A stretch of 64,000 bases of DNA, taken from the NCBI RefSeq assembly GCF_001307035.1, contig NZ_LKIU01000002.1:169088-233087 (forward strand), in the 5' to 3' direction. Of the stretch, positions 1 to 64,000 are shown one piece after another; positions within the stretch are counted from its first letter, which is position 1; each line of letters opens with the position of its first letter. The notes beneath the pieces were generated by a model. The model saw nothing but the letters and a program-made list of their open reading frames with translations. It made no database searches and was not told the origin of the DNA. Position numbers and translations under genes: made by a program. This stretch comes from Arthrobacter sp. Edens01. Its GTDB lineage: Bacteria; Actinomycetota; Actinomycetes; Actinomycetales; Micrococcaceae.

Positions 1-24
1 TTCACCACGAACCGTGAAGAGCCG
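1..24. repeat. ISL3-like IS right end (partial, at window edge)
   Basis: The 24 bases ending in GAAGAGCCG match the repeat at 3109-3132 at 21 of 24 positions. Read on the minus strand it starts CGGCTCTTC, close to the GGCTCTTC termini I recall for ISL3-family elements. It would be the right end of an element lying mostly left of the window. The family assignment is from memory. Confidence 0.45.
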
Positions 25-135
25 ACAAAGCAATGGCTAATGCGGACAGCTTTCTTTTCAATGTTTCCCCCCATAGTATTTGTTTGTATGACACCCAACC
101 GTTTCATGTGTGTGTAAAAATTGGGAGACGATTCC

Positions 136-303
136 GTGAGAAAGTTATCGAAACGCAACCGGAAGATGCTGATCGTCTTCGTGGTCCTGATCGCTGCGGC
201 GATAGTGGTTCTAGTTTTTCGTCAAATCACAAATCCGTACTCGAACATGCCGATGCCTGTCGAGTGGGGGAAACCGGTTACTCAAGCCCCTGAGACCCCT
301 TGA
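136..303 (+). CDS. Small single-pass membrane protein, unknown function
   Basis: This is a 55-aa protein with a basic N-terminus (RKLSKRNRK) followed by one hydrophobic segment of about 20 residues (roughly 11-29) and a short Pro-rich tail. The GTG at 136 is preferred because GGGAG lies 8 nt upstream; a TTG at 121 is in frame but has no such site. The tail overlaps, on the opposite strand, the end of the 135-aa gene read from 618, so one of the two 3' ends may be fortuitous. No family is recognised. Confidence 0.45.
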   Translation: MRKLSKRNRKMLIVFVVLIAAAIVVLVFRQITNPYSNMPMPVEWGKPVTQAPETP

Positions 304-618
304 GCCAACCAGTTCGGTGCGGTACTGCAGGAGGTATTCCTCGTTCTCTCCGACGGTGCTGCGCAGCAGCTGGCACACGTAATCCGCTTCCCAGGATTCT
401 GGCCGGCCTTGCAGGAGTGCTTCTATCCCGCCAACGTTGGCCGCGACGGAAGCGAGGATCCGGGAAAGAGTGCCAGCGAAATTTGTCGGCACTGAGTGTT
501 CGTTGGCGGTGCCGGCGCCAATGATGCGCTGGCCGCGGGCAGCTGCGGTGAGTGCGGTGATGGCTTCGTCTACCGGGTCGGGTTCAGGGGCATTCTTCTC
601 CAGCAGGGTTGGGGTCAT
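211..618 (-). CDS. Hypothetical 135-aa protein, plasmid-module gene
   Basis: The ATG at 618 overlaps the stop of the DUF192 gene by 4 bases (ATGA), so the two were probably translationally coupled. The protein is mostly helical and acidic over its first 100 residues, with an Ala-rich stretch (VDEAITALTAAARG) and no membrane segment. The last 30 residues are Arg-rich and antisense to the small membrane-protein gene, so the natural C-terminus may have been shorter. I do not recognise a family. Its position at the end of a recombinase-nrdH-ssb-parB string suggests a plasmid or conjugative-element accessory gene. Confidence 0.5.
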   Translation of the reverse strand: MTPTLLEKNAPEPDPVDEAITALTAAARGQRIIGAGTANEHSVPTNFAGTLSRILASVAANVGGIEALLQGRPESWEADYVCQLLRSTVGENEEYLLQYRTELVGSRGLRGLSNRFPPLDRHRHVRVRICDLTKN

Positions 619-1118
619 TGCTGTTCCTCTCGGATGCTGACGGGTGTTCCTGGGGTGATGCCTTTCAGTGCGTCTGCCGGTACTTCCAGAAGTGCGTCGA
701 CTGCTCCCGGTGATTTCCATCGGGGGCAGAGACTCTGGCGGTTTTCCGTGCAGGGGTCCAGCGTACTGATCTGCAGAACCTGTCCGTCGGCTATCCAAGC
801 TATGTCGATGGGGATTTCCATTCCGGCCATCCACACCTCTCGTTCTTTGCCCGGCTCGAAGGTAATGAGCATTCCTGTGCCGGGTGGAAGGTTTTGCCGG
901 CCACTGAGCCCTGCGCTTTGCTGCTCGGGTGTGACTGCGACTTCAACCTGAAACTCCCGCTCCTCCCCCACGGTGACGGTTGCTGCCTACGGCGCAGCAT
1001 CGCTGGCACATCCTGCCAGGGTGATGACCGCCAGGACCTGCACAATGAGTCCCCGAGCGATGCGCAGCTCCTTTCCGGAGCTGGGGGTGAAATGGCAGGA
1101 GCGGGAACCGCACCACAC
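615..1118 (-). pseudogene. DUF192-family lipoprotein interrupted by an in-frame stop
   Basis: From a GTG at 1118 (GAGGAG 8 nt upstream) the frame encodes a basic stretch, a hydrophobic run and a lipobox (LAVITLAGC), then SDAAP and a TAG at 987-989. The same frame continues without a gap as AATVTVGEEREFQVEVAV and gives a DUF192 domain, including the conserved region around PPGTGMLITFE and the MAGMEIPIDIAWI core. The signal peptide and the domain are therefore split by a single amber codon. Re-initiation at 971 would yield a 118-aa cytoplasmic domain without export signal. It overlaps the next gene by ATGA. A sequencing error remains possible. Confidence 0.7.
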
Positions 1119-1168
1119 GGTCCCCGCTCCTCTTTCTGTCCTCCGCAACCAACGAAGGAAATTTCTGT

Positions 1169-1420
1169 TCACGCCCGTCCTTCTTCTTGACGGGTCCGGC
1201 GCCCGGGACGCAGCGCACCGGCTTTCACCGGGACCCACTTCCTGCCGTTGTTGTGCTTTCGCTGCAGCCGGCGCACTTCCCGCAACACCGCGCCCTCAAT
1301 GAGCTCTGAGACTGACCGGTAGCCTTCCGCTCCGCCGGCTGCCAGGAAAGCGGCTCTGACCTGATCCGCGTCTTGTTCTGTGAAATACGGGGTGAATGAC
1401 GCAGGTTTTCTTTGGCTCAT
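1169..1420 (-). CDS. ParB-like centromere-binding protein (C-terminal-domain type)
   Basis: The 83-aa product starts at ATG 1420 with AGGGA 5 nt upstream. The segment from FTEQDADQVRAAF through EGYRSVSELIEGAV and LREVRRLQRKHNNGRKW resembles the ribbon-helix-helix C-terminal domain of small plasmid ParB proteins of actinobacteria, which bind the partition site. It ends in a strongly basic tail. No ParA-type ATPase is visible in the window, so partition would need a gene outside it, or the module is decayed. Family assignment is from recognition of the motif pattern. Confidence 0.65.
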   Translation of the reverse strand: MSQRKPASFTPYFTEQDADQVRAAFLAAGGAEGYRSVSELIEGAVLREVRRLQRKHNNGRKWVPVKAGALRPGRRTRQEEGRA

Positions 1421-1442
1421 CGGGTTCCCTGGTCCATGGTCT

Positions 1443-1622
1443 TCATTCCAGCACCTGGATCCTGAGGTTCTCGGCCGCAGCAGCCCACTCCAGGAAAGGG
1501 GCTCCCGTTCGTTCTGTGGGGTCCTCGCTGCGGTACAGGAATTCGTCCCTGATGCGTTCGAGTGCGGTGGAGAGTACGAACACGTCATGCTCTCCACCGA
1601 GCTCTAGTTTCTTGCCTGGCAT
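1443..1622 (-). CDS. Hypothetical 59-aa protein downstream of ssb
   Basis: The protein begins MPGKKLELGGEHDVFVLS and is predicted mostly helical (ALERIRDEFLYR, LEWAAAAENLRIQVLE). ATG 1622 lies 8 nt after the ssb stop with an AGAGAG-like site, and the parB-like gene follows 22 nt later, so it reads as an operon member. Too small to assign; the tight spacing and the clean start support a real gene. Confidence 0.5.
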   Translation of the reverse strand: MPGKKLELGGEHDVFVLSTALERIRDEFLYRSEDPTERTGAPFLEWAAAAENLRIQVLE

Positions 1623-1630
1623 TTTTCTCT

Positions 1631-2044
1631 CTACTCCACGGGTGTGAGGTAGGGGTTTCCGCTCTGTTGTTCGGGCTGTGAGGGGCGTTTGGCCGGCTGC
1701 ACGGGGCCGTATTTGAGGGACGCTCCGATTTCTTCGACGTCGAGTTCGATGGTGGTTCGGTTCTCGCCGTCCTTGGTTTCGAACCGCCGGGATTTCAGTG
1801 TTCCTTCGGCTATGACCCTGCTTCCCTTGGTGAGGGATTCCGCGATGTATTCGGCTGTTTCGCGCCATACGGTGCAGCGGATGAAGAGTGTTTCTCCGTC
1901 CTTCCATTCATTGCTTTGGCGGTCCAGGATCCTCGGTGTTGAAGCGATGGTGAAGTTGGCGACCGGGACGCCGCTGGGGGTGAAGCGCAGTTCGGGATCC
2001 GAGGTGAGGTTTCCGGTGATGGTGGTGGTGGGTTCGCCTGCCAT
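1631..2044 (-). CDS. ssb: Single-stranded DNA-binding protein, plasmid type
   Basis: This 137-aa protein has one OB fold: [18 protein letters not shown], then VANFTIAST, the [18 protein letters not shown] segment and [11 protein letters not shown]. It would coat single-stranded DNA during replication or transfer. It ends NPYLTPVE and so lacks the acidic DDDIPF-type tip with which chromosomal SSB recruits partner proteins. That is common among plasmid or phage copies and indicates it does not replace the chromosomal protein. It sits between nrdH and the 59-aa gene. Confidence 0.9.
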
Positions 2045-2095
2045 GGTGATCAGCTTCCTTCGTGGGTGATAGATGGGAGTGCTGCTTTTTATGGG

Positions 2096-2362
2096 TTAGG
2101 TGCTGGGGGTTTCCAGGGCGATGACCTGGTTGATCTTGTCCGGGTTCAGTCCTGACCAGTGATCTTCGGATCCGTCCCGTTCGTAGACGACGACGGGTGC
2201 CTGGACGTACCCGAGTTCTTCGGTGATGTATTCCAGTGCTGCGGGGGTGGCGGTGATATCGACTACCTGGGGATCAAGCCCGGCGTTCTTGAACCTTCCG
2301 ATGGTGAGCTTGCAGGGTCCACAACCGGGCTTCGTGTAGACGGTGATAGTCATGGCACTCAT
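2096..2362 (-). CDS. nrdH: NrdH-like glutaredoxin
   Basis: The 88-aa thioredoxin-fold protein carries the CGPC redox motif near residue 14 (TKPGCGPCKLT), the conserved APVVV cis-Pro region and the HWSGLNPDKI end characteristic of NrdH, the electron donor of class Ib ribonucleotide reductase. There is no nrdI/nrdE/nrdF here, so this is an accessory, plasmid-borne copy. Translation could also begin at the second Met, 9 nt downstream. It lies between the recombinase remnant and ssb. Confidence 0.85.
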   Translation of the reverse strand: MSAMTITVYTKPGCGPCKLTIGRFKNAGLDPQVVDITATPAALEYITEELGYVQAPVVVYERDGSEDHWSGLNPDKINQVIALETPST

Positions 2363-2383
2363 TCCTCAGGTTTCGTAGTCGTT

Positions 2384-2989
2384 TTAGTCAGAGTCCGTGC
2401 TGTTGGTGATGCTTCTATTTTCCCATTTATTCATCTGAATAATAAGGGGTTTTGGCCCTAAATCTAGGGGTTTTCTACCTGTATATCGCTGGAACGTGCG
2501 AGTAGTTTCGGGACCAGTTTCGCTGGGTTGGGCCAGGCCAGCCCTGGTTCGTTCTCTGATTAGTTCGCGTTCCATTTCCGCCACGGAGGCGATGATGTTG
2601 AACATCAGCCGGCCGGATGGGGTGGTCGTATCGATCCCTTCTGTAAGGGACCGGAAGGCAACTCCCCGTTCGTGCAGCGAATCCAGCAGTTCTACCAGTC
2701 CGCGCACGGTCCTGCCGAGACGGTCGAGCTTGGTAACGACGAGTGTGTTTCCGGGCTGGAGTGCCCTCAGGCAGGCTTCCAGTTCTGGTCTGGCCATGGT
2801 GGCTCCGGAGCGGCCGTGGTCGGAGTAAATTTCGTAGCACCCTGCCTGGCGCAGCTGCTGCTGCTGGGATTCCAGGCTCTGTTCAGTCGTTGAGACGCGG
2901 GCGTCGACGGAGACCGCGGTGCGCGGCAGCCACATCCGCAGGGCTTTTCGGAACGCTGCTGAGGGGTCGAAAGATGGTGGTGGCAGCAT
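2384..2989 (-). pseudogene. Serine recombinase (resolvase), altered at both ends
   Basis: The catalytic domain is intact: ARVSTTEQSLESQQQQL with the nucleophile Ser, the KLDRLGRTVRGL motif with the conserved Asp and Args, and AEMERELIRERTRAGLA. The usual beginning (M-x-I-G-Y-ARVS) is replaced by an unrelated 28-residue lead, with Asp where the Tyr normally is. After RTRAGLA the usual basic hinge and helix-turn-helix DNA-binding domain are missing; about 50 unrelated residues follow. A protein from this frame would lack site recognition, so I treat it as a remnant. Confidence 0.7.
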
Positions 2990-3018
2990 CGGGGCGCGGG
3001 GAAGTAGGCTCGATCAAG

Positions 3019-3081
3019 GCTCGTAGCTCCTGACTCTTGATGAATGCGTAGAGAACATCCATCACAGCAGGGCTACGAGCC
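3019..3081. repeat. Inverted repeat upstream of the recombinase
   Basis: GGCTCGTAGC at 3019-3028 is repeated inverted as GCTACGAGCC at 3072-3081 with 43 bases between. It lies upstream of the recombinase frame and could be a res-type site or part of the adjacent IS end. No function is proven. Confidence 0.4.
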
Positions 3082-3108
3082 CTTTAGCTTTCAAGACACG
3101 GAACCTGT

Positions 3109-3132
3109 TTCACCATCAACCGCGAAGAGCCG
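3109..3132. repeat. ISL3-like IS right end (remnant)
   Basis: The sequence matches bases 1-24 at 21 of 24 positions, in the same orientation. No transposase is attached to it here, so it is a solo end. The protease fragment begins directly after it, which suggests an IS-mediated deletion. Confidence 0.5.
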
Positions 3133-3490
3133 CTTTGTCTGCTGTCATCGCCAGCGGCATCAGCGGGGCTGCCGCGTCAGAGACGAGCGAGGTGTGTCCA
3201 AAGCTCCTTACGTTTATGTAGGGGTGTACAACGGGAATGCGATTGCTCCGATTGCTGGATACACTGGAACACCCCAGGTCGGAAACTCAGTTTGCTACAC
3301 CGGTACACAATCCGGGCAGGTGTGCAGCAACACTGTTACGCGGGTTAATCAGTACATTTGCTATTCGTACATTCCTGCTCAGTGCTACGGGGGCTTAACC
3401 GTAACCGAACAGAGCAACGGCGTTCCAGCTGCTGGGAACGGTGACAGCGGAGGGCCGGTAATATCCGCAATAGGTGGCGTTATCCGCTAA
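3133..3490 (+). pseudogene. Secreted trypsin-like (S1, streptogrisin type) protease fragment
   Basis: The C-terminal half of a chymotrypsin-fold protease is readable from about 3200: GVYNGNAIAPIAGY, VGNSVCYTGTQSGQVC with paired Cys, and the catalytic-Ser motif GNGDSGGPVIS. The His and Asp of the triad are absent. In another frame at about 3142-3190 lies SAVIASGISGAAASETS, which resembles the end of a signal peptide, so the gene lost its middle and its frame. It also stops early, just before the hsdR stop at 3495. Certainly non-functional. Confidence 0.7.
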
Positions 3491-3494
3491 CGTC

Positions 3495-6400
3495 CTAGTC
3501 GTTGCCCATGGCATCCAATTGTGCCCGCGCCCGTAGCCGGTCTTGCAAGCCGGCGGCGAGGAGAATTTCGACGATTTTCTCCGGACCGCCCAGCTCCAAC
3601 AGCACGTTGGTGGCTTTCTGATGCCCGTCGCCCGCGGTGTAGATACTCTCCTCGACTGTCTCGTTCAGGGTGGGTGAAGAACGGAAGTCAAGGGGACCGT
3701 TGGCTATGGCCTCGCGCTGAAGCTGCTCGTTCGATTCAACATGGCGCGAGACGGATTCAAACACGTTGAGCTGGTCTTCATCTCTGATCCCCGTGCCCTC
3801 GAAGAGCTTGTTGATCTGCTCGATCAGGCCGCCGAAGGTGCCCAGGGTTTTTTCTCTGACGACCCCGGAGCCCACAGCTGTGATCCCCTTGAGCCCCTTG
3901 CCCTCCCCGTCGACCAGCTTCAGGTCCCGGGCTTCCTGCTTTTTCAGGGCGTAGTGGGTGAGCACCACGTCGGAAAGATCCAGGTTGTTGCCGGTGGCGC
4001 TGGTCTGCAGTGCCTTGGAGAGCAGCTTGAGGTAGATCGCAAGTTTTTCGATCCGGGTGCTCCCGTAGTCGATGATCTGCGAGAAGAAATCATAGGACTT
4101 GTTGAAGGCTCCAGCCGTTTTACGGAACTCCTCCAGCTGCTCCAGCTCCAGCGTGTTGTTTGTGAACACCGCTTTCTTGTGGCGGTCGTGGAACACGTCA
4201 ATGGCTGGCTGGAGGTGTGACACCAGACCGTTGTGGTTGCGCTGGGCCACCCATTTCGCGGCGACCAGCTCCACTTCCCGGTCATTGTAGATACCTGCGG
4301 CGTCCAGCTTCATGATCATGTCGTGAATGACGTCCGGATTGGATGCCTTCACGATGGACGCTTCCTCAAAATAGGTTTGGAAGGCGTCGAGGATGGTGTC
4401 CGGATCGTTGGCGAAATCCAGTACGTAGGTCTTGTCCTTGCCCGGGATCACCCTGTTGAGGCGGGAGAGGGTCTGCACGGCGGCGATGCCCGAGAGTTTC
4501 TTGTCCACGTACATGCCCACCAGCAGGGGTTGGTCGAACCCGGTTTGGAACTTGTTGGCCACAAGCATGACTTGGTAGTCGTCGCTGCCGAAGGCCTTGG
4601 TCAGGCTTCGGCCCTTGAGCCCGGGGTTCATGGTGTATTCGGTAAAGCCGTTGGGTCCGGATTCGGGGTCGGTTACCTCGCCGGAAAAAGCAACCAAGGC
4701 AGCCAGCTCCGTTTCATAGCCCTTGAGCTGAAGGTAGTTGTCGATGGCGAGTTTGTAGCGGACCGCTTCCTTGCGTGAGGAGGTCACCACCATGGCTTTG
4801 GCACGGCCGGCCAGGTGGTGGGCTACATTTTCGCGGAAGTGCTCCACGATGATTGCGACTTTCTGGGCGATGTTGTGCGGGTGCAGCCTCACCCATTGCA
4901 TCAGTGCTTTGGTGCCCTGGTCGCGATCCACCTCCTGGGTGGCAGCGTCCTGGTCGGACTGAGCGATTCGGGCTGCCATCTCGTAGGTGGTGTAGTTCTG
5001 GAGTACGTCGAGGATGAAACCCTCCTCGATGGCCTGCTTCATTGAATACAGGTCGAAGACCTCCATTGTCCCGTTCTCGTCCGGACGTCCGAAGAGATCG
5101 ATCGTCTTCGCTTTCGGTGTGGCCGTGAAGGCGAAGAAGGAGAGGTTCATGGTGGCGCCGGCCCTGGCTGCCATTTCGGCGGCCAGAACGTCCTCGGTGG
5201 TGATGTCCTCGCCCTCCTCCAACCCCATGGAGGTGAGGACATTCTTCAAAGACTTGGCGGCGTCCCCGGACTGCGACGAATGGGCCTCGTCAGCGATGAT
5301 CGCGTAGTTGCGCCCGGCCAGGCCCTTGTTCTTGCGAATCTCTTCCATGGCATGGGGGAAGGTCTGCAGGGTCACGCCGATGATCTGCCGGCCTTTGATT
5401 AAAGCCTCGGCGAGTTGCTTGGATTTGGAGCCTTCGGAGCCGCGGGTGATCGGAGCGAAGACGCCGGCCACGGTTTCCAGCTGCTCGATGGCCTTTTGCA
5501 GCTGGCCGTCCAAAACAGTGCGGTCGCTGATGACGATGACGCCGTCGAAGACCTTGGACCCGTTCTCGCGGTGCAGGGAAGCGAGCCGGTAGGCGGTCCA
5601 TGCGATTGAGTCGGTCTTCCCGGAGCCGGCCGAGTGCTGGATCAGATAATTGTGCCCGGGTCCTTCGGCCAGAGCGGCGCTGGTCAAGGCGTTGACGGCG
5701 CGCCACTGGTGGTACCGCGGGAAGCGGGTGGAAGCCTTGAAGGACTTCTTCCCGGTGATGGGGTGGGTGTCTTCCTCGAAGCGGTAATGAATGAATTTTC
5801 CGAGCACCGTCAGCCACGCTTCAGGCTCCAGAAGATCTTCCCAGAAGTAGGCGGTTGGGGAGGTGCCTTCGCGCTCGGCGTTGCCGGCCCCGTTGTTCCT
5901 GCCCGCGTTGAAGGGCAGGAACCGCGTTGAAGGTCCCTCCAGCTTCGTTGTCATGTGCACTTCCTGGTTGGACACGACAAAGTGCACCAGTGCCCCGCGC
6001 CCGTGACACAGCAGCGGTTCGCCCTTGGGATTGCGGTCCTGCCGGTACTGCTTCAGTGCCGCCTCGGCGTCCTGCGTCAGGTCCGTTTTCAGTTCGACGG
6101 TGGCGACAGGGATTCCATTAAGGAAGAGCACCAGATCCAGGGACTTGTTGTTCGCCTGGGAATAATGGACCTGGCGCATCACCCGTAACCTGTTGCGCCC
6201 GTAGCGTTCCACAGTGGAAGGGTTCAACCCATCGGCAGGCTTGGGCTGGAACATCCGCAGCGTCGCCGGTGTCACGCCGATCGGCTTCTTCAGGGCGTTC
6301 AGCGTACCGCCGCCATTGAATGGGTCCGCGCCCATTACGGACGACAACCGGTCCAGTACCCGGAGCTTGGCCTTGGCCAGCATCGTTGGGTTCAGGTCCG

Positions 6401-6572
6401 GCTTCAGGACCTTTGCAAGCTCCTCCGGTACGGTGTCCTGCAGCCAGCCGAACACGTCCTCGGGGAAGAGCGCCCGTTCGCGGTCGTAGCCCTCATCGGT
6501 GGCGGAATAAAGCCAGCCATGGGCAGCCAAGTGGCTGCAGATGCTGTTCTCGAACTCAATCTCGTTATGCAA
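3495..6572 (-). CDS. hsdR: Type I restriction enzyme, R subunit
   Basis: HsdR is the ATP-driven translocase and nuclease of a type I restriction complex with HsdM and HsdS. Visible are the nuclease motif (LDLVLFLNGIPVATVELK, residues about 145-162), Walker A HSAGSGKTDS (about 313), the DEAH box ADEAHSS (about 427), FFAFTATPKAKT, and the motif VI region LSRLNRVIPGKDK. The family usually begins HNEIEFE, so I place the start at TTG 6572; upstream in-frame ATGs (6632, 6656) would overlap hsdS by 68-92 nt. With TTG the overlap is 8 nt. The length of 1,025 aa is normal and no defect is visible. Confidence 0.95.
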   Translation of the reverse strand: MHNEIEFENSICSHLAAHGWLYSATDEGYDRERALFPEDVFGWLQDTVPEELAKVLKPDLNPTMLAKAKLRVLDRLSSVMGADPFNGGGTLNALKKPIGVTPATLRMFQPKPADGLNPSTVERYGRNRLRVMRQVHYSQANNKSLDLVLFLNGIPVATVELKTDLTQDAEAALKQYRQDRNPKGEPLLCHGRGALVHFVVSNQEVHMTTKLEGPSTRFLPFNAGRNNGAGNAEREGTSPTAYFWEDLLEPEAWLTVLGKFIHYRFEEDTHPITGKKSFKASTRFPRYHQWRAVNALTSAALAEGPGHNYLIQHSAGSGKTDSIAWTAYRLASLHRENGSKVFDGVIVISDRTVLDGQLQKAIEQLETVAGVFAPITRGSEGSKSKQLAEALIKGRQIIGVTLQTFPHAMEEIRKNKGLAGRNYAIIADEAHSSQSGDAAKSLKNVLTSMGLEEGEDITTEDVLAAEMAARAGATMNLSFFAFTATPKAKTIDLFGRPDENGTMEVFDLYSMKQAIEEGFILDVLQNYTTYEMAARIAQSDQDAATQEVDRDQGTKALMQWVRLHPHNIAQKVAIIVEHFRENVAHHLAGRAKAMVVTSSRKEAVRYKLAIDNYLQLKGYETELAALVAFSGEVTDPESGPNGFTEYTMNPGLKGRSLTKAFGSDDYQVMLVANKFQTGFDQPLLVGMYVDKKLSGIAAVQTLSRLNRVIPGKDKTYVLDFANDPDTILDAFQTYFEEASIVKASNPDVIHDMIMKLDAAGIYNDREVELVAAKWVAQRNHNGLVSHLQPAIDVFHDRHKKAVFTNNTLELEQLEEFRKTAGAFNKSYDFFSQIIDYGSTRIEKLAIYLKLLSKALQTSATGNNLDLSDVVLTHYALKKQEARDLKLVDGEGKGLKGITAVGSGVVREKTLGTFGGLIEQINKLFEGTGIRDEDQLNVFESVSRHVESNEQLQREAIANGPLDFRSSPTLNETVEESIYTAGDGHQKATNVLLELGGPEKIVEILLAAGLQDRLRARAQLDAMGND

Positions 6573-7869
6573 CGCCAACAGACTCGGCCCCCACCTTGTT
6601 AGTTGAAGCCCGCGCCATGCGGTCGCGGACATCAATCTTCCCCGTGACCGCCGCACTGATTACGGCCGCCCGTCGCTCTTTCGACAGCTTGATAGCTTGA
6701 CGTGCATCGGCGATAGCAGCGTCAATTTCGGCGGTCTCATGGTCGACGAATTCAGCAATGGAACGCTGTTCGTCAATAGGTGGGACCGGGATCAGGAGTG
6801 CGCGCAGTTTCTCAGCGGTGAGGTGCATAATCGTTGAACCGTTGCAGATGACTTCGAATACCCCGGAATCCCTAAACACGCGGATCAAATAGCCCAAGTA
6901 CTTGGTATCTGCTGACCCAAGGGACCTAACGCGGTTTACGGTCTTTTGGAAGCTCCAGCCGTCCATGGCGGAGTCCAAGTAATGCACCGTTCCGACAGAA
7001 CCGCCCTCTACTACCAAGAGATCTTTGGCCATCAGGTTCAAGCGTTCGGCTTCATAGGAGGTAAAGGCCATTTCATTGACGTCGGATAGATCAAGACCCG
7101 CATCTTGAATGTTGCCGGCGCGAACATAGGGGAGCACTCGTGCCCCGACAGGTGTTTCCTTGGCGCCATCGAGCATCTTTCCAAGCACGACCTCAAAGTG
7201 GTGCCCTAGTGTTGAGAGCAGCCAGTGCGCCGGAACCTCACCAATCCATGTCACCCCGCTGTCCTTCATAGGAACGCTTGAGTTCAGGCCTTTGGTGACT
7301 GCTTGAGCGGTGATTGCTGTGCGGCGCTCTTCCAGAAGGGCGATCAAGTCCTCCTGATCCGAGATGAAGGCATCAATCTCGTCCGTCTCACAGTCGAGAT
7401 AGTTAGAAATGGCTTCTTGTTCGTGGAGAGCCGGGACACCAATTTTTGCTGAGCCCAGATCTGTTTGGGTCATGCTTGGCAGCGCAGTGCTCGTTACGTA
7501 GAAGTCGAACGGGATGCGCGTGGCCCAGTAGTAGAGAAACTTCGGTAGCAATCTGTGAGTATCGATTCGGGTGTAATACATCGTGTCAACAGTCCAAAAC
7601 TTACCGTTGACATACAACGGCTTGTCAACGGTTCCCTTGCGACCGAAAAGCACCGACTCGCCATCGAATAAGTATTCCGAAGATCGGCGGAACTCACCCC
7701 CTGAGCCGATGACCGGATAGCCGCCGTTTTCGACCATCACATGTTTATAATCCGAACCATTGCCAAAGTTTACAAATCGGGATAAACGAACCACGTCCCA
7801 ATGCGCCGGAATGTGGCCTAGAGATTTAACCCCGCTGTCTTTATACGCCGGATACAGCTTCAAGCTCAT
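6565..7869 (-). CDS. hsdS: Type I restriction-modification specificity subunit
   Basis: HsdS sets the DNA target. The 434-aa protein has the expected two-fold layout: target domain 1 opening with KDSGVKSLGHIPAHWDV, a helical spacer (EQEAISNYLDCETDEIDAF, then EERRTAITAQAVTKGL), target domain 2 opening with MKDSGVTWIGEVPAHW, and a second spacer with EQRSIAEFVDHETAEID. The two spacers are clearly related repeats. ATG 7869 overlaps the hsdM stop by ATGA, so the two are coupled. The target sequence cannot be predicted from here. Confidence 0.95.
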   Translation of the reverse strand: MSLKLYPAYKDSGVKSLGHIPAHWDVVRLSRFVNFGNGSDYKHVMVENGGYPVIGSGGEFRRSSEYLFDGESVLFGRKGTVDKPLYVNGKFWTVDTMYYTRIDTHRLLPKFLYYWATRIPFDFYVTSTALPSMTQTDLGSAKIGVPALHEQEAISNYLDCETDEIDAFISDQEDLIALLEERRTAITAQAVTKGLNSSVPMKDSGVTWIGEVPAHWLLSTLGHHFEVVLGKMLDGAKETPVGARVLPYVRAGNIQDAGLDLSDVNEMAFTSYEAERLNLMAKDLLVVEGGSVGTVHYLDSAMDGWSFQKTVNRVRSLGSADTKYLGYLIRVFRDSGVFEVICNGSTIMHLTAEKLRALLIPVPPIDEQRSIAEFVDHETAEIDAAIADARQAIKLSKERRAAVISAAVTGKIDVRDRMARASTNKVGAESVGVA

Positions 7870-9827
7870 GCCTTGACCTGCTCCAGGCGTGAACGGATGC
7901 GACCCAGAACTGCATCTAGATCGGCATCGATCACCTCCAACGGGCGAGGCGGTATGTACTCGTAGAAGTGACGGGTGAAGGGGATTTCACACCCGTCTTT
8001 GGTTTTGTCTTCGTCAATCCAGGCATCGTCAATGAACGGTTTCACTTCGCGCTCTACGTACGCGTGGATGTCCTCGTTCCAGGGAACGTTTTCAGTGTCG
8101 CGCAGATCAGGATCCGGTTCGGCCTTGCCCTTCGCGCCTGTACAGACGTCGGCGGTGTCGTCCCGCTCGGAAAGCCCGGCGACGAGTGCTTTCAAATGGG
8201 GTCCGCTCAGGTCGGCTCCCGTGGCCCGGAGCTGCTTCTTCAAGGCTTTGGTGAACTCGTCCCGGTTCTTCCACACCACGCCCGTGTCCATGGTCTCCAG
8301 CGCAGTCCGCACGTTGGCCATGGCCTCGGCCGTGAGCTTGCTGAAGGCCTTCACCGCCAGGGCCGCCTCGATACGGTCGGGAGTGGTGGCGAAATTTAGC
8401 TTCAGCGGACGTTCTACAGTGATGGTGCGGTAAAGGAAATCTGTGGTGTCGAAAATCTTCGACTGGTCGCTGGCCATGAAGTCTCCGTAGAGCTTCACAA
8501 TGGCTTGGACGTCCTTGGGGCCGAGCTCATTGCGCTTGGATCCCAGACCCTTGCGCATTTTGCGGAACAGCTTGGATCCATCGACCAGTTGCACCTTGTT
8601 TCGTCGCTCAGGCGCTTTTTCCTTGGACAAAACCCAGACGTAGGTGCTGATGCCGGTGTTGTAGAACATGTCGGTCGGCAGGGCGATGATTGCCTCGAGG
8701 TAGTCGCGTTCCAGCACCCACTTGCGGATGTTCGATTCGCCGGACCCGGCGCCGCCGGTGAACAGCGGGGAACCGTTCAGGACAATCGCGGCGCGGCCTC
8801 CGGCTGAGTATTGTCCGGGTTCCCGCATTTTGGATATCAGGTGCAGCAGGAAGAGCATGGAGCCGTCGGATACCCGCGGCAGGCCGGGGCCGAAGCGGCC
8901 CGCGAAGCCCCGTTCGGAGTGTTCCTCGCGGACGGTTTTTTCCTGTTTCTTCCAGTCCACGCCGAAGGGCGGGTTGGAGAGGCAGTAGTTGAACGTGGTG
9001 CCGGCGTGCCCGTCGTAGAGCAGGGTGTCGTCATTGACGATGGCGTCCACGGACTGGCCCTTGATGACCATGTCGGCCTTGCAGATCGCGTACGACTGGG
9101 CGTTGAGTTCCTGGCCGGCGAGGGTGAGCCGTGCCTTCGGGTTCATGCTGGTGAGATGGTCTTCGGCGACCGAGAGCATGCCGCCGGTGCCGGCGGTCGG
9201 GTCGTAGACGGAGCGGACGATGTCACCGTCGCGCAGGGCTTCGTCGTCGTTTTCAAACAGCAGGTCCACCATGAGTTCGATGACTTCGCGGGGGGTGAAG
9301 TGTTCACCGGCGGTTTCGTTGGAGGCCTCAGCGAACTTGCGGATGAGTTCCTCAAAGACGTGCCCCATTTGGGCGTTGGAGACCTTCTGGGGATGCAAGT
9401 CGACCTCCGCGAAACGCTGCACCACCAGCAGCAGGAGGTTGTTATCTTCAAGTTCCTCGATGCGGTCCTCGATCTTGTACTTCACGAAGATGTCGCGCAC
9501 GTTCTCTGAGAACGCGTTGATATAGGCGAGAAGGTTCTCACGCAGGTTCTCGGCGTCTCCCACCAAGGTGGCGAGATCGTAGCGGCTGGTGTTGAAGAAC
9601 GAGTGCTGGTGGCCTGCTCTGCTTTTCAGCAGCACTGGCCGGATCGGGATGCCCTTGGCCTCGGCGTCGGCGACGACTTCGAGCACCTTGGGCTTAGTGT
9701 CCGCTAACACGGAGTCCAGGCGCCGCAGGACAGTGAAGGGGAGGATGAAGTCACCGTACTGGTGTGCCTTGAAATTACCCCGTAGAAGGTCGGCGATACC
9801 CCATATGAATGATGCGTGGTTGCTCAA
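7866..9827 (-). CDS. hsdM: Type I restriction-modification N6-adenine methyltransferase
   Basis: HsdM methylates adenine in the target and also forms the core of the restriction complex. The 653-aa protein begins SNHASFIWGIADLLRG as is typical, with the helical N-terminal domain, AdoMet-binding motif I DPTAGTGGM (about 209-217) and catalytic motif IV NPPF (about 285-288). It is the first gene of hsdM-hsdS-hsdR. No transcription terminator is seen inside the operon. Confidence 0.96.
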   Translation of the reverse strand: MSNHASFIWGIADLLRGNFKAHQYGDFILPFTVLRRLDSVLADTKPKVLEVVADAEAKGIPIRPVLLKSRAGHQHSFFNTSRYDLATLVGDAENLRENLLAYINAFSENVRDIFVKYKIEDRIEELEDNNLLLLVVQRFAEVDLHPQKVSNAQMGHVFEELIRKFAEASNETAGEHFTPREVIELMVDLLFENDDEALRDGDIVRSVYDPTAGTGGMLSVAEDHLTSMNPKARLTLAGQELNAQSYAICKADMVIKGQSVDAIVNDDTLLYDGHAGTTFNYCLSNPPFGVDWKKQEKTVREEHSERGFAGRFGPGLPRVSDGSMLFLLHLISKMREPGQYSAGGRAAIVLNGSPLFTGGAGSGESNIRKWVLERDYLEAIIALPTDMFYNTGISTYVWVLSKEKAPERRNKVQLVDGSKLFRKMRKGLGSKRNELGPKDVQAIVKLYGDFMASDQSKIFDTTDFLYRTITVERPLKLNFATTPDRIEAALAVKAFSKLTAEAMANVRTALETMDTGVVWKNRDEFTKALKKQLRATGADLSGPHLKALVAGLSERDDTADVCTGAKGKAEPDPDLRDTENVPWNEDIHAYVEREVKPFIDDAWIDEDKTKDGCEIPFTRHFYEYIPPRPLEVIDADLDAVLGRIRSRLEQVKA

Positions 9828-10143
9828 GTCGTCCCAGTCCCTCTTCGTGTTACCGCCGGCCCATCACTGTTCTGGTCCGACATGCTTAGCCTCTATTCAA
9901 CCCTCTTTCCGTGGCGACTGGCTGCACTGTGGGGCCCGTACGGAGAACGGACTCGTCACTGGCTCGGCCTCCGGGGCGTCTGTATGGTTGCCGGGCGGCA
10001 CATTCCACGGGGACGTCGTGTAACGCGATACCGAGGTCGAAATGCGCCGTCGGCTTAGCTGGAATCGACGCGTTTTCTGGAGCTCCTCTGCCACAATGAA
10101 TAATCATCGTCCTAACGGACGTCAACAGGGGAGAGGCTGCGCG
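9828..10143. other. Divergent intergenic region between hsdM and the next gene
   Basis: These 316 bases separate two divergent transcription units and must hold both promoters. I found no convincing ORF, hairpin or operator. The only clear element is AGGGGAGAGG at 10127-10136, the ribosome-binding site of the following gene. Confidence 0.4.
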
Positions 10144-11289
10144 GTGCCAAGCTACGGATTCAAACTACTCGAAATTCAACTATTTCGGGGCCGGGGACAG
10201 AAACCGTTGGACTTTGGGGCGCCCGACGGCGACACGAAGAATCCGGAGACCGCACAGATCACGCTTCCTTACCTGGACCTCCTCCTGAAAGACTTCGCGC
10301 CGGTCGATGAGACTGAGGCACCGGAGTCCGAAGAGGGTACCTCGATGGGCGATGCATCGACCGACGAAAAGAGTTCGGAGGACGACGCACAGGCCAATGA
10401 GGAGACGGTCGAAACCGTAGCGATGGGATCGGATGACGTCGTGGGAGAAGACCCCGATTCTGGAATACCGGAGGAAGAGGGGCGCAAACAGCTTGCAGTA
10501 GTCCGGGTTAAGTCCGCCGTGAGGTATCAGGGTGCGGTGCTTCTGGACACGGTTTACGGAATTGTTGGTGATCACGCTCTGGCTGTTGATCCCGAAGGTA
10601 AAAAGGACGACACGGACCTCACCAGCCTCGCCACCACCCGGCATTACCGGGCACTCGTTATCGCCCCCACCAGCGGTAAGAATGGACTGCTGGCCGTAGA
10701 GGTGGTCTCACGATCACACGCAGGAGGACGCCTTCCCAGCCGCCTGCATGCCGGCGCAAAAGGACACAATTTCAAGGTGCGAACGTTCGGTGCGATCGCT
10801 GACGACGAGTCTGTCCGTAACCTGATGAAGGACGGTCGGATCCGTGAGGTCAACTTGTTCCAGACGTTGCCGAGTTCGGACTCCAGCCAGAGCACGACAA
10901 TTCCGGCGAAGATCACGTTCACCATCGGGGCGGGCTCAACAGAGGAGACCTCACTCAAAAAGCGACTGACGCACTGGCTCCCCACCAAAGAGAACAAAGC
11001 GAAGAAGGACAAGCCCGTCGCGGCGGACGAGGCGAAGGCTCTCGCAAGCTATTTGTGGCCGAAGCTTGCTGAGAGTGCTGCGTTTGAAACTGCTGAGGTA
11101 GTCGTCGATGGTATCCAGAGGAAGCGGCTCAAACCTCTAGATATGGCATCAGGGTTCACCTACGATCTTGGTGATGTCAGACCCAACAACGATACTTTCG
11201 TTGCAAGTGTGGCAGATGTGGTGAACGACTTAGCGGCCACGAATCAGATCGATCTCGAAAGTGATTGGTCGGCGCCGATCGGTGGCTAA
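10144..11289 (+). CDS. Unknown 381-aa soluble protein, first gene of a two-gene unit
   Basis: The GTG at 10144 is chosen because AGGGGAGAGG stands 7 nt upstream; longer in-frame starts have no site. The protein begins PSYGFKLLEIQLFRGRGQK, followed by a very acidic, low-complexity linker (about residues 54-114), then a folded part with VRVKSAVRYQGAVLLDTVYG, a Gly/Arg segment and HNFKVRTFGAIADDESVRNL. There are no membrane segments or known catalytic motifs. It directly precedes a membrane-protein gene and sits beside a type I RM operon, so a phage-defence role is possible but purely contextual. Confidence 0.75.
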   Translation: MPSYGFKLLEIQLFRGRGQKPLDFGAPDGDTKNPETAQITLPYLDLLLKDFAPVDETEAPESEEGTSMGDASTDEKSSEDDAQANEETVETVAMGSDDVVGEDPDSGIPEEEGRKQLAVVRVKSAVRYQGAVLLDTVYGIVGDHALAVDPEGKKDDTDLTSLATTRHYRALVIAPTSGKNGLLAVEVVSRSHAGGRLPSRLHAGAKGHNFKVRTFGAIADDESVRNLMKDGRIREVNLFQTLPSSDSSQSTTIPAKITFTIGAGSTEETSLKKRLTHWLPTKENKAKKDKPVAADEAKALASYLWPKLAESAAFETAEVVVDGIQRKRLKPLDMASGFTYDLGDVRPNNDTFVASVADVVNDLAATNQIDLESDWSAPIGG

Positions 11290-11302
11290 AGAAGGGGCAG
11301 GC

Positions 11303-11938
11303 ATGCACAAACCTCGCTGGCTGAGAGTTTTTTCCCGGCTGAACGTATTCGCTCTTCTCGGAGACCAGTTCCGTTACCTGACTGACCTGTCTACAAATCG
11401 GCCTGAGTGGATCATCCGTGGACTCGTCGTTTTGCTTGCCCCCGCCGCTTTCACCCTTTCGCTTGTCTTCCATGTTCAGATGCAAACAGTTGGGGACCTT
11501 GTCGGCGCCCTGGGGCTTCTTGCTGGCGTGTTCATCTCCGCGTTTGCCTTGGTGTTCTCCATCCGCATCAATCTCTCAGCGAAGCCCAGCAAAGTCCTGG
11601 AGCGGAGAACAGCGCGTCTGATTGATGAGAGTGCGCTGACATTGCTCGCAGCTGGCCTTCTGTCTGGAATCGATGCGATCTGGCTCGCGGGAGTTTCCGC
11701 CTCGATCCCAGCCGAGGGATACGTCGTGTCCGAGTTTGCGACGGCCGTCACCGTGGGGCTTAGTTCATTGGTCGTGCTCTACTTTCTGCTTTCGATACGG
11801 CGTCTCCACAAGCTCTACACCGATACCTTCGTGCCGTTCTGGCGGGTGCAGACAGTCGTCGAAGGTTCTGCAACACGACAGGAAACAAAGGACGCCCGCG
11901 GCCAAGCCGCAGAGATCGACGCACGACGCAATAGCTAG
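11303..11938 (+). CDS. Four-helix membrane protein, second gene of the unit
   Basis: This 211-aa protein starts at ATG 11303 behind GAAGGGG. Four hydrophobic segments are visible: about 38-57 (IIRGLVVLLAPAAFTLSLVF), 64-85, 114-135 and 147-170, in two pairs separated by a basic cytoplasmic stretch with KPSKVLERRTARL. The tail is charged. The gap to the preceding gene is 13 nt, so they are co-transcribed. A soluble sensor-like protein plus a small polytopic membrane protein is a layout shared by several abortive-infection systems; I do not recognise this family. Confidence 0.75.
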   Translation: MHKPRWLRVFSRLNVFALLGDQFRYLTDLSTNRPEWIIRGLVVLLAPAAFTLSLVFHVQMQTVGDLVGALGLLAGVFISAFALVFSIRINLSAKPSKVLERRTARLIDESALTLLAAGLLSGIDAIWLAGVSASIPAEGYVVSEFATAVTVGLSSLVVLYFLLSIRRLHKLYTDTFVPFWRVQTVVEGSATRQETKDARGQAAEIDARRNS

Positions 11939-12231
11939 GTATCGCGAGTGTCGTACGCGTCTTACATGCCCGTGACCAAGTCTTGGAGATAAACACCCCA
12001 GCCACGATCCCTGTGGCGACGAGGCTGAGGGCAGGATCTGCCCACAACTGTAGACAGAGTTGCGGCGGCTGATCCTCAGCCCTTGGACTGCAGCTCAGGT
12101 CATGCAACTACTCACCCTTGGACTGCCGCCGAAACGAAACCCGCATCTATTCCCCAGATTCGGTGACAGCACACGATAACTAGTGGCAGCAAGAAGTAGG
12201 CCTGACTAGAGGCAGCCAAAGCTTGGCGTCC

Positions 12232-12257
12232 GGCGGTGACGGTGGGATTCGAACCCA
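12232..12257 (-). repeat. tRNA 3'-end fragment, copy 1 (attachment-site scar)
   Basis: On the minus strand this reads TGGGTTCGAATCCCACCGTCACCGCC, the T-loop, T-stem 3' side and acceptor end of a tRNA. It is identical to the copy at 12443-12468 except for one base. The 5' side of the T stem (CTGGG) no longer pairs with CCCAC and no tRNA 5' half is present, so this is a recombination scar, not a gene. Confidence 0.65.
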
Positions 12258-12392
12258 GAGCGCCGGGGTGGATATTTGCCGTCTGGAGCTGGTCAGGATC
12301 GCGCCGGCTTGCACCTCCGCAGGCAGCCGGGGAAGGGTGCGTCGAGCAAGCTTTGCCAATTCCTTGCCAAGTGCCTCCTGTAGGGCAAAGCA

Positions 12393-12435
12393 AAAGACCC
12401 CGGTTCCCTTTGTTTACAAGGGAACTGGGGTCTTT
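12393..12435. terminator. Strong bidirectional intrinsic terminator
   Basis: AAAGACCCCGGTTCCCTT and AAGGGAACTGGGGTCTTT form an 18-bp stem with one mismatch and a 7-base loop, flanked by A and T runs on both sides. It lies between the two tRNA fragments and fits a terminator that followed the original tRNA gene. Confidence 0.8.
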
Positions 12436-12442
12436 CTCATCT

Positions 12443-12468
12443 GGCGGTGACGGTGGGATTTGAACCCA
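12443..12468 (-). repeat. tRNA 3'-end fragment, copy 2 (attachment-site scar)
   Basis: On the minus strand it reads GTGGGTTCAAATCCCACCGTCACCGCC (from base 12469), with an intact 5-bp T stem, preceded by GAGGCACAGC, which could be the end of a long variable arm. The matching acceptor 5' strand (GGTGACG) is not found within the next 100 bases, so the gene is incomplete. Together with copy 1 it marks where elements integrated into a tRNA gene. Confidence 0.65.
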
Positions 12469-12889
12469 CGCTGTGCCTCATCAAACTGAAATCCCCGGGC
12501 AGGTGGCCAGACCGCTCGCGCTCATCCCAGAAGACGTTCCTTGCCCAATCGTCTTGCGTCGGCCTCCGGGGGCGGTGGCCGGCCGGATGGTCGTAGATAC
12601 TCTCGCTCGCCGGAGACAACCGCATCGATCTCGTCTTGAAGATCAGTACCGGGAACGAATACAGCCATGTACCCCTGGTTCCGCCGGGACGTCCGCACTG
12701 CCGGAGGTGGACGAATCGATAGGCGTTGAGGCAAGAAACGTGTCCATCGCCGGTGTTCGCGGACTACATGTGCGAACCGAGTCCGTTGTACCGCTCGCCG
12801 CCTAATCCAAGGCGAGCAGTTGTGTCCGAACACGAATGGAGGCGGCTCAGTGCGATGACCGGCCACCCAGCTCACGGAGACACCTGACC

Positions 12890-13032
12890 TGCGCCACTTG
12901 CGCCATTTCTGCCGAACAAAAAGTGGCGCAGGCATCCAAGCGCAGCCCAGGCCTGAATTGGCGGGGATCTGAGGGGGAGCACAGGTGGTTGGAGCTCTGT
13001 ATTTTAAATATTTTAGAAAATAAAAGTGGCGC
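12890..13032. repeat. Iteron-like repeat block A (TGCGCCA type) with AT-rich stretch
   Basis: TGCGCCACTT (12890), TGCGCCATTT (12899), AAGTGGCGCA (12921) and AAGTGGCGCA (13023) lie in both orientations, the first and third forming a perfect inverted pair. Bases 13000-13026 are nearly all A/T in otherwise GC-rich DNA. Iterons beside an AT-rich stretch are the usual layout of a plasmid replication origin. The whole block is about 165 bases long and is clearly homologous to 14618-14795. Confidence 0.65.
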
Positions 13033-13050
13033 ACCCTACAGGCCTGTGAT

Positions 13051-13860
13051 CTAGCGGATTTCCTCGACGGCCAGGGTCAGGGCATCGAGGCCGGCGCAGG
13101 CTGCGTCGAGCTGGCCGAGCAGGGCGGTGAGCTGAGTGCCGAAGGCTGCTTCAACGCCTGGTAATTGATGCATCGCGGCTTCGCGGAGAATCGGGAGGAG
13201 ACGGGTCACGGTGGCCTCGATGTTCCGGGTCCGGCCGGACTTGAGCAGGATCCGCCGCAACTGGGACCCGGTCAGGACGGCGGCCTGTGACGGGGTGGGG
13301 ACGGTTCGGAGCAGGAGCCTGGCGGTCGGGCTGCTTAGATCGGATGTGTGGGGGAAGGCCTTCAGTGCCGAGGGATAGTACTCGCGCAGGACGGAACGGA
13401 TACGGTTGGCGTGCTGCTGCCGATCCCAGACCGCGTCCTGTTGCGCTCGTGCGAGCACTGCAATGGACTGGACCAGTTCCGAGTCTTGAGGCAGAGGACG
13501 GTGGGCGTGGCGGTCCGTGCGCAGGATATTGGCCAGTGCCGCGGCGTCTTGGGTGTCGGATTTCTTCCGGGAGACCGTGTGTCGTTCGCGGTATCGAGCC
13601 ACGGCCATTGGGTTGATGGCGTAGACGTCCCGGCCGCTGGAGCGCAGCGCCGCGACAAGGAGCCCGCGTGTTGTTTCGATGGCCACCGGAATGCGGTCCT
13701 CAATCCGGTCTCCGTGCGTGGAAAGCAGGTCTAGCAGTTCCGCTAGTCCCGCTGCCGATTCTGCGACTCGCTGCGAGGACAGCAAACGGCCCTGTGAATC
13801 AACGAGTGCGATGTCGTGGTGTCCCTCTGCCCAGTCGATCCCGCAGAACACTTCCGTCAT
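13051..13860 (-). mobile_element. IS110-family transposase, truncated
   Basis: The 269-aa frame begins TEVFCGIDWAEGHHDIALVD and has the N-terminal DEDD (RuvC-like) domain: GIDWAE, AIETTRGLL, the NPMAVARYRERHTVSRKKSDTQ... region with KSDTQDA, and a coiled-coil part. About 130 residues are missing: the C-terminal domain with the catalytic Ser is absent and the frame stops right where repeat block A begins. The element is therefore dead. ATG 13860 faces the presumed left end. Confidence 0.8.
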
Positions 13861-14100
13861 GTGGTTGTTCCTTCCCCTGTGGTGGTAGCTGCAGAGGACC
13901 GTTGTGACCTGGGACGGATGCGACCTAATGGTAGAGCTCGATGGCTCGACATCTGATTGGCATTCTTATCCCTGTCGGATGCTGCCGGGGTCGGGTCTTA
14001 ATGTGAGAACTCTGGGTTTCGGGTTTCTGGTCGAGACTTTGGCCGGCAGCAAGCCCCCGGGGTCAACCTACGTTCCGTGGGGGTGAGGGAGCCAGAGGGA
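13861..14100 (-). other. Presumed IS110 left end, candidate bridge-RNA region
   Basis: Elements of the IS110 family carry a non-coding left end upstream of the transposase that, in the IS621-type members, encodes a bridge RNA guiding target choice. These 240 bases hold no ORF and contain inverted stretches, and so are the place to look. I see no sequence that proves such an RNA here. Confidence 0.3.
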
Positions 14101-14189
14101 CAATCTTTTTCGACGGCTCATGGCCACGGTAACGGGAAGACCTCATCTGACTCCCTCACCTCCCATTAGGTAACGGGGGGGATCCGTGT

Positions 14190-14216
14190 TGCGCCACTTT
14201 TTGGGAAAATGGCGCA
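14190..14216. repeat. A-type iteron pair, separated from block A
   Basis: TGCGCCACTT (14190-14199) and AAATGGCGCA (14207-14216) form a hairpin-capable inverted pair of the same GCGCC type as block A. The IS110 remnant lies between them and block A, as if it had been inserted into one origin. Confidence 0.55.
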
Positions 14217-14229
14217 CTGACCCGGTCAG

Positions 14230-14603
14230 ATCGAGCGGCGTTAGGGCGCGTCGCAGGTGGTCCAGAGCCCCGGCCCTGGACTACGGCGAAGTCCGAGTAC
14301 GTGAGGTACTGCTCGAACATCATAGGAACGGCGCCGTCTTCGGGGTACTCCGCGGTCGCGTAGCCCTCGTGGACCATCCGCAGGCCCAGGTCCTGGGTGA
14401 CACCCCGCGCCGGTGATGACGTAGGCCAGCGTGTCCCCGTCCTCGCCGACGGGGTCCTTCAGCTCGGCTTCGTAGGTGACAGCCACCGGTTCGTCGGCGC
14501 GCATCAGTCCTTCGAGGTGTGCGGTCGCTTCATCAGCGCCGCACTCGCCACCGGAAGGGGCGTCAGCGCCGAGCATCCGTACTGTGGGGTTAGGTTCCCT
14601 GGT
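14230..14603 (-). pseudogene. Staphylococcal-nuclease-like (thermonuclease) gene, frameshifted
   Basis: Two frames give one protein. The first reads TVRMLGADAPSGGECGADEA (the TPE/ECG part of the SNase fold), AHLEGLMRADEPVAVTYEAE and GEDGDTLAYV. Near 14395-14410 the frame shifts, then continues QDLGLRMVHEGYATAEYPEDG and MMFEQYLTY. The N-terminal signal peptide is missing; upstream sequence runs straight into repeat block B. Secreted thermonuclease homologues are common on actinobacterial plasmids. Confidence 0.65.
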
Positions 14604-14956
14604 GGGGGCTCTGCTGTTCCTGTGCCACTTGTGCCATTTCTGCCAAAACAAAAGTGGCACAGGCCTCGAAAGGGAGCTCAGGCCTGGATTGGCGGGGGTT
14701 AGAGGGAACTCACGGCGGGGTTGGAGCTCTATTTTTAGTTATCTTTCGAGAAAAAATGGCACACCCCTACATGCCTGCGATTCCGGGGTTTTTGTCCCCC
14801 AAAAGAGGCCGTGTGCCACTTGTGCCACTTTTTTTGAACTTTCTTCTTAGACGCGCGCACGCGCACACGCGCAACTTCTAACCTCGGAGAAAAGTGGCAC
14901 AAATGGCACAGAGGCGTTTTATGGCCTGTTTTCGTTGATATACCAACAGAAAACAC

Positions 14957-14986
14957 CGTGCCATTTCTGGGAGGAGAAATGGCACG
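14957..14986. repeat. Perfect palindrome in cluster B
   Basis: CGTGCCATTTCT and AGAAATGGCACG form 12-bp perfect arms around GGGAGG. It is built from two inverted copies of the repeat unit. Confidence 0.75.
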
Positions 14987-15045
14987 GGTGGTCGGAGGGC
15001 GGGCCTCAGAGGGGCCGGAACGCCTTTTCTTTACTGGGATCGGGG

Positions 15046-15079
15046 CACTGTGCCACTTCTACCCGGAAGTGGCACAGTG
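15046..15079. repeat. Perfect palindrome closing cluster B
   Basis: CACTGTGCCACTTC and GAAGTGGCACAGTG form 14-bp perfect arms around TACCCG, again two inverted repeat units. It is the last copy toward the XRE gene. Confidence 0.75.
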
Positions 15080-15390
15080 TCTTGGCTCCGCTGGCTCTAC
15101 GGGCCTCGCCTGGCCCAGATCCCGTCCCTAAGTCACGGCAATATCTGCTGCAGAGCGGCACCAGATCGAAGGTCTTCAGGGGGCTGTCTTACTGTGTTCA
15201 ACAATGCATATAGATATCCCCGCTGGGGCTCATCGATTTGCTCTCCTGCTCTCCCAGCGTCTCCTCCGGAGTGCTGCGACAGAAAAAAGTGCGAAGAGCG
15301 CCGGGGAGGGCACCAGTTCATCGCAGCCCACTCCTCCTGCAGACGGGCGGGCTAGATCACGCCCTCGCGTCCAAAGACTTCCGTGGGACC
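15080..15390. other. Spacer without recognisable gene
   Basis: I see no supported ORF, repeat or RNA in these 311 bases. Confidence 0.3.
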
Positions 15391-15774
15391 TCATTCCCCG
15401 CGCGCTGCCTCAAGTTCTTCCATGCGTCGACGCGTCGCGGAGATAGAGTCTTGTGCATGGTGAGCTTCCTCCTCAGCCTTGCCCAGCCGCCATTGAAGCA
15501 GGCTGAGTTCTCGCCTAAGTTCATCAATTTCTTCATCGATGGCGCCCCTGTCTTGCAACAGTGAAGTGAGCGGCACCTGGAGCACGTCTGCGATCGCGAC
15601 GGCCTCGTCAAGCCGGACTGCCCGTTCGTGCTTCTCTGCCCTGGCAACAGCGCTGGGATCTATGCTGCGTCCGATCCGGTCGGTGATGAGCGCAGCAAGC
15701 GCTGCCTGTGACAAACCAGCCCGCTGCCGCTCCACGGTGAGCCTCCGGGCAAATGTCTCTGTTGCGATCGTCAT
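15391..15774 (-). CDS. XRE-family transcriptional regulator with coiled-coil tail
   Basis: The first 65 residues form a Cro/CI-type helix-turn-helix (RRLTVERQRAGLSQAALAAL, then DPSAVARAEKHERAVRLDEA). Residues about 75-120 are a charged coiled coil (IDEEIDELRREL, KAEEEAHHAQ), probably for dimerisation. The gene is divergent to an excisionase-like gene and close to the iteron cluster, so it may control replication or maintenance of the integrated element. Confidence 0.8.
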   Translation of the reverse strand: MTIATETFARRLTVERQRAGLSQAALAALITDRIGRSIDPSAVARAEKHERAVRLDEAVAIADVLQVPLTSLLQDRGAIDEEIDELRRELSLLQWRLGKAEEEAHHAQDSISATRRRMEELEAARGE

Positions 15775-15971
15775 GGCGTGTCCGTTCTCCGCTCAAAGCT
15801 TGTGATCAATACATGATGATTTACTGATATTGCGATATTCACATCGTATCGCTATGCTGGAGGTACGAAAGGTCGCGATAACGCTACAGTCCACACACCA
15901 GTTCTCTTGGGTGGCGGTGACCACCGATTCCCGGAACGAAGGACGCATGGGACCCCAGTCAGAGGTCCTAA
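15775..15971. promoter_or_regulatory. Divergent control region with GCGATA boxes
   Basis: GCGATA (15832-15837) and TATCGC (15847-15852) form an inverted pair with 9 bases between; a further GCGATA lies at 15875-15880. They are in the AT-rich centre between the divergent XRE and HTH genes and are candidate operators for either protein. Confidence 0.45.
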
Positions 15972-16325
15972 ATGTCCACTTCGACCGCATGCCTCCCGGA
16001 GGCCCTGTCCAGCGGAAACGACCCGCTTCTCCCGCTACGCGCCGCTCATGAGCGCGGCTGGCCGAAACCGCACACACTTCGCAAGTACGTCCATGCCGGC
16101 CGGCTTCCTGCTGTTCGGGCAGGTAAACAGTTCCTGGTCAAGGAATCTGATCTCACCCGGCTGATGCCACAGGTTAGCGCCGCTGGCACCCCGTTTGAGT
16201 GTCAGTCTCCTTCCGAAGCCGATCTGACTGACCTCACCGCGCTTGCATCCCGAATGGTCGCCTCCTGGCCGCGGCTTAGCGAACAGCGCAGGATTGAACT
16301 GGGCCGCCTACTTGCCACTGGGTGA
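15972..16325 (+). CDS. Small excisionase-like helix-turn-helix protein
   Basis: The 117-aa product carries a MerR/excisionase-type winged HTH: WPKPHTLRKYVHAGRLPAVR followed by AGKQFLVKESDLTRL (about residues 29-64). The C-terminal half is helical (LTDLTALASRMVASWPRL). ATG 15972 has AGAGG 6 nt upstream. Such proteins bind attachment sites or promoters; no integrase is in the window, so its partner is unknown. Confidence 0.65.
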   Translation: MSTSTACLPEALSSGNDPLLPLRAAHERGWPKPHTLRKYVHAGRLPAVRAGKQFLVKESDLTRLMPQVSAAGTPFECQSPSEADLTDLTALASRMVASWPRLSEQRRIELGRLLATG

Positions 16326-16548
16326 AACACGTCCTTACATAGGCGAAGCCAGCGGTGTTACTCAAGCGATCAGCCGGACCGCGTCGGAAATCAGTCTGGC
16401 TGGACTCCTTGCGGCGAAGGACGTCCTCAATCCGGCTACGACACATCTTCGGCGGTGCGTTTGGAGCATCGCGTCCTGCCTGCCGGAGGCCCGGCATGTC
16501 TGGTCGTGGAAGGATCACAAGAGGGTCATCATCTCGCTGACCTTTACC

Positions 16549-16604
16549 TGAACAGCCGATAACCGGAACACCTCGAAGGCCGGGTCGCAGGGACCGAGCG
16601 GTTT
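16549..16604. repeat. Direct repeat, copy 1 (pair with 17749-17804)
   Basis: Starting ACCTGAACAG and including ATAACCGG and ACACCTCGA, this stretch is about 75-80% identical to 17749-17804. The two copies flank the membrane-protein gene and the DUF1524 remnant. Confidence 0.55.
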
Positions 16605-16618
16605 GCCTTTTGCATGCA

Positions 16619-16647
16619 CTTCCACCAGCTTTTCTAGCTGGTGGAAG
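16619..16647. repeat. Perfect 12-bp hairpin
   Basis: CTTCCACCAGCT and AGCTGGTGGAAG pair perfectly around TTTCT. There is no T-run after it, so terminator, protein site or transposon scar all remain possible. Confidence 0.5.
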
Positions 16648-16805
16648 GGGGCGGGAGTCTCGATATGTGTGGAACGCCTGCTTGGAAGCGAACAGAATGC
16701 AGACATGCAGCGTCACAATTCATTAGCTGGTGAAAGCTGCGTACGCCTGCTGATATTCTTTTGACTGAGAAATTCCTGCACGTTTCTAGGTTACGCACCC
16801 AGGCC

Positions 16806-16828
16806 CCCGCTCTGCGGGTTTCTTTTTT
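16806..16828 (+). terminator. Intrinsic terminator
   Basis: CCCGC-TCT-GCGGG is followed by TTTCTTTTTT, a short but canonical terminator ahead of the membrane-protein gene. Confidence 0.65.
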
Positions 16829-16862
16829 ACAACTTTTAGGGCGACAAGGAAGGTCCATAGCT

Positions 16863-17411
16863 GTGACCGGCGCTGAGAATAAAGAAATTAAGCATCAGAA
16901 ACCCGTTCGAGGACAATTCGCGGGGGCTACCTTCTTCGTCGTATGCCTAGCTGCAACTGCCGCCCATTACGGGGCCTACGCCGCTCTCGGCGTCTTGAAC
17001 GAGGTTGAGTTCAGGCCACTCACGGTGGGGCTGCTGCCATTAACCGCGACAATCGTCATGGGGGTGACATGCCGTAGCTGGAGCCAGTGGCGCAAATGGA
17101 TCTGGCCTTGGGCGATGGCGGCAGGAGTGCTGGGTTTTATGCTCGCTAACCTGAATTTTTACATGTGGAGCGAGTCCGTGGTGGAGGCAGAGCGCTCGGA
17201 AAAGCTGGCTGTGGAACGTGCGGCCAGCGAGGCTGAGTCACGGGCGTGTGAGTACCTTTCCTTGGCCATCGATCAACGTTCAGAAATCGACCAGCACCGG
17301 CCGCAGTTCGAGTCAGATGGCACCCCGTGGGGTGACCATTTCGCAAAGCATTTAATGGGAGAAAGCCCGGTGACAGCCAACCTGAGGGAAGAATATGCCC
17401 AGTACTGCTAG
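16863..17411 (+). CDS. Membrane protein, 182 aa, unknown
   Basis: GTG 16863 is preferred because AAGGAAGG lies 9 nt upstream. Three hydrophobic segments are seen: about 21-40 (ATFFVVCLAATAAHYGAYAA), 50-67 and 79-98. A charged helical tail (VEAERSEKLAVERAASEAES) follows. It precedes a DUF1524 nuclease remnant by a few bases, the usual context of a host-associated secreted nuclease or effector pair, but nothing identifies it. Confidence 0.6.
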   Translation: MTGAENKEIKHQKPVRGQFAGATFFVVCLAATAAHYGAYAALGVLNEVEFRPLTVGLLPLTATIVMGVTCRSWSQWRKWIWPWAMAAGVLGFMLANLNFYMWSESVVEAERSEKLAVERAASEAESRACEYLSLAIDQRSEIDQHRPQFESDGTPWGDHFAKHLMGESPVTANLREEYAQYC

Positions 17412-17429
17412 ATGATCAATGAAGTCTGT

Positions 17430-17764
17430 CGTTGCGTACCGGCGCTCGTGGGCACTGCACTGACCCAGCTCGACACAATTCCGATCAAGGGCCGGGTGCC
17501 GCAGGCCAGCGGGGATCAGGACTTATTTGGGTCCGGCTGGAGGGGACATAGACCGGAACGGGTGTGGCACCCGGAACCACATCTTGCCGCGCGACCTGGA
17601 CTACATCGGGTTTAAACCCGGAACCAGTAGCTGTGTTGTAACGAGTGGCACCCTTCTGGATCCTCAACCGGCGCAGTGATCAGCGTCGTGCGGGGCAGGG
17701 CACCTCGAACGCCGTTCGGATCGAACACGTCGACCTGGACCTGAACCTGGACCTGAACAGCTAA
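17430..17764 (+). pseudogene. DUF1524 (HNH family) nuclease, multiply frameshifted
   Basis: Three frames reconstruct the family pattern. First LTQLDTIPIKGRVPQ...DLFGSGW, then after a shift near 17543 DIDRNGCGTRNHILPRDL and SSCVVTSGTLLDP, then near 17670-17690 a further shift to GAVISVVRG and finally TSNAVRIEHVDLDLN with a stop at 17762. The IDHVVAL catalytic motif of the family is degraded to IEHVDL. The N-terminal export region and the C-terminus are gone. Confidence 0.7.
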
Positions 17765-17804
17765 TAACCGGGACACCTCGACGGACGGGTCAGCTGGATC
17801 GGTG
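17749..17804. repeat. Direct repeat, copy 2 (pair with 16549-16604)
   Basis: Matches the first copy over roughly 55 bases, starting ACCTGAACAG. It overlaps the end of the DUF1524 remnant and may reflect a tandem duplication of that gene end. Confidence 0.55.
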
Positions 17805-17871
17805 CCGTCTCAGTCCGCCGCCAAGTGCTCCCTCAGAGAAAAAAGAGTCGTTAGCCCCTATCGTTCTACCT

Positions 17872-19008
17872 ATGACTGATCCCGCCTTCGCGCTACTTTG
17901 GCCACGGCCCCTATTTGAGTGGGAGGCCCGCCGAATCTTAGATCTTCCCTGGGAAACCAAGGATTGGACCTCCATGGTTACTCACCTCTTACTTGAGGCC
18001 TACGAAGACGACGAGGTTGCGTCTGCATTTCAATCTGCAATGCCGACCGACGACATCTTCTTGAGCCCTGTAGTACCCAGCAAAAGTATCGCCGCAGCCA
18101 GGGCCTGGTTTACTGAATTGCTAAGAGACGAGTCTCGACTGCAGCCCTACAAGGCACCTGTCTACTGGGCTGAGCGAACGGGTGCAAGTGGGACAATAGC
18201 GGCCGATAAACCGTACGAGAGCTTCGCCGAGGACTTCTTTGAGCTCATAGACGAATTGCAGGAGGCGGGTTACTTCCCCAAGGTCCTCAAGAAGGATTGC
18301 GTCGACGATCCTATTGACTTGGATGACGTGCGAAAGACAATCCGGCGGGCCACTAGATTGGACATCAAGTGGCCCATGACCCCCGGCGATATATTGTCAC
18401 TCTCAGATGACGCCGTGTACTCACTGGTGGAGTATTTCCACGATCAGGCTCAGCGGCCACGGACTGCCACTCTTCATAGCTATGGCGACTGTGGCCTTCA
18501 CTTCCAGAATTGGAACAGCCAGACGGGGCAAAGCGTCTACCGCTGGCGCCTCAATGCACTCCTAGAGAACCATGGCGTGCCGCTTCGCATAGGTCCCACA
18601 GGTGAAGAGCAAGGACGTCTTATCCGACACTTCGGCTCCCCCTTGGATGACCTCGCAGAGTCAGAAGTCGACAGGCGCGCCGAGGAACCAGAGGACGAGG
18701 TCGCTCATGCCGTGAGAAAGTATCGAGCACGCGACGCGTCAGTCGTGGAGAAGCGCTCTGCAATCGTGATGCTCTACGGCGAGATGGAGCCGAAACGGAA
18801 AAGGATCGAGAGCACGCTTTCTTCGTCTGACGCAAGCGACCTCTTCAGGATCGCGAACAAGTTTAACCTGAGACACCGAGGACAATCCCAGCAGACAGAG
18901 TATGGAGAGGAGTTCCTAGACTGGGTGTTCTGGACTTGTTTGGCCACTCTCCGGCTGTTGGTGGATCTGGACACTTCTGGGCCACCTTCGGGAAATCGTG
19001 TGGAATAA
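17872..19008 (+). CDS. Unknown 378-aa soluble protein in the island
   Basis: The protein has no membrane segment. The N-terminal two thirds are acidic and mixed; residues about 188-230 include YSLVEYFHDQAQRPR and LHSYGDCGLHFQNWN. The last 60 residues (LFRIANKFNLRHRGQSQQTE, then LDWVFWTCLATLRLLVDL) follow a pattern I have seen at the C-terminus of AbiJ-like and other island-encoded hypothetical proteins. It stands alone between the DUF1524 remnant and the island edge. An abortive-infection role is an inference from that pattern and the location. Confidence 0.75.
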   Translation: MTDPAFALLWPRPLFEWEARRILDLPWETKDWTSMVTHLLLEAYEDDEVASAFQSAMPTDDIFLSPVVPSKSIAAARAWFTELLRDESRLQPYKAPVYWAERTGASGTIAADKPYESFAEDFFELIDELQEAGYFPKVLKKDCVDDPIDLDDVRKTIRRATRLDIKWPMTPGDILSLSDDAVYSLVEYFHDQAQRPRTATLHSYGDCGLHFQNWNSQTGQSVYRWRLNALLENHGVPLRIGPTGEEQGRLIRHFGSPLDDLAESEVDRRAEEPEDEVAHAVRKYRARDASVVEKRSAIVMLYGEMEPKRKRIESTLSSSDASDLFRIANKFNLRHRGQSQQTEYGEEFLDWVFWTCLATLRLLVDLDTSGPPSGNRVE

Positions 19009-19306
19009 GAGGTGTCATCTAGTGGACATCGGCTGCCTGATGTCTGCTTCGACTTCCACCATCCGGCCTTCCAACCCGATGAGGCCAACTCCGGCGTTTG
19101 TGGAGGCTCCCTCCCCGGAATAAGCCGAGAACCCTGGGATTCATCGACACATACAATGACATTTCTGTTGCAAGTAGCGGTTCAGGGTTGTCAGCTGAAC
19201 GCCCAGAGAATGTGCGCGCTCCCCTGGCTCAGGCCATGCTCAGTGCGCGACTGCCGGGCGGTCTCCGCCTCCGAGAGGCCACGTAGACCGATGGCAGCCC
19301 AAAGTA
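19009..19306. other. Island edge, no recognisable gene
   Basis: About 300 bases without supported ORF. They run directly into the truncated pilin, so the junction between island and chromosome is probably at about 19305. Confidence 0.4.
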
Positions 19307-19429
19307 CGCTTTACTGTGATCACGGTAGCCGCCGTGGCTTTCGCTGCACTTCTGGTAGCCGTGCTGAGTTCCGGTGACGTCCGCGAAATGCTCATGTCGT
19401 TGATCCGGGCGGCCCTGAGTTTCGGGTGA
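19307..19429 (+). pseudogene. DUF4244 (Flp-pilin-like) gene, 3' remnant
   Basis: The frame TVITVAAVAFAALLVAVLSS then GDVREMLMSLIRAALSFG, stop at 19427, is the hydrophobic helix and tail of the small DUF4244 pilin that precedes TadE in actinobacterial Tad loci. The N-terminal leader and processing site (usually ending in TAEYA) are missing; unrelated sequence precedes it. Its TGA overlaps the GTG of the next gene. Confidence 0.7.
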
Positions 19430-19788
19430 GACCCGTCGAACGCCGGTTCGGTGGTGAGGCAGGAGCCGTCACGGCAGAGCTGGCTGTTGCAATGCCTGCC
19501 GTGGCGGTCCTCCTGGCCGGGCTGCTGACCGGGGCTGCAGCTGGGATTACCCAGCTGCGCCTGGAGGAAGCAGCGCGGGCAGCAGGCCGGGCGGTGATGC
19601 GCGGAGAAGCGGCCGCAGCGGCCGCATCAGTCACCCGCCTGGCCGGGCAGCGGGCGTCGCTTGAATTGGCTGTTGACGGGGAGTGGGTGCAGGTGCGGGT
19701 TTCTTCACCGTTGGACGCTCCGCTCTTGGAGCATCTGCCGGTCACCCTGCAGGCCAGTGCCTCCGTCCTGCCGGATCAACTGCCGTGA
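19426..19788 (+). CDS. TadE-family pilus assembly protein
   Basis: This 120-aa protein starts at GTG 19426 (GTGA overlap with the pilin stop). It has the TadE pattern: GEAGAVTAELAVAMPAVAVL (pseudopilin-like processing region with the conserved Glu) and one hydrophobic helix, then a periplasmic domain with LEEAARAAGRAV. It matches the Rv3655c position of the mycobacterial order. Since its pilin is truncated and no TadA/B/C genes are present here, the pilus is probably not made unless the genes lie left of the island. Confidence 0.85.
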   Translation: MRPVERRFGGEAGAVTAELAVAMPAVAVLLAGLLTGAAAGITQLRLEEAARAAGRAVMRGEAAAAAASVTRLAGQRASLELAVDGEWVQVRVSSPLDAPLLEHLPVTLQASASVLPDQLP

Positions 19789-20207
19789 GCGGGCAGGTGG
19801 CGTACTGGGGCAGCATTCCCCCAGGGGACGGAGACGGGAAGGACTCCGGCTCTGGAACTGTCATTGCCCTCGGGACAGTGCTGGGAGCGATAGTCCTGTT
19901 CCTGGGGGTGTTGCTCCTCGTCCAGGCGACCATCGGAGCAGCCCGCGCGGCGGCGGCTGCGGATCTGGCTGCGTTGGCCGGAGCAGACACCATAAGGGGC
20001 CTGCGCTCTGGGGACCCCTGCGGCGTCGCAGCTGAAGTGGCGGCCCGGAACGCCGCGGAACTCTCGGCATGCGTTCCCGATCCCGGTGCCCGCACGGTCG
20101 TGGTCTGGGTTGAAGCATCGGCTGCATCACTGCTGCCTTGGCGGGCCACGGCACAGGCCCGGGCCGGGCCTCCGGGACCGCTCGGGAGCAGAGAGGGGGT
20201 GCAGTGA
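19785..20207 (+). CDS. Rv3654c-type TadE-like protein (helicase/secretion neighbourhood)
   Basis: GTG 19785 overlaps the preceding stop by GTGA. The 140-aa protein has one membrane helix (VIALGTVLGAIVLFLGVLLL) followed by ARAAAAADLAALAGAD, typical of the Flp/TadG-like family that sits next to a DEAH helicase in actinobacteria. It ends with a Pro/Ala-rich tail. It is convergent to the helicase gene. Confidence 0.8.
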   Translation: MSGQVAYWGSIPPGDGDGKDSGSGTVIALGTVLGAIVLFLGVLLLVQATIGAARAAAAADLAALAGADTIRGLRSGDPCGVAAEVAARNAAELSACVPDPGARTVVVWVEASAASLLPWRATAQARAGPPGPLGSREGVQ

Positions 20208-20311
20208 AGCGTGCAGCGAGGGGAGCGGCGGGGGGTGCAGTGATGGGGTGCAACCGGCTGGACGGCAGCGGAGACCTATCCCCGTCGATCCGCTGGGGCT
20301 GCCGCAGGGCG

Positions 20312-22720
20312 TCAGTCCCGGACGCCGGTGCCGGCCGATACCCGGTTGCCGGCATCGGGGCGGCCGGGTGCATCCGCCAGCAGCACCTCGATCAGGGTGA
20401 CAGCGCCCTTTTTGTCCAGGGGGTTGTTCTTGTTCCCGCACTTGGGGGACTGCACGCAGGACGGGCAGCCGCCCTCGCACTCGCAGGCCCGGATGGCATC
20501 CCGGGTGGCGGTGAGCCAGATGGTGGCAGCCTCGTAGGCGCGCTCCGCGAAGCCGGCCCCGCCCGGGTGGCCGTCGTACACAAAGATGGTCGGCTTGCCG
20601 GTGTCAGCGTGCAGGGCGGTGGAAACGCCGCCAATGTCCCAGCGGTCCGATGTTGCCACGAGGGGCAGCATTCCGATCGAGGCATGCTCGGCAGCGTGCA
20701 GCGAACCGGGGAAGTCAGCCGCGGCCAGACCTGCCCCCAGCAGCAGCTTCTCGTCAATGATGAACCACACGGCCTTGGTGAACAGCTCCTTGGCCTCGAG
20801 CTCCAGCGGTTCCTCTCCCAGAATCTCGTTGGAAACCAGGGCCTTGCGCTGGAAGGAGACAACCTGCGTGGTCACCTTCACCGTGCCGAAGCACATCTGG
20901 ACCTCGCCCCACTGCTCGGTCCGCTCAGTCTCCATGACTTCGATCTGGGTGACGTCCCGGGCCTGGGTGTAGAACTCCGGATTGGCCCGGGTCACCACCG
21001 CACAATGGTCCGCTTCGTTCAGCTCTTCAACCAGGAAGGTCTGCCCCTGATGTACATACACGGCCCCCGTGTGCGCCTGGTACTGGCTCTGGGCCCCGTC
21101 CATGGTGCCCAGCAGGGTGCCAGTCTCCGCTTCCACAATGTTGATCGGGCCACCCCCGGCTGCCCGCAGGTTCACCATCGAAGCAGCGCTCTCCGCATGG
21201 GTCCAGAACCAGCCGGCAGGACGGCGCCGCAGGTAACCCTGGGCCACCAGCTGATCCAGCAGGCCGGCGGCAGCCGGCCCGAACAGCTCACGCTCATCCG
21301 GCGTCAACGGAAGCTCGGCCGCAGCCGCGCACAGGTGCGGTCCCAGCACGTACGGATTGGACGGGTCGAAGACGGTCGCTTCTACGGAAATATCGAAGAT
21401 CGCCTCCGGGTGGTGCACCAGGTACGTGTCCAGCGGATCATCGCTGGCCACAAATGCCGCCAGGGCGTCCTGTCCGGACCGGCCGGCCCGGCCGATCTGC
21501 TGGAACAGGGATGCCCGGGTTCCCGGCCAGCCTGCCACCAGCACGGCGTCGAGCCCGGAAATGTCGATTCCGAGTTCCAGCGCCGAGGTGCTCGCGATTC
21601 CCAGCAGCTGGCCGCTGCGCAGCTGGTTCTCCAACTCCCGGCGTTCCTCTGGCAGATATCCGGACCGGTACGCAGCGACCCGGCCGGGGAGGGACGGATG
21701 GACTTCATCCAGCAGCCGCCGGGTTATGGTGGCGATGGTTTCAGCGCCCCGGCGGGACTTGATAAAGGCAATGGTCCGCACCTGGGCGGCCACGAGGTTG
21801 GCCAGCAGGTCAGAGGTTTCCGCGATCACCGTGCGGCGCTCGCGGGCACCGTTTTCACCCTTGCCATCAGTGAGCTGCGGCTCCCACAAAGCCACGGTGG
21901 TCGCCCCGTGAGGGGAATAGTCCCGGGTGACGGCATGAACCTCGCTGCCGATCAGCCGGCCAAAGGACTGGGCAGGATCCGCGGACGTGGCGGACGCGCC
22001 AATAAAGATGGGGTCCGCCCCGTAATAACGGCAGATCCGGCGAAGCCGCCGCATCAGGTTGGCGACGTTCGAGCCGAACACGCCCCGGTAGCTGTGGGCC
22101 TCGTCAATGACCACGTACGTCAGCCGGCGGAAGAACCGGGCCCACCAGGCGTGGTTGGGGAGCACCCCGAAGTGGAGCATGTCCGGGTTGGCCAGGACCA
22201 TGTTCGCGTGGTCGCGGATCCAGCGCCGGGCACCCGGATCAGTGTCGCCGTCGTAGGTTTCGGCTCGGAGCGTCGGAAGATGCAGGGAATTCAGGGCCGC
22301 CAGCTGGTCTGCGGCGAGGGCCTTGGTAGGGGAGAGGTACAGGGCCACGGACCCCGTCGGTTCCAGGGAAATCCGGTCGTCCAAGGCGGTGCGGTGGATT
22401 TCGTCCAGGACCGGCAGCTGGTAGGCCAGCGACTTTCCGGAAGCGGTGCCGGTGGAGATGATCGTGTGCCGGCCGGAATGCGCTGCCTCAGCGGCTTCCG
22501 CCTGGTGCCGCCACGGAGTATGGACGCCCAGGCGCCCGTACGCTTCAACGAGGTCGGGATGCACCCATTCCGGCCAGGGAACGGTTTGGGCCTCACGCGC
22601 CGGAATCTCGTGCAGATGGACCAGCTGCTCGGGGTCGGCACCGCCGCCAAGCAGCGGGATGAGGGAATCGCGAATGGCCACGCGGCCATTGTCCCACCGG
22701 TACCCGTGCGTTCGGGACAC
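20312..22720 (-). CDS. DEAH-box helicase of the Tad neighbourhood (Rv3649-like)
   Basis: The 802-aa superfamily 2 helicase has motif I STGTASGKSLAYQLP, motif II IDEAHSYRG, motif VI QQIGRAGRSGQ and a C-terminal domain of the DUF1998 kind with a cysteine cluster CECEGGCPSCVQSPKCGN, likely a metal site. It belongs to the family always found near TadE-like genes in actinobacteria; the actual substrate is not known (DNA repair or recombination is presumed). It is convergent with the TadE-like genes with 104 bases between. Confidence 0.93.
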   Translation of the reverse strand: MSRTHGYRWDNGRVAIRDSLIPLLGGGADPEQLVHLHEIPAREAQTVPWPEWVHPDLVEAYGRLGVHTPWRHQAEAAEAAHSGRHTIISTGTASGKSLAYQLPVLDEIHRTALDDRISLEPTGSVALYLSPTKALAADQLAALNSLHLPTLRAETYDGDTDPGARRWIRDHANMVLANPDMLHFGVLPNHAWWARFFRRLTYVVIDEAHSYRGVFGSNVANLMRRLRRICRYYGADPIFIGASATSADPAQSFGRLIGSEVHAVTRDYSPHGATTVALWEPQLTDGKGENGARERRTVIAETSDLLANLVAAQVRTIAFIKSRRGAETIATITRRLLDEVHPSLPGRVAAYRSGYLPEERRELENQLRSGQLLGIASTSALELGIDISGLDAVLVAGWPGTRASLFQQIGRAGRSGQDALAAFVASDDPLDTYLVHHPEAIFDISVEATVFDPSNPYVLGPHLCAAAAELPLTPDERELFGPAAAGLLDQLVAQGYLRRRPAGWFWTHAESAASMVNLRAAGGGPINIVEAETGTLLGTMDGAQSQYQAHTGAVYVHQGQTFLVEELNEADHCAVVTRANPEFYTQARDVTQIEVMETERTEQWGEVQMCFGTVKVTTQVVSFQRKALVSNEILGEEPLELEAKELFTKAVWFIIDEKLLLGAGLAAADFPGSLHAAEHASIGMLPLVATSDRWDIGGVSTALHADTGKPTIFVYDGHPGGAGFAERAYEAATIWLTATRDAIRACECEGGCPSCVQSPKCGNKNNPLDKKGAVTLIEVLLADAPGRPDAGNRVSAGTGVRD

Positions 22721-22750
22721 GGATACCGGCCGGTCCGCGGCGGGCGAAAT

Positions 22751-23401
22751 CTACAGCCGCGGCTCAAACATCATGACGCTTGCAAGGGACTCCCAGCCCA
22801 GATAGCGGTACAGCTCCAGGCCTGTTGCGGGAGAGATCAGCAGCCCTGTCTCGGCATCATGTTCCAGGGCCAGTGCGGTCAGGGCCCGCATCACGTAACT
22901 GCCCAGCCCCTGGCGGCGGAAGTCCGGCTCGGTGGCAATCTGGTCATAGACGGCAAACCCGTCAACCACCGCCACATGTCCGCGGGCCGCCGGGATCTCC
23001 CCGAAGCTGACCTCCACCCGTCCGCCGGTGCCGCTGCGGAAGGTCTGGGCCGTGTAGCTGTCCGGCGGAATTGGATCCTCAATGTCCTGTCCTTCCATGG
23101 GCAGGACCATAAAGACCTCATCCGTGGACCGGACAGACAATCCGTAGACGTTGGCGGCACCGTACAGATCGGCCACCCGGGACGTCACGATGGTGAACAG
23201 CCGCCCGGCCCCCTGCCTGGCCGATGACGCCAGCGCCGCGAACTCGTCATGGGACGGCTCAAGGGCGAAATACTCCCAGTCATTGGTTTTATCGTGCAGG
23301 AAAGCGGCCGGAAACCGACCCTCATGGCGGGTCTGGTAGCCACGGGCTTTGGCCCACCCGGTTACCCAGGTCTCCAGGAGATCATCGGTTAGTCCGTTCA
23401 T
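22751..23401 (-). CDS. GNAT-family N-acetyltransferase
   Basis: The C-terminal half carries the acetyl-CoA site: YDQIATEPDFRRQGLGSYVM (RRQGLG is motif A), then ALEHDAETGLLISPATGLELY and YRYLGWESLASVM. The N-terminal 100 residues are divergent. The substrate is unknown. It ends 30 bases before the helicase start, so both may be on one transcript. Confidence 0.85.
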   Translation of the reverse strand: MNGLTDDLLETWVTGWAKARGYQTRHEGRFPAAFLHDKTNDWEYFALEPSHDEFAALASSARQGAGRLFTIVTSRVADLYGAANVYGLSVRSTDEVFMVLPMEGQDIEDPIPPDSYTAQTFRSGTGGRVEVSFGEIPAARGHVAVVDGFAVYDQIATEPDFRRQGLGSYVMRALTALALEHDAETGLLISPATGLELYRYLGWESLASVMMFEPRL

Positions 23402-23484
23402 GGAGAAACCCTAGCCCCCGCCTGCCACGGGCGGGAGGGCAGACCGGTAAAACCGGATTTCGCCCGCCGGTCTACCCTTAATAC

Positions 23485-24378
23485 GTGGCCCTGAATCGAA
23501 TTGCTCTCTATTACGCCTTCACCCCTCTTGCCGATCCGGAAGCGATCCGGCTCTGGCAGCGTGCGCTGTGTGAAAAGCTCGGCCTGCGCGGCCGGATCCT
23601 CGTCTCCAAGGACGGCATCAACGGAACCGTCGGCGGTGAACTTAGCGCCGTCAAGGCCTATGTCAAAGCAACCCGCGAGTACCCTGCGTTCAAGAAAATG
23701 GACATCAAGTACTCCGAAGGCTCGGCCGAGGACTTCCCGCGCCTGAGCGTGAAGGTCCGCCCCGAGATCGTGAGCTTCGGCGCCCCCGGCGAATTGAAGG
23801 TGGATGAGAACGGCGTGGTAGGCGGCGGGACTCACCTGCGCCCGGAAGAACTGCATGAGCTGGTGGAGAAGAAGCGTGCAGATGGAGAAGACGTTGTTTT
23901 CTTCGACGGCCGCAACGCCTTTGAAGCCCAGATCGGCAAGTTCAAGGGCGCTGTTGTCCCGGATGTTTCGACCACCCACGACTTCATCAAGGAACTTGAG
24001 TCGGGCAAGTACGACGACCTGAAGGACAAGCCCGTGGTCACGTACTGCACCGGCGGCGTGCGCTGCGAAGTGCTTTCCGCGCTAATGGTGAACCGGGGGT
24101 TCTCCGAGGTCTACCAGATGCAGGGCGGAATCGTCCGCTACGGGGAAACCTATGGGGACAAAGGCCTCTGGGAGGGTTCGCTTTATGTCTTCGACAAGCG
24201 GATGCACATGGAGTTCACGGACGACGCCGTCACCATCGGTGAGTGCGTGCGGTGCCACGCGCCCACGAGCAAGTTCGAAAACTGCTCCAACCCCTCCTGC
24301 CGCAAGCTGACCCTTTACTGCGCCGAGTGCGCCGCGGATCCCTCAACACTGCGCTGCCCGGACGGCTGCGAAGCCTAA
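23485..24378 (+). CDS. trhO: tRNA uridine hydroxylase TrhO (rhodanese family, YceA)
   Basis: TrhO makes 5-hydroxyuridine at the wobble position of tRNA in an O2-dependent reaction. The 297-aa protein has the family's N-terminal domain ([26 protein letters not shown]), a rhodanese domain with the catalytic loop CTGGVRCE (about 188-195), and a Cys-rich C-terminus ([23 protein letters not shown]). The GTG start has no ribosome-binding site but TACCCT lies 6 bases upstream, so the mRNA is probably leaderless. Confidence 0.92.
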
Positions 24379-24477
24379 TTTCAGGCCCGCGGCCTTCCGG
24401 ACCCGGAGGCATTGTGGCACCGGCAGCCGGGACACTCCGGCAGTGCACCGACGTGCAGTGCAGCTACGTCCGTGCAG

Positions 24478-25077
24478 CTATTTCCCGAAGGCAGCCGGAG
24501 CAGTAGCTTCGGCGAGGCTCGCCACAGCCTGCTCGAAAAGCGCTGCAGGATCTGAGGCCCTGCCGGCGCTTTCCTCACGGGCAAAGCACTGCCAGGCGAT
24601 GCGCCACGTACAGGCAACGAGTTCCGCCAGGACCTGTGCCTGCATCGTTTCCAGCAGGCCCCGTTCCTGCAGCGACTTACTGAGCACGGTCACCAGATGC
24701 ATCTCCTGGCGGGACACTGCCTGCAGCAGCCTCGGCTCACGCAGCAGCAGCCGGGAGATGCGTTTGAATTCGGACTGCTCAACCTCGTAGGCGAACTGCT
24801 GCCTGGACGCATCCATCAGCTCGCGGAGGATCCGCGCCGGGGACCAGGAAGACTGCAGCTCACGGGCCAGAAGTGACCCGAGCAGTTCCCCCTGCCCGGG
24901 TACGGCGGCCGCTTCCTTGGAGTCGTAGTAACGGAAGAATGTCCGCTCGGAAATGCCGGCCTGCTCCGCGATACGGGCAACCGTGGTGGCATCCATCCCG
25001 GCTGTCTCCAGCAGGTCCAGGGTTGCCAGCTGGATGTCACGCCTTGTGGCGGCCTTACGGTCTTCGCGTTTTCCCAC
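24478..25077 (-). CDS. TetR-family regulator of the adjacent efflux gene
   Basis: From GTG 25077 the 199-aa protein shows the TetR HTH: QLATLDLLETAGMDATTVAR then AGISERTFFRYYDSKEAA (about 17-55), followed by an all-helical ligand domain. Longer in-frame readings have no support. It is divergent to a DHA2 transporter, and a 16-bp inverted repeat in between fits its operator, so it probably represses the transporter until a drug binds. Confidence 0.88.
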   Translation of the reverse strand: MGKREDRKAATRRDIQLATLDLLETAGMDATTVARIAEQAGISERTFFRYYDSKEAAAVPGQGELLGSLLARELQSSWSPARILRELMDASRQQFAYEVEQSEFKRISRLLLREPRLLQAVSRQEMHLVTVLSKSLQERGLLETMQAQVLAELVACTWRIAWQCFAREESAGRASDPAALFEQAVASLAEATAPAAFGK

Positions 25078-25117
25078 GCCGTCCCAGCTTTCTTCGCAGT
25101 GCACCAGTGCTTGTGTT

Positions 25118-25167
25118 CTGTCACAGTATGCCACTTCGATTATAGAAAAGATGGCAGACTGTGACAG
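25118..25167. promoter_or_regulatory. Operator between tetR and the MFS gene
   Basis: CTGTCACAGTATGCCA (25118-25133) and TGGCAGACTGTGACAG (25152-25167) are inverted repeats with one mismatch and an 18-base AT-rich centre. They occupy the middle of the divergent promoter region and are the likely TetR binding site. Confidence 0.75.
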
Positions 25168-25206
25168 TATTTTCCGGTTCAAGTCCAACAGAAACCGAGG
25201 GAATCC

Positions 25207-26664
25207 TTGAGTCACGAAAGCACCACCGCTGAACTGGACGGAAAGCCAGCCGCTCCGCCCCGTCCGGCACTTTCCACAAAACAGCTGACCGGAATCATCG
25301 GGGCGCTGGCGCTGGCCGCGTTCCTGATGATCCTGAACGAGACAGTCCTGACCGTGGCACTGCCCTCGATCATGGCGGACCTGCAGGTCACCGCCGCAGC
25401 GGGGCAGTGGCTGACCACCGGGTTCCTGCTGACCGTGTCTGTAGTGATTCCCACGACCGGGTTCCTCCTGCAGCGCTTCACCACCCGGAGCCTGTTCATC
25501 TTTGCACTCTCGAGCTTCCTGGTCGGCACGCTGCTGGCCATCTTCGCGCCCACCTTCGCAGTGCTGCTGGTGGCCCGGATTATCCAGGCCGTCGGCACGG
25601 CCATTGTGCTGCCGCTGCTGATGACCACCACGCTCACGCTCGTCCCCATGCACAAGCGCGGAGCCATCATGGGCCTGAACTCGATCGTCATCTCCGTTGG
25701 TCCCGCAGTTGGCCCCACCGTCTCCGGCGCAATTGTGAACGCGTTCAGCTGGCACTGGATCTTCGTGCTGATGACACCACTGGCGGTAATCATCCTGCTG
25801 CTCGGGATTATCTTCATCAAGATCCCCTCATCCACCCGCAAGCTGCCGGTGGATGTGCCCTCGGTGATTCTCTCCGCACTGGCATTCGGATTCCTGGTCT
25901 ACGCGATCTCCAGCCTGGAACATGCATCAGAGAACCTCGTCCTGCTCGGCGCCAGCGTTGTGGTCGGCGCCGGCTCCCTGGCGCTGTTCATCAAACGGCA
26001 GATCGTCCTGACCCGGTCCGGCCGTGAACTGCTGAACCTGGCACCCTTCCGGAACCGGAACTTCACCATCAGCGTCGTCCTCATCATGGTCGCCATGGGA
26101 ACCCTTCTCGGCACCGTCGTGATCGTGCCGATCATGCTCCAGACCGGCCGCGGCCTGGACACCCTGACCATCGGCATGATGCTCCTCCCCGGCGGACTGG
26201 TCCAGGCCGCCGTCGGGCCCGTTTTTGGCCGTGTTTTTGACCGCTTCGGCCCCCGCCCGGTGCTCATTCCCGGTGCCGCGATGCTGGCGCTGGGCCAGTG
26301 GCTGTACGTCGGTGTTACACCGGAGTCCCCGCTCTGGGTCTTCACCGTCTCCCACATCGTGTTCAGCATTGGCCTGGCCATGCTGATGACCGGGCTGCTT
26401 TCCGCCGCCCTGGCCACAGTGGAGCCCCGGCTCTACGGGCACGGATCGGCCATCTTCAACACCGGCCAGCAGCTCGGCGGCGCAATCGGCACCACCATCT
26501 TCGTGACGGTACTGTCCATGCTCTCCGCGGCGAAACTCGACGCAGGCTCTGAACTGGCGGACTCGCTGTTCTCCGGCGGCCACACGGCCTTCATCATCGG
26601 CGCTCTGCTGGCCACCGCCGCCGTCGTCCTGGCCCCGTTCATCAAGATTCCCCGCCGGGCCTAA
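25207..26664 (+). CDS. MFS drug transporter, DHA2 (14-TM) family
   Basis: The 485-aa protein has about 14 hydrophobic segments and the DHA2 signatures LNETVLTVALPSIMADLQVT in helix 1 and QWLTTGFLLTVSVVIPTTGF in helix 2, with PAVGPTVSGAIV (motif C) in helix 5. Proton-driven efflux of drugs is expected. TTG 25207 has GAGGGA 5-6 nt upstream. It forms a regulator-transporter pair with the divergent TetR gene. Confidence 0.92.
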   Translation: MSHESTTAELDGKPAAPPRPALSTKQLTGIIGALALAAFLMILNETVLTVALPSIMADLQVTAAAGQWLTTGFLLTVSVVIPTTGFLLQRFTTRSLFIFALSSFLVGTLLAIFAPTFAVLLVARIIQAVGTAIVLPLLMTTTLTLVPMHKRGAIMGLNSIVISVGPAVGPTVSGAIVNAFSWHWIFVLMTPLAVIILLLGIIFIKIPSSTRKLPVDVPSVILSALAFGFLVYAISSLEHASENLVLLGASVVVGAGSLALFIKRQIVLTRSGRELLNLAPFRNRNFTISVVLIMVAMGTLLGTVVIVPIMLQTGRGLDTLTIGMMLLPGGLVQAAVGPVFGRVFDRFGPRPVLIPGAAMLALGQWLYVGVTPESPLWVFTVSHIVFSIGLAMLMTGLLSAALATVEPRLYGHGSAIFNTGQQLGGAIGTTIFVTVLSMLSAAKLDAGSELADSLFSGGHTAFIIGALLATAAVVLAPFIKIPRRA

Positions 26665-26704
26665 AGCGGAGGGGAGGAGCGGGCACGGAACCTAGACTGG
26701 AGGA

Positions 26705-28330
26705 GTGACTGACTTCTCCCGTGTTCCGGGCACCCCGCAAAGCTCAAACCTCCCCCTGCTGGCTGCGCTCGCCGCTGACCTCCAGGACGCCGGCTACACG
26801 GTCGACGGCGTCGCCGCCTTCCTCGGCGAAGAGGCAAACGCTGCGCTTGGCCGGGACCAGCTGGTCCCGGCCATGCTCGCCTGCCGTGAAGCAGCCGCCG
26901 CCGGCACCGCAACCGCGGTAGCCGCGGCGGTGGCGCTGTGGCTGGTGGGGGAGTCCGTGCCTGTAGAGCAGGCGGACGAGGCCTTCCCCCGGACCGGTGC
27001 CGCAGGCCTGAGGGAACTCGGACTGGCCGAAAAGGATCCGGCAGCCCCGGAGCTCCTGCGCGCCGCCGTGGACCTGCGCCCCTATGAATTCGAAACCGGA
27101 AGCAGCGCCGAAAACGCCAGCACCCATCTGTGGGTCGCCAGCGATCTGGGCGAACACCAGCGCCCCGGCGTCCTGCCGCACGGCCACGTGCTGGGCATCG
27201 GGCAGGCATCCCTGTCCCTCGCCCAGCTGAGCCTGCGCGCTCCGGCGGACCGGTCACTGGACCTGGGCACCGGCTGTGGAATCCAGGTCTTCCACCTGCT
27301 CGGGCACGCCCGGCACGTCACGGCTACGGACATCTCCGAACGGGCACTGGGCTTCACCCGGTTCAACCTGGTGCTCAACGCCCCCTCGCTGGGCCTGGAT
27401 CCTGAACATCTCCAGGACCGGGTGGACCTGCGGCTTGGCAGCATGCTGGAGCCCGTAGCAGGGGAACAGTTTGACCAGGTGGTATCCAACCCGCCGTTCG
27501 TAATTACTCCGCGGGTGCCGGGTGAGGAAGCCGAAGACCGCTTTACGTACCGGGACGGCGGGCTGCCGGGAGACGGGATCGTCTCCGGTCTCTTCCGGGA
27601 CCTCGAATCCGTCCTTGCGCCTGGAGGCACTGTCCAGATGCTCGGCAACTGGGAGATCCAGGGCCCGGAGGACAGCAAGGACGCCTGGAACACACGGCTT
27701 CGTTCCTGGCTGCCGGACACAATGGACGCCTGGGTTATCCAGCGTGAAGTCCTCAGCCCCGCTGAATATGCCGAAATGTGGCTCAGGGACGCGGCCGAGA
27801 ACCGTGACCGGTCTGAGTATGCGGCCTCCTACGCCGCGTACCTGCAGGATTTCGCCTCGCGCGGGACCACAGGCATCGGCTTCGGCACGGTGTGGATGCG
27901 CCGGAGGATGGACCCGAAGTCGGCCCCGCTGCGCCGCTTCGAGGAAATCACCCACCCCCTTGAGTCGCCTCTTGCCCCGCACCTCGCTGCCGCCGTCGAA
28001 CGCTTCGACTGGACCCGGGAGCACCCTGACCTGGCAGCCGAGCATCTGGTGGTGGCGGATGACGTCACCGAGGAACGCCACGCCCGCCCCGGCGCAGAGC
28101 ACCCCGGTGTGATCCTGCTCCGCCAGGGAGCCGGGCTGCGGCGGACCAACCTGATGAGTACCGAGCTGACCGGATTTGTGTCAGCGTGCGACGGTGAGCT
28201 GCCCGCCGGAGCGATCATCGCTGCCCTGGCAGCGCTGCTGGGCCGTGAGGACCCGGAGTTCGGTCCCGCGCTGGAAGAAGAGGTACGCAACCTGGTCCTG
28301 GACGGGTTCCTTCTGCCGGCGGAGCAGTAA
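26705..28330 (+). CDS. Class I SAM-dependent methyltransferase (HemK/PrmB-like)
   Basis: A 541-aa protein with an all-helical N-terminal part, motif I DLGTGCGIQVFHL (about 181-193), TATDISERALGFTRFN, and the amino-methylating NPPF motif VSNPPFV (about 262), which points to modification of a protein or RNA amide/amine. The C-terminal 150 residues are a separate domain (winged-helix-like in relatives). TAGACT ends 6 bases before GTG 26705, suggesting a leaderless mRNA. Confidence 0.85.
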   Translation: MTDFSRVPGTPQSSNLPLLAALAADLQDAGYTVDGVAAFLGEEANAALGRDQLVPAMLACREAAAAGTATAVAAAVALWLVGESVPVEQADEAFPRTGAAGLRELGLAEKDPAAPELLRAAVDLRPYEFETGSSAENASTHLWVASDLGEHQRPGVLPHGHVLGIGQASLSLAQLSLRAPADRSLDLGTGCGIQVFHLLGHARHVTATDISERALGFTRFNLVLNAPSLGLDPEHLQDRVDLRLGSMLEPVAGEQFDQVVSNPPFVITPRVPGEEAEDRFTYRDGGLPGDGIVSGLFRDLESVLAPGGTVQMLGNWEIQGPEDSKDAWNTRLRSWLPDTMDAWVIQREVLSPAEYAEMWLRDAAENRDRSEYAASYAAYLQDFASRGTTGIGFGTVWMRRRMDPKSAPLRRFEEITHPLESPLAPHLAAAVERFDWTREHPDLAAEHLVVADDVTEERHARPGAEHPGVILLRQGAGLRRTNLMSTELTGFVSACDGELPAGAIIAALAALLGREDPEFGPALEEEVRNLVLDGFLLPAEQ

Positions 28331-28493
28331 GGCAGCGCACACCGAAATTGGTCTGCGTCTGCCCGGCTGTGCAGTTATGGTTACCCTTGTGCTTGGGGAT
28401 TCCCCATACTGTCTAAGGATGAGCGAGCCTGCGGAGCCCTGCCCGTGCCATCCCTCATCCGCTTTTTGATCCACCCCCGTACGTAGGAGAACA

Positions 28494-31211
28494 GTGCCAG
28501 TTAAGGCAACGGACAAGTCGACCGGCAAGAAGAAGAAGCTGGTAATTGTCGAGTCACCGGCCAAAGGCAAGACGATCGCCGGCTATCTCGGCGACGGCTT
28601 CGAGGTCACGGCATCGATGGGTCATATCCGTGACCTGCCGCAGCCCTCGGACCTTCCCGCAGAGTTGAAGAAGACCTCCGTGGGTAAGTTCGCCGTTGAC
28701 CTGGACAAGGACTTCGAGCCCTACTACGTCGTCTCCTCGGACAAGAAGAAGAAAGTCGCGGAACTCAAGGCCGCGCTCAAGGACGCCGACGAACTCTATC
28801 TCGCAACTGACGGTGACCGCGAAGGCGAAGCCATCGCGTGGCACCTGCTGCAGGTGCTCAAGCCCAAGGTTCCCGTCCATCGCCTGACCTTCCCGGAAAT
28901 CACCAAGGAAGCGATCCAGCGGGCGCTGCAGGAAATGCGTGACATCGACATTTCAATGGTCGATGCCCAGGAAACCCGCCGCATCCTGGACCGCCTCTAC
29001 GGCTACGAGATTTCCCCTGTTCTCTGGCGCAAGGTGGCCCGAGGCCTTTCCGCCGGCCGCGTTCAGTCCGTGGCAACCCGCCTCGTCGTAGAGCGCGAAC
29101 GGGAGCGCATGGCGTTCCGCTCCGCCTCCTACTGGGACCTGCTCGGCACCTTCGCCACGGCTTCTTCCGAGTCTTTCAAGGCCCGCCTGACCTCGGTCGA
29201 CGGCGCCCGGATCGCTTCCGGCAAGGACTTCACCGACCGCGGTGAACTCAAGTCCAAGAACGTCACCCACCTGGATGAAGCGGCAGCTCTCTCGCTGGCC
29301 GAGGGCCTGCAGTCGGCGTCGTTCACTGTCCGCTCACTTGAAACCAAGCCGTACACCCGCCGCCCGGCAGCGCCCTTCACCACCTCCACGCTGCAGCAGG
29401 AAGCCAGCCGCAAGCTGCGCTTCTCTTCCCGCGTGACCATGCAGGTGGCACAGCGCCTGTATGAAAACGGCTACATCACCTATATGCGTACCGATTCCTC
29501 GGCGCTTTCGGACCAGGCCATTAACGCGGCGCGCCGCCAGGCTTCGGAACTGTACGGACCCGAATACGTTCCGGAAGCCCGGCGCGTCTACAAGGGCAAG
29601 TCCAAGAATGCGCAGGAAGCCCACGAGGCCATCCGCCCCGCCGGTGACTCCTTCCGCACGCCGGCCCAGGTTGCGTCCTCGCTGCGCGGCGACGAGTTCA
29701 AGCTGTACGAGCTGATCTGGAAGCGCACCGTCGCCTCCCAGATGGCAGACGCCAAGGGCTCGACGGCGTCCGTCAAGCTCGGCGCAGTCTCCGCCGACGG
29801 GCGGGACGCCGAGTTCTCCGCTTCCGGCACCGTCATCACGTTCCGCGGCTTTATGGCCGCTTACGAGGAAGGCCACGACGCCACCCGGGATGGAGACGAA
29901 GGTTCCGAGGGCGGCCGCCTGCCCATCCTGAAAAAGGATGATCCGCTGACCGCTGCCGAGCTGGGCGCAATCGGCCACGAGACCTCCCCGCCGCCGCGCT
30001 TCACCGAAGCTTCGCTGGTGAAGACGCTGGAAGAGCTGGGAATTGGGCGCCCGTCAACGTACGCGGCCACCATCTCCACGATCATGGACCGCGGTTACGT
30101 GACCCAGCGGGGCCAGGCACTGGTGCCCAGCTGGATCGCGTTCTCCGTAGTCCGGCTGCTGGAGGAGCACTTCACGGACTACGTGGACTACGACTTCACT
30201 GCCGAAATGGAAGAGGACCTGGACCGCATTGCCCGCGGCGAAGCCGGCCGGGTTGAGTGGCTGAACCAGTTCTACTACGGCGACCGCGTGGACACGGGCC
30301 TGCACACGATCGTCAACGACCTCGGTGAGATCGACGCCCGCGCGGTGAACTCCATCGAAATCGCGGACGGCATTGTGCTGCGCGTAGGAAAGTTCGGCCC
30401 GTACCTGGAGCGGCCGCTGCCGGCGGATGCCCCGGAAGGTACCGAGCCCGAGCGCGCCAACGTTCCCGAGGACCTGGCCCCGGATGAGCTGACCGCCGAG
30501 AAGGCGATTGAGCTGATGAACACCGCCGGACCCGAGGAACGTGTCCTGGGCGAGGATCCGGAAACGGGCCGAACCATTGTGGCCCGCAACGGCCGCTACG
30601 GTCCGTACGTCATTGAACTCATTCCCGAGCCCACGGCTGAGGAACTGGCCAACCAGCCGGTTGAGTATTACAAGAACGGCAAGCCCAAGCCCCCGAAGAA
30701 GCCTGCCAAGGTGAAGCCGCGCACGGGTTCGCTGTTCAAGTCCATGAGCGTGGAAACGGTCACCCTGGAAGAGGCGCTGAAGCTGATGAGGCTGCCCCGC
30801 GTGCTGGGCACCGACGCTGAAGGCAACGAGATCACGGTGCAGAACGGCCGGTTCGGTCCCTATCTGAAGAAGGGAACGGATTCCCGGTCGATCGGCTCCG
30901 AGGAGGAGATCTTCACGATCACCCTCGAGCAGGCCCTGGAGATCTACTCGCAGCCCAAGCAGCGCGGGGGACGCCAGGCAGCGGCGCCGCTGGCAGAGTT
31001 CGGCACCGACCCCGTCTCGGAGAAGCCTGTGGTGGTCAAGGACGGCCGGTTCGGTCCGTACATCACCGACGGCATCACCAACATCACTGTTCCGCGGTCC
31101 ATGGCCATCGAGGAGCTGACCCGGGAACGGGCTCTGGAACTCCTGGCCGAGAAGCGTGAGAAGGGTCCGGCCAAGAAGCCGGTCCGCAAGCGCGCCGCAG
31201 CGAAGAAGTAG
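28494..31211 (+). CDS. topA: DNA topoisomerase I
   Basis: TopA relaxes negative supercoils by cutting one strand. The 905-aa protein starts VVESPAKGKTIAGYLG (Toprim), has DGDREGEAIAWHLLQ (metal-binding Asp residues), YEISPVLWRKVARGLSAGRV and the active-site Tyr in YITYMRTDSSALSD (Tyr 330). The C-terminus has several repeated modules (for example NGRFGPYLKKG and DGRFGPYITDG) instead of zinc fingers and ends in a Lys/Arg-rich tail, as in other actinobacteria. GTG 28494 has AGGAGA 3 nt upstream. Confidence 0.98.
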   Translation: MPVKATDKSTGKKKKLVIVESPAKGKTIAGYLGDGFEVTASMGHIRDLPQPSDLPAELKKTSVGKFAVDLDKDFEPYYVVSSDKKKKVAELKAALKDADELYLATDGDREGEAIAWHLLQVLKPKVPVHRLTFPEITKEAIQRALQEMRDIDISMVDAQETRRILDRLYGYEISPVLWRKVARGLSAGRVQSVATRLVVERERERMAFRSASYWDLLGTFATASSESFKARLTSVDGARIASGKDFTDRGELKSKNVTHLDEAAALSLAEGLQSASFTVRSLETKPYTRRPAAPFTTSTLQQEASRKLRFSSRVTMQVAQRLYENGYITYMRTDSSALSDQAINAARRQASELYGPEYVPEARRVYKGKSKNAQEAHEAIRPAGDSFRTPAQVASSLRGDEFKLYELIWKRTVASQMADAKGSTASVKLGAVSADGRDAEFSASGTVITFRGFMAAYEEGHDATRDGDEGSEGGRLPILKKDDPLTAAELGAIGHETSPPPRFTEASLVKTLEELGIGRPSTYAATISTIMDRGYVTQRGQALVPSWIAFSVVRLLEEHFTDYVDYDFTAEMEEDLDRIARGEAGRVEWLNQFYYGDRVDTGLHTIVNDLGEIDARAVNSIEIADGIVLRVGKFGPYLERPLPADAPEGTEPERANVPEDLAPDELTAEKAIELMNTAGPEERVLGEDPETGRTIVARNGRYGPYVIELIPEPTAEELANQPVEYYKNGKPKPPKKPAKVKPRTGSLFKSMSVETVTLEEALKLMRLPRVLGTDAEGNEITVQNGRFGPYLKKGTDSRSIGSEEEIFTITLEQALEIYSQPKQRGGRQAAAPLAEFGTDPVSEKPVVVKDGRFGPYITDGITNITVPRSMAIEELTRERALELLAEKREKGPAKKPVRKRAAAKK

Positions 31212-31222
31212 GCCGTGCCGCC

Positions 31223-31275
31223 TGCCGTGCATCTGGTCCGGTTCCCTGCGCGGGACCGTGGACAGGTGCACGGCA
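31223..31275. terminator. Probable terminator after topA
   Basis: TGCCGTGCA (31223) and TGCACGGCA (31267) close an imperfect hairpin with an inner GG(A/T)CC-rich stem. No T-run follows, typical of actinobacterial terminators. It sits between topA and ppx. Confidence 0.6.
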
Positions 31276-31297
31276 GCTGCCGACGCATAATGGGATC

Positions 31298-32347
31298 ATG
31301 CGGCTAGGAGTCCTGGACGTCGGGTCCAACACTGTGCATCTGCTCTTGGTGGATGCCCATCCCGGCGCGCGCCCCGTTCCGTTCGCCTCCCACAAACGTC
31401 CCCTGCAGCTGGTCTCCCACCTGGATGACCAGGGTGCAATCACCGGGGCAGGCCAGCGACTTCTGGTGGAGTTTGTGGCGCAGGCCCGTGACTTCGCCGT
31501 CCGCCACCACGCCCAGGATCTCCTCGCCTTCAGCACTTCCGCCATCCGCGAGTCCGCCAACGGGCCGGACGTGCTGGAGTACGTGGAACTGCAAACCGGT
31601 GTTGCCCTGACAGAACTCAGCGGCCGGCAGGAAGCCTCCATGACCTATTTGGCGGCCCGCCGCTGGTTTGGCTGGGGTGCCGGTTCACTGCTGGACCTGG
31701 ATATTGGCGGCGGCTCCTTCGAAATGGCGCAGGGACTGGACGAACTGCCCGACGTCGCGGTCTCGGTCCCGCTGGGGGCGGGCAGGCTGACCAGGGACTG
31801 GCTGCGGGACGATCCGCCCTCAGCAGCGTCCCTGGACGCGCTGCGCGGCTATATTCGCGGCGTCGTGCAGGAAGCCTCGTCCGAATTCGCCGAATACGGT
31901 GCACCTGACCTCGCCGCTGGAACTTCCAAGACCTTCCGCTCCCTCGCCCGGCTCACCGGGGCCGCGCCTTCTGCCGCCGGTCCGTATGCCCGCCGCAAGC
32001 TGCGCCGCGCCGACCTCACGGGGCTCATCCCGCGGTTGGCGGGAAGAACTGCGGCGCAGCGTTCAGAGCTCGACGGCGTCTCCGTGCTTCGTGCCCCGCA
32101 GGTGCTCGCCGGGGCGCTTGTGGCGGAGGCCGCCATGGAAGCCTTCAACCTAAAGTCCCTGAGCATTTGCCCCTGGGCACTGCGCGAGGGACTGATCCTG
32201 CAGCGTTTCGACGCGCTGCGCTTTGACACCCTGCATCTTGACCCACCGGGCCGGCTCCCGGCCGGGCACCAGAGCCTCACGCCGGAACCGGCCGGGGCAC
32301 TGGTCCTGGCTGCCGCCGGCGAACCGAACGGAAGTGCACCACTATGA
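31298..32347 (+). CDS. ppx: Ppx/GppA exopolyphosphatase
   Basis: The actin-fold phosphatase begins RLGVLDVGSNTVHLLLVDAH, the phosphate-binding motif, and has LLDLDIGGGSFEMA (second phosphate loop). It would hydrolyse polyphosphate or pppGpp. At 349 aa it is the short Ppx1 type. CATAAT ends 6 bases before the ATG, so it is probably leaderless. The stop overlaps the next gene by ATGA. Confidence 0.9.
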   Translation: MRLGVLDVGSNTVHLLLVDAHPGARPVPFASHKRPLQLVSHLDDQGAITGAGQRLLVEFVAQARDFAVRHHAQDLLAFSTSAIRESANGPDVLEYVELQTGVALTELSGRQEASMTYLAARRWFGWGAGSLLDLDIGGGSFEMAQGLDELPDVAVSVPLGAGRLTRDWLRDDPPSAASLDALRGYIRGVVQEASSEFAEYGAPDLAAGTSKTFRSLARLTGAAPSAAGPYARRKLRRADLTGLIPRLAGRTAAQRSELDGVSVLRAPQVLAGALVAEAAMEAFNLKSLSICPWALREGLILQRFDALRFDTLHLDPPGRLPAGHQSLTPEPAGALVLAAAGEPNGSAPL

Positions 32348-33177
32348 CACTGACCTCCCCCCGCAATGTGCCCACCGAAACCCACCTGCCGCAGATTCCG
32401 GTGGCACTTTCCAGTTCCTCGGTCTACCCGCTTTCCGTCCACGACACGTTCGCCGTTGCCCATGACCTGGGCTACGACGGCGTGGAGGTGATGGTGACCG
32501 GCAGCCAGATCAGCCGTAACCCCGAGACCATCCGGGGGCTGAGCGAGCGGTACCACATGCCGGTGCTGGCCATCCACGCGCCGACGCTGCTGCTGACGCA
32601 GCAGGTATGGGGGAAGGCCTGGACCAAGATCGAGCTCTCGGCTGCCATGGCTGCGGAGGTGGGTGCCAGCACGGTTGTGGCGCATCCCCCGTTCCGCTGG
32701 CAGTCAGGCTACGCAGAGAACTTTGCCGAAGGGGTCCGCAGGATCGCTGACGAGTACGGCGTCACGATAGCCGTTGAAAATATGTATCCCTGGCGGGTAA
32801 GGGGACGCGAAGCGAAGGCCTATCTGCCGCACTGGAACCCGCTGCCCGAGCCCTATGAGCACGTGACCTGGGACTTCTCCCACGCGGCGATTGCAGGCAT
32901 GGATTCCTATGAAGAGATCCGCAAACTGGGCAGCCGGCTCAGCCACGTGCACCTGACGGACGGCACTCCAAACGGCAGGGACGAGCACCTGCTGCCGGGG
33001 GAAGGAACCCAGCGCTGCGCTGAGGCGCTGCAGTATCTTTCCGAAACCGGATACACCGGCACCGTGGCCATCGAAGTGAGCACCCGGAAAGCCAAGGAGC
33101 CGGGGGAGCGGGAAGAGATGCTGCGCCAGACTCTCGAGTTCGCCCGGGTAAACCTGAACCAGGTGCTGGACGAATAG
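32344..33177 (+). CDS. Sugar phosphate isomerase/epimerase (TIM barrel, AP endonuclease 2 fold)
   Basis: The 277-aa protein shows the xylose-isomerase-like barrel: ALSSSSVYPLSVHDTFAVAH, LGYDGVEVMVTG, VAVENMYPWRVRG (metal-ligand Glu), WDFSHAAIAGMDS, LSHVHLTDG and VAIEVSTRKA. It is coupled to ppx by a 4-base overlap. The substrate cannot be told. Confidence 0.85.
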   Translation: MTLTSPRNVPTETHLPQIPVALSSSSVYPLSVHDTFAVAHDLGYDGVEVMVTGSQISRNPETIRGLSERYHMPVLAIHAPTLLLTQQVWGKAWTKIELSAAMAAEVGASTVVAHPPFRWQSGYAENFAEGVRRIADEYGVTIAVENMYPWRVRGREAKAYLPHWNPLPEPYEHVTWDFSHAAIAGMDSYEEIRKLGSRLSHVHLTDGTPNGRDEHLLPGEGTQRCAEALQYLSETGYTGTVAIEVSTRKAKEPGEREEMLRQTLEFARVNLNQVLDE

Positions 33178-33192
33178 GGCTTAAACGAGCGG

Positions 33193-33247
33193 GTGCCGGC
33201 GATTGCCTCGGGACGGTTGGGGGGAAACGTCCACGAATCGCCGGCAC
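33193..33247. terminator. Nested hairpin after the isomerase
   Basis: GTGCCGGCGATT (33193-33204) and AATCGCCGGCAC (33236-33247) pair over 12 bp, with an inner GGACG/CGTCC stem. It is probably a terminator for the ppx operon; about 150 bases to proC hold nothing else clear. Confidence 0.65.
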
Positions 33248-33401
33248 CACGGGGCCGTTACCGGCCCTTCATCACTCGCACCTCCAAGAGGCACTTAATA
33301 CTGTAGGAAGCGAAGTTGTGCACAAGCCTAGAAACAGCTGTGCGTCCGCTTGGAATCGGGCCGTTTCGGGTCCGTGCAAGGCACCGTGAAAGAATCGTGG
33401 C

Positions 33402-34247
33402 ATGCAGAATCTTCCCCGTCTTTCCTTCCTCGGCTGCGGTTCAATGAACGAAGCCATCCTCGGCGGCATCCTGGCCGGCGGCTACCCTGCTGAACTGATC
33501 ACCGCCACGGTCCGCCGCGCCGAACGTGCCGCACAGCTGCGCGAACGGCACGGGATCACGGTGCTCGCCGGGTCCGAAGATCCCGGGGCCAACCGCACCG
33601 CGGCCGAAAACGCGGACGTGGCAATCGTCGGAGTGAAGCCGGTGGGCGTGCGCGCGATGCTGGAAGAGGTGGCCGGAGTCCTGAGCCGGGACACCGTCGT
33701 CGTGAGTGTTGCCGCAGCCGTTCCGCTGGAACTGATGGAAGCTGCCCTTCCGGCCGGCACCCCCGTCATCCGGACCATGCCCAATACCCCCGCGAAGCTG
33801 GGCCGCGGCGTCACCGCCCTGGCACCGGGATCGGCTGCCACCCCGGACTCCGTGAAGCTGGTGCGCTCCCTGCTCTCCGGGACCGGGCGCGTAGTCGAGG
33901 TACGTGAGGACCAGATCAACGCCGTCGGGTCCGTCAGCGGCTCAGGCCCTGCCTACGCCTTCTACCTGGCCGAAGCCATGGCAAAAGCCGGAGCCGAGCT
34001 GGGTCTTGACCCCGAGCTGGCCGCGCTGCTGGCAGCCGAAACCCTAGCCGGAGCCGGAGCCATGCTTGCAGAGCCCGGCGCGGACGCAGGAGCCCTGCGC
34101 AAGGCCGTGACCAGCCCCAACGGCACCACGGAAGCGGCCATCCGCGTCTTTGACGACCGGGACCTGCCGGCCATCATCGGCGCCGGGATGACCGCCGCGG
34201 AGCGTCGCTCAGCGGAGATCACGGCCGAGCTCAGCGCCTCCCGCTAG
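33402..34247 (+). CDS. proC: Pyrroline-5-carboxylate reductase
   Basis: ProC makes proline from pyrroline-5-carboxylate with NAD(P)H. Visible are the Rossmann start RLSFLGCGSMNEAILGGILA, VKPVGVRAMLEEV, MPNTPAKLGRGVTAL and the signature SVSGSGPAYAFYLAEAMA near residue 172, with LVRSLLSGTG. A length of 281 aa is normal. The -10-like AAGAAT is 6 bases upstream of the ATG and there is no ribosome-binding site. Confidence 0.95.
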   Translation: MQNLPRLSFLGCGSMNEAILGGILAGGYPAELITATVRRAERAAQLRERHGITVLAGSEDPGANRTAAENADVAIVGVKPVGVRAMLEEVAGVLSRDTVVVSVAAAVPLELMEAALPAGTPVIRTMPNTPAKLGRGVTALAPGSAATPDSVKLVRSLLSGTGRVVEVREDQINAVGSVSGSGPAYAFYLAEAMAKAGAELGLDPELAALLAAETLAGAGAMLAEPGADAGALRKAVTSPNGTTEAAIRVFDDRDLPAIIGAGMTAAERRSAEITAELSASR

Positions 34248-34254
34248 CCGGAGG

Positions 34255-34923
34255 CTACGGCCGGGACGCGAAGCGTTCCAGCAGGTCCACGTGCCCGGAG
34301 ACAATCAGCATGTCCCGGCTGGAAACCTTGGTATCAGCCTGTGCATAGGTGAAGTCCTCACCCGGGGACTTCACCCCCACCACGGTCACGCCGTACTTGG
34401 AGCGCACATTCGACTCGCGAAGCGTGAAGCCCTGGGTCTCCTTGGGCGGGTACATTTTCACGATCGCGAAGTCGTCGTCGAACTCGATGAAGTCCAGCAT
34501 CCGGCCGCCCACCAGGTGGGCGGCGCGCTGCCCGGCGGCAGCTTCCGGATAGATCACGTGGTTGGCACCAATGCGGGTAAGGATCTTTCCATGCGCCGGC
34601 GTAATTGCCTTGACCCACAGGTGCTCGATGCCCAGGTCCACCAAGTTCACCGTGATCAGGACGCTGGACTCAATGGAGGTGCCAACACCCACGACGGCGG
34701 CGGAGAAGTCCTGCGCACCAAGCTGCTTGAGGGCGTCAATGTTGGTGGCGTCGGCCTGGACCACGTGGGTGAGCTTGCCGGAGGCTTTCTGCACGAGGTC
34801 CGGATCGCGTTCAATTGCCAGGACCTCGCGGCCCTGCTTCACCAGCTGCTCGGCGGTGGCCGAGCCGAACCGGCCCAGTCCGATGACCAGGACGGGGGCA
34901 TTGTGCGGCGGTCTTTCAGCCAA
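34255..34923 (-). CDS. trkA: Potassium uptake regulatory protein TrkA/KtrA
   Basis: The RCK protein has APVLVIGLGRFGSATAEQL (NAD(H)-binding loop), EVLAIERDPDLVQKA and a C-terminal RCK-C domain (TVVGVKSPGEDFTYAQADTK). It gates TrkH in response to nucleotides. The TTG at 34923 is chosen because AAAGG lies 7 nt upstream and it overlaps the trkH stop; the ATG further upstream would run deep into trkH. Confidence 0.93.
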   Translation of the reverse strand: MAERPPHNAPVLVIGLGRFGSATAEQLVKQGREVLAIERDPDLVQKASGKLTHVVQADATNIDALKQLGAQDFSAAVVGVGTSIESSVLITVNLVDLGIEHLWVKAITPAHGKILTRIGANHVIYPEAAAGQRAAHLVGGRMLDFIEFDDDFAIVKMYPPKETQGFTLRESNVRSKYGVTVVGVKSPGEDFTYAQADTKVSSRDMLIVSGHVDLLERFASRP

Positions 34924-36325
34924 TGATCGGCCTTTCTTCCGGGTAGTGGTACAGCGGTTTACGCTGCCTGAGGGCCAGCGCAGCCGCCAGGGTGATCGTG
35001 CCAACGCGCCCTGCGAACATCAGGCCGGCCAGGATGTATTTGCCCGACGGCGGCAACTCGGGACTCAGCCCGATGCTTAGTCCCACAGTCGCGAAAGCGG
35101 AGATCACTTCGAACAGTACCGGCTGCAGCGTTTCCTCCGTGACGATCAGCAGTCCGATCGTGGCGACAGCCACCATGGTGGCTCCAAGGATGACCACGGA
35201 AATGGCCACCCGAAGGGCACCGGCGGGAATGTTGCGGCCGAAGGCCCGAACGTCGGTGTCGCCGCGGGCCTCGGCAACGATCGCCAGGAAAATCACGGCA
35301 ATCGTGGTGACCTTGATGCCGCCGGCGGTGGACGCCGAGCCGCCGCCCGCGAACATGAGCATGTCCGTGATGACCAGGGTGGAGGCATCCTGGTCTGCCA
35401 TCTCCACCAGGCTGAAACCGCCCGAGCGCATCATGACAGAGGCGAAGAGGGCATGCAGGATCTTCTCGCCCACCCCCATCCCGGCGATGGTGCGCTGGTT
35501 GAACCATTCCAGTGCAGCCCACAGCAGCGTGCCGGCGAACAGCAGGATGAGGGACACCAGCACGGTGAGCTTGGTGTGCAGGTTCCATCGCCGGGTCTTC
35601 ATCCGGCTCTGGAGCAGCACCATGATCACCGGGAACCCAAGGCTGCCGATGAAGACGCCGGCCATGATGGGCACCAGCACCCACAAGTCATTTTCGTAGG
35701 GCACCAGACCGTCCGAGTGCGGTGTGAACCCGGCGTTGTTAAAGGAAGAGACGGCGTAAAAAATGGCGTGCCAGATGGCCTGGCCCGGGGATTCGCCCAG
35801 GACCATGAACCGCGGAGCCAGGATGGCTGCCAGCACCAGTTCGATCAGGACAGTGGTGCTGACGACGATCCGCAGCAGGTTGCCCACCTCGCCCAGACGG
35901 CCGGTATTCATGCCTTCCTGGGCGATCAGCTTGCCGCGGACTCCCAGCCTGCGGTTCACGGCCAGGGCCAGCAGCGATGCCATGGTCAGGATGCCCAGGC
36001 CGCCCACCTGGATTGCCACCAGAATGAGCACCTGCCCGAACCCGGACCAGTGCGCAGCAGTGGAGACCACCGTCAGTCCGGTGACGCACACCGCTGAGAC
36101 GGCCGTAAACAGTGCGTCATGCAGCGCGGTGGCCTGCCCGGACGCTGAGGCCAGCGGAAGCGCCAGCAGGGCCGTGAAGAGCAGAATGACCAGGGAAAAG
36201 ACGATCAGGGCAAGCCTGGCCGGTGAGGAGTTGGCGACGGCGTCAATGAAGTCCCTGCCCGCAACGATGAAGCCAAGGGGACGGCGCTGCCGCGTCTGCA
36301 GCGGTTGCTGCGGTTGGGATGCCAT
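34916..36325 (-). CDS. trkH: Potassium uptake membrane protein TrkH/KtrB
   Basis: Four M1-P-M2 repeats are seen with the K+-filter regions: FTAVSAVCVTGLTVVST, YAVSSFNNAGFTPHSDGL, SVMMRSGGFSLV and FEVISAFATVGLSIGLSPEL. There are about ten hydrophobic helices. The protein imports K+ with TrkA. The start at ATG 36325 lies ahead of the first helix; the in-frame GTG at 36376 is possible. Its 3' end overlaps trkA, so the pair is an operon. Confidence 0.92.
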   Translation of the reverse strand: MASQPQQPLQTRQRRPLGFIVAGRDFIDAVANSSPARLALIVFSLVILLFTALLALPLASASGQATALHDALFTAVSAVCVTGLTVVSTAAHWSGFGQVLILVAIQVGGLGILTMASLLALAVNRRLGVRGKLIAQEGMNTGRLGEVGNLLRIVVSTTVLIELVLAAILAPRFMVLGESPGQAIWHAIFYAVSSFNNAGFTPHSDGLVPYENDLWVLVPIMAGVFIGSLGFPVIMVLLQSRMKTRRWNLHTKLTVLVSLILLFAGTLLWAALEWFNQRTIAGMGVGEKILHALFASVMMRSGGFSLVEMADQDASTLVITDMLMFAGGGSASTAGGIKVTTIAVIFLAIVAEARGDTDVRAFGRNIPAGALRVAISVVILGATMVAVATIGLLIVTEETLQPVLFEVISAFATVGLSIGLSPELPPSGKYILAGLMFAGRVGTITLAAALALRQRKPLYHYPEERPIIG

Positions 36326-36432
36326 GGGTAGTGAAGTCCAGTTCTGTGCGCGGGGTCCTGCAAAGTAGTAAACCACTTAACCCTGCCGCCGGCGGTGCGG
36401 GACCGTGTGGTGCGATCGCGTAGCCTGTGAGC

Positions 36433-37641
36433 ATGACGAGTACCGGGCTGAGCCTTCCCGCCGTGCCCACACACATTGTGTGGGACGAATCGTTGCTGGC
36501 ATACAACTTTGGCCCCGGACATCCCATGAGCCCGCTGCGGCTGGATCTCACGGCACGCCTGGCGAAGGAGCTGGGGATCTTCGACCTGCCGCAGGTCAGC
36601 CTGGGCGCCCCGTTCGTCGCTGATGACGCCCAGCTTGCCCGGGTGCACGATCCCGCCTATGTGGCCGCGGTACGGGAAATCAGCCGTAATCCGGAGCGTC
36701 CAAACGCTCCGCTCGGCCTGGGCACAGAAGACGATCCGGCCTTCGAAGGCATGCATGAGGCAAGTGCCCGGCTGTTCGGCGGATCCCTGGCTGCGGCCGA
36801 GGCAGTCCTCTCCGGCAAGGTGCGGCATGCCGTGAACTTTGCCGGCGGCATGCACCACGCCGCCGCGGGCAAAGCCTCGGGTTTCTGCATCTACAACGAC
36901 GCCGCTGCCGCCGTCGCGCGCTTCCTGGACGCCGGTTACACCCGGGTCCTGTACATCGATGTGGACGCACACCACGGCGACGGCACCCAGGCGATCTTCT
37001 GGAACGATCCGAGGGTCATGACCATCTCAATCCATGAGACGGGGATTTCGCTCTTTCCGGGGACGGGCTTCGCCAACGAATCAGGCGGGCCGGACGCACC
37101 CGGAACGGCTGTGAACGTGGCGCTGCCGCCTGGTACCAGGGACGCCGGCTGGCTGCGTGCCTTCCACGCCGTTGTGCCCCAGCTGGCCGGTGCCTTCGAA
37201 CCCCAGGTGATCATCAGCCAGCACGGCTGCGACGGGCACCGGGACGATCCGTTGTCCAACCTGCGGCTTTCGGTGGATACCCAGCGGCAGGCCGCCCTTT
37301 CAATTTCCGGGCTGGCGGACCAGTTCGCTGAAGGCCGGTGGATCGCAACCGGGGGAGGCGGTTACAACGTGGCCAGCGTGGTGCCGCGTTCCTGGGCACT
37401 TCTCCTCGCCGTCGCTGCAAACACCCGCATGCCGCTGACCACCCCGGTGCCCCCGGCCTGGCGCGAATACGTTCGGGAACGGCACGGGATCGATACCCCT
37501 GCCGCGATGGGCGACGGGGTGGACATGTGGTGGCGTTCGTGGGAGGTGGGCTACGACCCCAACGACGACATTGACCGCACTGTCATGGCAACCCGGAAGG
37601 AAGTCTTCCCGCTGCACGGGCTTGACCCGTGGTTTGACTGA
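36433..37641 (+). CDS. acuC: Acetoin utilization protein AcuC / histone-deacetylase-family hydrolase
   Basis: The 402-aa protein carries the deacetylase fold: YNFGPGHPMSPLRLDLTARL, GGMHHAA (His-His active site), YIDVDAHHGDGTQAIFW with the zinc-binding Asp and His, and GTGFANESGGPDA. It would deacetylate lysine (for example acetyl-CoA synthetase) or polyamines. TAGCCT ends 6 bases before ATG 36433, consistent with a leaderless mRNA. Confidence 0.9.
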   Translation: MTSTGLSLPAVPTHIVWDESLLAYNFGPGHPMSPLRLDLTARLAKELGIFDLPQVSLGAPFVADDAQLARVHDPAYVAAVREISRNPERPNAPLGLGTEDDPAFEGMHEASARLFGGSLAAAEAVLSGKVRHAVNFAGGMHHAAAGKASGFCIYNDAAAAVARFLDAGYTRVLYIDVDAHHGDGTQAIFWNDPRVMTISIHETGISLFPGTGFANESGGPDAPGTAVNVALPPGTRDAGWLRAFHAVVPQLAGAFEPQVIISQHGCDGHRDDPLSNLRLSVDTQRQAALSISGLADQFAEGRWIATGGGGYNVASVVPRSWALLLAVAANTRMPLTTPVPPAWREYVRERHGIDTPAAMGDGVDMWWRSWEVGYDPNDDIDRTVMATRKEVFPLHGLDPWFD

Positions 37642-37701
37642 CCAGGGCCCCCGGGCCCGATGGCCCATTAGCCAGTGTCTCTACCGGCTAAGGTAATGCA
37701 T

Positions 37702-40908
<3,207 letters not shown>

Positions 40909-40976
40909 GGAAAAACTCGCTTTCAGTACAGCCTGTTCGTGCCCACGAGCCTACGGGGTGCGGCTGGGGCGTTCCG

Positions 40977-40995
40977 TCACAAACGCGGTTTGTGA
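40977..40995. promoter_or_regulatory. Perfect palindrome between lldD and the aro leader
   Basis: TCACAAAC and GTTTGTGA form an 8-bp perfect inverted repeat around GCG. It is between two divergent genes, 10 bases before the -35 box of the aro leader promoter, and looks like a regulator operator, either for lldD or for the aro gene. Confidence 0.6.
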
Positions 40996-41005
40996 CCGCA
41001 GAGAA

Positions 41006-41034
41006 TTGCCATGTGCACTCCAGAGGGTTATCGT
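41006..41034 (+). promoter_or_regulatory. Promoter of the aro leader
   Basis: TTGCCA (41006-41011) and TATCGT (41029-41034) are spaced 17 bp. Transcription would begin about at the ATG of the leader peptide, 7 bases downstream, so the leader is itself leaderless. Confidence 0.65.
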
Positions 41035-41041
41035 CGTGGGC

Positions 41042-41098
41042 ATGACTAACCGTTGGTATGCGTATTTTTCGTTGGCTCTGGAGGAGCCCGCGCGATAG
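41042..41098 (+). CDS. Leader peptide of the DAHP synthase attenuator
   Basis: An 18-codon frame reads MTNRWYAYFSLALEEPAR and stops with TAG at 41096. Codons 5-9 are Trp, Tyr, Ala, Tyr, Phe, exactly the end products of the pathway started by the enzyme encoded 120 bases downstream. Ribosome stalling at these codons would report low aromatic amino acid supply. The frame lies between a promoter and a set of alternative hairpins. Confidence 0.75.
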   Translation: MTNRWYAYFSLALEEPAR

Positions 41099-41191
41099 TA
41101 CGCTGACGCCAACCTTCAGAGCCAACAGGGCAGGGGATCATTCCCTTGCCCTTCGCCATATCCGGCGGGTTCTGAAGCAAAGTCCCGCCGG
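41072..41191 (+). promoter_or_regulatory. Attenuator hairpins upstream of DAHP synthase
   Basis: Four pairings are visible. Segment 1 (TTGGCTCTGGAGG, 41072-41084, inside the leader frame) pairs with segment 2 (CCTTCAGAGCCAA, 41113-41125). GGGCAGGGGA (41128) pairs with TCCCTTGCCC (41142). CCGGCGGG (41162) pairs with CCCGCCGG (41184). Segment 2 can alternatively pair with GGTTCTGAAG (41168-41177) and thereby break the last hairpin. This is the mutually exclusive scheme expected of a ribosome-mediated attenuator. Which hairpin terminates is not certain as no T-run follows. Confidence 0.65.
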
Positions 41192-41217
41192 TCCATTCTC
41201 ACAACGGATACGGGACC

Positions 41218-42315
41218 ATGAACCTCACCACCGCACAGCACTCCCAAGCCACAACCGACCTTCGCGTCAGCGAATTCCGCCCGCTGCCCGCACCGGAAGA
41301 GCTGCTGGCCGAACTGCCGCTCTCTGCGGAGCTGGCGCAGACGGTGAGCCAGGGCCGCGAAGCCGTCCGTGCAGTGCTCGACGGCGTTGATGACCGCCTG
41401 CTCGTCGTCGTCGGACCCTGCTCCATCCACGACCCTGATGCCGGCCTGGACTACGCCCGCCGCCTTGCCGAAGCAGCGCAGGAGCACAGTTCGGACCTGC
41501 TGATAGTGCTGCGCGCCTACTTCGAGAAGCCCCGGACCACGGTGGGCTGGAAGGGCCTGATCAACGATCCGCACCTGGACGGCAGCCATGACATTGAGAG
41601 CGGCCTCTTCGCAGCCCGGAGGTTCCTGATCGCTGCGGGAGAACTGGGACTTCCTGTGGCCACCGAATTCCTGGAACCCATCAGCCCCCAGTACGTGGCC
41701 GACCTGGTCAGCTGGGGTGCAATTGGAGCCCGGACCACAGAAAGCCAGATCCATCGCCAGCTCGTCTCCGGCCTGTCCATGCCGGTGGGATTCAAGAACG
41801 GCACTGACGGGTCCCTCCAGATCGCCCTGGACGCGTGCACCGCGGCTTCGGCTCCGCAGTCGTTCCTTGGAATCGACGGTTCCGGCCGCGCCTCCATGGT
41901 CCGCACCGCGGGGAACGCGGATGCACACCTGATCCTGCGCGGCGGCAATTCGGGCCCCAACTACTCTGCAGCGCACGTCGCTGCCGCCTCGGAGGCACTG
42001 GCCGCACGGGGACTGAACCCCCGCCTGATTGTCGACGCGTCCCATGCCAACTCCAACAAGGACCACCACCGGCAGGCGGAAGTCGCTCTGGAGCTGGCGG
42101 CCCAGCTTGAGTCCGGAACTGCGGGCGCCCACCAGCTTGCCGGGGTAATGCTGGAGAGCTTCCTGGTGGGAGGTGCCCAGGCCCACGACGCCGCCAATCC
42201 GGGCCCGCTGGTGTACGGCCAGAGCATCACGGACAAGTGCATGGACTGGGAGACGTCCGCCGGGGTGCTTTCGGTGCTCGCACAGGCAGCACGGACCCGC
42301 AGAAATGCGTCATAA
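41218..42315 (+). CDS. aroG: 3-Deoxy-7-phosphoheptulonate (DAHP) synthase, type I
   Basis: This enzyme condenses phosphoenolpyruvate with erythrose 4-phosphate, the first step of the shikimate pathway. The 365-aa protein has VVVGPCSIHDPDAGLDYARR, RAYFEKPRTTVGWKGLINDP, WGAIGARTTESQIHRQL, KNGTDGSLQIALDA and DASHANSNKDHHRQ, all active-site motifs of the AroFGH class. The symbol could equally be aroF or aroH; the feedback type cannot be told. Expression is likely controlled by the attenuator in front. Confidence 0.94.
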   Translation: MNLTTAQHSQATTDLRVSEFRPLPAPEELLAELPLSAELAQTVSQGREAVRAVLDGVDDRLLVVVGPCSIHDPDAGLDYARRLAEAAQEHSSDLLIVLRAYFEKPRTTVGWKGLINDPHLDGSHDIESGLFAARRFLIAAGELGLPVATEFLEPISPQYVADLVSWGAIGARTTESQIHRQLVSGLSMPVGFKNGTDGSLQIALDACTAASAPQSFLGIDGSGRASMVRTAGNADAHLILRGGNSGPNYSAAHVAAASEALAARGLNPRLIVDASHANSNKDHHRQAEVALELAAQLESGTAGAHQLAGVMLESFLVGGAQAHDAANPGPLVYGQSITDKCMDWETSAGVLSVLAQAARTRRNAS

Positions 42316-42464
42316 GCGCGGCCTATTGGAGTGGAAAACTTCCACTATGGTTACTCCAGCCACTAGAGTAGAGTGCTAGACGGTCACGAGATGGTCATCA
42401 AGGCGACACGCCGCCGCAGTTGTGTAGGGCGCAGGTTGCTTCCGAGCGAAGGAACAAGAGATAA

Positions 42465-42677
42465 ATGGCAGACGAGAGCAATTTCTCGGACGTGCGGTTT
42501 CTGACGGTGTCAGAGGTCGCGGATGTCATGCGCGTGTCCAAGATGACCGTTTACCGGCTCGTGCATTCCGGCGAACTTCCGGCGGTCCGTTTTGGGCGGT
42601 CGTACCGCGTTCCGGAGTCTGCTGTGCAGCAGGTTCTGCGCAACGCCGTCATTGACAGGCAGTCTGGTACGGCCTAA
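42465..42677 (+). CDS. bldC: BldC-type developmental regulator
   Basis: The 70-aa MerR-like HTH protein has FLTVSEVADVMRVSKMTVYR and LVHSGELPAVRFGRSYRVPE, the exact pattern of BldC, which binds direct repeats cooperatively. A GAAGGAA site precedes the ATG. About 150 bases of upstream sequence include a small AGTGGAA/TTCCACT hairpin. Confidence 0.9.
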   Translation: MADESNFSDVRFLTVSEVADVMRVSKMTVYRLVHSGELPAVRFGRSYRVPESAVQQVLRNAVIDRQSGTA

Positions 42678-42864
42678 ATCCGTTCCGGCCGTAACCTGAT
42701 TTGGGGTGCTGTCTGCGCTGTCCGTAAAGGCTGTGCGGAGGCGGTACCCTGTTAAGGAACGTTTTCATTCTGGCTAGTAACTGCCGGAACCGATGCTGGC
42801 GGGCCATGTGGCCTGGCGGAAGCGGGGACCGGCATGGCTCCTAATTCAAGTTTGTGAGGACTCT

Positions 42865-42963
42865 GTGGGTTCAGTAATCAAGAAGCGCCGCAAGCGTATG
42901 GCCAAGAAGAAGCACCGTAAGCTGCTTCGTAAGACCCGCCACCAGCGCCGCAATAAGAAGTAG
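42865..42963 (+). CDS. AURKAIP1/COX24-domain small basic protein (ribosome-associated)
   Basis: A 32-residue protein, too short for many gene finders: GSVIKKRRKRMAKKKHRKLL then RKTRHQRRNKK. It matches the short actinobacterial ribosome-associated protein named for its AURKAIP1/COX24 domain. GTG 42865 is preceded by GAGGA. A good terminator follows. Confidence 0.85.
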   Translation: MGSVIKKRRKRMAKKKHRKLLRKTRHQRRNKK

Positions 42964-42982
42964 ATTCTTCTTATCTGCCGTT

Positions 42983-43023
42983 GAAGCCCGCCGTCCGTCA
43001 GGACTTGGCGGGCTTCCGCTTTT
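42983..43023. terminator. Terminator
   Basis: GAAGCCCGCC (42983) pairs with GGCGGGCTTC (43007), followed by CGCTTTT. It separates the small basic protein from the convergent phosphatase. Confidence 0.8.
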
Positions 43024-43047
43024 AAGCGTCCCTTTCGGTCGGGACTG

Positions 43048-43860
43048 CTAGCGGGACCGGACCCAGGAGAAACCCCGCCACAGGCCGTAGGCTGCCCCTG
43101 CGAGGGATGCCGTCTTGAGCCCAAGGGTGGCCGCACGGCGGCCGGAACGGAAATCGTAGACGGGCCAGTTCTTCTCCCGGGCATGACGGCGGAGCCGTGC
43201 ATCCGGGTTGATGGCCACTGGGTGGCCCACCATGCTGAGCAGCGGCACGTCATTGTAGGAATCGCTGTATGCCCAGCACCGGTCCAGGTCCAGGCCCTCC
43301 TGCTGCGCAAGTACCCTGACGCCGTCGGCCTTCGCGGGTCCGTGCAGGAATTCGCCAACCAGCCGGCCGGTATAGAGTCCGTCACTGACTTCGCTAACGG
43401 TCCCCAGGGCCCCCGTCAGGGAGAGCCTGCTGGCGATTACTGAAGCCACTTCAATCGGCGTGCCGGTAACCAGCCAGACCGGACGTCCCGCCCTCATGTG
43501 CTGTTCTGTCAGCGCACGGGTTCCAGGCCAGATCTTGGAGACGATCATCTCGTCATAGACTTCCTCGCCCAGGATCCGGACGTCTTCCGCGGCCAGGCCC
43601 GTGGCGAATGCAAGCGCGGCGTCCCGGACGCTGTGCACGTCCTTCAGGTTTTCGCCCTGGAGCATAAAGCGCAGCTGCTTGGCTGCAAACCCGGCGGCCT
43701 CACGGAGAGTGAAGACCCTCTTCTGGTACATCTTCCGGGCCACGTGGAAGAGGCTGGCGCCGCGCATAAGTGTGTTGTCTACGTCGAAGAATGCGGCCTC
43801 TCCCGGGTTGCCTGCCGCGGCCGGAGAATCGTCGGCACGGACAAACGTGGATCGGGGCAT
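43048..43860 (-). CDS. HAD-IB family phosphatase (SerB-like)
   Basis: Motif I FFDVDNTLMRG (nucleophile Asp), motif II VWLVTGTPIEV, and motif III/IV CWAYSDSYNDVPLLSMVG are present, with a helical cap (HVARKMYQKRVFTLREAAGF). Relatives hydrolyse phosphoserine or phospholipid intermediates. The 270-aa protein ends with a weakly hydrophobic tail. Confidence 0.87.
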   Translation of the reverse strand: MPRSTFVRADDSPAAAGNPGEAAFFDVDNTLMRGASLFHVARKMYQKRVFTLREAAGFAAKQLRFMLQGENLKDVHSVRDAALAFATGLAAEDVRILGEEVYDEMIVSKIWPGTRALTEQHMRAGRPVWLVTGTPIEVASVIASRLSLTGALGTVSEVSDGLYTGRLVGEFLHGPAKADGVRVLAQQEGLDLDRCWAYSDSYNDVPLLSMVGHPVAINPDARLRRHAREKNWPVYDFRSGRRAATLGLKTASLAGAAYGLWRGFSWVRSR

Positions 43861-43926
43861 GGAAGAAGTCTACTGAAAAAGAGCTCCCGGCCTCGGATAT
43901 GCGGCTTGGAGACTAAATTGGAAGTC

Positions 43927-44190
43927 ATGAATGATGTCCTTCCCGACGCCGCGGTGCCCGAATTGCTTCTGCTGACCCGTCCGGGATGCCACTTGTGCCA
44001 GGCTGCCCGGGAAGTTCTGGACCGGGTCTCCGCGGATCTCGGAGTTCCCTGGCAGGAACGTTCGATTGCAGATGACCCGGAGCTGCTCGAACGGTTCGCC
44101 GAGGAGATTCCCGTCCTGATGATTGACGGTGTGCAGCGTGACTTCTGGCAGATCGACGAATCGCGCCTGCGCCGGCTCCTGTCCGCGTAA
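43927..44190 (+). CDS. Glutaredoxin-family protein
   Basis: The 87-aa thioredoxin-fold protein has the redox pair in TRPGCHLCQAAREVL (CHLC), the cis-Pro region EEIPVLMIDG and a basic end. TAAATT ends 7 bases before ATG 43927, so a leaderless mRNA is likely. It precedes rex by about 114 bases and may be on one transcript. Confidence 0.85.
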   Translation: MNDVLPDAAVPELLLLTRPGCHLCQAAREVLDRVSADLGVPWQERSIADDPELLERFAEEIPVLMIDGVQRDFWQIDESRLRRLLSA

Positions 44191-44304
44191 CCGGGGGCCA
44201 AACACACTTGGTGCGGGAGCGGATGCGGTCCTAGAGTGGGTGCTTACCGGGCCTGGCGGTCCGCAGGACCGTCCAGTTGCCCAGTAGCTAACGGAGTTGC
44301 AGAA

Positions 44305-45021
44305 GTGAGTATGCCGGATGAGCAGGATGTAACGGCCGTTGGTGCGTCCGCGCATGGACGGCATATCCCGCCGGCTTCCCTCGCCCGCCTGACCGTGTAC
44401 CTGAGGGTGCTTGGCACCATGCTGACCGAGGGCGTGGAACGGGTCTCCTCAGAGGAACTCGCGGAGGCAGCCGGCGTCAACTCGCCCAAACTCCGCAAGG
44501 ACCTCTCCTATCTGGGTTCCTACGGGACCCGCGGTGTTGGGTATGACGTTCCGTACCTCAGCGGCCAGATTTCTGCGGCGCTTGGCCTGACCCTCGACTG
44601 GCGGGTCGCGATCGTGGGCGCCGGGCATCTTGGCCGTGCCCTGGCCGGTTATCCGGGGTTCGGGACCCGCGGGTTCGAAGTAGTGGCACTTTTCGACGCG
44701 GATCCAATGACGGTTGGACAGGAAATCGGCTGGCTGCGGATCAGCCCGGTGAACTCCCTTGAACGGGTACTGGAGACTACCAGGGCCAATATGGCGGTCC
44801 TTGCCGTCCCGGCGGAGGCAGCACAGCAAATGTGTGACCGTCTGGTGAAGGCCGGAATCACCAGCATCCTCAGCTTTGCCCCGGTTGTTCTCCAGGCCCC
44901 GCCGGAGGTACAGATCCGGAAGGTCGATATGGCCACGGAGCTGCAGATCCTTGCCTATCACGCACAGCGTGCCCAGGTGGCCGCCCTGGCGACGGACGCC
45001 CAGGCACGCCTGATGCGCTGA
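44305..45021 (+). CDS. rex: Redox-sensing transcriptional repressor Rex
   Basis: Rex senses the NADH/NAD+ ratio. The 238-aa protein has the winged HTH (VSSEELAEAAGVNSPKLRKD, SYGTRGVGYDV) and a Rossmann domain with VAIVGAGHLGRALAGY and VALFDADP. GTG 44305 has CGGAG 8 nt upstream; ATG 44311 is the alternative. It is regulated in redox response elsewhere; no operator was located here. Confidence 0.94.
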   Translation: MSMPDEQDVTAVGASAHGRHIPPASLARLTVYLRVLGTMLTEGVERVSSEELAEAAGVNSPKLRKDLSYLGSYGTRGVGYDVPYLSGQISAALGLTLDWRVAIVGAGHLGRALAGYPGFGTRGFEVVALFDADPMTVGQEIGWLRISPVNSLERVLETTRANMAVLAVPAEAAQQMCDRLVKAGITSILSFAPVVLQAPPEVQIRKVDMATELQILAYHAQRAQVAALATDAQARLMR

Positions 45022-45028
45022 GCTCTGT

Positions 45029-45904
45029 TCAGGCTGGAACTAGCCGGTTTCCCCGTGAAGCAAAGTAGCGGGCGCTCTGCGGGATAAACAGCAGACCGGT
45101 TCCCAGCCCTGCCAGTACTCCAGCTGTGACGTGCTGGTACGCCAGGTCCTTGAATCCGAAGAACAGGGCCGCGGCTACCAGCACGACACAGCCGGCCCGG
45201 GCCCAGCTCCGGCCGTCGCGGATAAGCGATGCCAGGAGAACGTAGAACCCGAAAGCCACAGCAGCCACGGCCGCGTCCGCTACCCGGGCCATTGACAGGA
45301 CAGTCTCCACCGGGACGCCCAGCGCCTCCAGCTGAGATGCTGCGGCGGGTGCCGCCCGCTGGGGGTCCATTGCCTCCCGGAGCCCGATCAGCAGGGTCAG
45401 CACGCCGCCCCCGGTGATGAGGAGGGCCGCCAGGTTCACCGGAAGGGGCGCCCGACGGCGGGACCTGCGGTCGGTGATCCGCGGCGCGGGGGCGGGTGCT
45501 GCAACCGGGGACGGGCGGTGGTCCGGACGCGGCGGGGTTTTTGCTGCCGGCCGCGGCCGGGCGGGGGACTTCCTTCCCGCCGGTGCAGGCGCCGTCGTGG
45601 TTGCCTCAGAAGCGGTGTCAGCCTGGGCCTGAACGGGCTCAGCCTCCGGCGCGTGAACGGATGCCGGGGAAGTGAGCGCCAGCTTGATGACTGCATCTGG
45701 AAAACGGGCCCAGCCAAACAGCCGATCCCCGACTCCGGTTTTTGGCTGCCGGCCGGCAGAACCGTCCGCGGGAAGTTCCCGGGTGCGTCCCGTGGGAGGA
45801 AGCGGCTCGCGGCCGTGCCGGCGGAGGCCGGTGTGCAGGATTCGCCGGGGGAGGGATTTGGACCCGGCTCCGGATGAGCTGGGCGCTGCGGGAGTAGTTG
45901 CCAT
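45029..45904 (-). CDS. Membrane protein with long Pro/Ala-rich N-terminus
   Basis: About 150 residues of low-complexity Pro/Ala/Arg sequence are followed by four hydrophobic helices (for example LPVNLAALLITGGGVLTLLI and AAVAAVAFGFYVLLASLI). It resembles DUF4064-like membrane proteins only in layout. ATG 45904 is used. It is convergent with rex, 7 bases apart. Confidence 0.65.
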   Translation of the reverse strand: MATTPAAPSSSGAGSKSLPRRILHTGLRRHGREPLPPTGRTRELPADGSAGRQPKTGVGDRLFGWARFPDAVIKLALTSPASVHAPEAEPVQAQADTASEATTTAPAPAGRKSPARPRPAAKTPPRPDHRPSPVAAPAPAPRITDRRSRRRAPLPVNLAALLITGGGVLTLLIGLREAMDPQRAAPAAASQLEALGVPVETVLSMARVADAAVAAVAFGFYVLLASLIRDGRSWARAGCVVLVAAALFFGFKDLAYQHVTAGVLAGLGTGLLFIPQSARYFASRGNRLVPA

Positions 45905-46065
45905 AGTCGTCGCCGCCTTCACAAGACCGGGAAATCATTGCCCGCCAGGGGTCCGGGGACCTCGGCGGGGACTCCACGCTACGTGCCGCGGCGGCGGCTG
46001 TGACCTCAGCCGGCCCAAACCTGCATGCGCTTTCCCGAAAATTATCCGGGTGGGCCCGGGAGGTC

Positions 46066-46860
46066 TCAGTAAGGGCGGTAGGGGTTGAAATTATGGCGCT
46101 GGAAGTATGGGTTGCTGGGCCGCAGGTAGAGCATCACAATTCCTGCGATCCCGGCCAGCGAGGAGAGCAGGGAGATCCAGCCGATCAGCGAGGTCACATA
46201 GGCGGGAAGGGATAACAGCAGCCCGAAGGCCGAGAAGGCTGCGAACACTGTGCCGACAATCCGGGCCCAGTTGTGCCCCTTCAGGACGAACCAGGCAATC
46301 AGGACGTAGATGCCCAGTCCGATGATGCTCAGCACCACCGAAAACCAGATCAGGAACCCGCCGGCGTCCTGGACATCTATGTTGGCGTCCCGCAGGGCGT
46401 CGGTTTGGGAAATGGTCAGGACATCCGGCAGACGGACTGCGGTCACGATGTTGTTGATCAGGGAGAGGACTCCCGCGGCGATGATCAGCCAGAACCCCGT
46501 CACGACTTCACGGGGTGCCGGCCCCTTGGGCTGGGTCGACGGTCCCTGCACGGCTCCGGGATAGCTGTAGCCGGAGGGCTGCGCGGGCTGGTAGCCGTAT
46601 GACTGCCCGTACTGTCCCTGGCCATACTGCCCGTAGGGCTGCCCCGGCTGCTGATATGGGCCCGGCCCTGCGGCATGTCCCGGGTGCTGGCCGGGTTCCG
46701 GCGGGATGTGGGTCTGTGCCGGCTGATTCGGCTGATTCGGCTGGAGAGGAGGGCTGTACTGTCCGTATTTCGGCTCCGGACGCTGGTCCTGGCCTTCGCC
46801 GGTCTCCGGCTGCCGGCCCGGGAGGTCCTGGTTTTCATGGGGATCGCTGGGAGTGCTCAT
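46066..46860 (-). CDS. Membrane protein with Pro/Gln/Tyr-rich N-terminus
   Basis: The first 115 residues are a disordered, repetitive Gln/Pro/Gly/Tyr region (YGQYGQGQYGQSYGYQ). Then come four membrane helices (VVTGFWLIIAAGVLSLINNI, SVVLSIIGLGIYVLIAW, TVFAAFSAFGLLLSL, SLAGIAGIVMLYL). This layout is common among actinobacterial envelope proteins of unknown role. It shares the layout and likely helix-pair arrangement with the preceding gene, so the two may be paralogues. Confidence 0.7.
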   Translation of the reverse strand: MSTPSDPHENQDLPGRQPETGEGQDQRPEPKYGQYSPPLQPNQPNQPAQTHIPPEPGQHPGHAAGPGPYQQPGQPYGQYGQGQYGQSYGYQPAQPSGYSYPGAVQGPSTQPKGPAPREVVTGFWLIIAAGVLSLINNIVTAVRLPDVLTISQTDALRDANIDVQDAGGFLIWFSVVLSIIGLGIYVLIAWFVLKGHNWARIVGTVFAAFSAFGLLLSLPAYVTSLIGWISLLSSLAGIAGIVMLYLRPSNPYFQRHNFNPYRPY

Positions 46861-47062
46861 TGGTGCCCGCCTGCCGAGTGGATGGCCTGCCGAAAGAGCC
46901 TCCGGCAGGGCAGATAACCCATCTGCGAAGTCGGGGTTCAGTCTAGCTGTCCTGGCACGCGGCAACACGGTTTGGCGCGCGAATCGACGGTGCGCGGGGT
47001 ACAAAAACAGCAGGTCCGGGACGCGGGAGAGCGTACCGGACCTGCTGGATGAATGCGTGTGC

Positions 47063-47602
47063 TTATGCCTTGACGAAGGCAACGTCCACGTTGATGGTGA
47101 CCTTGTCGCCAACCAGGACGCCGCCGGTCTCAAGTGCCGCGTTCCAGGTCAGGCCGAATTCCTTGCGGCTGATGACGGTGGAACCGGAGAACCCGGCGCG
47201 GGTGGCGCCGAACGGATCGACTGCTACGCCGTTGAATTCGACGTCCAGGGTGACCGGGCGGGTGGTGTCCTTGATGGTCAGGTCGCCGGTGAGCTTGTAG
47301 GTTTCACCGGAGCCTTCGACGCTGGTTGCCGCGAAAGTCAGTTCCGGGTACTGCTCGACGTCGAAGAAGTCGGCGCCCTTGACGTGTCCGTCACGGTTCG
47401 GCTCGTTCGAATTGAACGACGCGGCGTCGATCGTGGCGCTGATCTTGGAATCATTCAGGTCCTGGCCAACCTCGAGGACGGCAGTCACCTTGTCGAAGTT
47501 GCCGCGGACCTTGCTGATGCCGGCGTGGCGGACGGTGAAGCCAACCTCGCTGTGGGAGGAATCGAGGTTCCAGGTGCCTGCAGTCAGACCGGTGGGGATC
47601 AT
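47063..47602 (-). CDS. YceI-family protein
   Basis: The 179-aa beta-barrel (lipocalin-like) protein starts ATG 47602 behind AAGGAG. It has TWNLDSSHSEVGFTVRHAGI, VNKV..., FNSNEPNRDGHVKGADFFDV, GDLTIKDTTRPVTLDVEF and GLTWNAAL, the YceI signature. It binds isoprenoid or quinone-like lipids. No signal peptide is present, as in cytoplasmic members. Confidence 0.9.
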   Translation of the reverse strand: MIPTGLTAGTWNLDSSHSEVGFTVRHAGISKVRGNFDKVTAVLEVGQDLNDSKISATIDAASFNSNEPNRDGHVKGADFFDVEQYPELTFAATSVEGSGETYKLTGDLTIKDTTRPVTLDVEFNGVAVDPFGATRAGFSGSTVISRKEFGLTWNAALETGGVLVGDKVTINVDVAFVKA

Positions 47603-47747
47603 GGGGTTCTCCTTCTGGGATGCGGCGGTGTGCTGTCTGCACCACCGCCAGTAGATGCATTTGCATTTACTATTGCACACATTGGTCAAAGGTTCAAGTG
47701 TTCGTGAAGATTTAATCTATCCCGGCGACTCTGCGAGACTTGAAAGC

Positions 47748-48410
47748 ATGTCCCGTGCCTCTATCCACCTCGTCCGCCATGGTGAAGTCTTTAATCCCGA
47801 CGGCATCCTGTACGGCCGGTTGCCGGAGTTCCACCTCTCCGAACTGGGCCGCGAAATGGCAGACCGTGTAGCCGGCCACTTCGAGCAGCGCAGGAACGAC
47901 GGCGCAAAGCTGGTTCATCTGGTTGCCTCGCCCCTGACGCGTGCCCAGGAGACCGCAGCCCCGATCGCAAGCGCCCTGGGCCTCGAAACCATGACCGACG
48001 AACGGATCCTGGAAGCGGAAAACCGCTTCGAAGGCCTTCCCGGCGTCAAGCGCCAGCTCCGCAATCCCCGGTACTGGCCGCTTCTCCGCAACCCGATGAA
48101 ACCCTCCTGGGGAGAGCCGTATGCCCAGCAGGTGGAGCGGGTCATGGCAGCGGTTCACGACGCGCGCATCCGGGCTCTGGAACTGGGCGGCTCCGGTGCT
48201 GAAGCAGTCCTTGTCAGCCACCAGCTGCCGATTTGGGTGACCCGCCTGGCTGCTGAGGGCCGCAGGCTCTGGCACGATCCCCGCAGCCGGGAGTGCACCC
48301 TCACCTCGGTGACCACCCTGGAATTCAATGACATGGAACTCACCGGCGTCCGCTATGCGGAGCCGTCCGCTGATCTTTTGCCCGGGGCAGCGAATCTGCC
48401 TGGCGCATAA
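47748..48410 (+). CDS. Histidine phosphatase family protein
   Basis: The active-site motif LVRHGE (VRHGEVFNPDG, residue about 10) and the second His in LVSHQLPIWVTRL, with ASPLTRAQETAAPI, identify the broad-specificity phosphoglycerate-mutase-like family. The substrate is unknown. It lies ahead of the cytochrome c maturation operon. Confidence 0.88.
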   Translation: MSRASIHLVRHGEVFNPDGILYGRLPEFHLSELGREMADRVAGHFEQRRNDGAKLVHLVASPLTRAQETAAPIASALGLETMTDERILEAENRFEGLPGVKRQLRNPRYWPLLRNPMKPSWGEPYAQQVERVMAAVHDARIRALELGGSGAEAVLVSHQLPIWVTRLAAEGRRLWHDPRSRECTLTSVTTLEFNDMELTGVRYAEPSADLLPGAANLPGA

Positions 48411-48469
48411 TACAATTACTACGCGTTGTAGAAGTGGCCGCCCCCTGCCGCGATGAAAGCTGGATCTCC

Positions 48470-49105
48470 GTGAAGAAACCCGAAAGCGAAACACCGCCTG
48501 CCGCCATGCACCGCAGGTCCTTCCTGCGGCTTGGTGCCGGGCTTGCCGTTGGCGTGCCGCTGGCGGCTGCCCTCGCAGGCTGCTCAACGGATGATCCGCT
48601 GGCCGAACAGGCCAAAGCAGGAGACAACAAGAACTACATCGCCGGAGACGGGTCCGTCACTGAATACGCGCCGTCCGAACGAGGTGAACCGGTTCGCCTG
48701 AGCGGAACCCTGTTTGACGGCACGGAAGTCAGCGCTGCTGACTGGGCCGGCGACGTCGTCGTCCTCAATTTCTGGTACGCAGCGTGTGCTCCCTGCCGCA
48801 AGGAAGCCCCCGACCTCGTGGAGCTGCATGACACTTACGCTCCCGAGGGCGCACGCTTCTACGGTGTGAATATCCGTGACGAGGCCAAGACTGCCGAGGC
48901 CTTCGAACGCAATTTCGCCATTCCCTACCCGAGCTTCGAGGACCGCAACGGTGAAGTCCTGCTGGCCATGACCAGCTTCGTGCCGCCGCAGGCTGTGCCC
49001 ACCACGCTCGTCCTTGACCGCGAAGGCCGGGTCGCTGCGCGCATCCTGGGCCTTGCGGACAAGGGCACCCTGAAGACGCTCATCAGCGACGCGCTGGCCG
49101 CGTAG
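48470..49105 (+). CDS. Thiol-disulfide protein TlpA/ResA-like, Tat lipoprotein
   Basis: The N-terminus MHRRSFLRLGAGLAVGVP then LAAALAGCSTD combines a twin-arginine-like signal and a lipobox. The thioredoxin domain has VVLNFWYAACAPCRKEAPDL (CAPC). It would keep apocytochrome c cysteines reduced on the outer face of the membrane. GTG 48470 is taken; GTG 48434 is possible. It is followed by ccdA after 5 bases. Confidence 0.88.
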   Translation: MKKPESETPPAAMHRRSFLRLGAGLAVGVPLAAALAGCSTDDPLAEQAKAGDNKNYIAGDGSVTEYAPSERGEPVRLSGTLFDGTEVSAADWAGDVVVLNFWYAACAPCRKEAPDLVELHDTYAPEGARFYGVNIRDEAKTAEAFERNFAIPYPSFEDRNGEVLLAMTSFVPPQAVPTTLVLDREGRVAARILGLADKGTLKTLISDALAA

Positions 49106-49110
49106 CCGCT

Positions 49111-49899
49111 GTGCCGCCCGTGATCCCAGCTGCCGCAGTGCCGGCTGCCAACGTATTCGCAGAGACGATCCTTAACGGATCGATGCTGCTGGCGATCCCG
49201 GTTGCCGTCCTTGCCGGGCTGGTTTCATTCCTGTCCCCCTGCGTGCTGCCGCTCGTGCCCGGCTACCTCGGCTATGTCACCGGCCTGACGGGCATTGACC
49301 TGCAGAAACAGCGGCGCGGACGGATGTTCACCGGAATCGCGCTGTTCGTGCTCGGGTTCTCCGTGGTTTTTGTGGCCATCGGCGCGGGAATCGGGCAGCT
49401 CGGCTCCTGGCTGCGCGGCGCCGAACAGGCTTGGATCCAGCAGGTCCTGGGCGCACTGATCATCCTTCTGGGCATCATCTTCATGGGTGGCCTGTCCTGG
49501 TTCCAGCGCGACCGCAAGATCGAGGCGCGCCCCCCGGCCGGACTCTGGGGCGCCCCACTGCTCGGCGTGACCTTCGGGCTGGGCTGGGCACCGTGCCTGG
49601 GCCCCACCCTCTCGGCCGTGCAGCTGCTCTCCTTCTCCGGCGACGACGCGTCCGCGGCGAAGGGTGCGCTGCTCACCTTCGTGTACTGCCTGGGCCTGGG
49701 GCTGCCGTTCCTGCTGATTGCCCTGGGCTTCCGGCGCGGAATGGGAGCACTCGGTTTCTTCCGCCGGCACCGCGTCGCCATGCAGCGCTTCGGCGGCGGC
49801 ATGCTGATCGCCCTTGGCCTCCTGATGGTCACCGGTGTCTGGAACATTTGGATCAACCAGCTCCAGGGCTGGTTGGATAGTGTGACGCTTCCAATCTGA
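49111..49899 (+). CDS. ccdA: Cytochrome c biogenesis protein CcdA
   Basis: Six hydrophobic helices carry the two redox cysteines, FLSPCVLPLVPGYLGY and GWAPCLGPTLSAV. CcdA passes electrons from thioredoxin across the membrane to the TlpA-like protein. At 262 aa it is normal in size. The stop overlaps the start of resB by 1 base. Confidence 0.95.
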   Translation: MPPVIPAAAVPAANVFAETILNGSMLLAIPVAVLAGLVSFLSPCVLPLVPGYLGYVTGLTGIDLQKQRRGRMFTGIALFVLGFSVVFVAIGAGIGQLGSWLRGAEQAWIQQVLGALIILLGIIFMGGLSWFQRDRKIEARPPAGLWGAPLLGVTFGLGWAPCLGPTLSAVQLLSFSGDDASAAKGALLTFVYCLGLGLPFLLIALGFRRGMGALGFFRRHRVAMQRFGGGMLIALGLLMVTGVWNIWINQLQGWLDSVTLPI

Positions 49900-51704
49900 T
49901 GAACACTCCTTCGAACCCGTCCCCAGAGAACAATGAGAACCAGTTGAAACCTGAACCGGACAGCGAAAAGACGCCCACTCCGCCGGCACCTGATGCGGGA
50001 ACCAAGACCGCTGCGGCGGGAGGCAAGGGCAAAAAGGCGGCCAGCGACGTCGCGCTTCCCAGCCTTGGGCTGCTTGGCACCCTCCGCTGGGCCTGGACGC
50101 AGCTCACCAGCATGCGCACTGCACTGTTCCTGCTGCTCCTGCTGGCCGTGGCTGCCGTTCCGGGGTCGCTCTTCCCCCAGCGGCCCGCGAACCCCGCCGC
50201 GGTCACGCAGTACATTCAGGACAACCCGGGTTCAGGACCTTGGCTGGACCGTTTCCAGCTTTTCGACGTGTACTCCTCCGTCTGGTTCTCCGCGATCTAC
50301 CTGCTGCTGTTCATCTCCCTGATCGGGTGCGTGATTCCGCGCGCCAAGGTGCACTGGAGGGCGCTGCGCTCCAAGCCGCCGCGGACTCCCACCAAGCTCT
50401 CCCGCCTGCCGGAGTACGGCACCCTTGCGGTGCCGGCCGGCACCGGACTCACTGCTTCACAGGCCGCCCGCGACGCTGAGGCAATTCTTCGCAAGCGCGG
50501 CTACCGGGTCGAGGCCCGGGACCTGGACGGGGACCGCCCGTCCGTGGGCGCCGAGCGCGGCTTCCTGAAGGAAACCGGAAACCTGGTTTTCCACGTGTCC
50601 CTGATCGGCGTCCTGGCCTCCGTGGCCGTGGGCGGACTGCTGGGCTACAACGGCCAGCGGGTTGTGGTGGAAGGCGATACCTTCGTGAACACCCTGGTGG
50701 GTTACGACACCTTCACTCCCGGCACCAACTTCACCGAGTCCCAGCTTTCTCCGTATTCGCTGACCCTGGATGAATTCGAAGTCACTTTCGACCGCCAGCC
50801 AAACGGCAACGTCCAGCCGCTGGACTTCCACGCGGACGTTACGGTGCAGGAGGACCCGGACGAGGAACCGCGCAAGGAAACGCTGAAGGTCAATGAACCG
50901 CTGAACATCGGCGGAACCAAGGTTTACCTGGTCGGCAACGGATACGCACCCGTGGTGACAGTGCGCGACGGCGAAGGCGAGATTGCGTACCAGGGCCCGG
51001 TGGTCGGTGTACCCACTGACGGTGTGTACACGTCCCTCATGGTGATCAAGGCTCCGGATGCCAAGCCGGACCAGCTCGGTTTCGTAGGATTCTTCCTTCC
51101 CACCGCCATGCTGGATTCGCAGGGGGTTTCCTTCTCCGGTGACCCCGATCCGGTGAACCCGCAGCTCAACCTGAACTCCTACTACGGGGACCTGGGGCTC
51201 GACGACGGTGTTCCCACCAACGTGTTCGTCCTTGATACCGAGGACCTCACGCCCCTGAATAACCGGGACCTGGACTCGGGCGGCATTGTGCTGGGCATGA
51301 ACCAGACGTACGACCTGCCCGAGGGCAAGGGCTCGATCAGCTTCGACGGCCTGCTGCGCTATGCAGCACTGGACGTCCACTACGATCCGGCCAAGACCGG
51401 GGTGCTCATATTCTCCGTACTCAGCCTTGCGGGGCTGTCCGCCTCCCTGTTCCTGGCCCGCCGCCGGGTCTGGGTCCGTACCGGAACGGCCGAAGATGGA
51501 CGCATAATGGTCGAGTACGGTCTGCTGGCCCGCGGTGAAGACGCGCGGCTGGAAACCGAGGCTGAAGCCCTGCGGAACCTGCTCGAAAAGAAGTGGCTGG
51601 CGGGAGCTCCCGCCGCAAACCCTGCGGAAGGCCCGGATACCCTGGCCGACGCATCAGTGGCCGGCAGCACCGGACGCACGGAAGAAACAGGTAAGGACTC
51701 CTAA
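49899..51704 (+). CDS. resB: Cytochrome c biogenesis protein ResB (Ccs1)
   Basis: The 601-aa protein has four helices (RTALFLLLLLAVAAVPGSLF, AIYLLLFISLIGCVIP, NLVFHVSLIGVLASVAVGG and VLIFSVLSLAGLSASLFLA) and a large outer domain between helices 3 and 4. It is one half of the system II heme ligation machine. Its stop overlaps the start of ccsB. Confidence 0.94.
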   Translation: MNTPSNPSPENNENQLKPEPDSEKTPTPPAPDAGTKTAAAGGKGKKAASDVALPSLGLLGTLRWAWTQLTSMRTALFLLLLLAVAAVPGSLFPQRPANPAAVTQYIQDNPGSGPWLDRFQLFDVYSSVWFSAIYLLLFISLIGCVIPRAKVHWRALRSKPPRTPTKLSRLPEYGTLAVPAGTGLTASQAARDAEAILRKRGYRVEARDLDGDRPSVGAERGFLKETGNLVFHVSLIGVLASVAVGGLLGYNGQRVVVEGDTFVNTLVGYDTFTPGTNFTESQLSPYSLTLDEFEVTFDRQPNGNVQPLDFHADVTVQEDPDEEPRKETLKVNEPLNIGGTKVYLVGNGYAPVVTVRDGEGEIAYQGPVVGVPTDGVYTSLMVIKAPDAKPDQLGFVGFFLPTAMLDSQGVSFSGDPDPVNPQLNLNSYYGDLGLDDGVPTNVFVLDTEDLTPLNNRDLDSGGIVLGMNQTYDLPEGKGSISFDGLLRYAALDVHYDPAKTGVLIFSVLSLAGLSASLFLARRRVWVRTGTAEDGRIMVEYGLLARGEDARLETEAEALRNLLEKKWLAGAPAANPAEGPDTLADASVAGSTGRTEETGKDS

Positions 51705-52738
51705 TGCCCTCCATCGACTACCAGCTCGCGGAATACAGCGACCTATTTATGCTGCTGGCGGCGTTCACCTACACGGTCGCGCTGCTCGCCTTCGCCTGGG
51801 ACCTGGCCAAGAGCAGCAAGACGCTGCAGGCCGTTGACCGTAAGGCCGCAGCCCAGGCGGCCCCGGCGAAGAAGGTCATGGCCACCGCGGGCGCTCCCAC
51901 GGGACCGGCAGACTCCAACCGCCAGTGGGACAGCAGCGAAGCAGTCACCGCTGACGACGCCATGGGCTACACCGGACCACGCCGCAATGCGGCCCGGGTC
52001 GCGGTTGCGCTCACCGCGCTGGCTACGCTGATCCATGCCGCTGCCGTCGTGGCCCGGGGCCTGGCTGCCCACCGTGTGCCGTGGGGCAACATGTACGAAT
52101 TCTGCACCACCGGCGCCCTCGTGGTGTCCGTGATCTTCCTGCTGGTGCTGCTGCGCCGCGACCTGCGGTTCCTGGGCACCTTCGTGGTGGGCCTGGTGCT
52201 GATCATGATGATGGCTGCGACCATCGGCTTCCCCACCCCGGTAGGCCACCTGATCCCCGCGCTGCAGAGCTACTGGCTGATCATCCACGTTTCCGTTGCG
52301 GTTATTGCCTCGGCCCTGTTCACCCTGACCTTTGCCATGTCGGTGCTGCAGCTGCTGCAGGCTGACCGCGAGGCCAAGGCCCGTGCCGGCGCGAAGGAAC
52401 GCTTCGGGTTCCTGAAGATCGTTCCCTCGGCACAGTCCCTGGAGAACTTCTCCTACCGCATCAACGCCGTTGCCTTTGTGCTCTGGACCTTCACCCTGAT
52501 GGCCGGCGCAGTCTGGGCCGAGCAGGCCTGGGGCCGTTACTGGGGCTGGGACACCAAGGAAGTCTGGACCTTCGTGATCTGGGTTGTCTACGCCGGCTAC
52601 CTGCACGCCCGCGCAACCCGCGGCTGGACCGGCACCCGCGCCGCCTGGCTCTCGATCGTCGGCTACCTCTGCGTGGTCTTCAACTTCACCATCGTCAACG
52701 TCTACTTCGCCGGCCTGCACAGCTACTCCGGGGTCTAG
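51704..52738 (+). CDS. ccsB: Cytochrome c biogenesis protein CcsB (CcsA-type)
   Basis: The protein carries the tryptophan-rich heme-handling motif WGWDTKEVWTFVIWVVYAGY and heme-ligand His residues (HVSVAVIASALF, HAAAVVARGL). Eight helices are seen in 344 aa. With ResB it attaches heme to cytochrome c. It closes the TlpA-CcdA-ResB-CcsB operon, ended by a terminator. Confidence 0.95.
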   Translation: MPSIDYQLAEYSDLFMLLAAFTYTVALLAFAWDLAKSSKTLQAVDRKAAAQAAPAKKVMATAGAPTGPADSNRQWDSSEAVTADDAMGYTGPRRNAARVAVALTALATLIHAAAVVARGLAAHRVPWGNMYEFCTTGALVVSVIFLLVLLRRDLRFLGTFVVGLVLIMMMAATIGFPTPVGHLIPALQSYWLIIHVSVAVIASALFTLTFAMSVLQLLQADREAKARAGAKERFGFLKIVPSAQSLENFSYRINAVAFVLWTFTLMAGAVWAEQAWGRYWGWDTKEVWTFVIWVVYAGYLHARATRGWTGTRAAWLSIVGYLCVVFNFTIVNVYFAGLHSYSGV

Positions 52739-52753
52739 TCCCTGCCGTTTCAA

Positions 52754-52785
52754 GGCCCCGCTCCGGCTTCTGCCGGGGCGGGGCC
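52754..52785 (+). terminator. Terminator of the ccs operon
   Basis: GGCCCCGCTCCGGC and GCCGGGGCGGGGCC pair over 14 bp (one G-T) around TTCT, followed by ATTTGCTGTTT. Confidence 0.8.
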
Positions 52786-52988
52786 ATTTGCTGTTTCGGG
52801 TGGGGTGCGGCTTGGGGCGGATCTCGCGGCCGGTGTCGTGAGGCTGCGGCACGTGGTTGAGGCACGCGGGCTTTTGCGCCGGACCCATTCCGCAAGCGCT
52901 CTGAACGGTGCCAGACTGGGCCAATGAGTCACCGCGCAGGGTACAGCCGGCGCGCAGCACTCGTCCGGGTCGACACGTCTGGTCGTTC

Positions 52989-54401
52989 ATGAAGCCGGGG
53001 GGCAAAGCCGTCGTCGCGCTGCTCGCGTGCTGCATCGCGCAGTTCGTCCTGACGGTCAACGGCTCGATCGTGAGCATCGTCCTTCCCGACATTGCGAGGG
53101 AGTTCGGCTCCTCGATGACGTTGCTGCAGTGGACGGTAGGAGTCTACGTCCTCGCTTTCGCGTGCCTCCTGACAGCGGCGGGCAACACGGCCGACCGCCT
53201 CGGCCGCCGTCGCATCCTGATCGCCGGACTCGCCGTAATCCTGATCGGCTCCCTGGTCTGCGCGCTGAGTCCCGATGTTGCCGTGCTAATCGCCGGGCGC
53301 GTCGTGCAGGCCGTCGGCGCAGCCATGCTCGCTTCGTCGGGGCTCGCCGCTGTCTCGGCCGAGTCAACCGTCACCGCGGTGCGGGTCCGCGCGATCGCGT
53401 GGTGGGCCGCGATTGGCGGTGTCGCCCTGGCCGCCGGACCCTTCATCGGTGGCGTCCTCAGCGAGTACTTCGGATGGCGCGGCGTGTTCTGGATGAGCGT
53501 CCCGGTCGCCCTCATCGGCCTGATCCTGGTGCCGATCTCAGTCAAGGAGTCACGCAACCCCTCGCCGTTGCCGTTCGATGCCGTCGGGCAGATCCTGCTG
53601 TCGGGGTTCCTCGCTGCGCTGGCCTTCGCGATGATCGAGGGCACGCAGCTTGGCTGGACTTCCGCGCCGATCCTGATCGCGCTCGGGGCCGCGGCTGTGC
53701 TCCTCACCGTCGGGCTGCTGCGTGCCCGGCGCCGGCCGGATCCCCTGATCCCGCTCCGGCTCTTCGCCGACCGCCCCTTCGTCCGGGCCTCGCTCACCTC
53801 GATCATCGGCTTCGCCGCCGCCGCAGGCTTCTTCTATATCGCCCCGCAGTATCTGCGCTCGATCCGCGGGGAGAGCGCGCTGGAGGCGGGCATCTTCCTC
53901 CTGCCGCTCGCGCTCGCCGCTCTGGCTTCCGCCCAGCTGTCCGGGCGGATCGTCGCGGCCGGGCGGGCGGGCCAGGACCTGGTGGCGGGCGGAGTGGTCA
54001 TGGCAGTCGGTTCGGTGATGCTGCTGCTGTGGTCGGACGGCTCGCTGTGGGTGGTCGCGGCGGCGTTCATCGTCTTCGGATTCGGCTACGGACTGCTCAA
54101 CGATCCGCTCAGCGTGGAGGAGCTCGCATCGCTTCCCGGCTCGGAGGCGGGCCTGGCTTCGTCGCTGTTCTCGACGTCGAAGCAGACCGGTCAGCTCTTC
54201 GGCATCGCGGCGGTGGGCACAATCCTGTCCGCGGCCTCGCCGGACTTCGCGCCCGCCTACCGCGATGTAGGCGGGTGGGGCTGGGCGGCGCTGGTAGTCT
54301 GCGGCGTCGCGGTCTCCGCCCTCAACGTCCCCTCCCTGGGAAGCCGCGCCAAGCCGATCCGCACCCCCACCATCACGACCCCGGACGGGCCTTCCCGTTA
54401 A
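52989..54401 (+). CDS. MFS transporter, DHA2-like
   Basis: About 14 helices with FVLTVNGSIVSIVLPDIARE, LLQWTVGVYVLAFACLLTAA, RLGRRRILIAGLAVILIG and VALAAGPFIGGVLSEYFGWR identify the drug-efflux MFS class. ATG 52989 lacks a clear ribosome-binding site. Codon use is heavier in tcg, gcg and gac-style GC codons than in neighbours, and the gene breaks the usual gene order, suggesting recent acquisition. Confidence 0.88.
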   Translation: MKPGGKAVVALLACCIAQFVLTVNGSIVSIVLPDIAREFGSSMTLLQWTVGVYVLAFACLLTAAGNTADRLGRRRILIAGLAVILIGSLVCALSPDVAVLIAGRVVQAVGAAMLASSGLAAVSAESTVTAVRVRAIAWWAAIGGVALAAGPFIGGVLSEYFGWRGVFWMSVPVALIGLILVPISVKESRNPSPLPFDAVGQILLSGFLAALAFAMIEGTQLGWTSAPILIALGAAAVLLTVGLLRARRRPDPLIPLRLFADRPFVRASLTSIIGFAAAAGFFYIAPQYLRSIRGESALEAGIFLLPLALAALASAQLSGRIVAAGRAGQDLVAGGVVMAVGSVMLLLWSDGSLWVVAAAFIVFGFGYGLLNDPLSVEELASLPGSEAGLASSLFSTSKQTGQLFGIAAVGTILSAASPDFAPAYRDVGGWGWAALVVCGVAVSALNVPSLGSRAKPIRTPTITTPDGPSR

Positions 54402-54407
54402 AGGTGG

Positions 54408-54785
54408 CTAGTTGCTGCTGGGCTTCTCGTCGTCGTTCTGCTTTGAACGCTTCTCGCGGTCGGCGATTTCCTGCTCCCGGCGCTTGAGCTCTTCTTCCTT
54501 CTGCTTCTGACGGCGGCGGATCTCCAGGTTGCGGAGGAACTCGGGGTCATCGTCCGGAGCAGTGGGGTGGCGCGGTGCGCGGGGCTTGGGCTCGGGACCG
54601 CTGGCCGGACGGCCAAAAAGGAACCACAGAATGGCACCCAGAACCGGCAGCAGAACAATCACAGCGATCCAGGCGGGTTTGGAAATGCTCCGGACTTCGT
54701 GTGCACGGGACATAAGGCAGTCGATGACTGCGTAGATGATTACGGCTGCGACGACGATGACGCCGAGGAGTACGAAGCGGGGCAT
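54408..54785 (-). CDS. PLDc_N-domain membrane protein
   Basis: Two helices (FVLLGVIVVAAVIIYAVIDC and AWIAVIVLLPVLGAILWFLF with FGRPA) form the phospholipase-D-N-terminal-like domain common in actinobacteria, followed by a long charged coiled coil (RQKQKEEELKRREQEIADRE). TACACT ends 6 bases before ATG 54785, so the mRNA is probably leaderless. Confidence 0.82.
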   Translation of the reverse strand: MPRFVLLGVIVVAAVIIYAVIDCLMSRAHEVRSISKPAWIAVIVLLPVLGAILWFLFGRPASGPEPKPRAPRHPTAPDDDPEFLRNLEIRRRQKQKEEELKRREQEIADREKRSKQNDDEKPSSN

Positions 54786-54909
54786 GCCCCCAGTGTAGTG
54801 GAGGCAGCTGGAGGCGGCCTGAATAGTTTCCAAAGGCACTCAATCAGGCAGTTTCAGCCCGTTCGGCAGGCTGGGAGACTGGTTCAGGGGCAGCCCGTAG
54901 AATGGGCAC

Positions 54910-55233
54910 GTGGCTTTCTGGAAATTTACCGCTCTCCGCCTTGCTCTGGTGGCCGTCTTCTTTGTTGCAGGCCTGTACCTGCAGCTGGGCCTGGTGCTGT
55001 CCGCGATCGTGGCCGCAGTGCTGGCCTGGTGCGTGACGTACCTGTTCTTCCGCGACATGCGCGACGCCGCTGCCAAGGGCCTGCAGAGCCGGTTCAGTGA
55101 AAGGACGCCTCCCTCACGCAACCGCGCTGAACTGGACGATTCCGCGGCAGAGGATTCCATGCTTGACGCCAACCCGGATGTGACGATCGATTCCGACCGC
55201 AAGCCCCGGGAACCCAAGCCCCGCGACTCCTAG
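54910..55233 (+). CDS. DUF4229 membrane protein
   Basis: The 107-aa protein has two helices (LALVAVFFVAGLYLQLGLVL, AAVLAWCVTYLFF) and a soluble tail with SRFSERTPPSRNRAELDDSA, as in the DUF4229 family. TAGAAT ends 6 bases before the GTG, indicating a leaderless transcript. Confidence 0.85.
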   Translation: MAFWKFTALRLALVAVFFVAGLYLQLGLVLSAIVAAVLAWCVTYLFFRDMRDAAAKGLQSRFSERTPPSRNRAELDDSAAEDSMLDANPDVTIDSDRKPREPKPRDS

Positions 55234-55322
55234 ACCGCTGCCCCTGCCGGCCCGGCGGATTCTGCTAGGGTCGGGTTTTTGCCCGGGGAATCTTTCCGGC
55301 GCACGGCAAACGGGGGATAGGC

Positions 55323-56381
55323 ATGGAGACAGGAACGGACGCTGCAGTGCGCAGCTCCCGGGCGGAACAGGAATACAACAAGCGCTGGCTCATCGGTGTC
55401 ACTGCCGGTCCGCTTGCTGCGGGCCTGCTCGCCGGGGCATGGATGTTCTCAGTCGCCGGGAACCTGCCTGACCCGCTGGCCAGCCACTGGGGTCCGGACG
55501 GCGTCGACGGCTACATGTCCCTCCCGGGCAACGCGGCAATCGCTGTCTTTGTTTGCGGCGGGAGCGGAGCCCTTGTGGCAGGGCTCGCCATCGCGGCGCG
55601 TGCCACCTCACGGGCCGTTGCCCGGATCGGCGTGGGCTTCGGGCTGGCCATGGGCATTGCCATGACAGGGCTGGCTGTAGCCGTTGTTGCCGGCCAGATA
55701 GGGCTGGACGACGCATCACAGGCTTCAGCCTCTGCACCGGTCATCTGGACATCGGTACTGGTTGCGGCCCTGACAGGAGCAGTTCTGGGCTGGCTTTACC
55801 GTCCAGGAGAGGTTGAGCGGCTGCAAAGTCCCGAGACCCGGGAACAGTCGAACGCTGCTTCCGGCCCGCTGCTCTCTGCCACAGCCCGCGCTGCCGCTGC
55901 CGCACAGCAGAGTCTTGCCGTCAACGTTTCCATGGGTCCGGTCAAGTGGCTGCTCAGCATGGGCATCGGTGCGGTGGTTACCCTAAGCCTGGTCTTCATT
56001 CTTCCGCCGCTTGGTTTGCTCGGCATTCCGGCCGCGGCCCTGATGCTGGCCTTTTGCCAGGGAAAGATCGTCATTGACCCTGACGGCGTGCGTGTCCTGG
56101 CCGGCGGGTTCTGGAAACTCATGCCGCTGTCCTACGAAGAGATTCGGGGGGAATCGGTTGAGGACATCATTGCCATGGACTTTGGCGGCTGGGGTTACCG
56201 GCTGACCGGAGGAAGCGTTGGCTTCATTATGCGCAGCGGCCCTGCCCTGGTCCTGACTGCCGGATTCAAGCAGCGCTTTGTATTTTCGATGCCCGACGCC
56301 GAGACCGCCGCCCGCGCCTGCGCACTGGTGAGCGCCTACCGGACTGGCTCCGGGGATGATTTCCACCCACCTGCAGTCTGA
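55323..56381 (+). CDS. DUF1648-domain membrane protein
   Basis: DPLASHWGPDGVDGYMSLPG near residues 44-63 is the DUF1648 signature. Seven or so helices are seen, with a C-terminal soluble domain. Such genes often sit beside two-component systems, as here. GGGGGA precedes the ATG by 5 nt. Function unknown. Confidence 0.82.
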   Translation: METGTDAAVRSSRAEQEYNKRWLIGVTAGPLAAGLLAGAWMFSVAGNLPDPLASHWGPDGVDGYMSLPGNAAIAVFVCGGSGALVAGLAIAARATSRAVARIGVGFGLAMGIAMTGLAVAVVAGQIGLDDASQASASAPVIWTSVLVAALTGAVLGWLYRPGEVERLQSPETREQSNAASGPLLSATARAAAAAQQSLAVNVSMGPVKWLLSMGIGAVVTLSLVFILPPLGLLGIPAAALMLAFCQGKIVIDPDGVRVLAGGFWKLMPLSYEEIRGESVEDIIAMDFGGWGYRLTGGSVGFIMRSGPALVLTAGFKQRFVFSMPDAETAARACALVSAYRTGSGDDFHPPAV

Positions 56382-56444
56382 GATTCGCCCGGGCACCGCG
56401 GTTCCCGGAGACCCAGGGCACGGACCGTGGCTAGTGTGGCTGGA

Positions 56445-57776
56445 ATGAAGTCCCTCCTTACCAGCGCACGGCGCTGGGCCGCTCCGGTGGCGGCCGCTAC
56501 TTTCTTCGTGCTCTGGTGCGTTGCGGAGGCGGGCCGCATGGGGCCGGTTGTCGGTGTTCTCCCCATCTTCTGGACCGCTGCCGTTCCCCTGCTGATGATC
56601 ACGACGGCAATCGGCGTGGCGGTCCGGTGGCCCGTCTTGTCCCTGGCCCTGACAGGACTGCTGCTGGCCGGCCAGCTTGTGAAGGCGGTTCCGCCGCTTT
56701 ATTCGACCCAGTGGCCCATCTATCTCGGGTCGTTCATCTGCCTCGGGCTGATCGCCTGGACCGGTACCCGGCAGCTGCGGATTATCGCCGTCGTCGTCAA
56801 CACCGTTTTTGCGGCCCTCATGGCGTTCATGATGCTCTCCTGGCGTTATGGGGAGGGCGTGGGATGGTTCCCGCCGCTCTACGGCGGGGATTCGGCAACC
56901 CTGCAGGCTTTTGGCCTCCAGCTGTTCGCCCTTCTGCTGCTCATTGCCGCAGGTTGTTTCACCGTCGGACTCCTCCTGGCCCTGGCCGAAGAGCGGGGAA
57001 GCCTGTTCCGGGCCCGGGAACTCGCGCAGTCGACGCTCAAGGACAGGGAAGTCGACCTGATTGTTGAACGGGAACGGACACGCATTTCGCGGGACCTGCA
57101 TGATGTCCTGGCCCACTCCCTGGCGGTCATCGCGGCTCAGGCCGACGGCGCCCGGTACTCGGTGAAGAACCAGCCCGAACCTGTGCTGAGGGCGCTGGAG
57201 ACCATTGCCGGTTCGGCACGGAGTGCGCTGGTTGACGCACAGCGGGTCATCGAGGGAGTGCAGGATGACGGGATGAGCGCTCCGCAGCCGCAGATGGACG
57301 ATATTGCCGGGCTGATCGAGGGCATGAGGAGCAGCCTGGACATCCAGGAGGGGATTTCCGGAGAGCCGGTCAAACTCTCCAGCGGCCAGCAGCTGGCGGT
57401 GTTCCGGATTGTGCAGGAATGCCTGACCAACGCCCTGAAGCACGGAGGGCGCCGCACAACCGTTCGGCTCAACTTCGACTGGAGCGGCCCGGGACTGACC
57501 CTGCACGCATCCAGTGCGCGGCATCCGAATGCGACGGAAGGCACGGCCGGGCAGCGGACGGGCCGGGGGATTCCCGGAATGCGGGAGCGGGCCAGCCTGG
57601 CCGGCGGCTGGCTTACGGCGGGTCCGGACGGCGATCAGTTCCGGGTGACGCTGTTCCTGCCTTACGGCCCAGCCGAGGGCCGTCCTGCTGCAGCTGATCC
57701 TGCAGCCGGCCAGGAACCGGGGGAGACCCCACAGCTCGCACTGAGCAGCGGAGGGAAGGTTCCCGGCGATGTCTGA
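56445..57776 (+). CDS. Sensor histidine kinase, HisKA_3 (NarX/DesK) type
   Basis: After four to five N-terminal helices the H-box RDLHDVLAHSLAVIAAQADG (phosphorylated His) and an ATPase domain (QECLTNALKHGG, GRGIPGMRERASLAGG) are seen. ATG 56445 lies 7 bases after TAGTGT, so leaderless. Its 3' end overlaps the response-regulator gene by 8 bases, making a two-component system. Confidence 0.92.
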   Translation: MKSLLTSARRWAAPVAAATFFVLWCVAEAGRMGPVVGVLPIFWTAAVPLLMITTAIGVAVRWPVLSLALTGLLLAGQLVKAVPPLYSTQWPIYLGSFICLGLIAWTGTRQLRIIAVVVNTVFAALMAFMMLSWRYGEGVGWFPPLYGGDSATLQAFGLQLFALLLLIAAGCFTVGLLLALAEERGSLFRARELAQSTLKDREVDLIVERERTRISRDLHDVLAHSLAVIAAQADGARYSVKNQPEPVLRALETIAGSARSALVDAQRVIEGVQDDGMSAPQPQMDDIAGLIEGMRSSLDIQEGISGEPVKLSSGQQLAVFRIVQECLTNALKHGGRRTTVRLNFDWSGPGLTLHASSARHPNATEGTAGQRTGRGIPGMRERASLAGGWLTAGPDGDQFRVTLFLPYGPAEGRPAAADPAAGQEPGETPQLALSSGGKVPGDV

Positions 57777-58452
57777 AACAGATACACGGATCTCAGTTGC
57801 GCTGGTGGACGACCAGCCGCTGTTCCTGGCCGGAATCCGCATGCTGGTCGAGAGCCAAGAGGACATGGTCTTCGCCTGGGACGCCGGGGAAGGGCTGCAG
57901 GCGGCCCGGCTGGCGGCCGAAAAGCGCCCTGACGTGATCCTGATGGACCTTCGGATGCCTGTCCTGGACGGTGTGGAAGCTACCCGGCGCATTGTTGCCG
58001 AGGCGGAGGGCACCGGGGAAGAACCGCCCCGGATCATCGCGCTCACCACGTTCAACCGCGACCAGGCGGTGGTTCAGGCTGTTCAGGCCGGGGCCAGCGG
58101 ATACCTGCTCAAGAGTGCTGAGCCGGAGTTCCTCCTGGCCGCCATCCGGACCGTCCACTCGGGCTATTCAGTGATTGCTCCGGGGTCAATCCATTCCCTC
58201 TTCGACCACGCGGCCCGCAACGCACCGGCACGGGAACCGGATCTTGCCGTCCTAGAAGTCCTCTCCGCACGGGAACGCGACGTGTTCCTGCTGGCGGCAA
58301 AGGGCCTGAGCAACGGTGAAATGGCACAAAGCCTCTTCGTCTCGGAAGCCACGGTGAAGACCCATCTGCGCAGCGTCCTGGACAAGCTGCAGCTGCGCAC
58401 CCGGATCCAGCTGGTGTCCTTCGCCCACGAGCGCCGGCTGCTGGGCAGCTGA
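57769..58452 (+). CDS. Response regulator, NarL/FixJ (LuxR HTH) type
   Basis: The receiver domain has ALVDDQPLFLAG, phosphorylated Asp in VILMDLRMPVLDG and Lys in LLKSAEPE. The LuxR HTH (LSARERDVFLLAAKGLSNGE, SEATVKTHLRSVLDKLQLRT) spans about 155-215. It is partner to the kinase upstream. Targets are unknown; the adjacent DUF1648 gene is a possible one. Confidence 0.93.
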   Translation: MSETDTRISVALVDDQPLFLAGIRMLVESQEDMVFAWDAGEGLQAARLAAEKRPDVILMDLRMPVLDGVEATRRIVAEAEGTGEEPPRIIALTTFNRDQAVVQAVQAGASGYLLKSAEPEFLLAAIRTVHSGYSVIAPGSIHSLFDHAARNAPAREPDLAVLEVLSARERDVFLLAAKGLSNGEMAQSLFVSEATVKTHLRSVLDKLQLRTRIQLVSFAHERRLLGS

Positions 58453-58457
58453 CCGGG

Positions 58458-58802
58458 ATGCCGGTACGCAGACAACCCGTGACAAGGACCGGGCGCGGGA
58501 AACCCAGAGGGCTGCACGCTGCCGGTCACCTGGGGATAGTGGCCGCCGCGGTCCACGCCTTGTCCTGGTGCATGGTCGGCATCCTGGCAGCTCCCGGGAT
58601 TTCCGGACCCAATGCAGGGTCCGCAGGCGGGGACGCCGCATGGCTGGTTACGCTTCTGGCACTCCTGGCTTCAGCGGTGCTGATCCTTGGGACAGTGCTC
58701 GGTGTCCTCGGGACCGGCAAAGGCGGTGAGTCAGCCGCAGAGCGGCTTCGCGCTAGGCCAGCACCCGCGTCAGCACCAGCGCCAGCCCGTAGACGACGCT
58801 GA
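58458..58802 (+). CDS. Small membrane protein, unknown
   Basis: The 114-aa frame starts 5 bases after the response regulator and has two hydrophobic helices (LGIVAAAVHALSWCMVGILA and WLVTLLALLASAVLILGTVL) and a Pro/Ala-rich tail. The last 50 bases overlap the end of menA in convergent orientation, so the true stop could be an artefact, but the frame and spacing favour a real gene. Confidence 0.55.
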   Translation: MPVRRQPVTRTGRGKPRGLHAAGHLGIVAAAVHALSWCMVGILAAPGISGPNAGSAGGDAAWLVTLLALLASAVLILGTVLGVLGTGKGGESAAERLRARPAPASAPAPARRRR

Positions 58803-59637
58803 AGCCCAGGTTGATCAGGCCCGTCTGCTTCAGCACCGGGATCAGGCTGCGGCGCTTCTTGCCCTTGAGCATGAGCCAGCTGGGCATCAGGCAGGCCGGC
58901 AGCAGCAGCAGGACCAGCAGCACCCACGGATAGTCGCCCACCAGCAGCAGCGGCAGGAGAAGCGCCAGCGCGAGCATCATCACGTAACTGATGCGGGCGG
59001 CGTCGTCACCCAGGCGAACCGCAAGGGTCCGCTTCCCGGATTCCCGGTCCGTGGGGATGTCCCGCACGTTATTGGCCATCAGCAGGGCCGTGGCAATCAG
59101 CCCGGTGGAGATGGCACCGATCCAGGCCGCAGCGTTGACCTGCCCGGCCTGCGTGTAGGTGGTGCCCAGCGTGGCAACCAGGCCGAAGAAGACGAAAACG
59201 AACACATCGCCCAGGCCAAGGTACCCGTACGGGTTCCGGCCTCCGGTGTAGCCCCAGGCGGCAGCGATGCAGCCCACGCCCACCAGCAGGAGGAACCAGG
59301 CCTGGGAAAGGATTACAAGCGCAAGGCCGGCCGCCATGGCCAGGCCGAAGCACAGGAATGCCGCGTACTTCACGTGTTTGGCGGCAGCGGCACCGGAGCC
59401 CGTGAGCCGCAGGGGACCCACCCGGTTGTCATCGGTGCCGCGCACGCCGTCGGAATAGTCGTTCGCGTAGTTCACGCCCACCTGGAGCAGGATTGCCACC
59501 AGTGCGGCCAGCAGCGCGTTGAACCAGCGGAAGGAGCCCAGATCGAACGCAGCCGCGGAACCGATAATCACCGGAGCAACTGCCATGGGAAGTGTCCTGG
59601 GGCGTGCCCCCTCGAACCATTGCGCCGCTGTGGCCAC
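58753..59637 (-). CDS. menA: 1,4-Dihydroxy-2-naphthoate polyprenyltransferase
   Basis: MenA adds the prenyl chain in menaquinone synthesis. The 294-aa UbiA-type membrane protein has the NYANDYSDGVRG (NDxxD-like, prenyl-diphosphate binding) and DIPTDRESGKRTLAVRLG motifs, and nine helices. GTG 59637 has AAGGAA 8 nt upstream; longer frames have no support. Confidence 0.94.
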   Translation of the reverse strand: MATAAQWFEGARPRTLPMAVAPVIIGSAAAFDLGSFRWFNALLAALVAILLQVGVNYANDYSDGVRGTDDNRVGPLRLTGSGAAAAKHVKYAAFLCFGLAMAAGLALVILSQAWFLLLVGVGCIAAAWGYTGGRNPYGYLGLGDVFVFVFFGLVATLGTTYTQAGQVNAAAWIGAISTGLIATALLMANNVRDIPTDRESGKRTLAVRLGDDAARISYVMMLALALLLPLLLVGDYPWVLLVLLLLPACLMPSWLMLKGKKRRSLIPVLKQTGLINLGFSVVYGLALVLTRVLA

Positions 59638-59737
59638 AGTCAATTCCTTCGTTAGCTCGTGCTGGTGTGCTCCGGCAGGAAAAGGCTGCCGGGCAGCTTC
59701 ATTCTCCCGCACCACCGGCGGGAGGGCGAAACGGGTC

Positions 59738-60874
59738 CTAGCCGCGGGCGGCGGCGAGCAGCTGGCGGACGGCCAGCCTGTCAGTCTTGCCGCCGGGGAG
59801 CAGGGGAAGCCGTTCCAGCTCCACCACAATCTTGGGTACTGCCGGTGCGCCCAGCGCGGAGCGGACCGCGCCCCGCAGCAGGTCGGTGTCCACCGAGCCG
59901 ACGACGACGAGTCCCACCACGGCGCCCCACTCCGGGTCCTCAAGTCCCATGGCCACCGCCTGGTGCACTTCGGGAAGCTGTTCGGCCGCGGCTGCCACAG
60001 CAGCGCCGGAGACCTTCACGCCGCCGGTGACGATCACGTCGTCGAGCCGTCCGGACACGGAAACCAGTCCGTCCGCTGTCACCGAGCCCGTGTCATCGGT
60101 GCGGAACCAGCGCTTGCCCGAATGGAAGGCGAACCGTTCAGCGGTGAGCTCCGGCGCGCCGAGGTAACCCTCAGCCAGCATGTCTCCGGCAATCCAGAGC
60201 CGGCCCTCGGACTCCTGGACCTCGACGCCGGGCAGAGGCACGCCGTCGTACACGCAGCCGCCCGCCGTCTCGCTCATGCCGTAGGTGCGGACCACGTTCA
60301 GGCCCTGGGCCTGGGCCTGTGCCAGGAGGGCCGGGCTGGCGGCTGCCCCGCCCAGGAGGATCCCGTCGAAGCGCTTCAGCACGGCCAGCGTGTCCGGTGC
60401 CGGATCGGTGAGCAGCCGGTGCAGCTGGGTGGGGACCAGGGACGTCAGCCGGGTGCGGTCCGTCATCGCCTGAGCCGCGGTGGTGAAAGCTTCCGGGCTG
60501 AACGGTGCTCCGGTGTCCATGAGCACAGGTTCGGTTCCCGCATACAGGGAACGCACCAGCACCTGCACGCCGGCAATGTAATGCACCGGCAGGGCCAGCA
60601 GCCACTGGCCGTCCCTGCCCAGGTGCATCGCCGTCGCCATTGAGGAGGCCGCCAGCGCATCCGTGCTGAGCATGGTCTGCTTCGGCACTCCGGTGGAGCC
60701 GGAAGTGCTGATGACCAGGGCGACGTCGTCGTTGGGCAGTTCCCCGGTGAACGTCTGCGCCGGGTCGGAGTGCGGGGCGACGGCAGGACCTTCACCGGCC
60801 AGCGCGGCGGCCAGGGGCGGCAGCAGGTCCCCGGCGTTGTATCCGGCAGGTGTGTGGACGGGAAGCAGTTCCAT
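59738..60874 (-). CDS. menE: o-Succinylbenzoate-CoA ligase
   Basis: MenE is an acyl-CoA synthetase; ISTSGSTGVPKQTMLS is the ATP loop, LVPTQLHRLL and YGMSETAGGCVYDGVPLPG the adenylate motifs, FRTDDTGSV and RLDDVIVTGGVKVSGA the hinge, and GKTDRLAVRQL the C-terminal Lys. At 378 aa it is shorter than the usual 450-500, as in other actinobacterial MenE. It follows menB by 6 bases. Confidence 0.92.
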   Translation of the reverse strand: MELLPVHTPAGYNAGDLLPPLAAALAGEGPAVAPHSDPAQTFTGELPNDDVALVISTSGSTGVPKQTMLSTDALAASSMATAMHLGRDGQWLLALPVHYIAGVQVLVRSLYAGTEPVLMDTGAPFSPEAFTTAAQAMTDRTRLTSLVPTQLHRLLTDPAPDTLAVLKRFDGILLGGAAASPALLAQAQAQGLNVVRTYGMSETAGGCVYDGVPLPGVEVQESEGRLWIAGDMLAEGYLGAPELTAERFAFHSGKRWFRTDDTGSVTADGLVSVSGRLDDVIVTGGVKVSGAAVAAAAEQLPEVHQAVAMGLEDPEWGAVVGLVVVGSVDTDLLRGAVRSALGAPAVPKIVVELERLPLLPGGKTDRLAVRQLLAAARG

Positions 60875-60880
60875 GACGTC

Positions 60881-61834
60881 CTAGAAGTAGTAGGGGAAGT
60901 TGGACCAGTCCGGGTCCCGTTTGGACAGGAACGCTTCCTTGCCCTCCACTGCTTCGTCGGTCATGTAGGCCAGGCGGGTTGCCTCGCCGGCGAAGACCTG
61001 CTGGCCGGCCAGGCCATCATCGGCCAGGTTGAAGGCGAACTTCAGCATGCGGATCGCCTGCGGGGACTGCCGGGCAATGTCCGCGGCGTATTCGAGGGCA
61101 ACCTTCTCCAGGTTCTCGTGGTCCACCGCTTCGTTGACGGCTCCCATGGCAACCATGTCCTCAGCCGAATACTCACGGGCCAGGAAGAAAATTTCCCGGG
61201 CACGCTTCTGGCCGATCTGGCGTGCCAGCAGCGCTGAGCCGTAACCGGCGTCGAAGCTTCCCACCGTCGCGTCGGTCTGCTTGAACTTGCCGTGCTGGCG
61301 GGAAGCGATGGTCAGGTCGGCAACTACGTGCAGGCTGTGTCCGCCGCCGGCGGCCCAGCCGTTGACGACGGCGATGACCACCTTGGGCATGGTCCGCATC
61401 AGGCGCTGGACTTCCAGGATGTGCAGCCGGCCAGCGCGGGCCGGATCAATCGTTTCCTGGGTCTCGCCCTCTGCATACCGGTACCCGTCACGCCCGCGGA
61501 TGCGCTGGTCACCGCCGGAACAGAAGGAATGGCCGCCGTCCTTGGGAGAGGGGCCGTTGCCGGTGAGGAGCACGGTGGCAACATCGGGAGTCATCCGTGC
61601 ATGGTCCATGGCGCGGTAGAGCTCGTCAACGGTACCGGGACGAAACGCGTTGCGGACCTCCGGCCGGTTGAAGGCGATCCGCACCGTGGGCAGGTCGCGC
61701 ACGACGGCGCCGTCGGCGTCGCGCTCCACCTGGCGGTGGTAAGTCATGTCCTGGAAATCTTCAAAACCGCCAACCACCCTCCACTGCCGGGGATCGAAGA
61801 TGTCAGAGACCTGCGCGGGAAGTTGTGTAGTCAC
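60881..61834 (-). CDS. menB: 1,4-Dihydroxy-2-naphthoyl-CoA synthase
   Basis: MenB closes the naphthoquinone ring. The crotonase-fold protein has HSFCSGGDQRIRGRDGY (oxyanion hole), VVIAVVNGWAAGGGHSLHVV, DATVGSFDAGYGSALLA and the C-terminal FPYYF. GTG 61834 is used; TAAACT lies 7 bases upstream, consistent with a leaderless mRNA. It is the first gene of a menB-menE-menA set on the minus strand. Confidence 0.95.
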   Translation of the reverse strand: MTTQLPAQVSDIFDPRQWRVVGGFEDFQDMTYHRQVERDADGAVVRDLPTVRIAFNRPEVRNAFRPGTVDELYRAMDHARMTPDVATVLLTGNGPSPKDGGHSFCSGGDQRIRGRDGYRYAEGETQETIDPARAGRLHILEVQRLMRTMPKVVIAVVNGWAAGGGHSLHVVADLTIASRQHGKFKQTDATVGSFDAGYGSALLARQIGQKRAREIFFLAREYSAEDMVAMGAVNEAVDHENLEKVALEYAADIARQSPQAIRMLKFAFNLADDGLAGQQVFAGEATRLAYMTDEAVEGKEAFLSKRDPDWSNFPYYF

Positions 61835-61929
61835 GGTCTCGAGTTTATCGCGGCAGCATCTTGGCCGGCTCCGGACCGGTTTCCGCCTACTGCCTTCTAG
61901 CCTCCGCAGCACCGGCGTAGCTTGAGTGA

Positions 61930-64000
61930 ATGGCTAGCAGCTCCGTTACGGGGACCGACGGCCCCGCCTCCGATGCACTCCTAAAACTTGGCAGGTTCTT
62001 CACCCGCTGGGACGAAACGGCCGACGGCCGCGCTGTCTTCCGCGAAGGTGGGCGCAAGGGCGATGCCTTCTACCGGAACAGGTGGAGCCACGACAAAGTG
62101 GTCCGCTCAACCCACGGCGTGAACTGCACGGGCTCCTGCTCGTGGAAGGTCTATGTCAAGGACGGGATCATCACCTGGGAAGCCCAGGAAACTGACTATC
62201 CCACCGTTGGCCCGGACCGGCCCGAATACGAACCCCGGGGCTGCCCGCGCGGCGCAGCGTTCTCCTGGTACACCTATTCACCCACACGGGTGCGCTATCC
62301 CTACATCCGCGGCGTGCTGCTTGAAATGTACCGGGAGGCCAAGCGGTCCACCGGAGGGGATCCGGTGCTGGCCTGGGAATCCCTCATTGCCGATCAGGGG
62401 AAGCGCCGGACGTGGCAGCAGGCCCGCGGCAAGGGCGGCCTGGTCCGTTCAAGCTGGCAGGAAGCCCTGGAAATGACCGCGGCAGCCCACGTTGCCACGA
62501 TCAGGAAGTACGGTCCGGACCGGTGCACCGGCTTCTCCCCGATTCCCGCCATGTCCATGGTCTCCCACGCAGCCGGTGCACGGTTCATCAACCTGATTGG
62601 CGGGGTGATGAACAGCTTCTATGACTGGTATGCGGACCTGCCGGTCGCCTCACCGCAGGTATTCGGCGACCAGACAGACGTCCCTGAGTCAGGGGACTGG
62701 TGGGACGCCACCTACCTGATGATGTGGGGCTCGAACATTCCGGTGACCCGGACCCCGGACGCGCACTGGATGGTTGAAGGACGGTACCGGGGCACGAAAG
62801 TGGTGTCGGTCAGCCCGGATTACGCGGACAACACCAAGTTCGCCGACGAATGGCTGCCCGCCCAGGCCGGGTCCGATGCAGCGCTCGCCATGGCCATGGG
62901 CCACGTGATCCTCAAGGAGAACTTCGTGGACCGGCGGGTGCCGTTCTTCGAGGACTACGTGGTGCAGTACACGGACCTGCCGTTCCTGGTCACCCTGGTG
63001 GATGGCCCGGGCGGAACCACTGTTCCGGGAAAATTCCTTACCGCACAGGACCTGGGCGGAGAGGACGCGCAGGCTGCCGATGCCGCGTTCAAGACTGTCC
63101 TGCTGAACCGGGAAACGGGCGCCCCCACCGTGCCCAACGGTTCCATGGGGTTCCGCTACAACGATGACGACGCCGGGAAATGGAACCTGGATCTGCAGGG
63201 TGTCTATCCGGCACTGTCCCTGGCTGACGGTGCCGGCTGGCTCGGGGAGACCAGCGGGGTTGACCTGCCGGTGTTCTCCGACCCCTCCGGCGCAGGAACG
63301 GTGGTGCACCGCGGGGTTCCGGTAACAACGGTGGCGGGCAGGAAGGTCACCACGGTCTTTGACCTGATGCTGGCGCAGTACGGCGTGGGCAGGGACGGGC
63401 TGCCCGGAGACTGGGCCTCCGGATACGACGACGCCGCCACCGCCTACACCCCGGCATGGCAGGAAGAACTGACGTCCATCAAGCCCTCGGCGGTCATCCG
63501 CACAGCCCGGGATTTCGCGGCCAACGCTGAGAAGTCCAAGGGCCGGTCCATGATTATCCTCGGTGCGGGCATCTGCCAGTGGTACCACGGTGACGTTACG
63601 TACCGGGCGATCCTGGCCATGCTGATGCTCTGCGGCTGCGAGGGGCGCAACGGCGGCGGCTGGGCGCACTATGTGGGGCAGGAAAAGTGCCGTCCGATCA
63701 CCGGATGGGCCGCGATGGCCTCGGCGGGGGACTGGAACCGGCCGCCGCGGTTCATGATCGGTACGGCCTTCTGGTACATGCACACGGACCAGTTCCGTTC
63801 CGACGGGTACTCCACCGACGCCGTGCAGTCGCCGCTGGCGGAAGGCCACCTGCGGGGCATGCATTCGGCGGATGTTATTGCCAAGTCCACCCGCATGGGC
63901 TGGATGCCGTTCTTCCCGCAGTTCGACGCCAAAAACTCACTGGACGTCGCCGACGAGGCCGCAGACGGCGTCGCCCGCGGTGAAGCGCCCAACGAGGCTC
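61930..64000 (+). CDS. narG: Respiratory nitrate reductase alpha subunit (5' part)
   Basis: The frame is open to the right edge: at least 690 of about 1,230 residues. It starts GTDGPASDALLKLGRFFTRW and has the FS0 cluster region THGVNCTGSCSWKVYVKDG (His plus Cys ligands), the NarG signature YEPRGCPRGAAFSWYTYSPT, the molybdenum-ligand Asp region YADLPVASPQVFGDQTDVPE and GAGICQWYHGDVTYRA. NarG reduces nitrate in anaerobic respiration. TAGCTT ends 6 bases before the ATG. NarHJI genes should follow outside the window. Confidence 0.97.
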   Translation, partial: MASSSVTGTDGPASDALLKLGRFFTRWDETADGRAVFREGGRKGDAFYRNRWSHDKVVRSTHGVNCTGSCSWKVYVKDGIITWEAQETDYPTVGPDRPEYEPRGCPRGAAFSWYTYSPTRVRYPYIRGVLLEMYREAKRSTGGDPVLAWESLIADQGKRRTWQQARGKGGLVRSSWQEALEMTAAAHVATIRKYGPDRCTGFSPIPAMSMVSHAAGARFINLIGGVMNSFYDWYADLPVASPQVFGDQTDVPESGDWWDATYLMMWGSNIPVTRTPDAHWMVEGRYRGTKVVSVSPDYADNTKFADEWLPAQAGSDAALAMAMGHVILKENFVDRRVPFFEDYVVQYTDLPFLVTLVDGPGGTTVPGKFLTAQDLGGEDAQAADAAFKTVLLNRETGAPTVPNGSMGFRYNDDDAGKWNLDLQGVYPALSLADGAGWLGETSGVDLPVFSDPSGAGTVVHRGVPVTTVAGRKVTTVFDLMLAQYGVGRDGLPGDWASGYDDAATAYTPAWQEELTSIKPSAVIRTARDFAANAEKSKGRSMIILGAGICQWYHGDVTYRAILAMLMLCGCEGRNGGGWAHYVGQEKCRPITGWAAMASAGDWNRPPRFMIGTAFWYMHTDQFRSDGYSTDAVQSPLAEGHLRGMHSADVIAKSTRMGWMPFFPQFDAKNSLDVADEAADGVARGEAPNEA

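Follow-up and report, generated by a model that had tools for sequence, protein, structure and literature searches.

The type I DAHP synthase gene of Arthrobacter sp. Edens01 is preceded by a short leader that carries codons for Trp, Tyr and Phe and whose RNA can fold in mutually exclusive ways. We suggest that it is a ribosome-stalling leader of the AroR type, through which the supply of charged Trp, Tyr and Phe tRNAs would control DAHP synthase, most likely at the level of translation (a reading that we consider somewhat better than an even bet, with a probability of about 0.56). It builds on the leader itself, the conservation of its codons, the geometry of its promoter, a set of coevolving helices, and the distinct states adopted in folding by partial transcripts, that is, A:A' on the one hand and 2:3 versus 3:4 on the other (segments as in Table 1). 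In what follows, the window is the whole stretch of 64,000 nucleotides of contig NZ_LKIU01000002.1 that was analysed.

The leader and its gene

The leader is flanked by a lactate dehydrogenase-like gene of the minus strand, which scores under the cut-off of that model, and by the type I DAHP synthase gene. The latter also matches TIGR00034 aroFGH (470.2 bits; cut-off 173.2), and the closest named match listed for its protein is from A. citreus DSM 20133 (88% identity). Positions 42465-42677 (+), 3' of the DAHP synthase gene, hold a small helix-turn-helix-like ORF that we take to resemble BldC, so that just one aro gene, and no aro operon, appears to be under the control of the leader.

A promoter, an 18-codon frame, the W-Y-A-Y-F codons and exclusive pairings had all been described in an earlier, sequence-only reading of this DNA, and all are present in the sequence. 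The promoter is one of three listed by the promoter scan in 19.9 kb, where 1.8 would be expected, and its geometry recurs among relatives. We compared a set of 90 loci (hereafter the family set), made up of the 84 upstream regions read in the family, five named Arthrobacter loci and, from the order, the single locus L186. Of the loci retrieved, L013, the second piece of a split match, and L014, from the same record as L002, were excluded. The triplet TTG begins 34-38 nt 5' of the leader ATG in 82 of these loci, and a -10 box of the form TANNNT begins 12-14 nt 5' of it in all 90, in a scan of seven positions per locus for which a chance match is expected at about 1% per locus. As judged from this spacing, the transcript should start at the leader ATG or within about 1 nt of it and, because the -10 box is so placed in every locus, the leader ORF is probably translated in a leaderless fashion.

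Table 1. Features of the leader and of the adjoining gene in the window
Feature	Position	Strand	Remarks
-35 hexamer TTGCCA	41006-41011	+	promoter scan
-10 hexamer TATCGT	41029-41034	+	17 nt after -35; ends 7 nt before leader ATG
Leader ORF MTNRWYAYFSLALEEPAR, 18 codons	41042-41098	+	ATG 41042; stop TAG 41096-41098
Segment A, over aromatic codons	41052-41066	+	pairs with A' in whole-leader MFE
Putative regulatory codons W-Y-A-Y-F (TGG TAT GCG TAT TTT)	41054-41068	+	near-invariant over 90 loci
Segment B (segment 1), GUUGGCUCUGGAGG	41071-41084	+	14 bp with B'; also 5' part of GGCUC...GAGCC hairpin
Segment A', end of stop codon and following stretch	41097-41113	+	pairs with A
Segment B' (segment 2)	41113-41126	+	pairs with B, or (41114-41123) with segment 3
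Hairpin H, between segments 2 and 3	41127-41152	+	coevolution, two-sided changes
Segment 3	41162-41177	+	41168-41177 pairs with B'; 41162-41169 with segment 4
Segment 4	41182-41191	+	41184-41191 pairs with segment 3; 41182-41187 with segment 5
Segment 5, CGGGAC over ribosome-binding site, directly 5' of start codon	41211-41216	+	pairs with segment 4
Type I DAHP synthase (aroF/G/H family), 365 aa	41218-42315	+	NF009395, 491.6 bits (cut-off 343)

Conservation of the leader and linkage to the type I gene

Within the genus, 12 of 29 genomes match the type I protein, and those same 12 have a match to a near-exact pattern of the leader, which is found in none of the 17 genomes in which the type I gene was not detected; controls with the reversed pattern gave no match at all. 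The leader thus accompanies the type I gene. The 17 genomes devoid of a type I match lie within G007-G028, and a type II DAHP synthase is present in all 29. At the level of the family, the type I protein was matched in 80 of 197 genomes, and a covariance model of the leader has exactly one match in each of those 80 and no match among the remaining 117; many of the 80 genomes are represented in the 32 lineages from which the model was built.

The aromatic core is equally well kept, with 82 of the 84 family upstream regions fitting a WYxYF regular expression and the two variants reading WQAYF and WYANF. A mechanical search for leaders finds one in 84 of 84 family loci, as compared with a mean of 5.8 in shuffles and with 12 on the opposite strand. 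These background counts indicate that short aromatic ORFs do arise randomly, which is what could be said for the view that the leader is a chance combination of a short aromatic frame with incidental hairpins. Such an origin is refuted, however, by the match in every family locus, by the linkage to the gene and by the covariation described below, and we assign it a negligible probability.

Conservation reaches down to the individual codons. Over the 90 loci of the family set, TGG is found in all 90, TAT in 89 at each of the two Tyr positions, GCG in 89 and TTT in 88, and every one of the 90 leaders has W, Y and F. In the five large ORFs of the window, by comparison, Tyr is encoded by TAT in 10 and by TAC in 30 of 40 cases, and Phe by TTT in 10 and by TTC in 48 of 58. 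Since TAT and TTT are fixed in the leader though they are minority codons in those ORFs, the leader codons are held by more than the amino acids that they encode. The simplest reason for the fixed synonymous sites would be the predicted pairing of A with A'; selection for codons that are read slowly may be another cause of the fixed TAT and TTT.

This pattern also bears on the possibility that a free aromatic amino acid causes the nascent peptide itself to arrest the ribosome, in the way known for TnaC and Trp. The leader peptide is indeed well conserved within the family set, where the 90 loci encode 31 distinct peptides, but the conservation is one of nucleotides, synonymous sites included. 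Moreover, 3' of the aromatic codons the peptide reads ALEEP or ALEGP in one lineage but APGGA elsewhere, with the RNA hairpin retained throughout, so that conservation follows the RNA and not the peptide. We have rejected peptide arrest on these grounds and regard it as very improbable. The hairpin in question is a small one, GGCUC...GAGCC (41074-41088 in the window), of which segment B also forms the 5' part, and which in mycobacteria takes the form GGCUCC GGGU GGAGCC; it differs by one base in length between lineages, and the encoded peptide therefore changes while the RNA is kept.

Coevolution of the RNA helices

In the family, the segments give rise to a chain of helices, A:A', B:B', B':3, 3:4 and 4:5, each of which competes with the next. 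The sequence-only reading had paired segment 2 (41113-41125) either with 41072-41084 or with 41168-41177. The first of these pairings is confirmed and really extends over 14 bp, while the alternative, as had been proposed, breaks the 41162-41169/41184-41191 hairpin. Helices A:A' and 4:5 as well as hairpin H (Table 1) had been absent from that reading. Comparison of the window and of 13 related loci with Rfam yielded no match at the gathering score; at a relaxed threshold there were three weak matches (E 0.27 to 9.7), all of them far under the gathering scores.

Coevolution was assessed by an alignment-free test over 32 family lineages, in which the own partner of each segment is compared with permuted partners. 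The resulting z values are -5.7 for B:B', -3.9 for B':3, -6.1 for 3:4, -5.7 for 4:5 and -11.4 for hairpin H. Because the window for segment 3 had first been chosen by its complementarity to B', fixed windows set blind to pairing were used as well, and these give -3.5 for B':3, -2.8 for 3:4 and -4.3 for 4:5. No coevolution is seen for the non-partner controls B':5 (+0.5), H:5 (0.0) and 3:5 (-0.2); among eleven non-partner pairs, nine fall between -0.5 and +3.3, with B':4 (-1.8) and B:4 (-2.1) being weakly low. With fixed windows the control B':5 is again at +0.5 and 3:5 is at -1.9 (p 0.03), a signal that is perhaps due to these windows overlapping segment 4. Coevolution of 4:5 is absent from six of the family lineages, a subset selected once the results were known (z +1.3). 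A core resembling a Shine-Dalgarno sequence (at least 2 nt) lies within the predicted 4:5 pairing in 29 of the 32 lineages.

Segment A hardly varies within the family (coevolution z -0.8), and shuffles of A' were for that reason used to evaluate A:A': the complementarity of A' to A beats them (fraction at or below 0.05) in 29 of 32 lineages. Further evidence comes from an alignment of the 5' half of the leader (32 lineages, 31 distinct rows), which has 91.6% standard pairs, as compared with 36-50% when slid by 1-3 columns. Two-sided changes occur in it at 8 of 32 pairs, against 5.2 in shuffles (13 of 500 shuffles reach the observed count), and in 52 cells, against 15.3 in shuffles. One pair of B:B' has undergone a double change from UA to CG in 11 of the 31 distinct rows, and hairpin H exhibits two-sided changes at six of its nine pairs. 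Taken together with the codon counts, the comparison among relatives that had been proposed for this DNA thus finds both codons and stems to be conserved, and the stems to covary, in support of the original notion that DAHP synthase is preceded by an aromatic leader peptide with exclusive RNA structures.

Outside the family, A:A' (z -3.5) and B:B' (-4.9) coevolve over 18 lineages. B':3 gives a hint only, short of significance (z -1.7, p 0.05, in those 14 of the 18 lineages that could accommodate the window), and 4:5 shows no coevolution with the windows used (z +1.1, 18 lineages). A value of -4.1 obtained for B':3 outside the family was discarded, the windows having also contained both arms of hairpin H. 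It is thus within the family, and there only, that the full helix relay is supported.

Folding states and proposed mechanism

The minimum free energy structure predicted for the whole leader of the window (-84.6 kcal/mol) combines A:A', B':3 and 4:5, which we refer to as set 1. In this set segment 4 would cover the ribosome-binding site and the enzyme would be off, whereas in set 2, consisting of B:B' and 3:4, segment 3 would take segment 4, the ribosome-binding site would be free and the enzyme on. A ribosome that starts at the leaderless ATG and stalls on a W, Y or F codon would cover A while B stays free; B:B' would then form, and 3:4 after it, ahead of transcription of the ribosome-binding site, with the result that DAHP synthase would be made. 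If there is no stall, A:A' would re-form because A' leaves the polymerase earlier than B', and set 1 would result. The Phe codon ends 6 nt 5' of the B core, and stems form ahead of ribosomes at such spacing in frameshift signals; whether a stalled ribosome also covers B would depend on the reach of the ribosome front. Stalling, the route to each set of helices, and an output at translation and not at transcription are the parts of this scheme that we infer.

The folding of partial transcripts yields well-defined states. In RNA cut just before B' and free of ribosomes, A:A' forms in all 32 lineages, with a mean of 11.9 pairs. In RNA cut before the ribosome-binding site, 3:4 has a mean of 6.5 pairs when B' is blocked (which excludes 2:3 by construction), whereas blocking of B leaves 3:4 with a mean of 0.9 and 2:3 with 7.9 pairs; 3:4 is higher with B' blocked than with B blocked in 30 of 32 lineages. 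This clear switch is seen in partial transcripts only, and the change at equilibrium is small. Without a ribosome, B:B' exceeds B':3 at equilibrium (0.62 versus 0.30, means of 32 lineages), and B':3 reaches at least 0.5 in just nine of the 32, the window included, so that in most lineages the 'off' default rests on folding order. The ribosome-binding stretch is unpaired to 0.42 with a ribosome stalled at W and to 0.37 with no ribosome, being higher in 23 of 32 lineages; that its accessibility changes so little follows from 3:4 and the alternative 4:5 being nearly equal in energy. Equilibrium folding is therefore not decisive between translation and transcription, and is in part at variance with the translational reading.

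The main rival is classical transcription attenuation, in which stalling at Tyr2 or Phe would hide B and allow 2:3 to act as an antiterminator, while in the absence of a stall B:B' and 3:4 would form, with the latter serving as a terminator, perhaps together with Rho. Folding with a strict (long) footprint, which extends 12 nt beyond the first A-site base and with which a Phe stall hides B, fits this scheme better as far as Tyr2 and Phe are concerned: it predicts 2:3 for the Phe stall (0.63) and B:B' for a ribosome at W (0.92), Y1 (0.94) or the stop codon (0.82). AroR of C. glutamicum, responsive to Phe and not to Tyr, is described as a case of transcription attenuation in the text available from PMC11802643, and leaderless leaders of S. 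lividans that have no U-run or clear terminator are called attenuators by the authors in the part seen of PMC8079986. Against attenuation stands the absence of a U-run after 3:4, the number of T per 8 nt 3' of segment 3 being 1-5 with a median of 2 over the 32 lineages; the terminator scan, likewise, finds no terminator-like site in the leader. In addition, the antiterminated state would free segment 4 for the coevolving helix 4:5 and thereby silence the read-through mRNA, and stalls at W and Tyr1 would have no effect, even though all 90 loci retain the first of these codons and 89 the second. The sequence-only reading was right about the exclusive structures, but an attenuator in the sense of an intrinsic terminator finds no support, there being no U-run and, in the family, a helix 4:5 that covers the ribosome-binding site.

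We prefer control of translation since there is no U-run, since 4:5 coevolves in the family, and since the translational scheme is the only one that makes use of the Trp codon. The average of the ribosome-free equilibrium and the withdrawn test of B':3 have, however, lowered our confidence in it and raised the standing of transcription attenuation, to which we accord a substantial, if minority, share of the probability.

Breadth beyond the family

Leaders related to the one described here are found 5' of most other actinobacterial type I genes examined. The covariance model is narrow and does not extend past close relatives (3 of 296 genomes of the phylum), and the claim of breadth consequently rests on the search for peptide and promoter. 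Of 25 named loci from other actinobacteria, 18 are matched by the mechanical search (1.5 in shuffles), one of them, L072, probably by chance. In a class-wide sample outside the family, from which five weak matches (E above 1e-4) were left out, the same search has a match in 35 of 55 loci; the 20 misses are 17 loci of family f23, the partly masked L223, and L228 and L234, whose leaders have fewer aromatic codons. Family f10, presumably that of Mycobacterium and Corynebacterium, has a leader in 19 of 20 loci hand-picked out of 170 matching genomes. A stricter search for frames, in which the start codon was selected for its -10 box and L030 and L208 were dropped as having no leaderless start, succeeds for 51 of 72 loci, with the -10 box at leaderless distance for 49 of the 51 frames; the same distance is found in 18 of 19 further leaders.

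The aromatic core varies with lineage (WYAYF, WYWRF, YWRF, YFWF, FYWF, RYPYF, RFYF), and W, Y and F occur together in 147 of 158 leaders, or in 137 of the 148 that are distinct when ten pairs identical over 150 nt, some of them from the same strain, are counted once. A few leaders have W outside the core. Three loci read MRNWRFYF..., MSVQRFYF... and MWRFYF..., each followed by a CCGGAGCC segment that resembles B' as found in other lineages; we presume them to be from Corynebacterium because, by eye, the beginnings of their DAHP synthases are similar to that of C. glutamicum as contained in a primer of PMC7356990. Their RFYF cores fit the Phe-Tyr-Phe of AroR, and from its sequence the presumed Corynebacterium element, (W)RFYF plus CCGGAGCC, may be homologous to the leader studied here.

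Several groups of loci depart from this picture or lie outside it. Family f23 (L187, L188, L190, L192, L194, L195, L197-L201, L204, L206-L208, L212 and L239) keeps a type I DAHP synthase apparently without a leader, with no mechanical match in its 17 loci, four of which were read by eye; L020, L045 (Nocardiopsis) and L064 likewise have no mechanical match. Genus g23 (L162, L163, L165, L170-L176 and L178) has a stretched leader, the gene starting 220-233 nt after the leader ATG, and several of its loci contain GGAGG in segment 3 and then a possible further small frame; in L162 this is a GTG frame ending at ATGA, and 4:5 is GGGGCC:GGCCCC. In alpha- and betaproteobacteria, too, type I DAHP synthase genes have aromatic-rich short ORFs upstream, for example MITVATSYFWYFSYDSSLAAGGSRSI and MSAKFYFYFFWHLKPLADREGES, at L051, L060, L061, L063, L089 (Bradyrhizobium), L065 (Mesorhizobium), L044, L085 and L090 (Burkholderiales), and L050, L053, L082 and L087. 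Mechanical matches at the non-actinobacterial loci number 25 of 49, as compared with 13 on the opposite strand and 9.4 in shuffles, and an Rfam scan of eight of the loci just listed gave no match; these ORFs are possibly separate attenuators of the same gene.

It is tempting to go one step further and to speculate that an ancient actinobacterial switch is at hand, in which a single leaderless leader would operate as an OR gate for Trp, Tyr and Phe, all three amino acids with which the shikimate pathway ends, and act on the ribosome-binding site through a five-helix relay whose first helix involves the sensing codons, with AroR representing a shortened branch; we offer this wider view tentatively, and hold it to be slightly less than an even proposition. 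DAHP synthase opens the route to all aromatic amino acids and to many actinobacterial products. If the view is correct, one RNA that senses three amino acids would set the supply of DAHP synthase in most type I actinobacterial lineages, and C. glutamicum AroR would belong to a single branch within a family of long standing. The leader would also constitute a natural relay in which the codons that sense serve as pairing partners as well, and synonymous substitutions should therefore not be silent; such a relay would be useful for strain engineering and is directly testable.

Comparison with known systems

The kind of leader is already known from AroR, located 5' of aroF in C. glutamicum. In the accessible text of PMC11802643 it is described as containing Phe-Tyr-Phe, with transcription going up under limitation for Phe and not for Tyr. 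The passages seen of PMC11802643, PMC7356990 and PMC6892785 attribute AroR to Neshat 2014, a putative aroF leader is mentioned in an excerpt of PMC4046766, and according to PMC7356990, likewise seen in part, aroR was replaced during the building of a C. glutamicum strain. The sequence-only reading, which knew of no described Trp/Tyr/Phe-sensing leader for DAHP synthase in this group, thus has to be amended, the AroR/aroF kind being on record (partial texts of PMC11802643, PMC4046766 and PMC7356990). The two leaders share clustered aromatic codons directly 5' of an actinobacterial DAHP synthase gene. As far as the description of AroR allows comparison, they differ in that AroR has Phe-Tyr-Phe and reportedly responds to Phe at the transcript level, whereas W, Y and F are all present here; moreover, the codons of the leader studied here are fixed and paired with A', and its helix over the ribosome-binding site coevolves in the family.

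Likeness to other systems is more limited. The leaderless polycysteine short ORFs of mycobacteria (Canestrari 2020, as cited in the portion seen of PMC9031893) are similar in being leaderless, in having amino acid-sensing codons and in controlling translation of the next gene, but they belong to cysteine genes and are likened here by description; translation attenuation of M. smegmatis cysteine genes is mentioned in an excerpt of PMC13236596. The uORFC-13-1 motif of Acholeplasma aroF (partial text of PMC8632094) comprises a candidate leader ORF with Phe codons 5' of DAHP synthase and, again by description, differs in being found only in Acholeplasma and environmental sequences, in adjoining an intrinsic terminator and in having an ordinary ribosome-binding site for the leader. 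The trp operon attenuators of Corynebacterium and Streptomyces likewise combine a leader peptide with competing hairpins, but have Trp codons only and GC-rich terminators followed by U-runs (PMC1262725, in the part available). That survey, within the same part, gives structures for Trp, Cys and Leu genes together with ileS T-boxes, but no structure for any other pathway of amino acid biosynthesis; for S. lividans, eight leaders (Leu, Trp, Ala, Ile, Met, Thr) are listed in the text seen of PMC8079986.

Among the open-literature matches listed, no account of such a leader was found in Actinobacteria outside Corynebacterium, which is weak evidence of absence. The breadth of the leader and its codons for three amino acids are new, and its action at the ribosome-binding site probably is as well. 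In ermC-type translational attenuators the stall is caused by a macrolide and not, as proposed here, by missing charged tRNA. They resemble the leader upstream of DAHP synthase in that a stall in the leader ORF frees a hidden Shine-Dalgarno sequence, a principle that is set out in the accessible part of PMC13236596.
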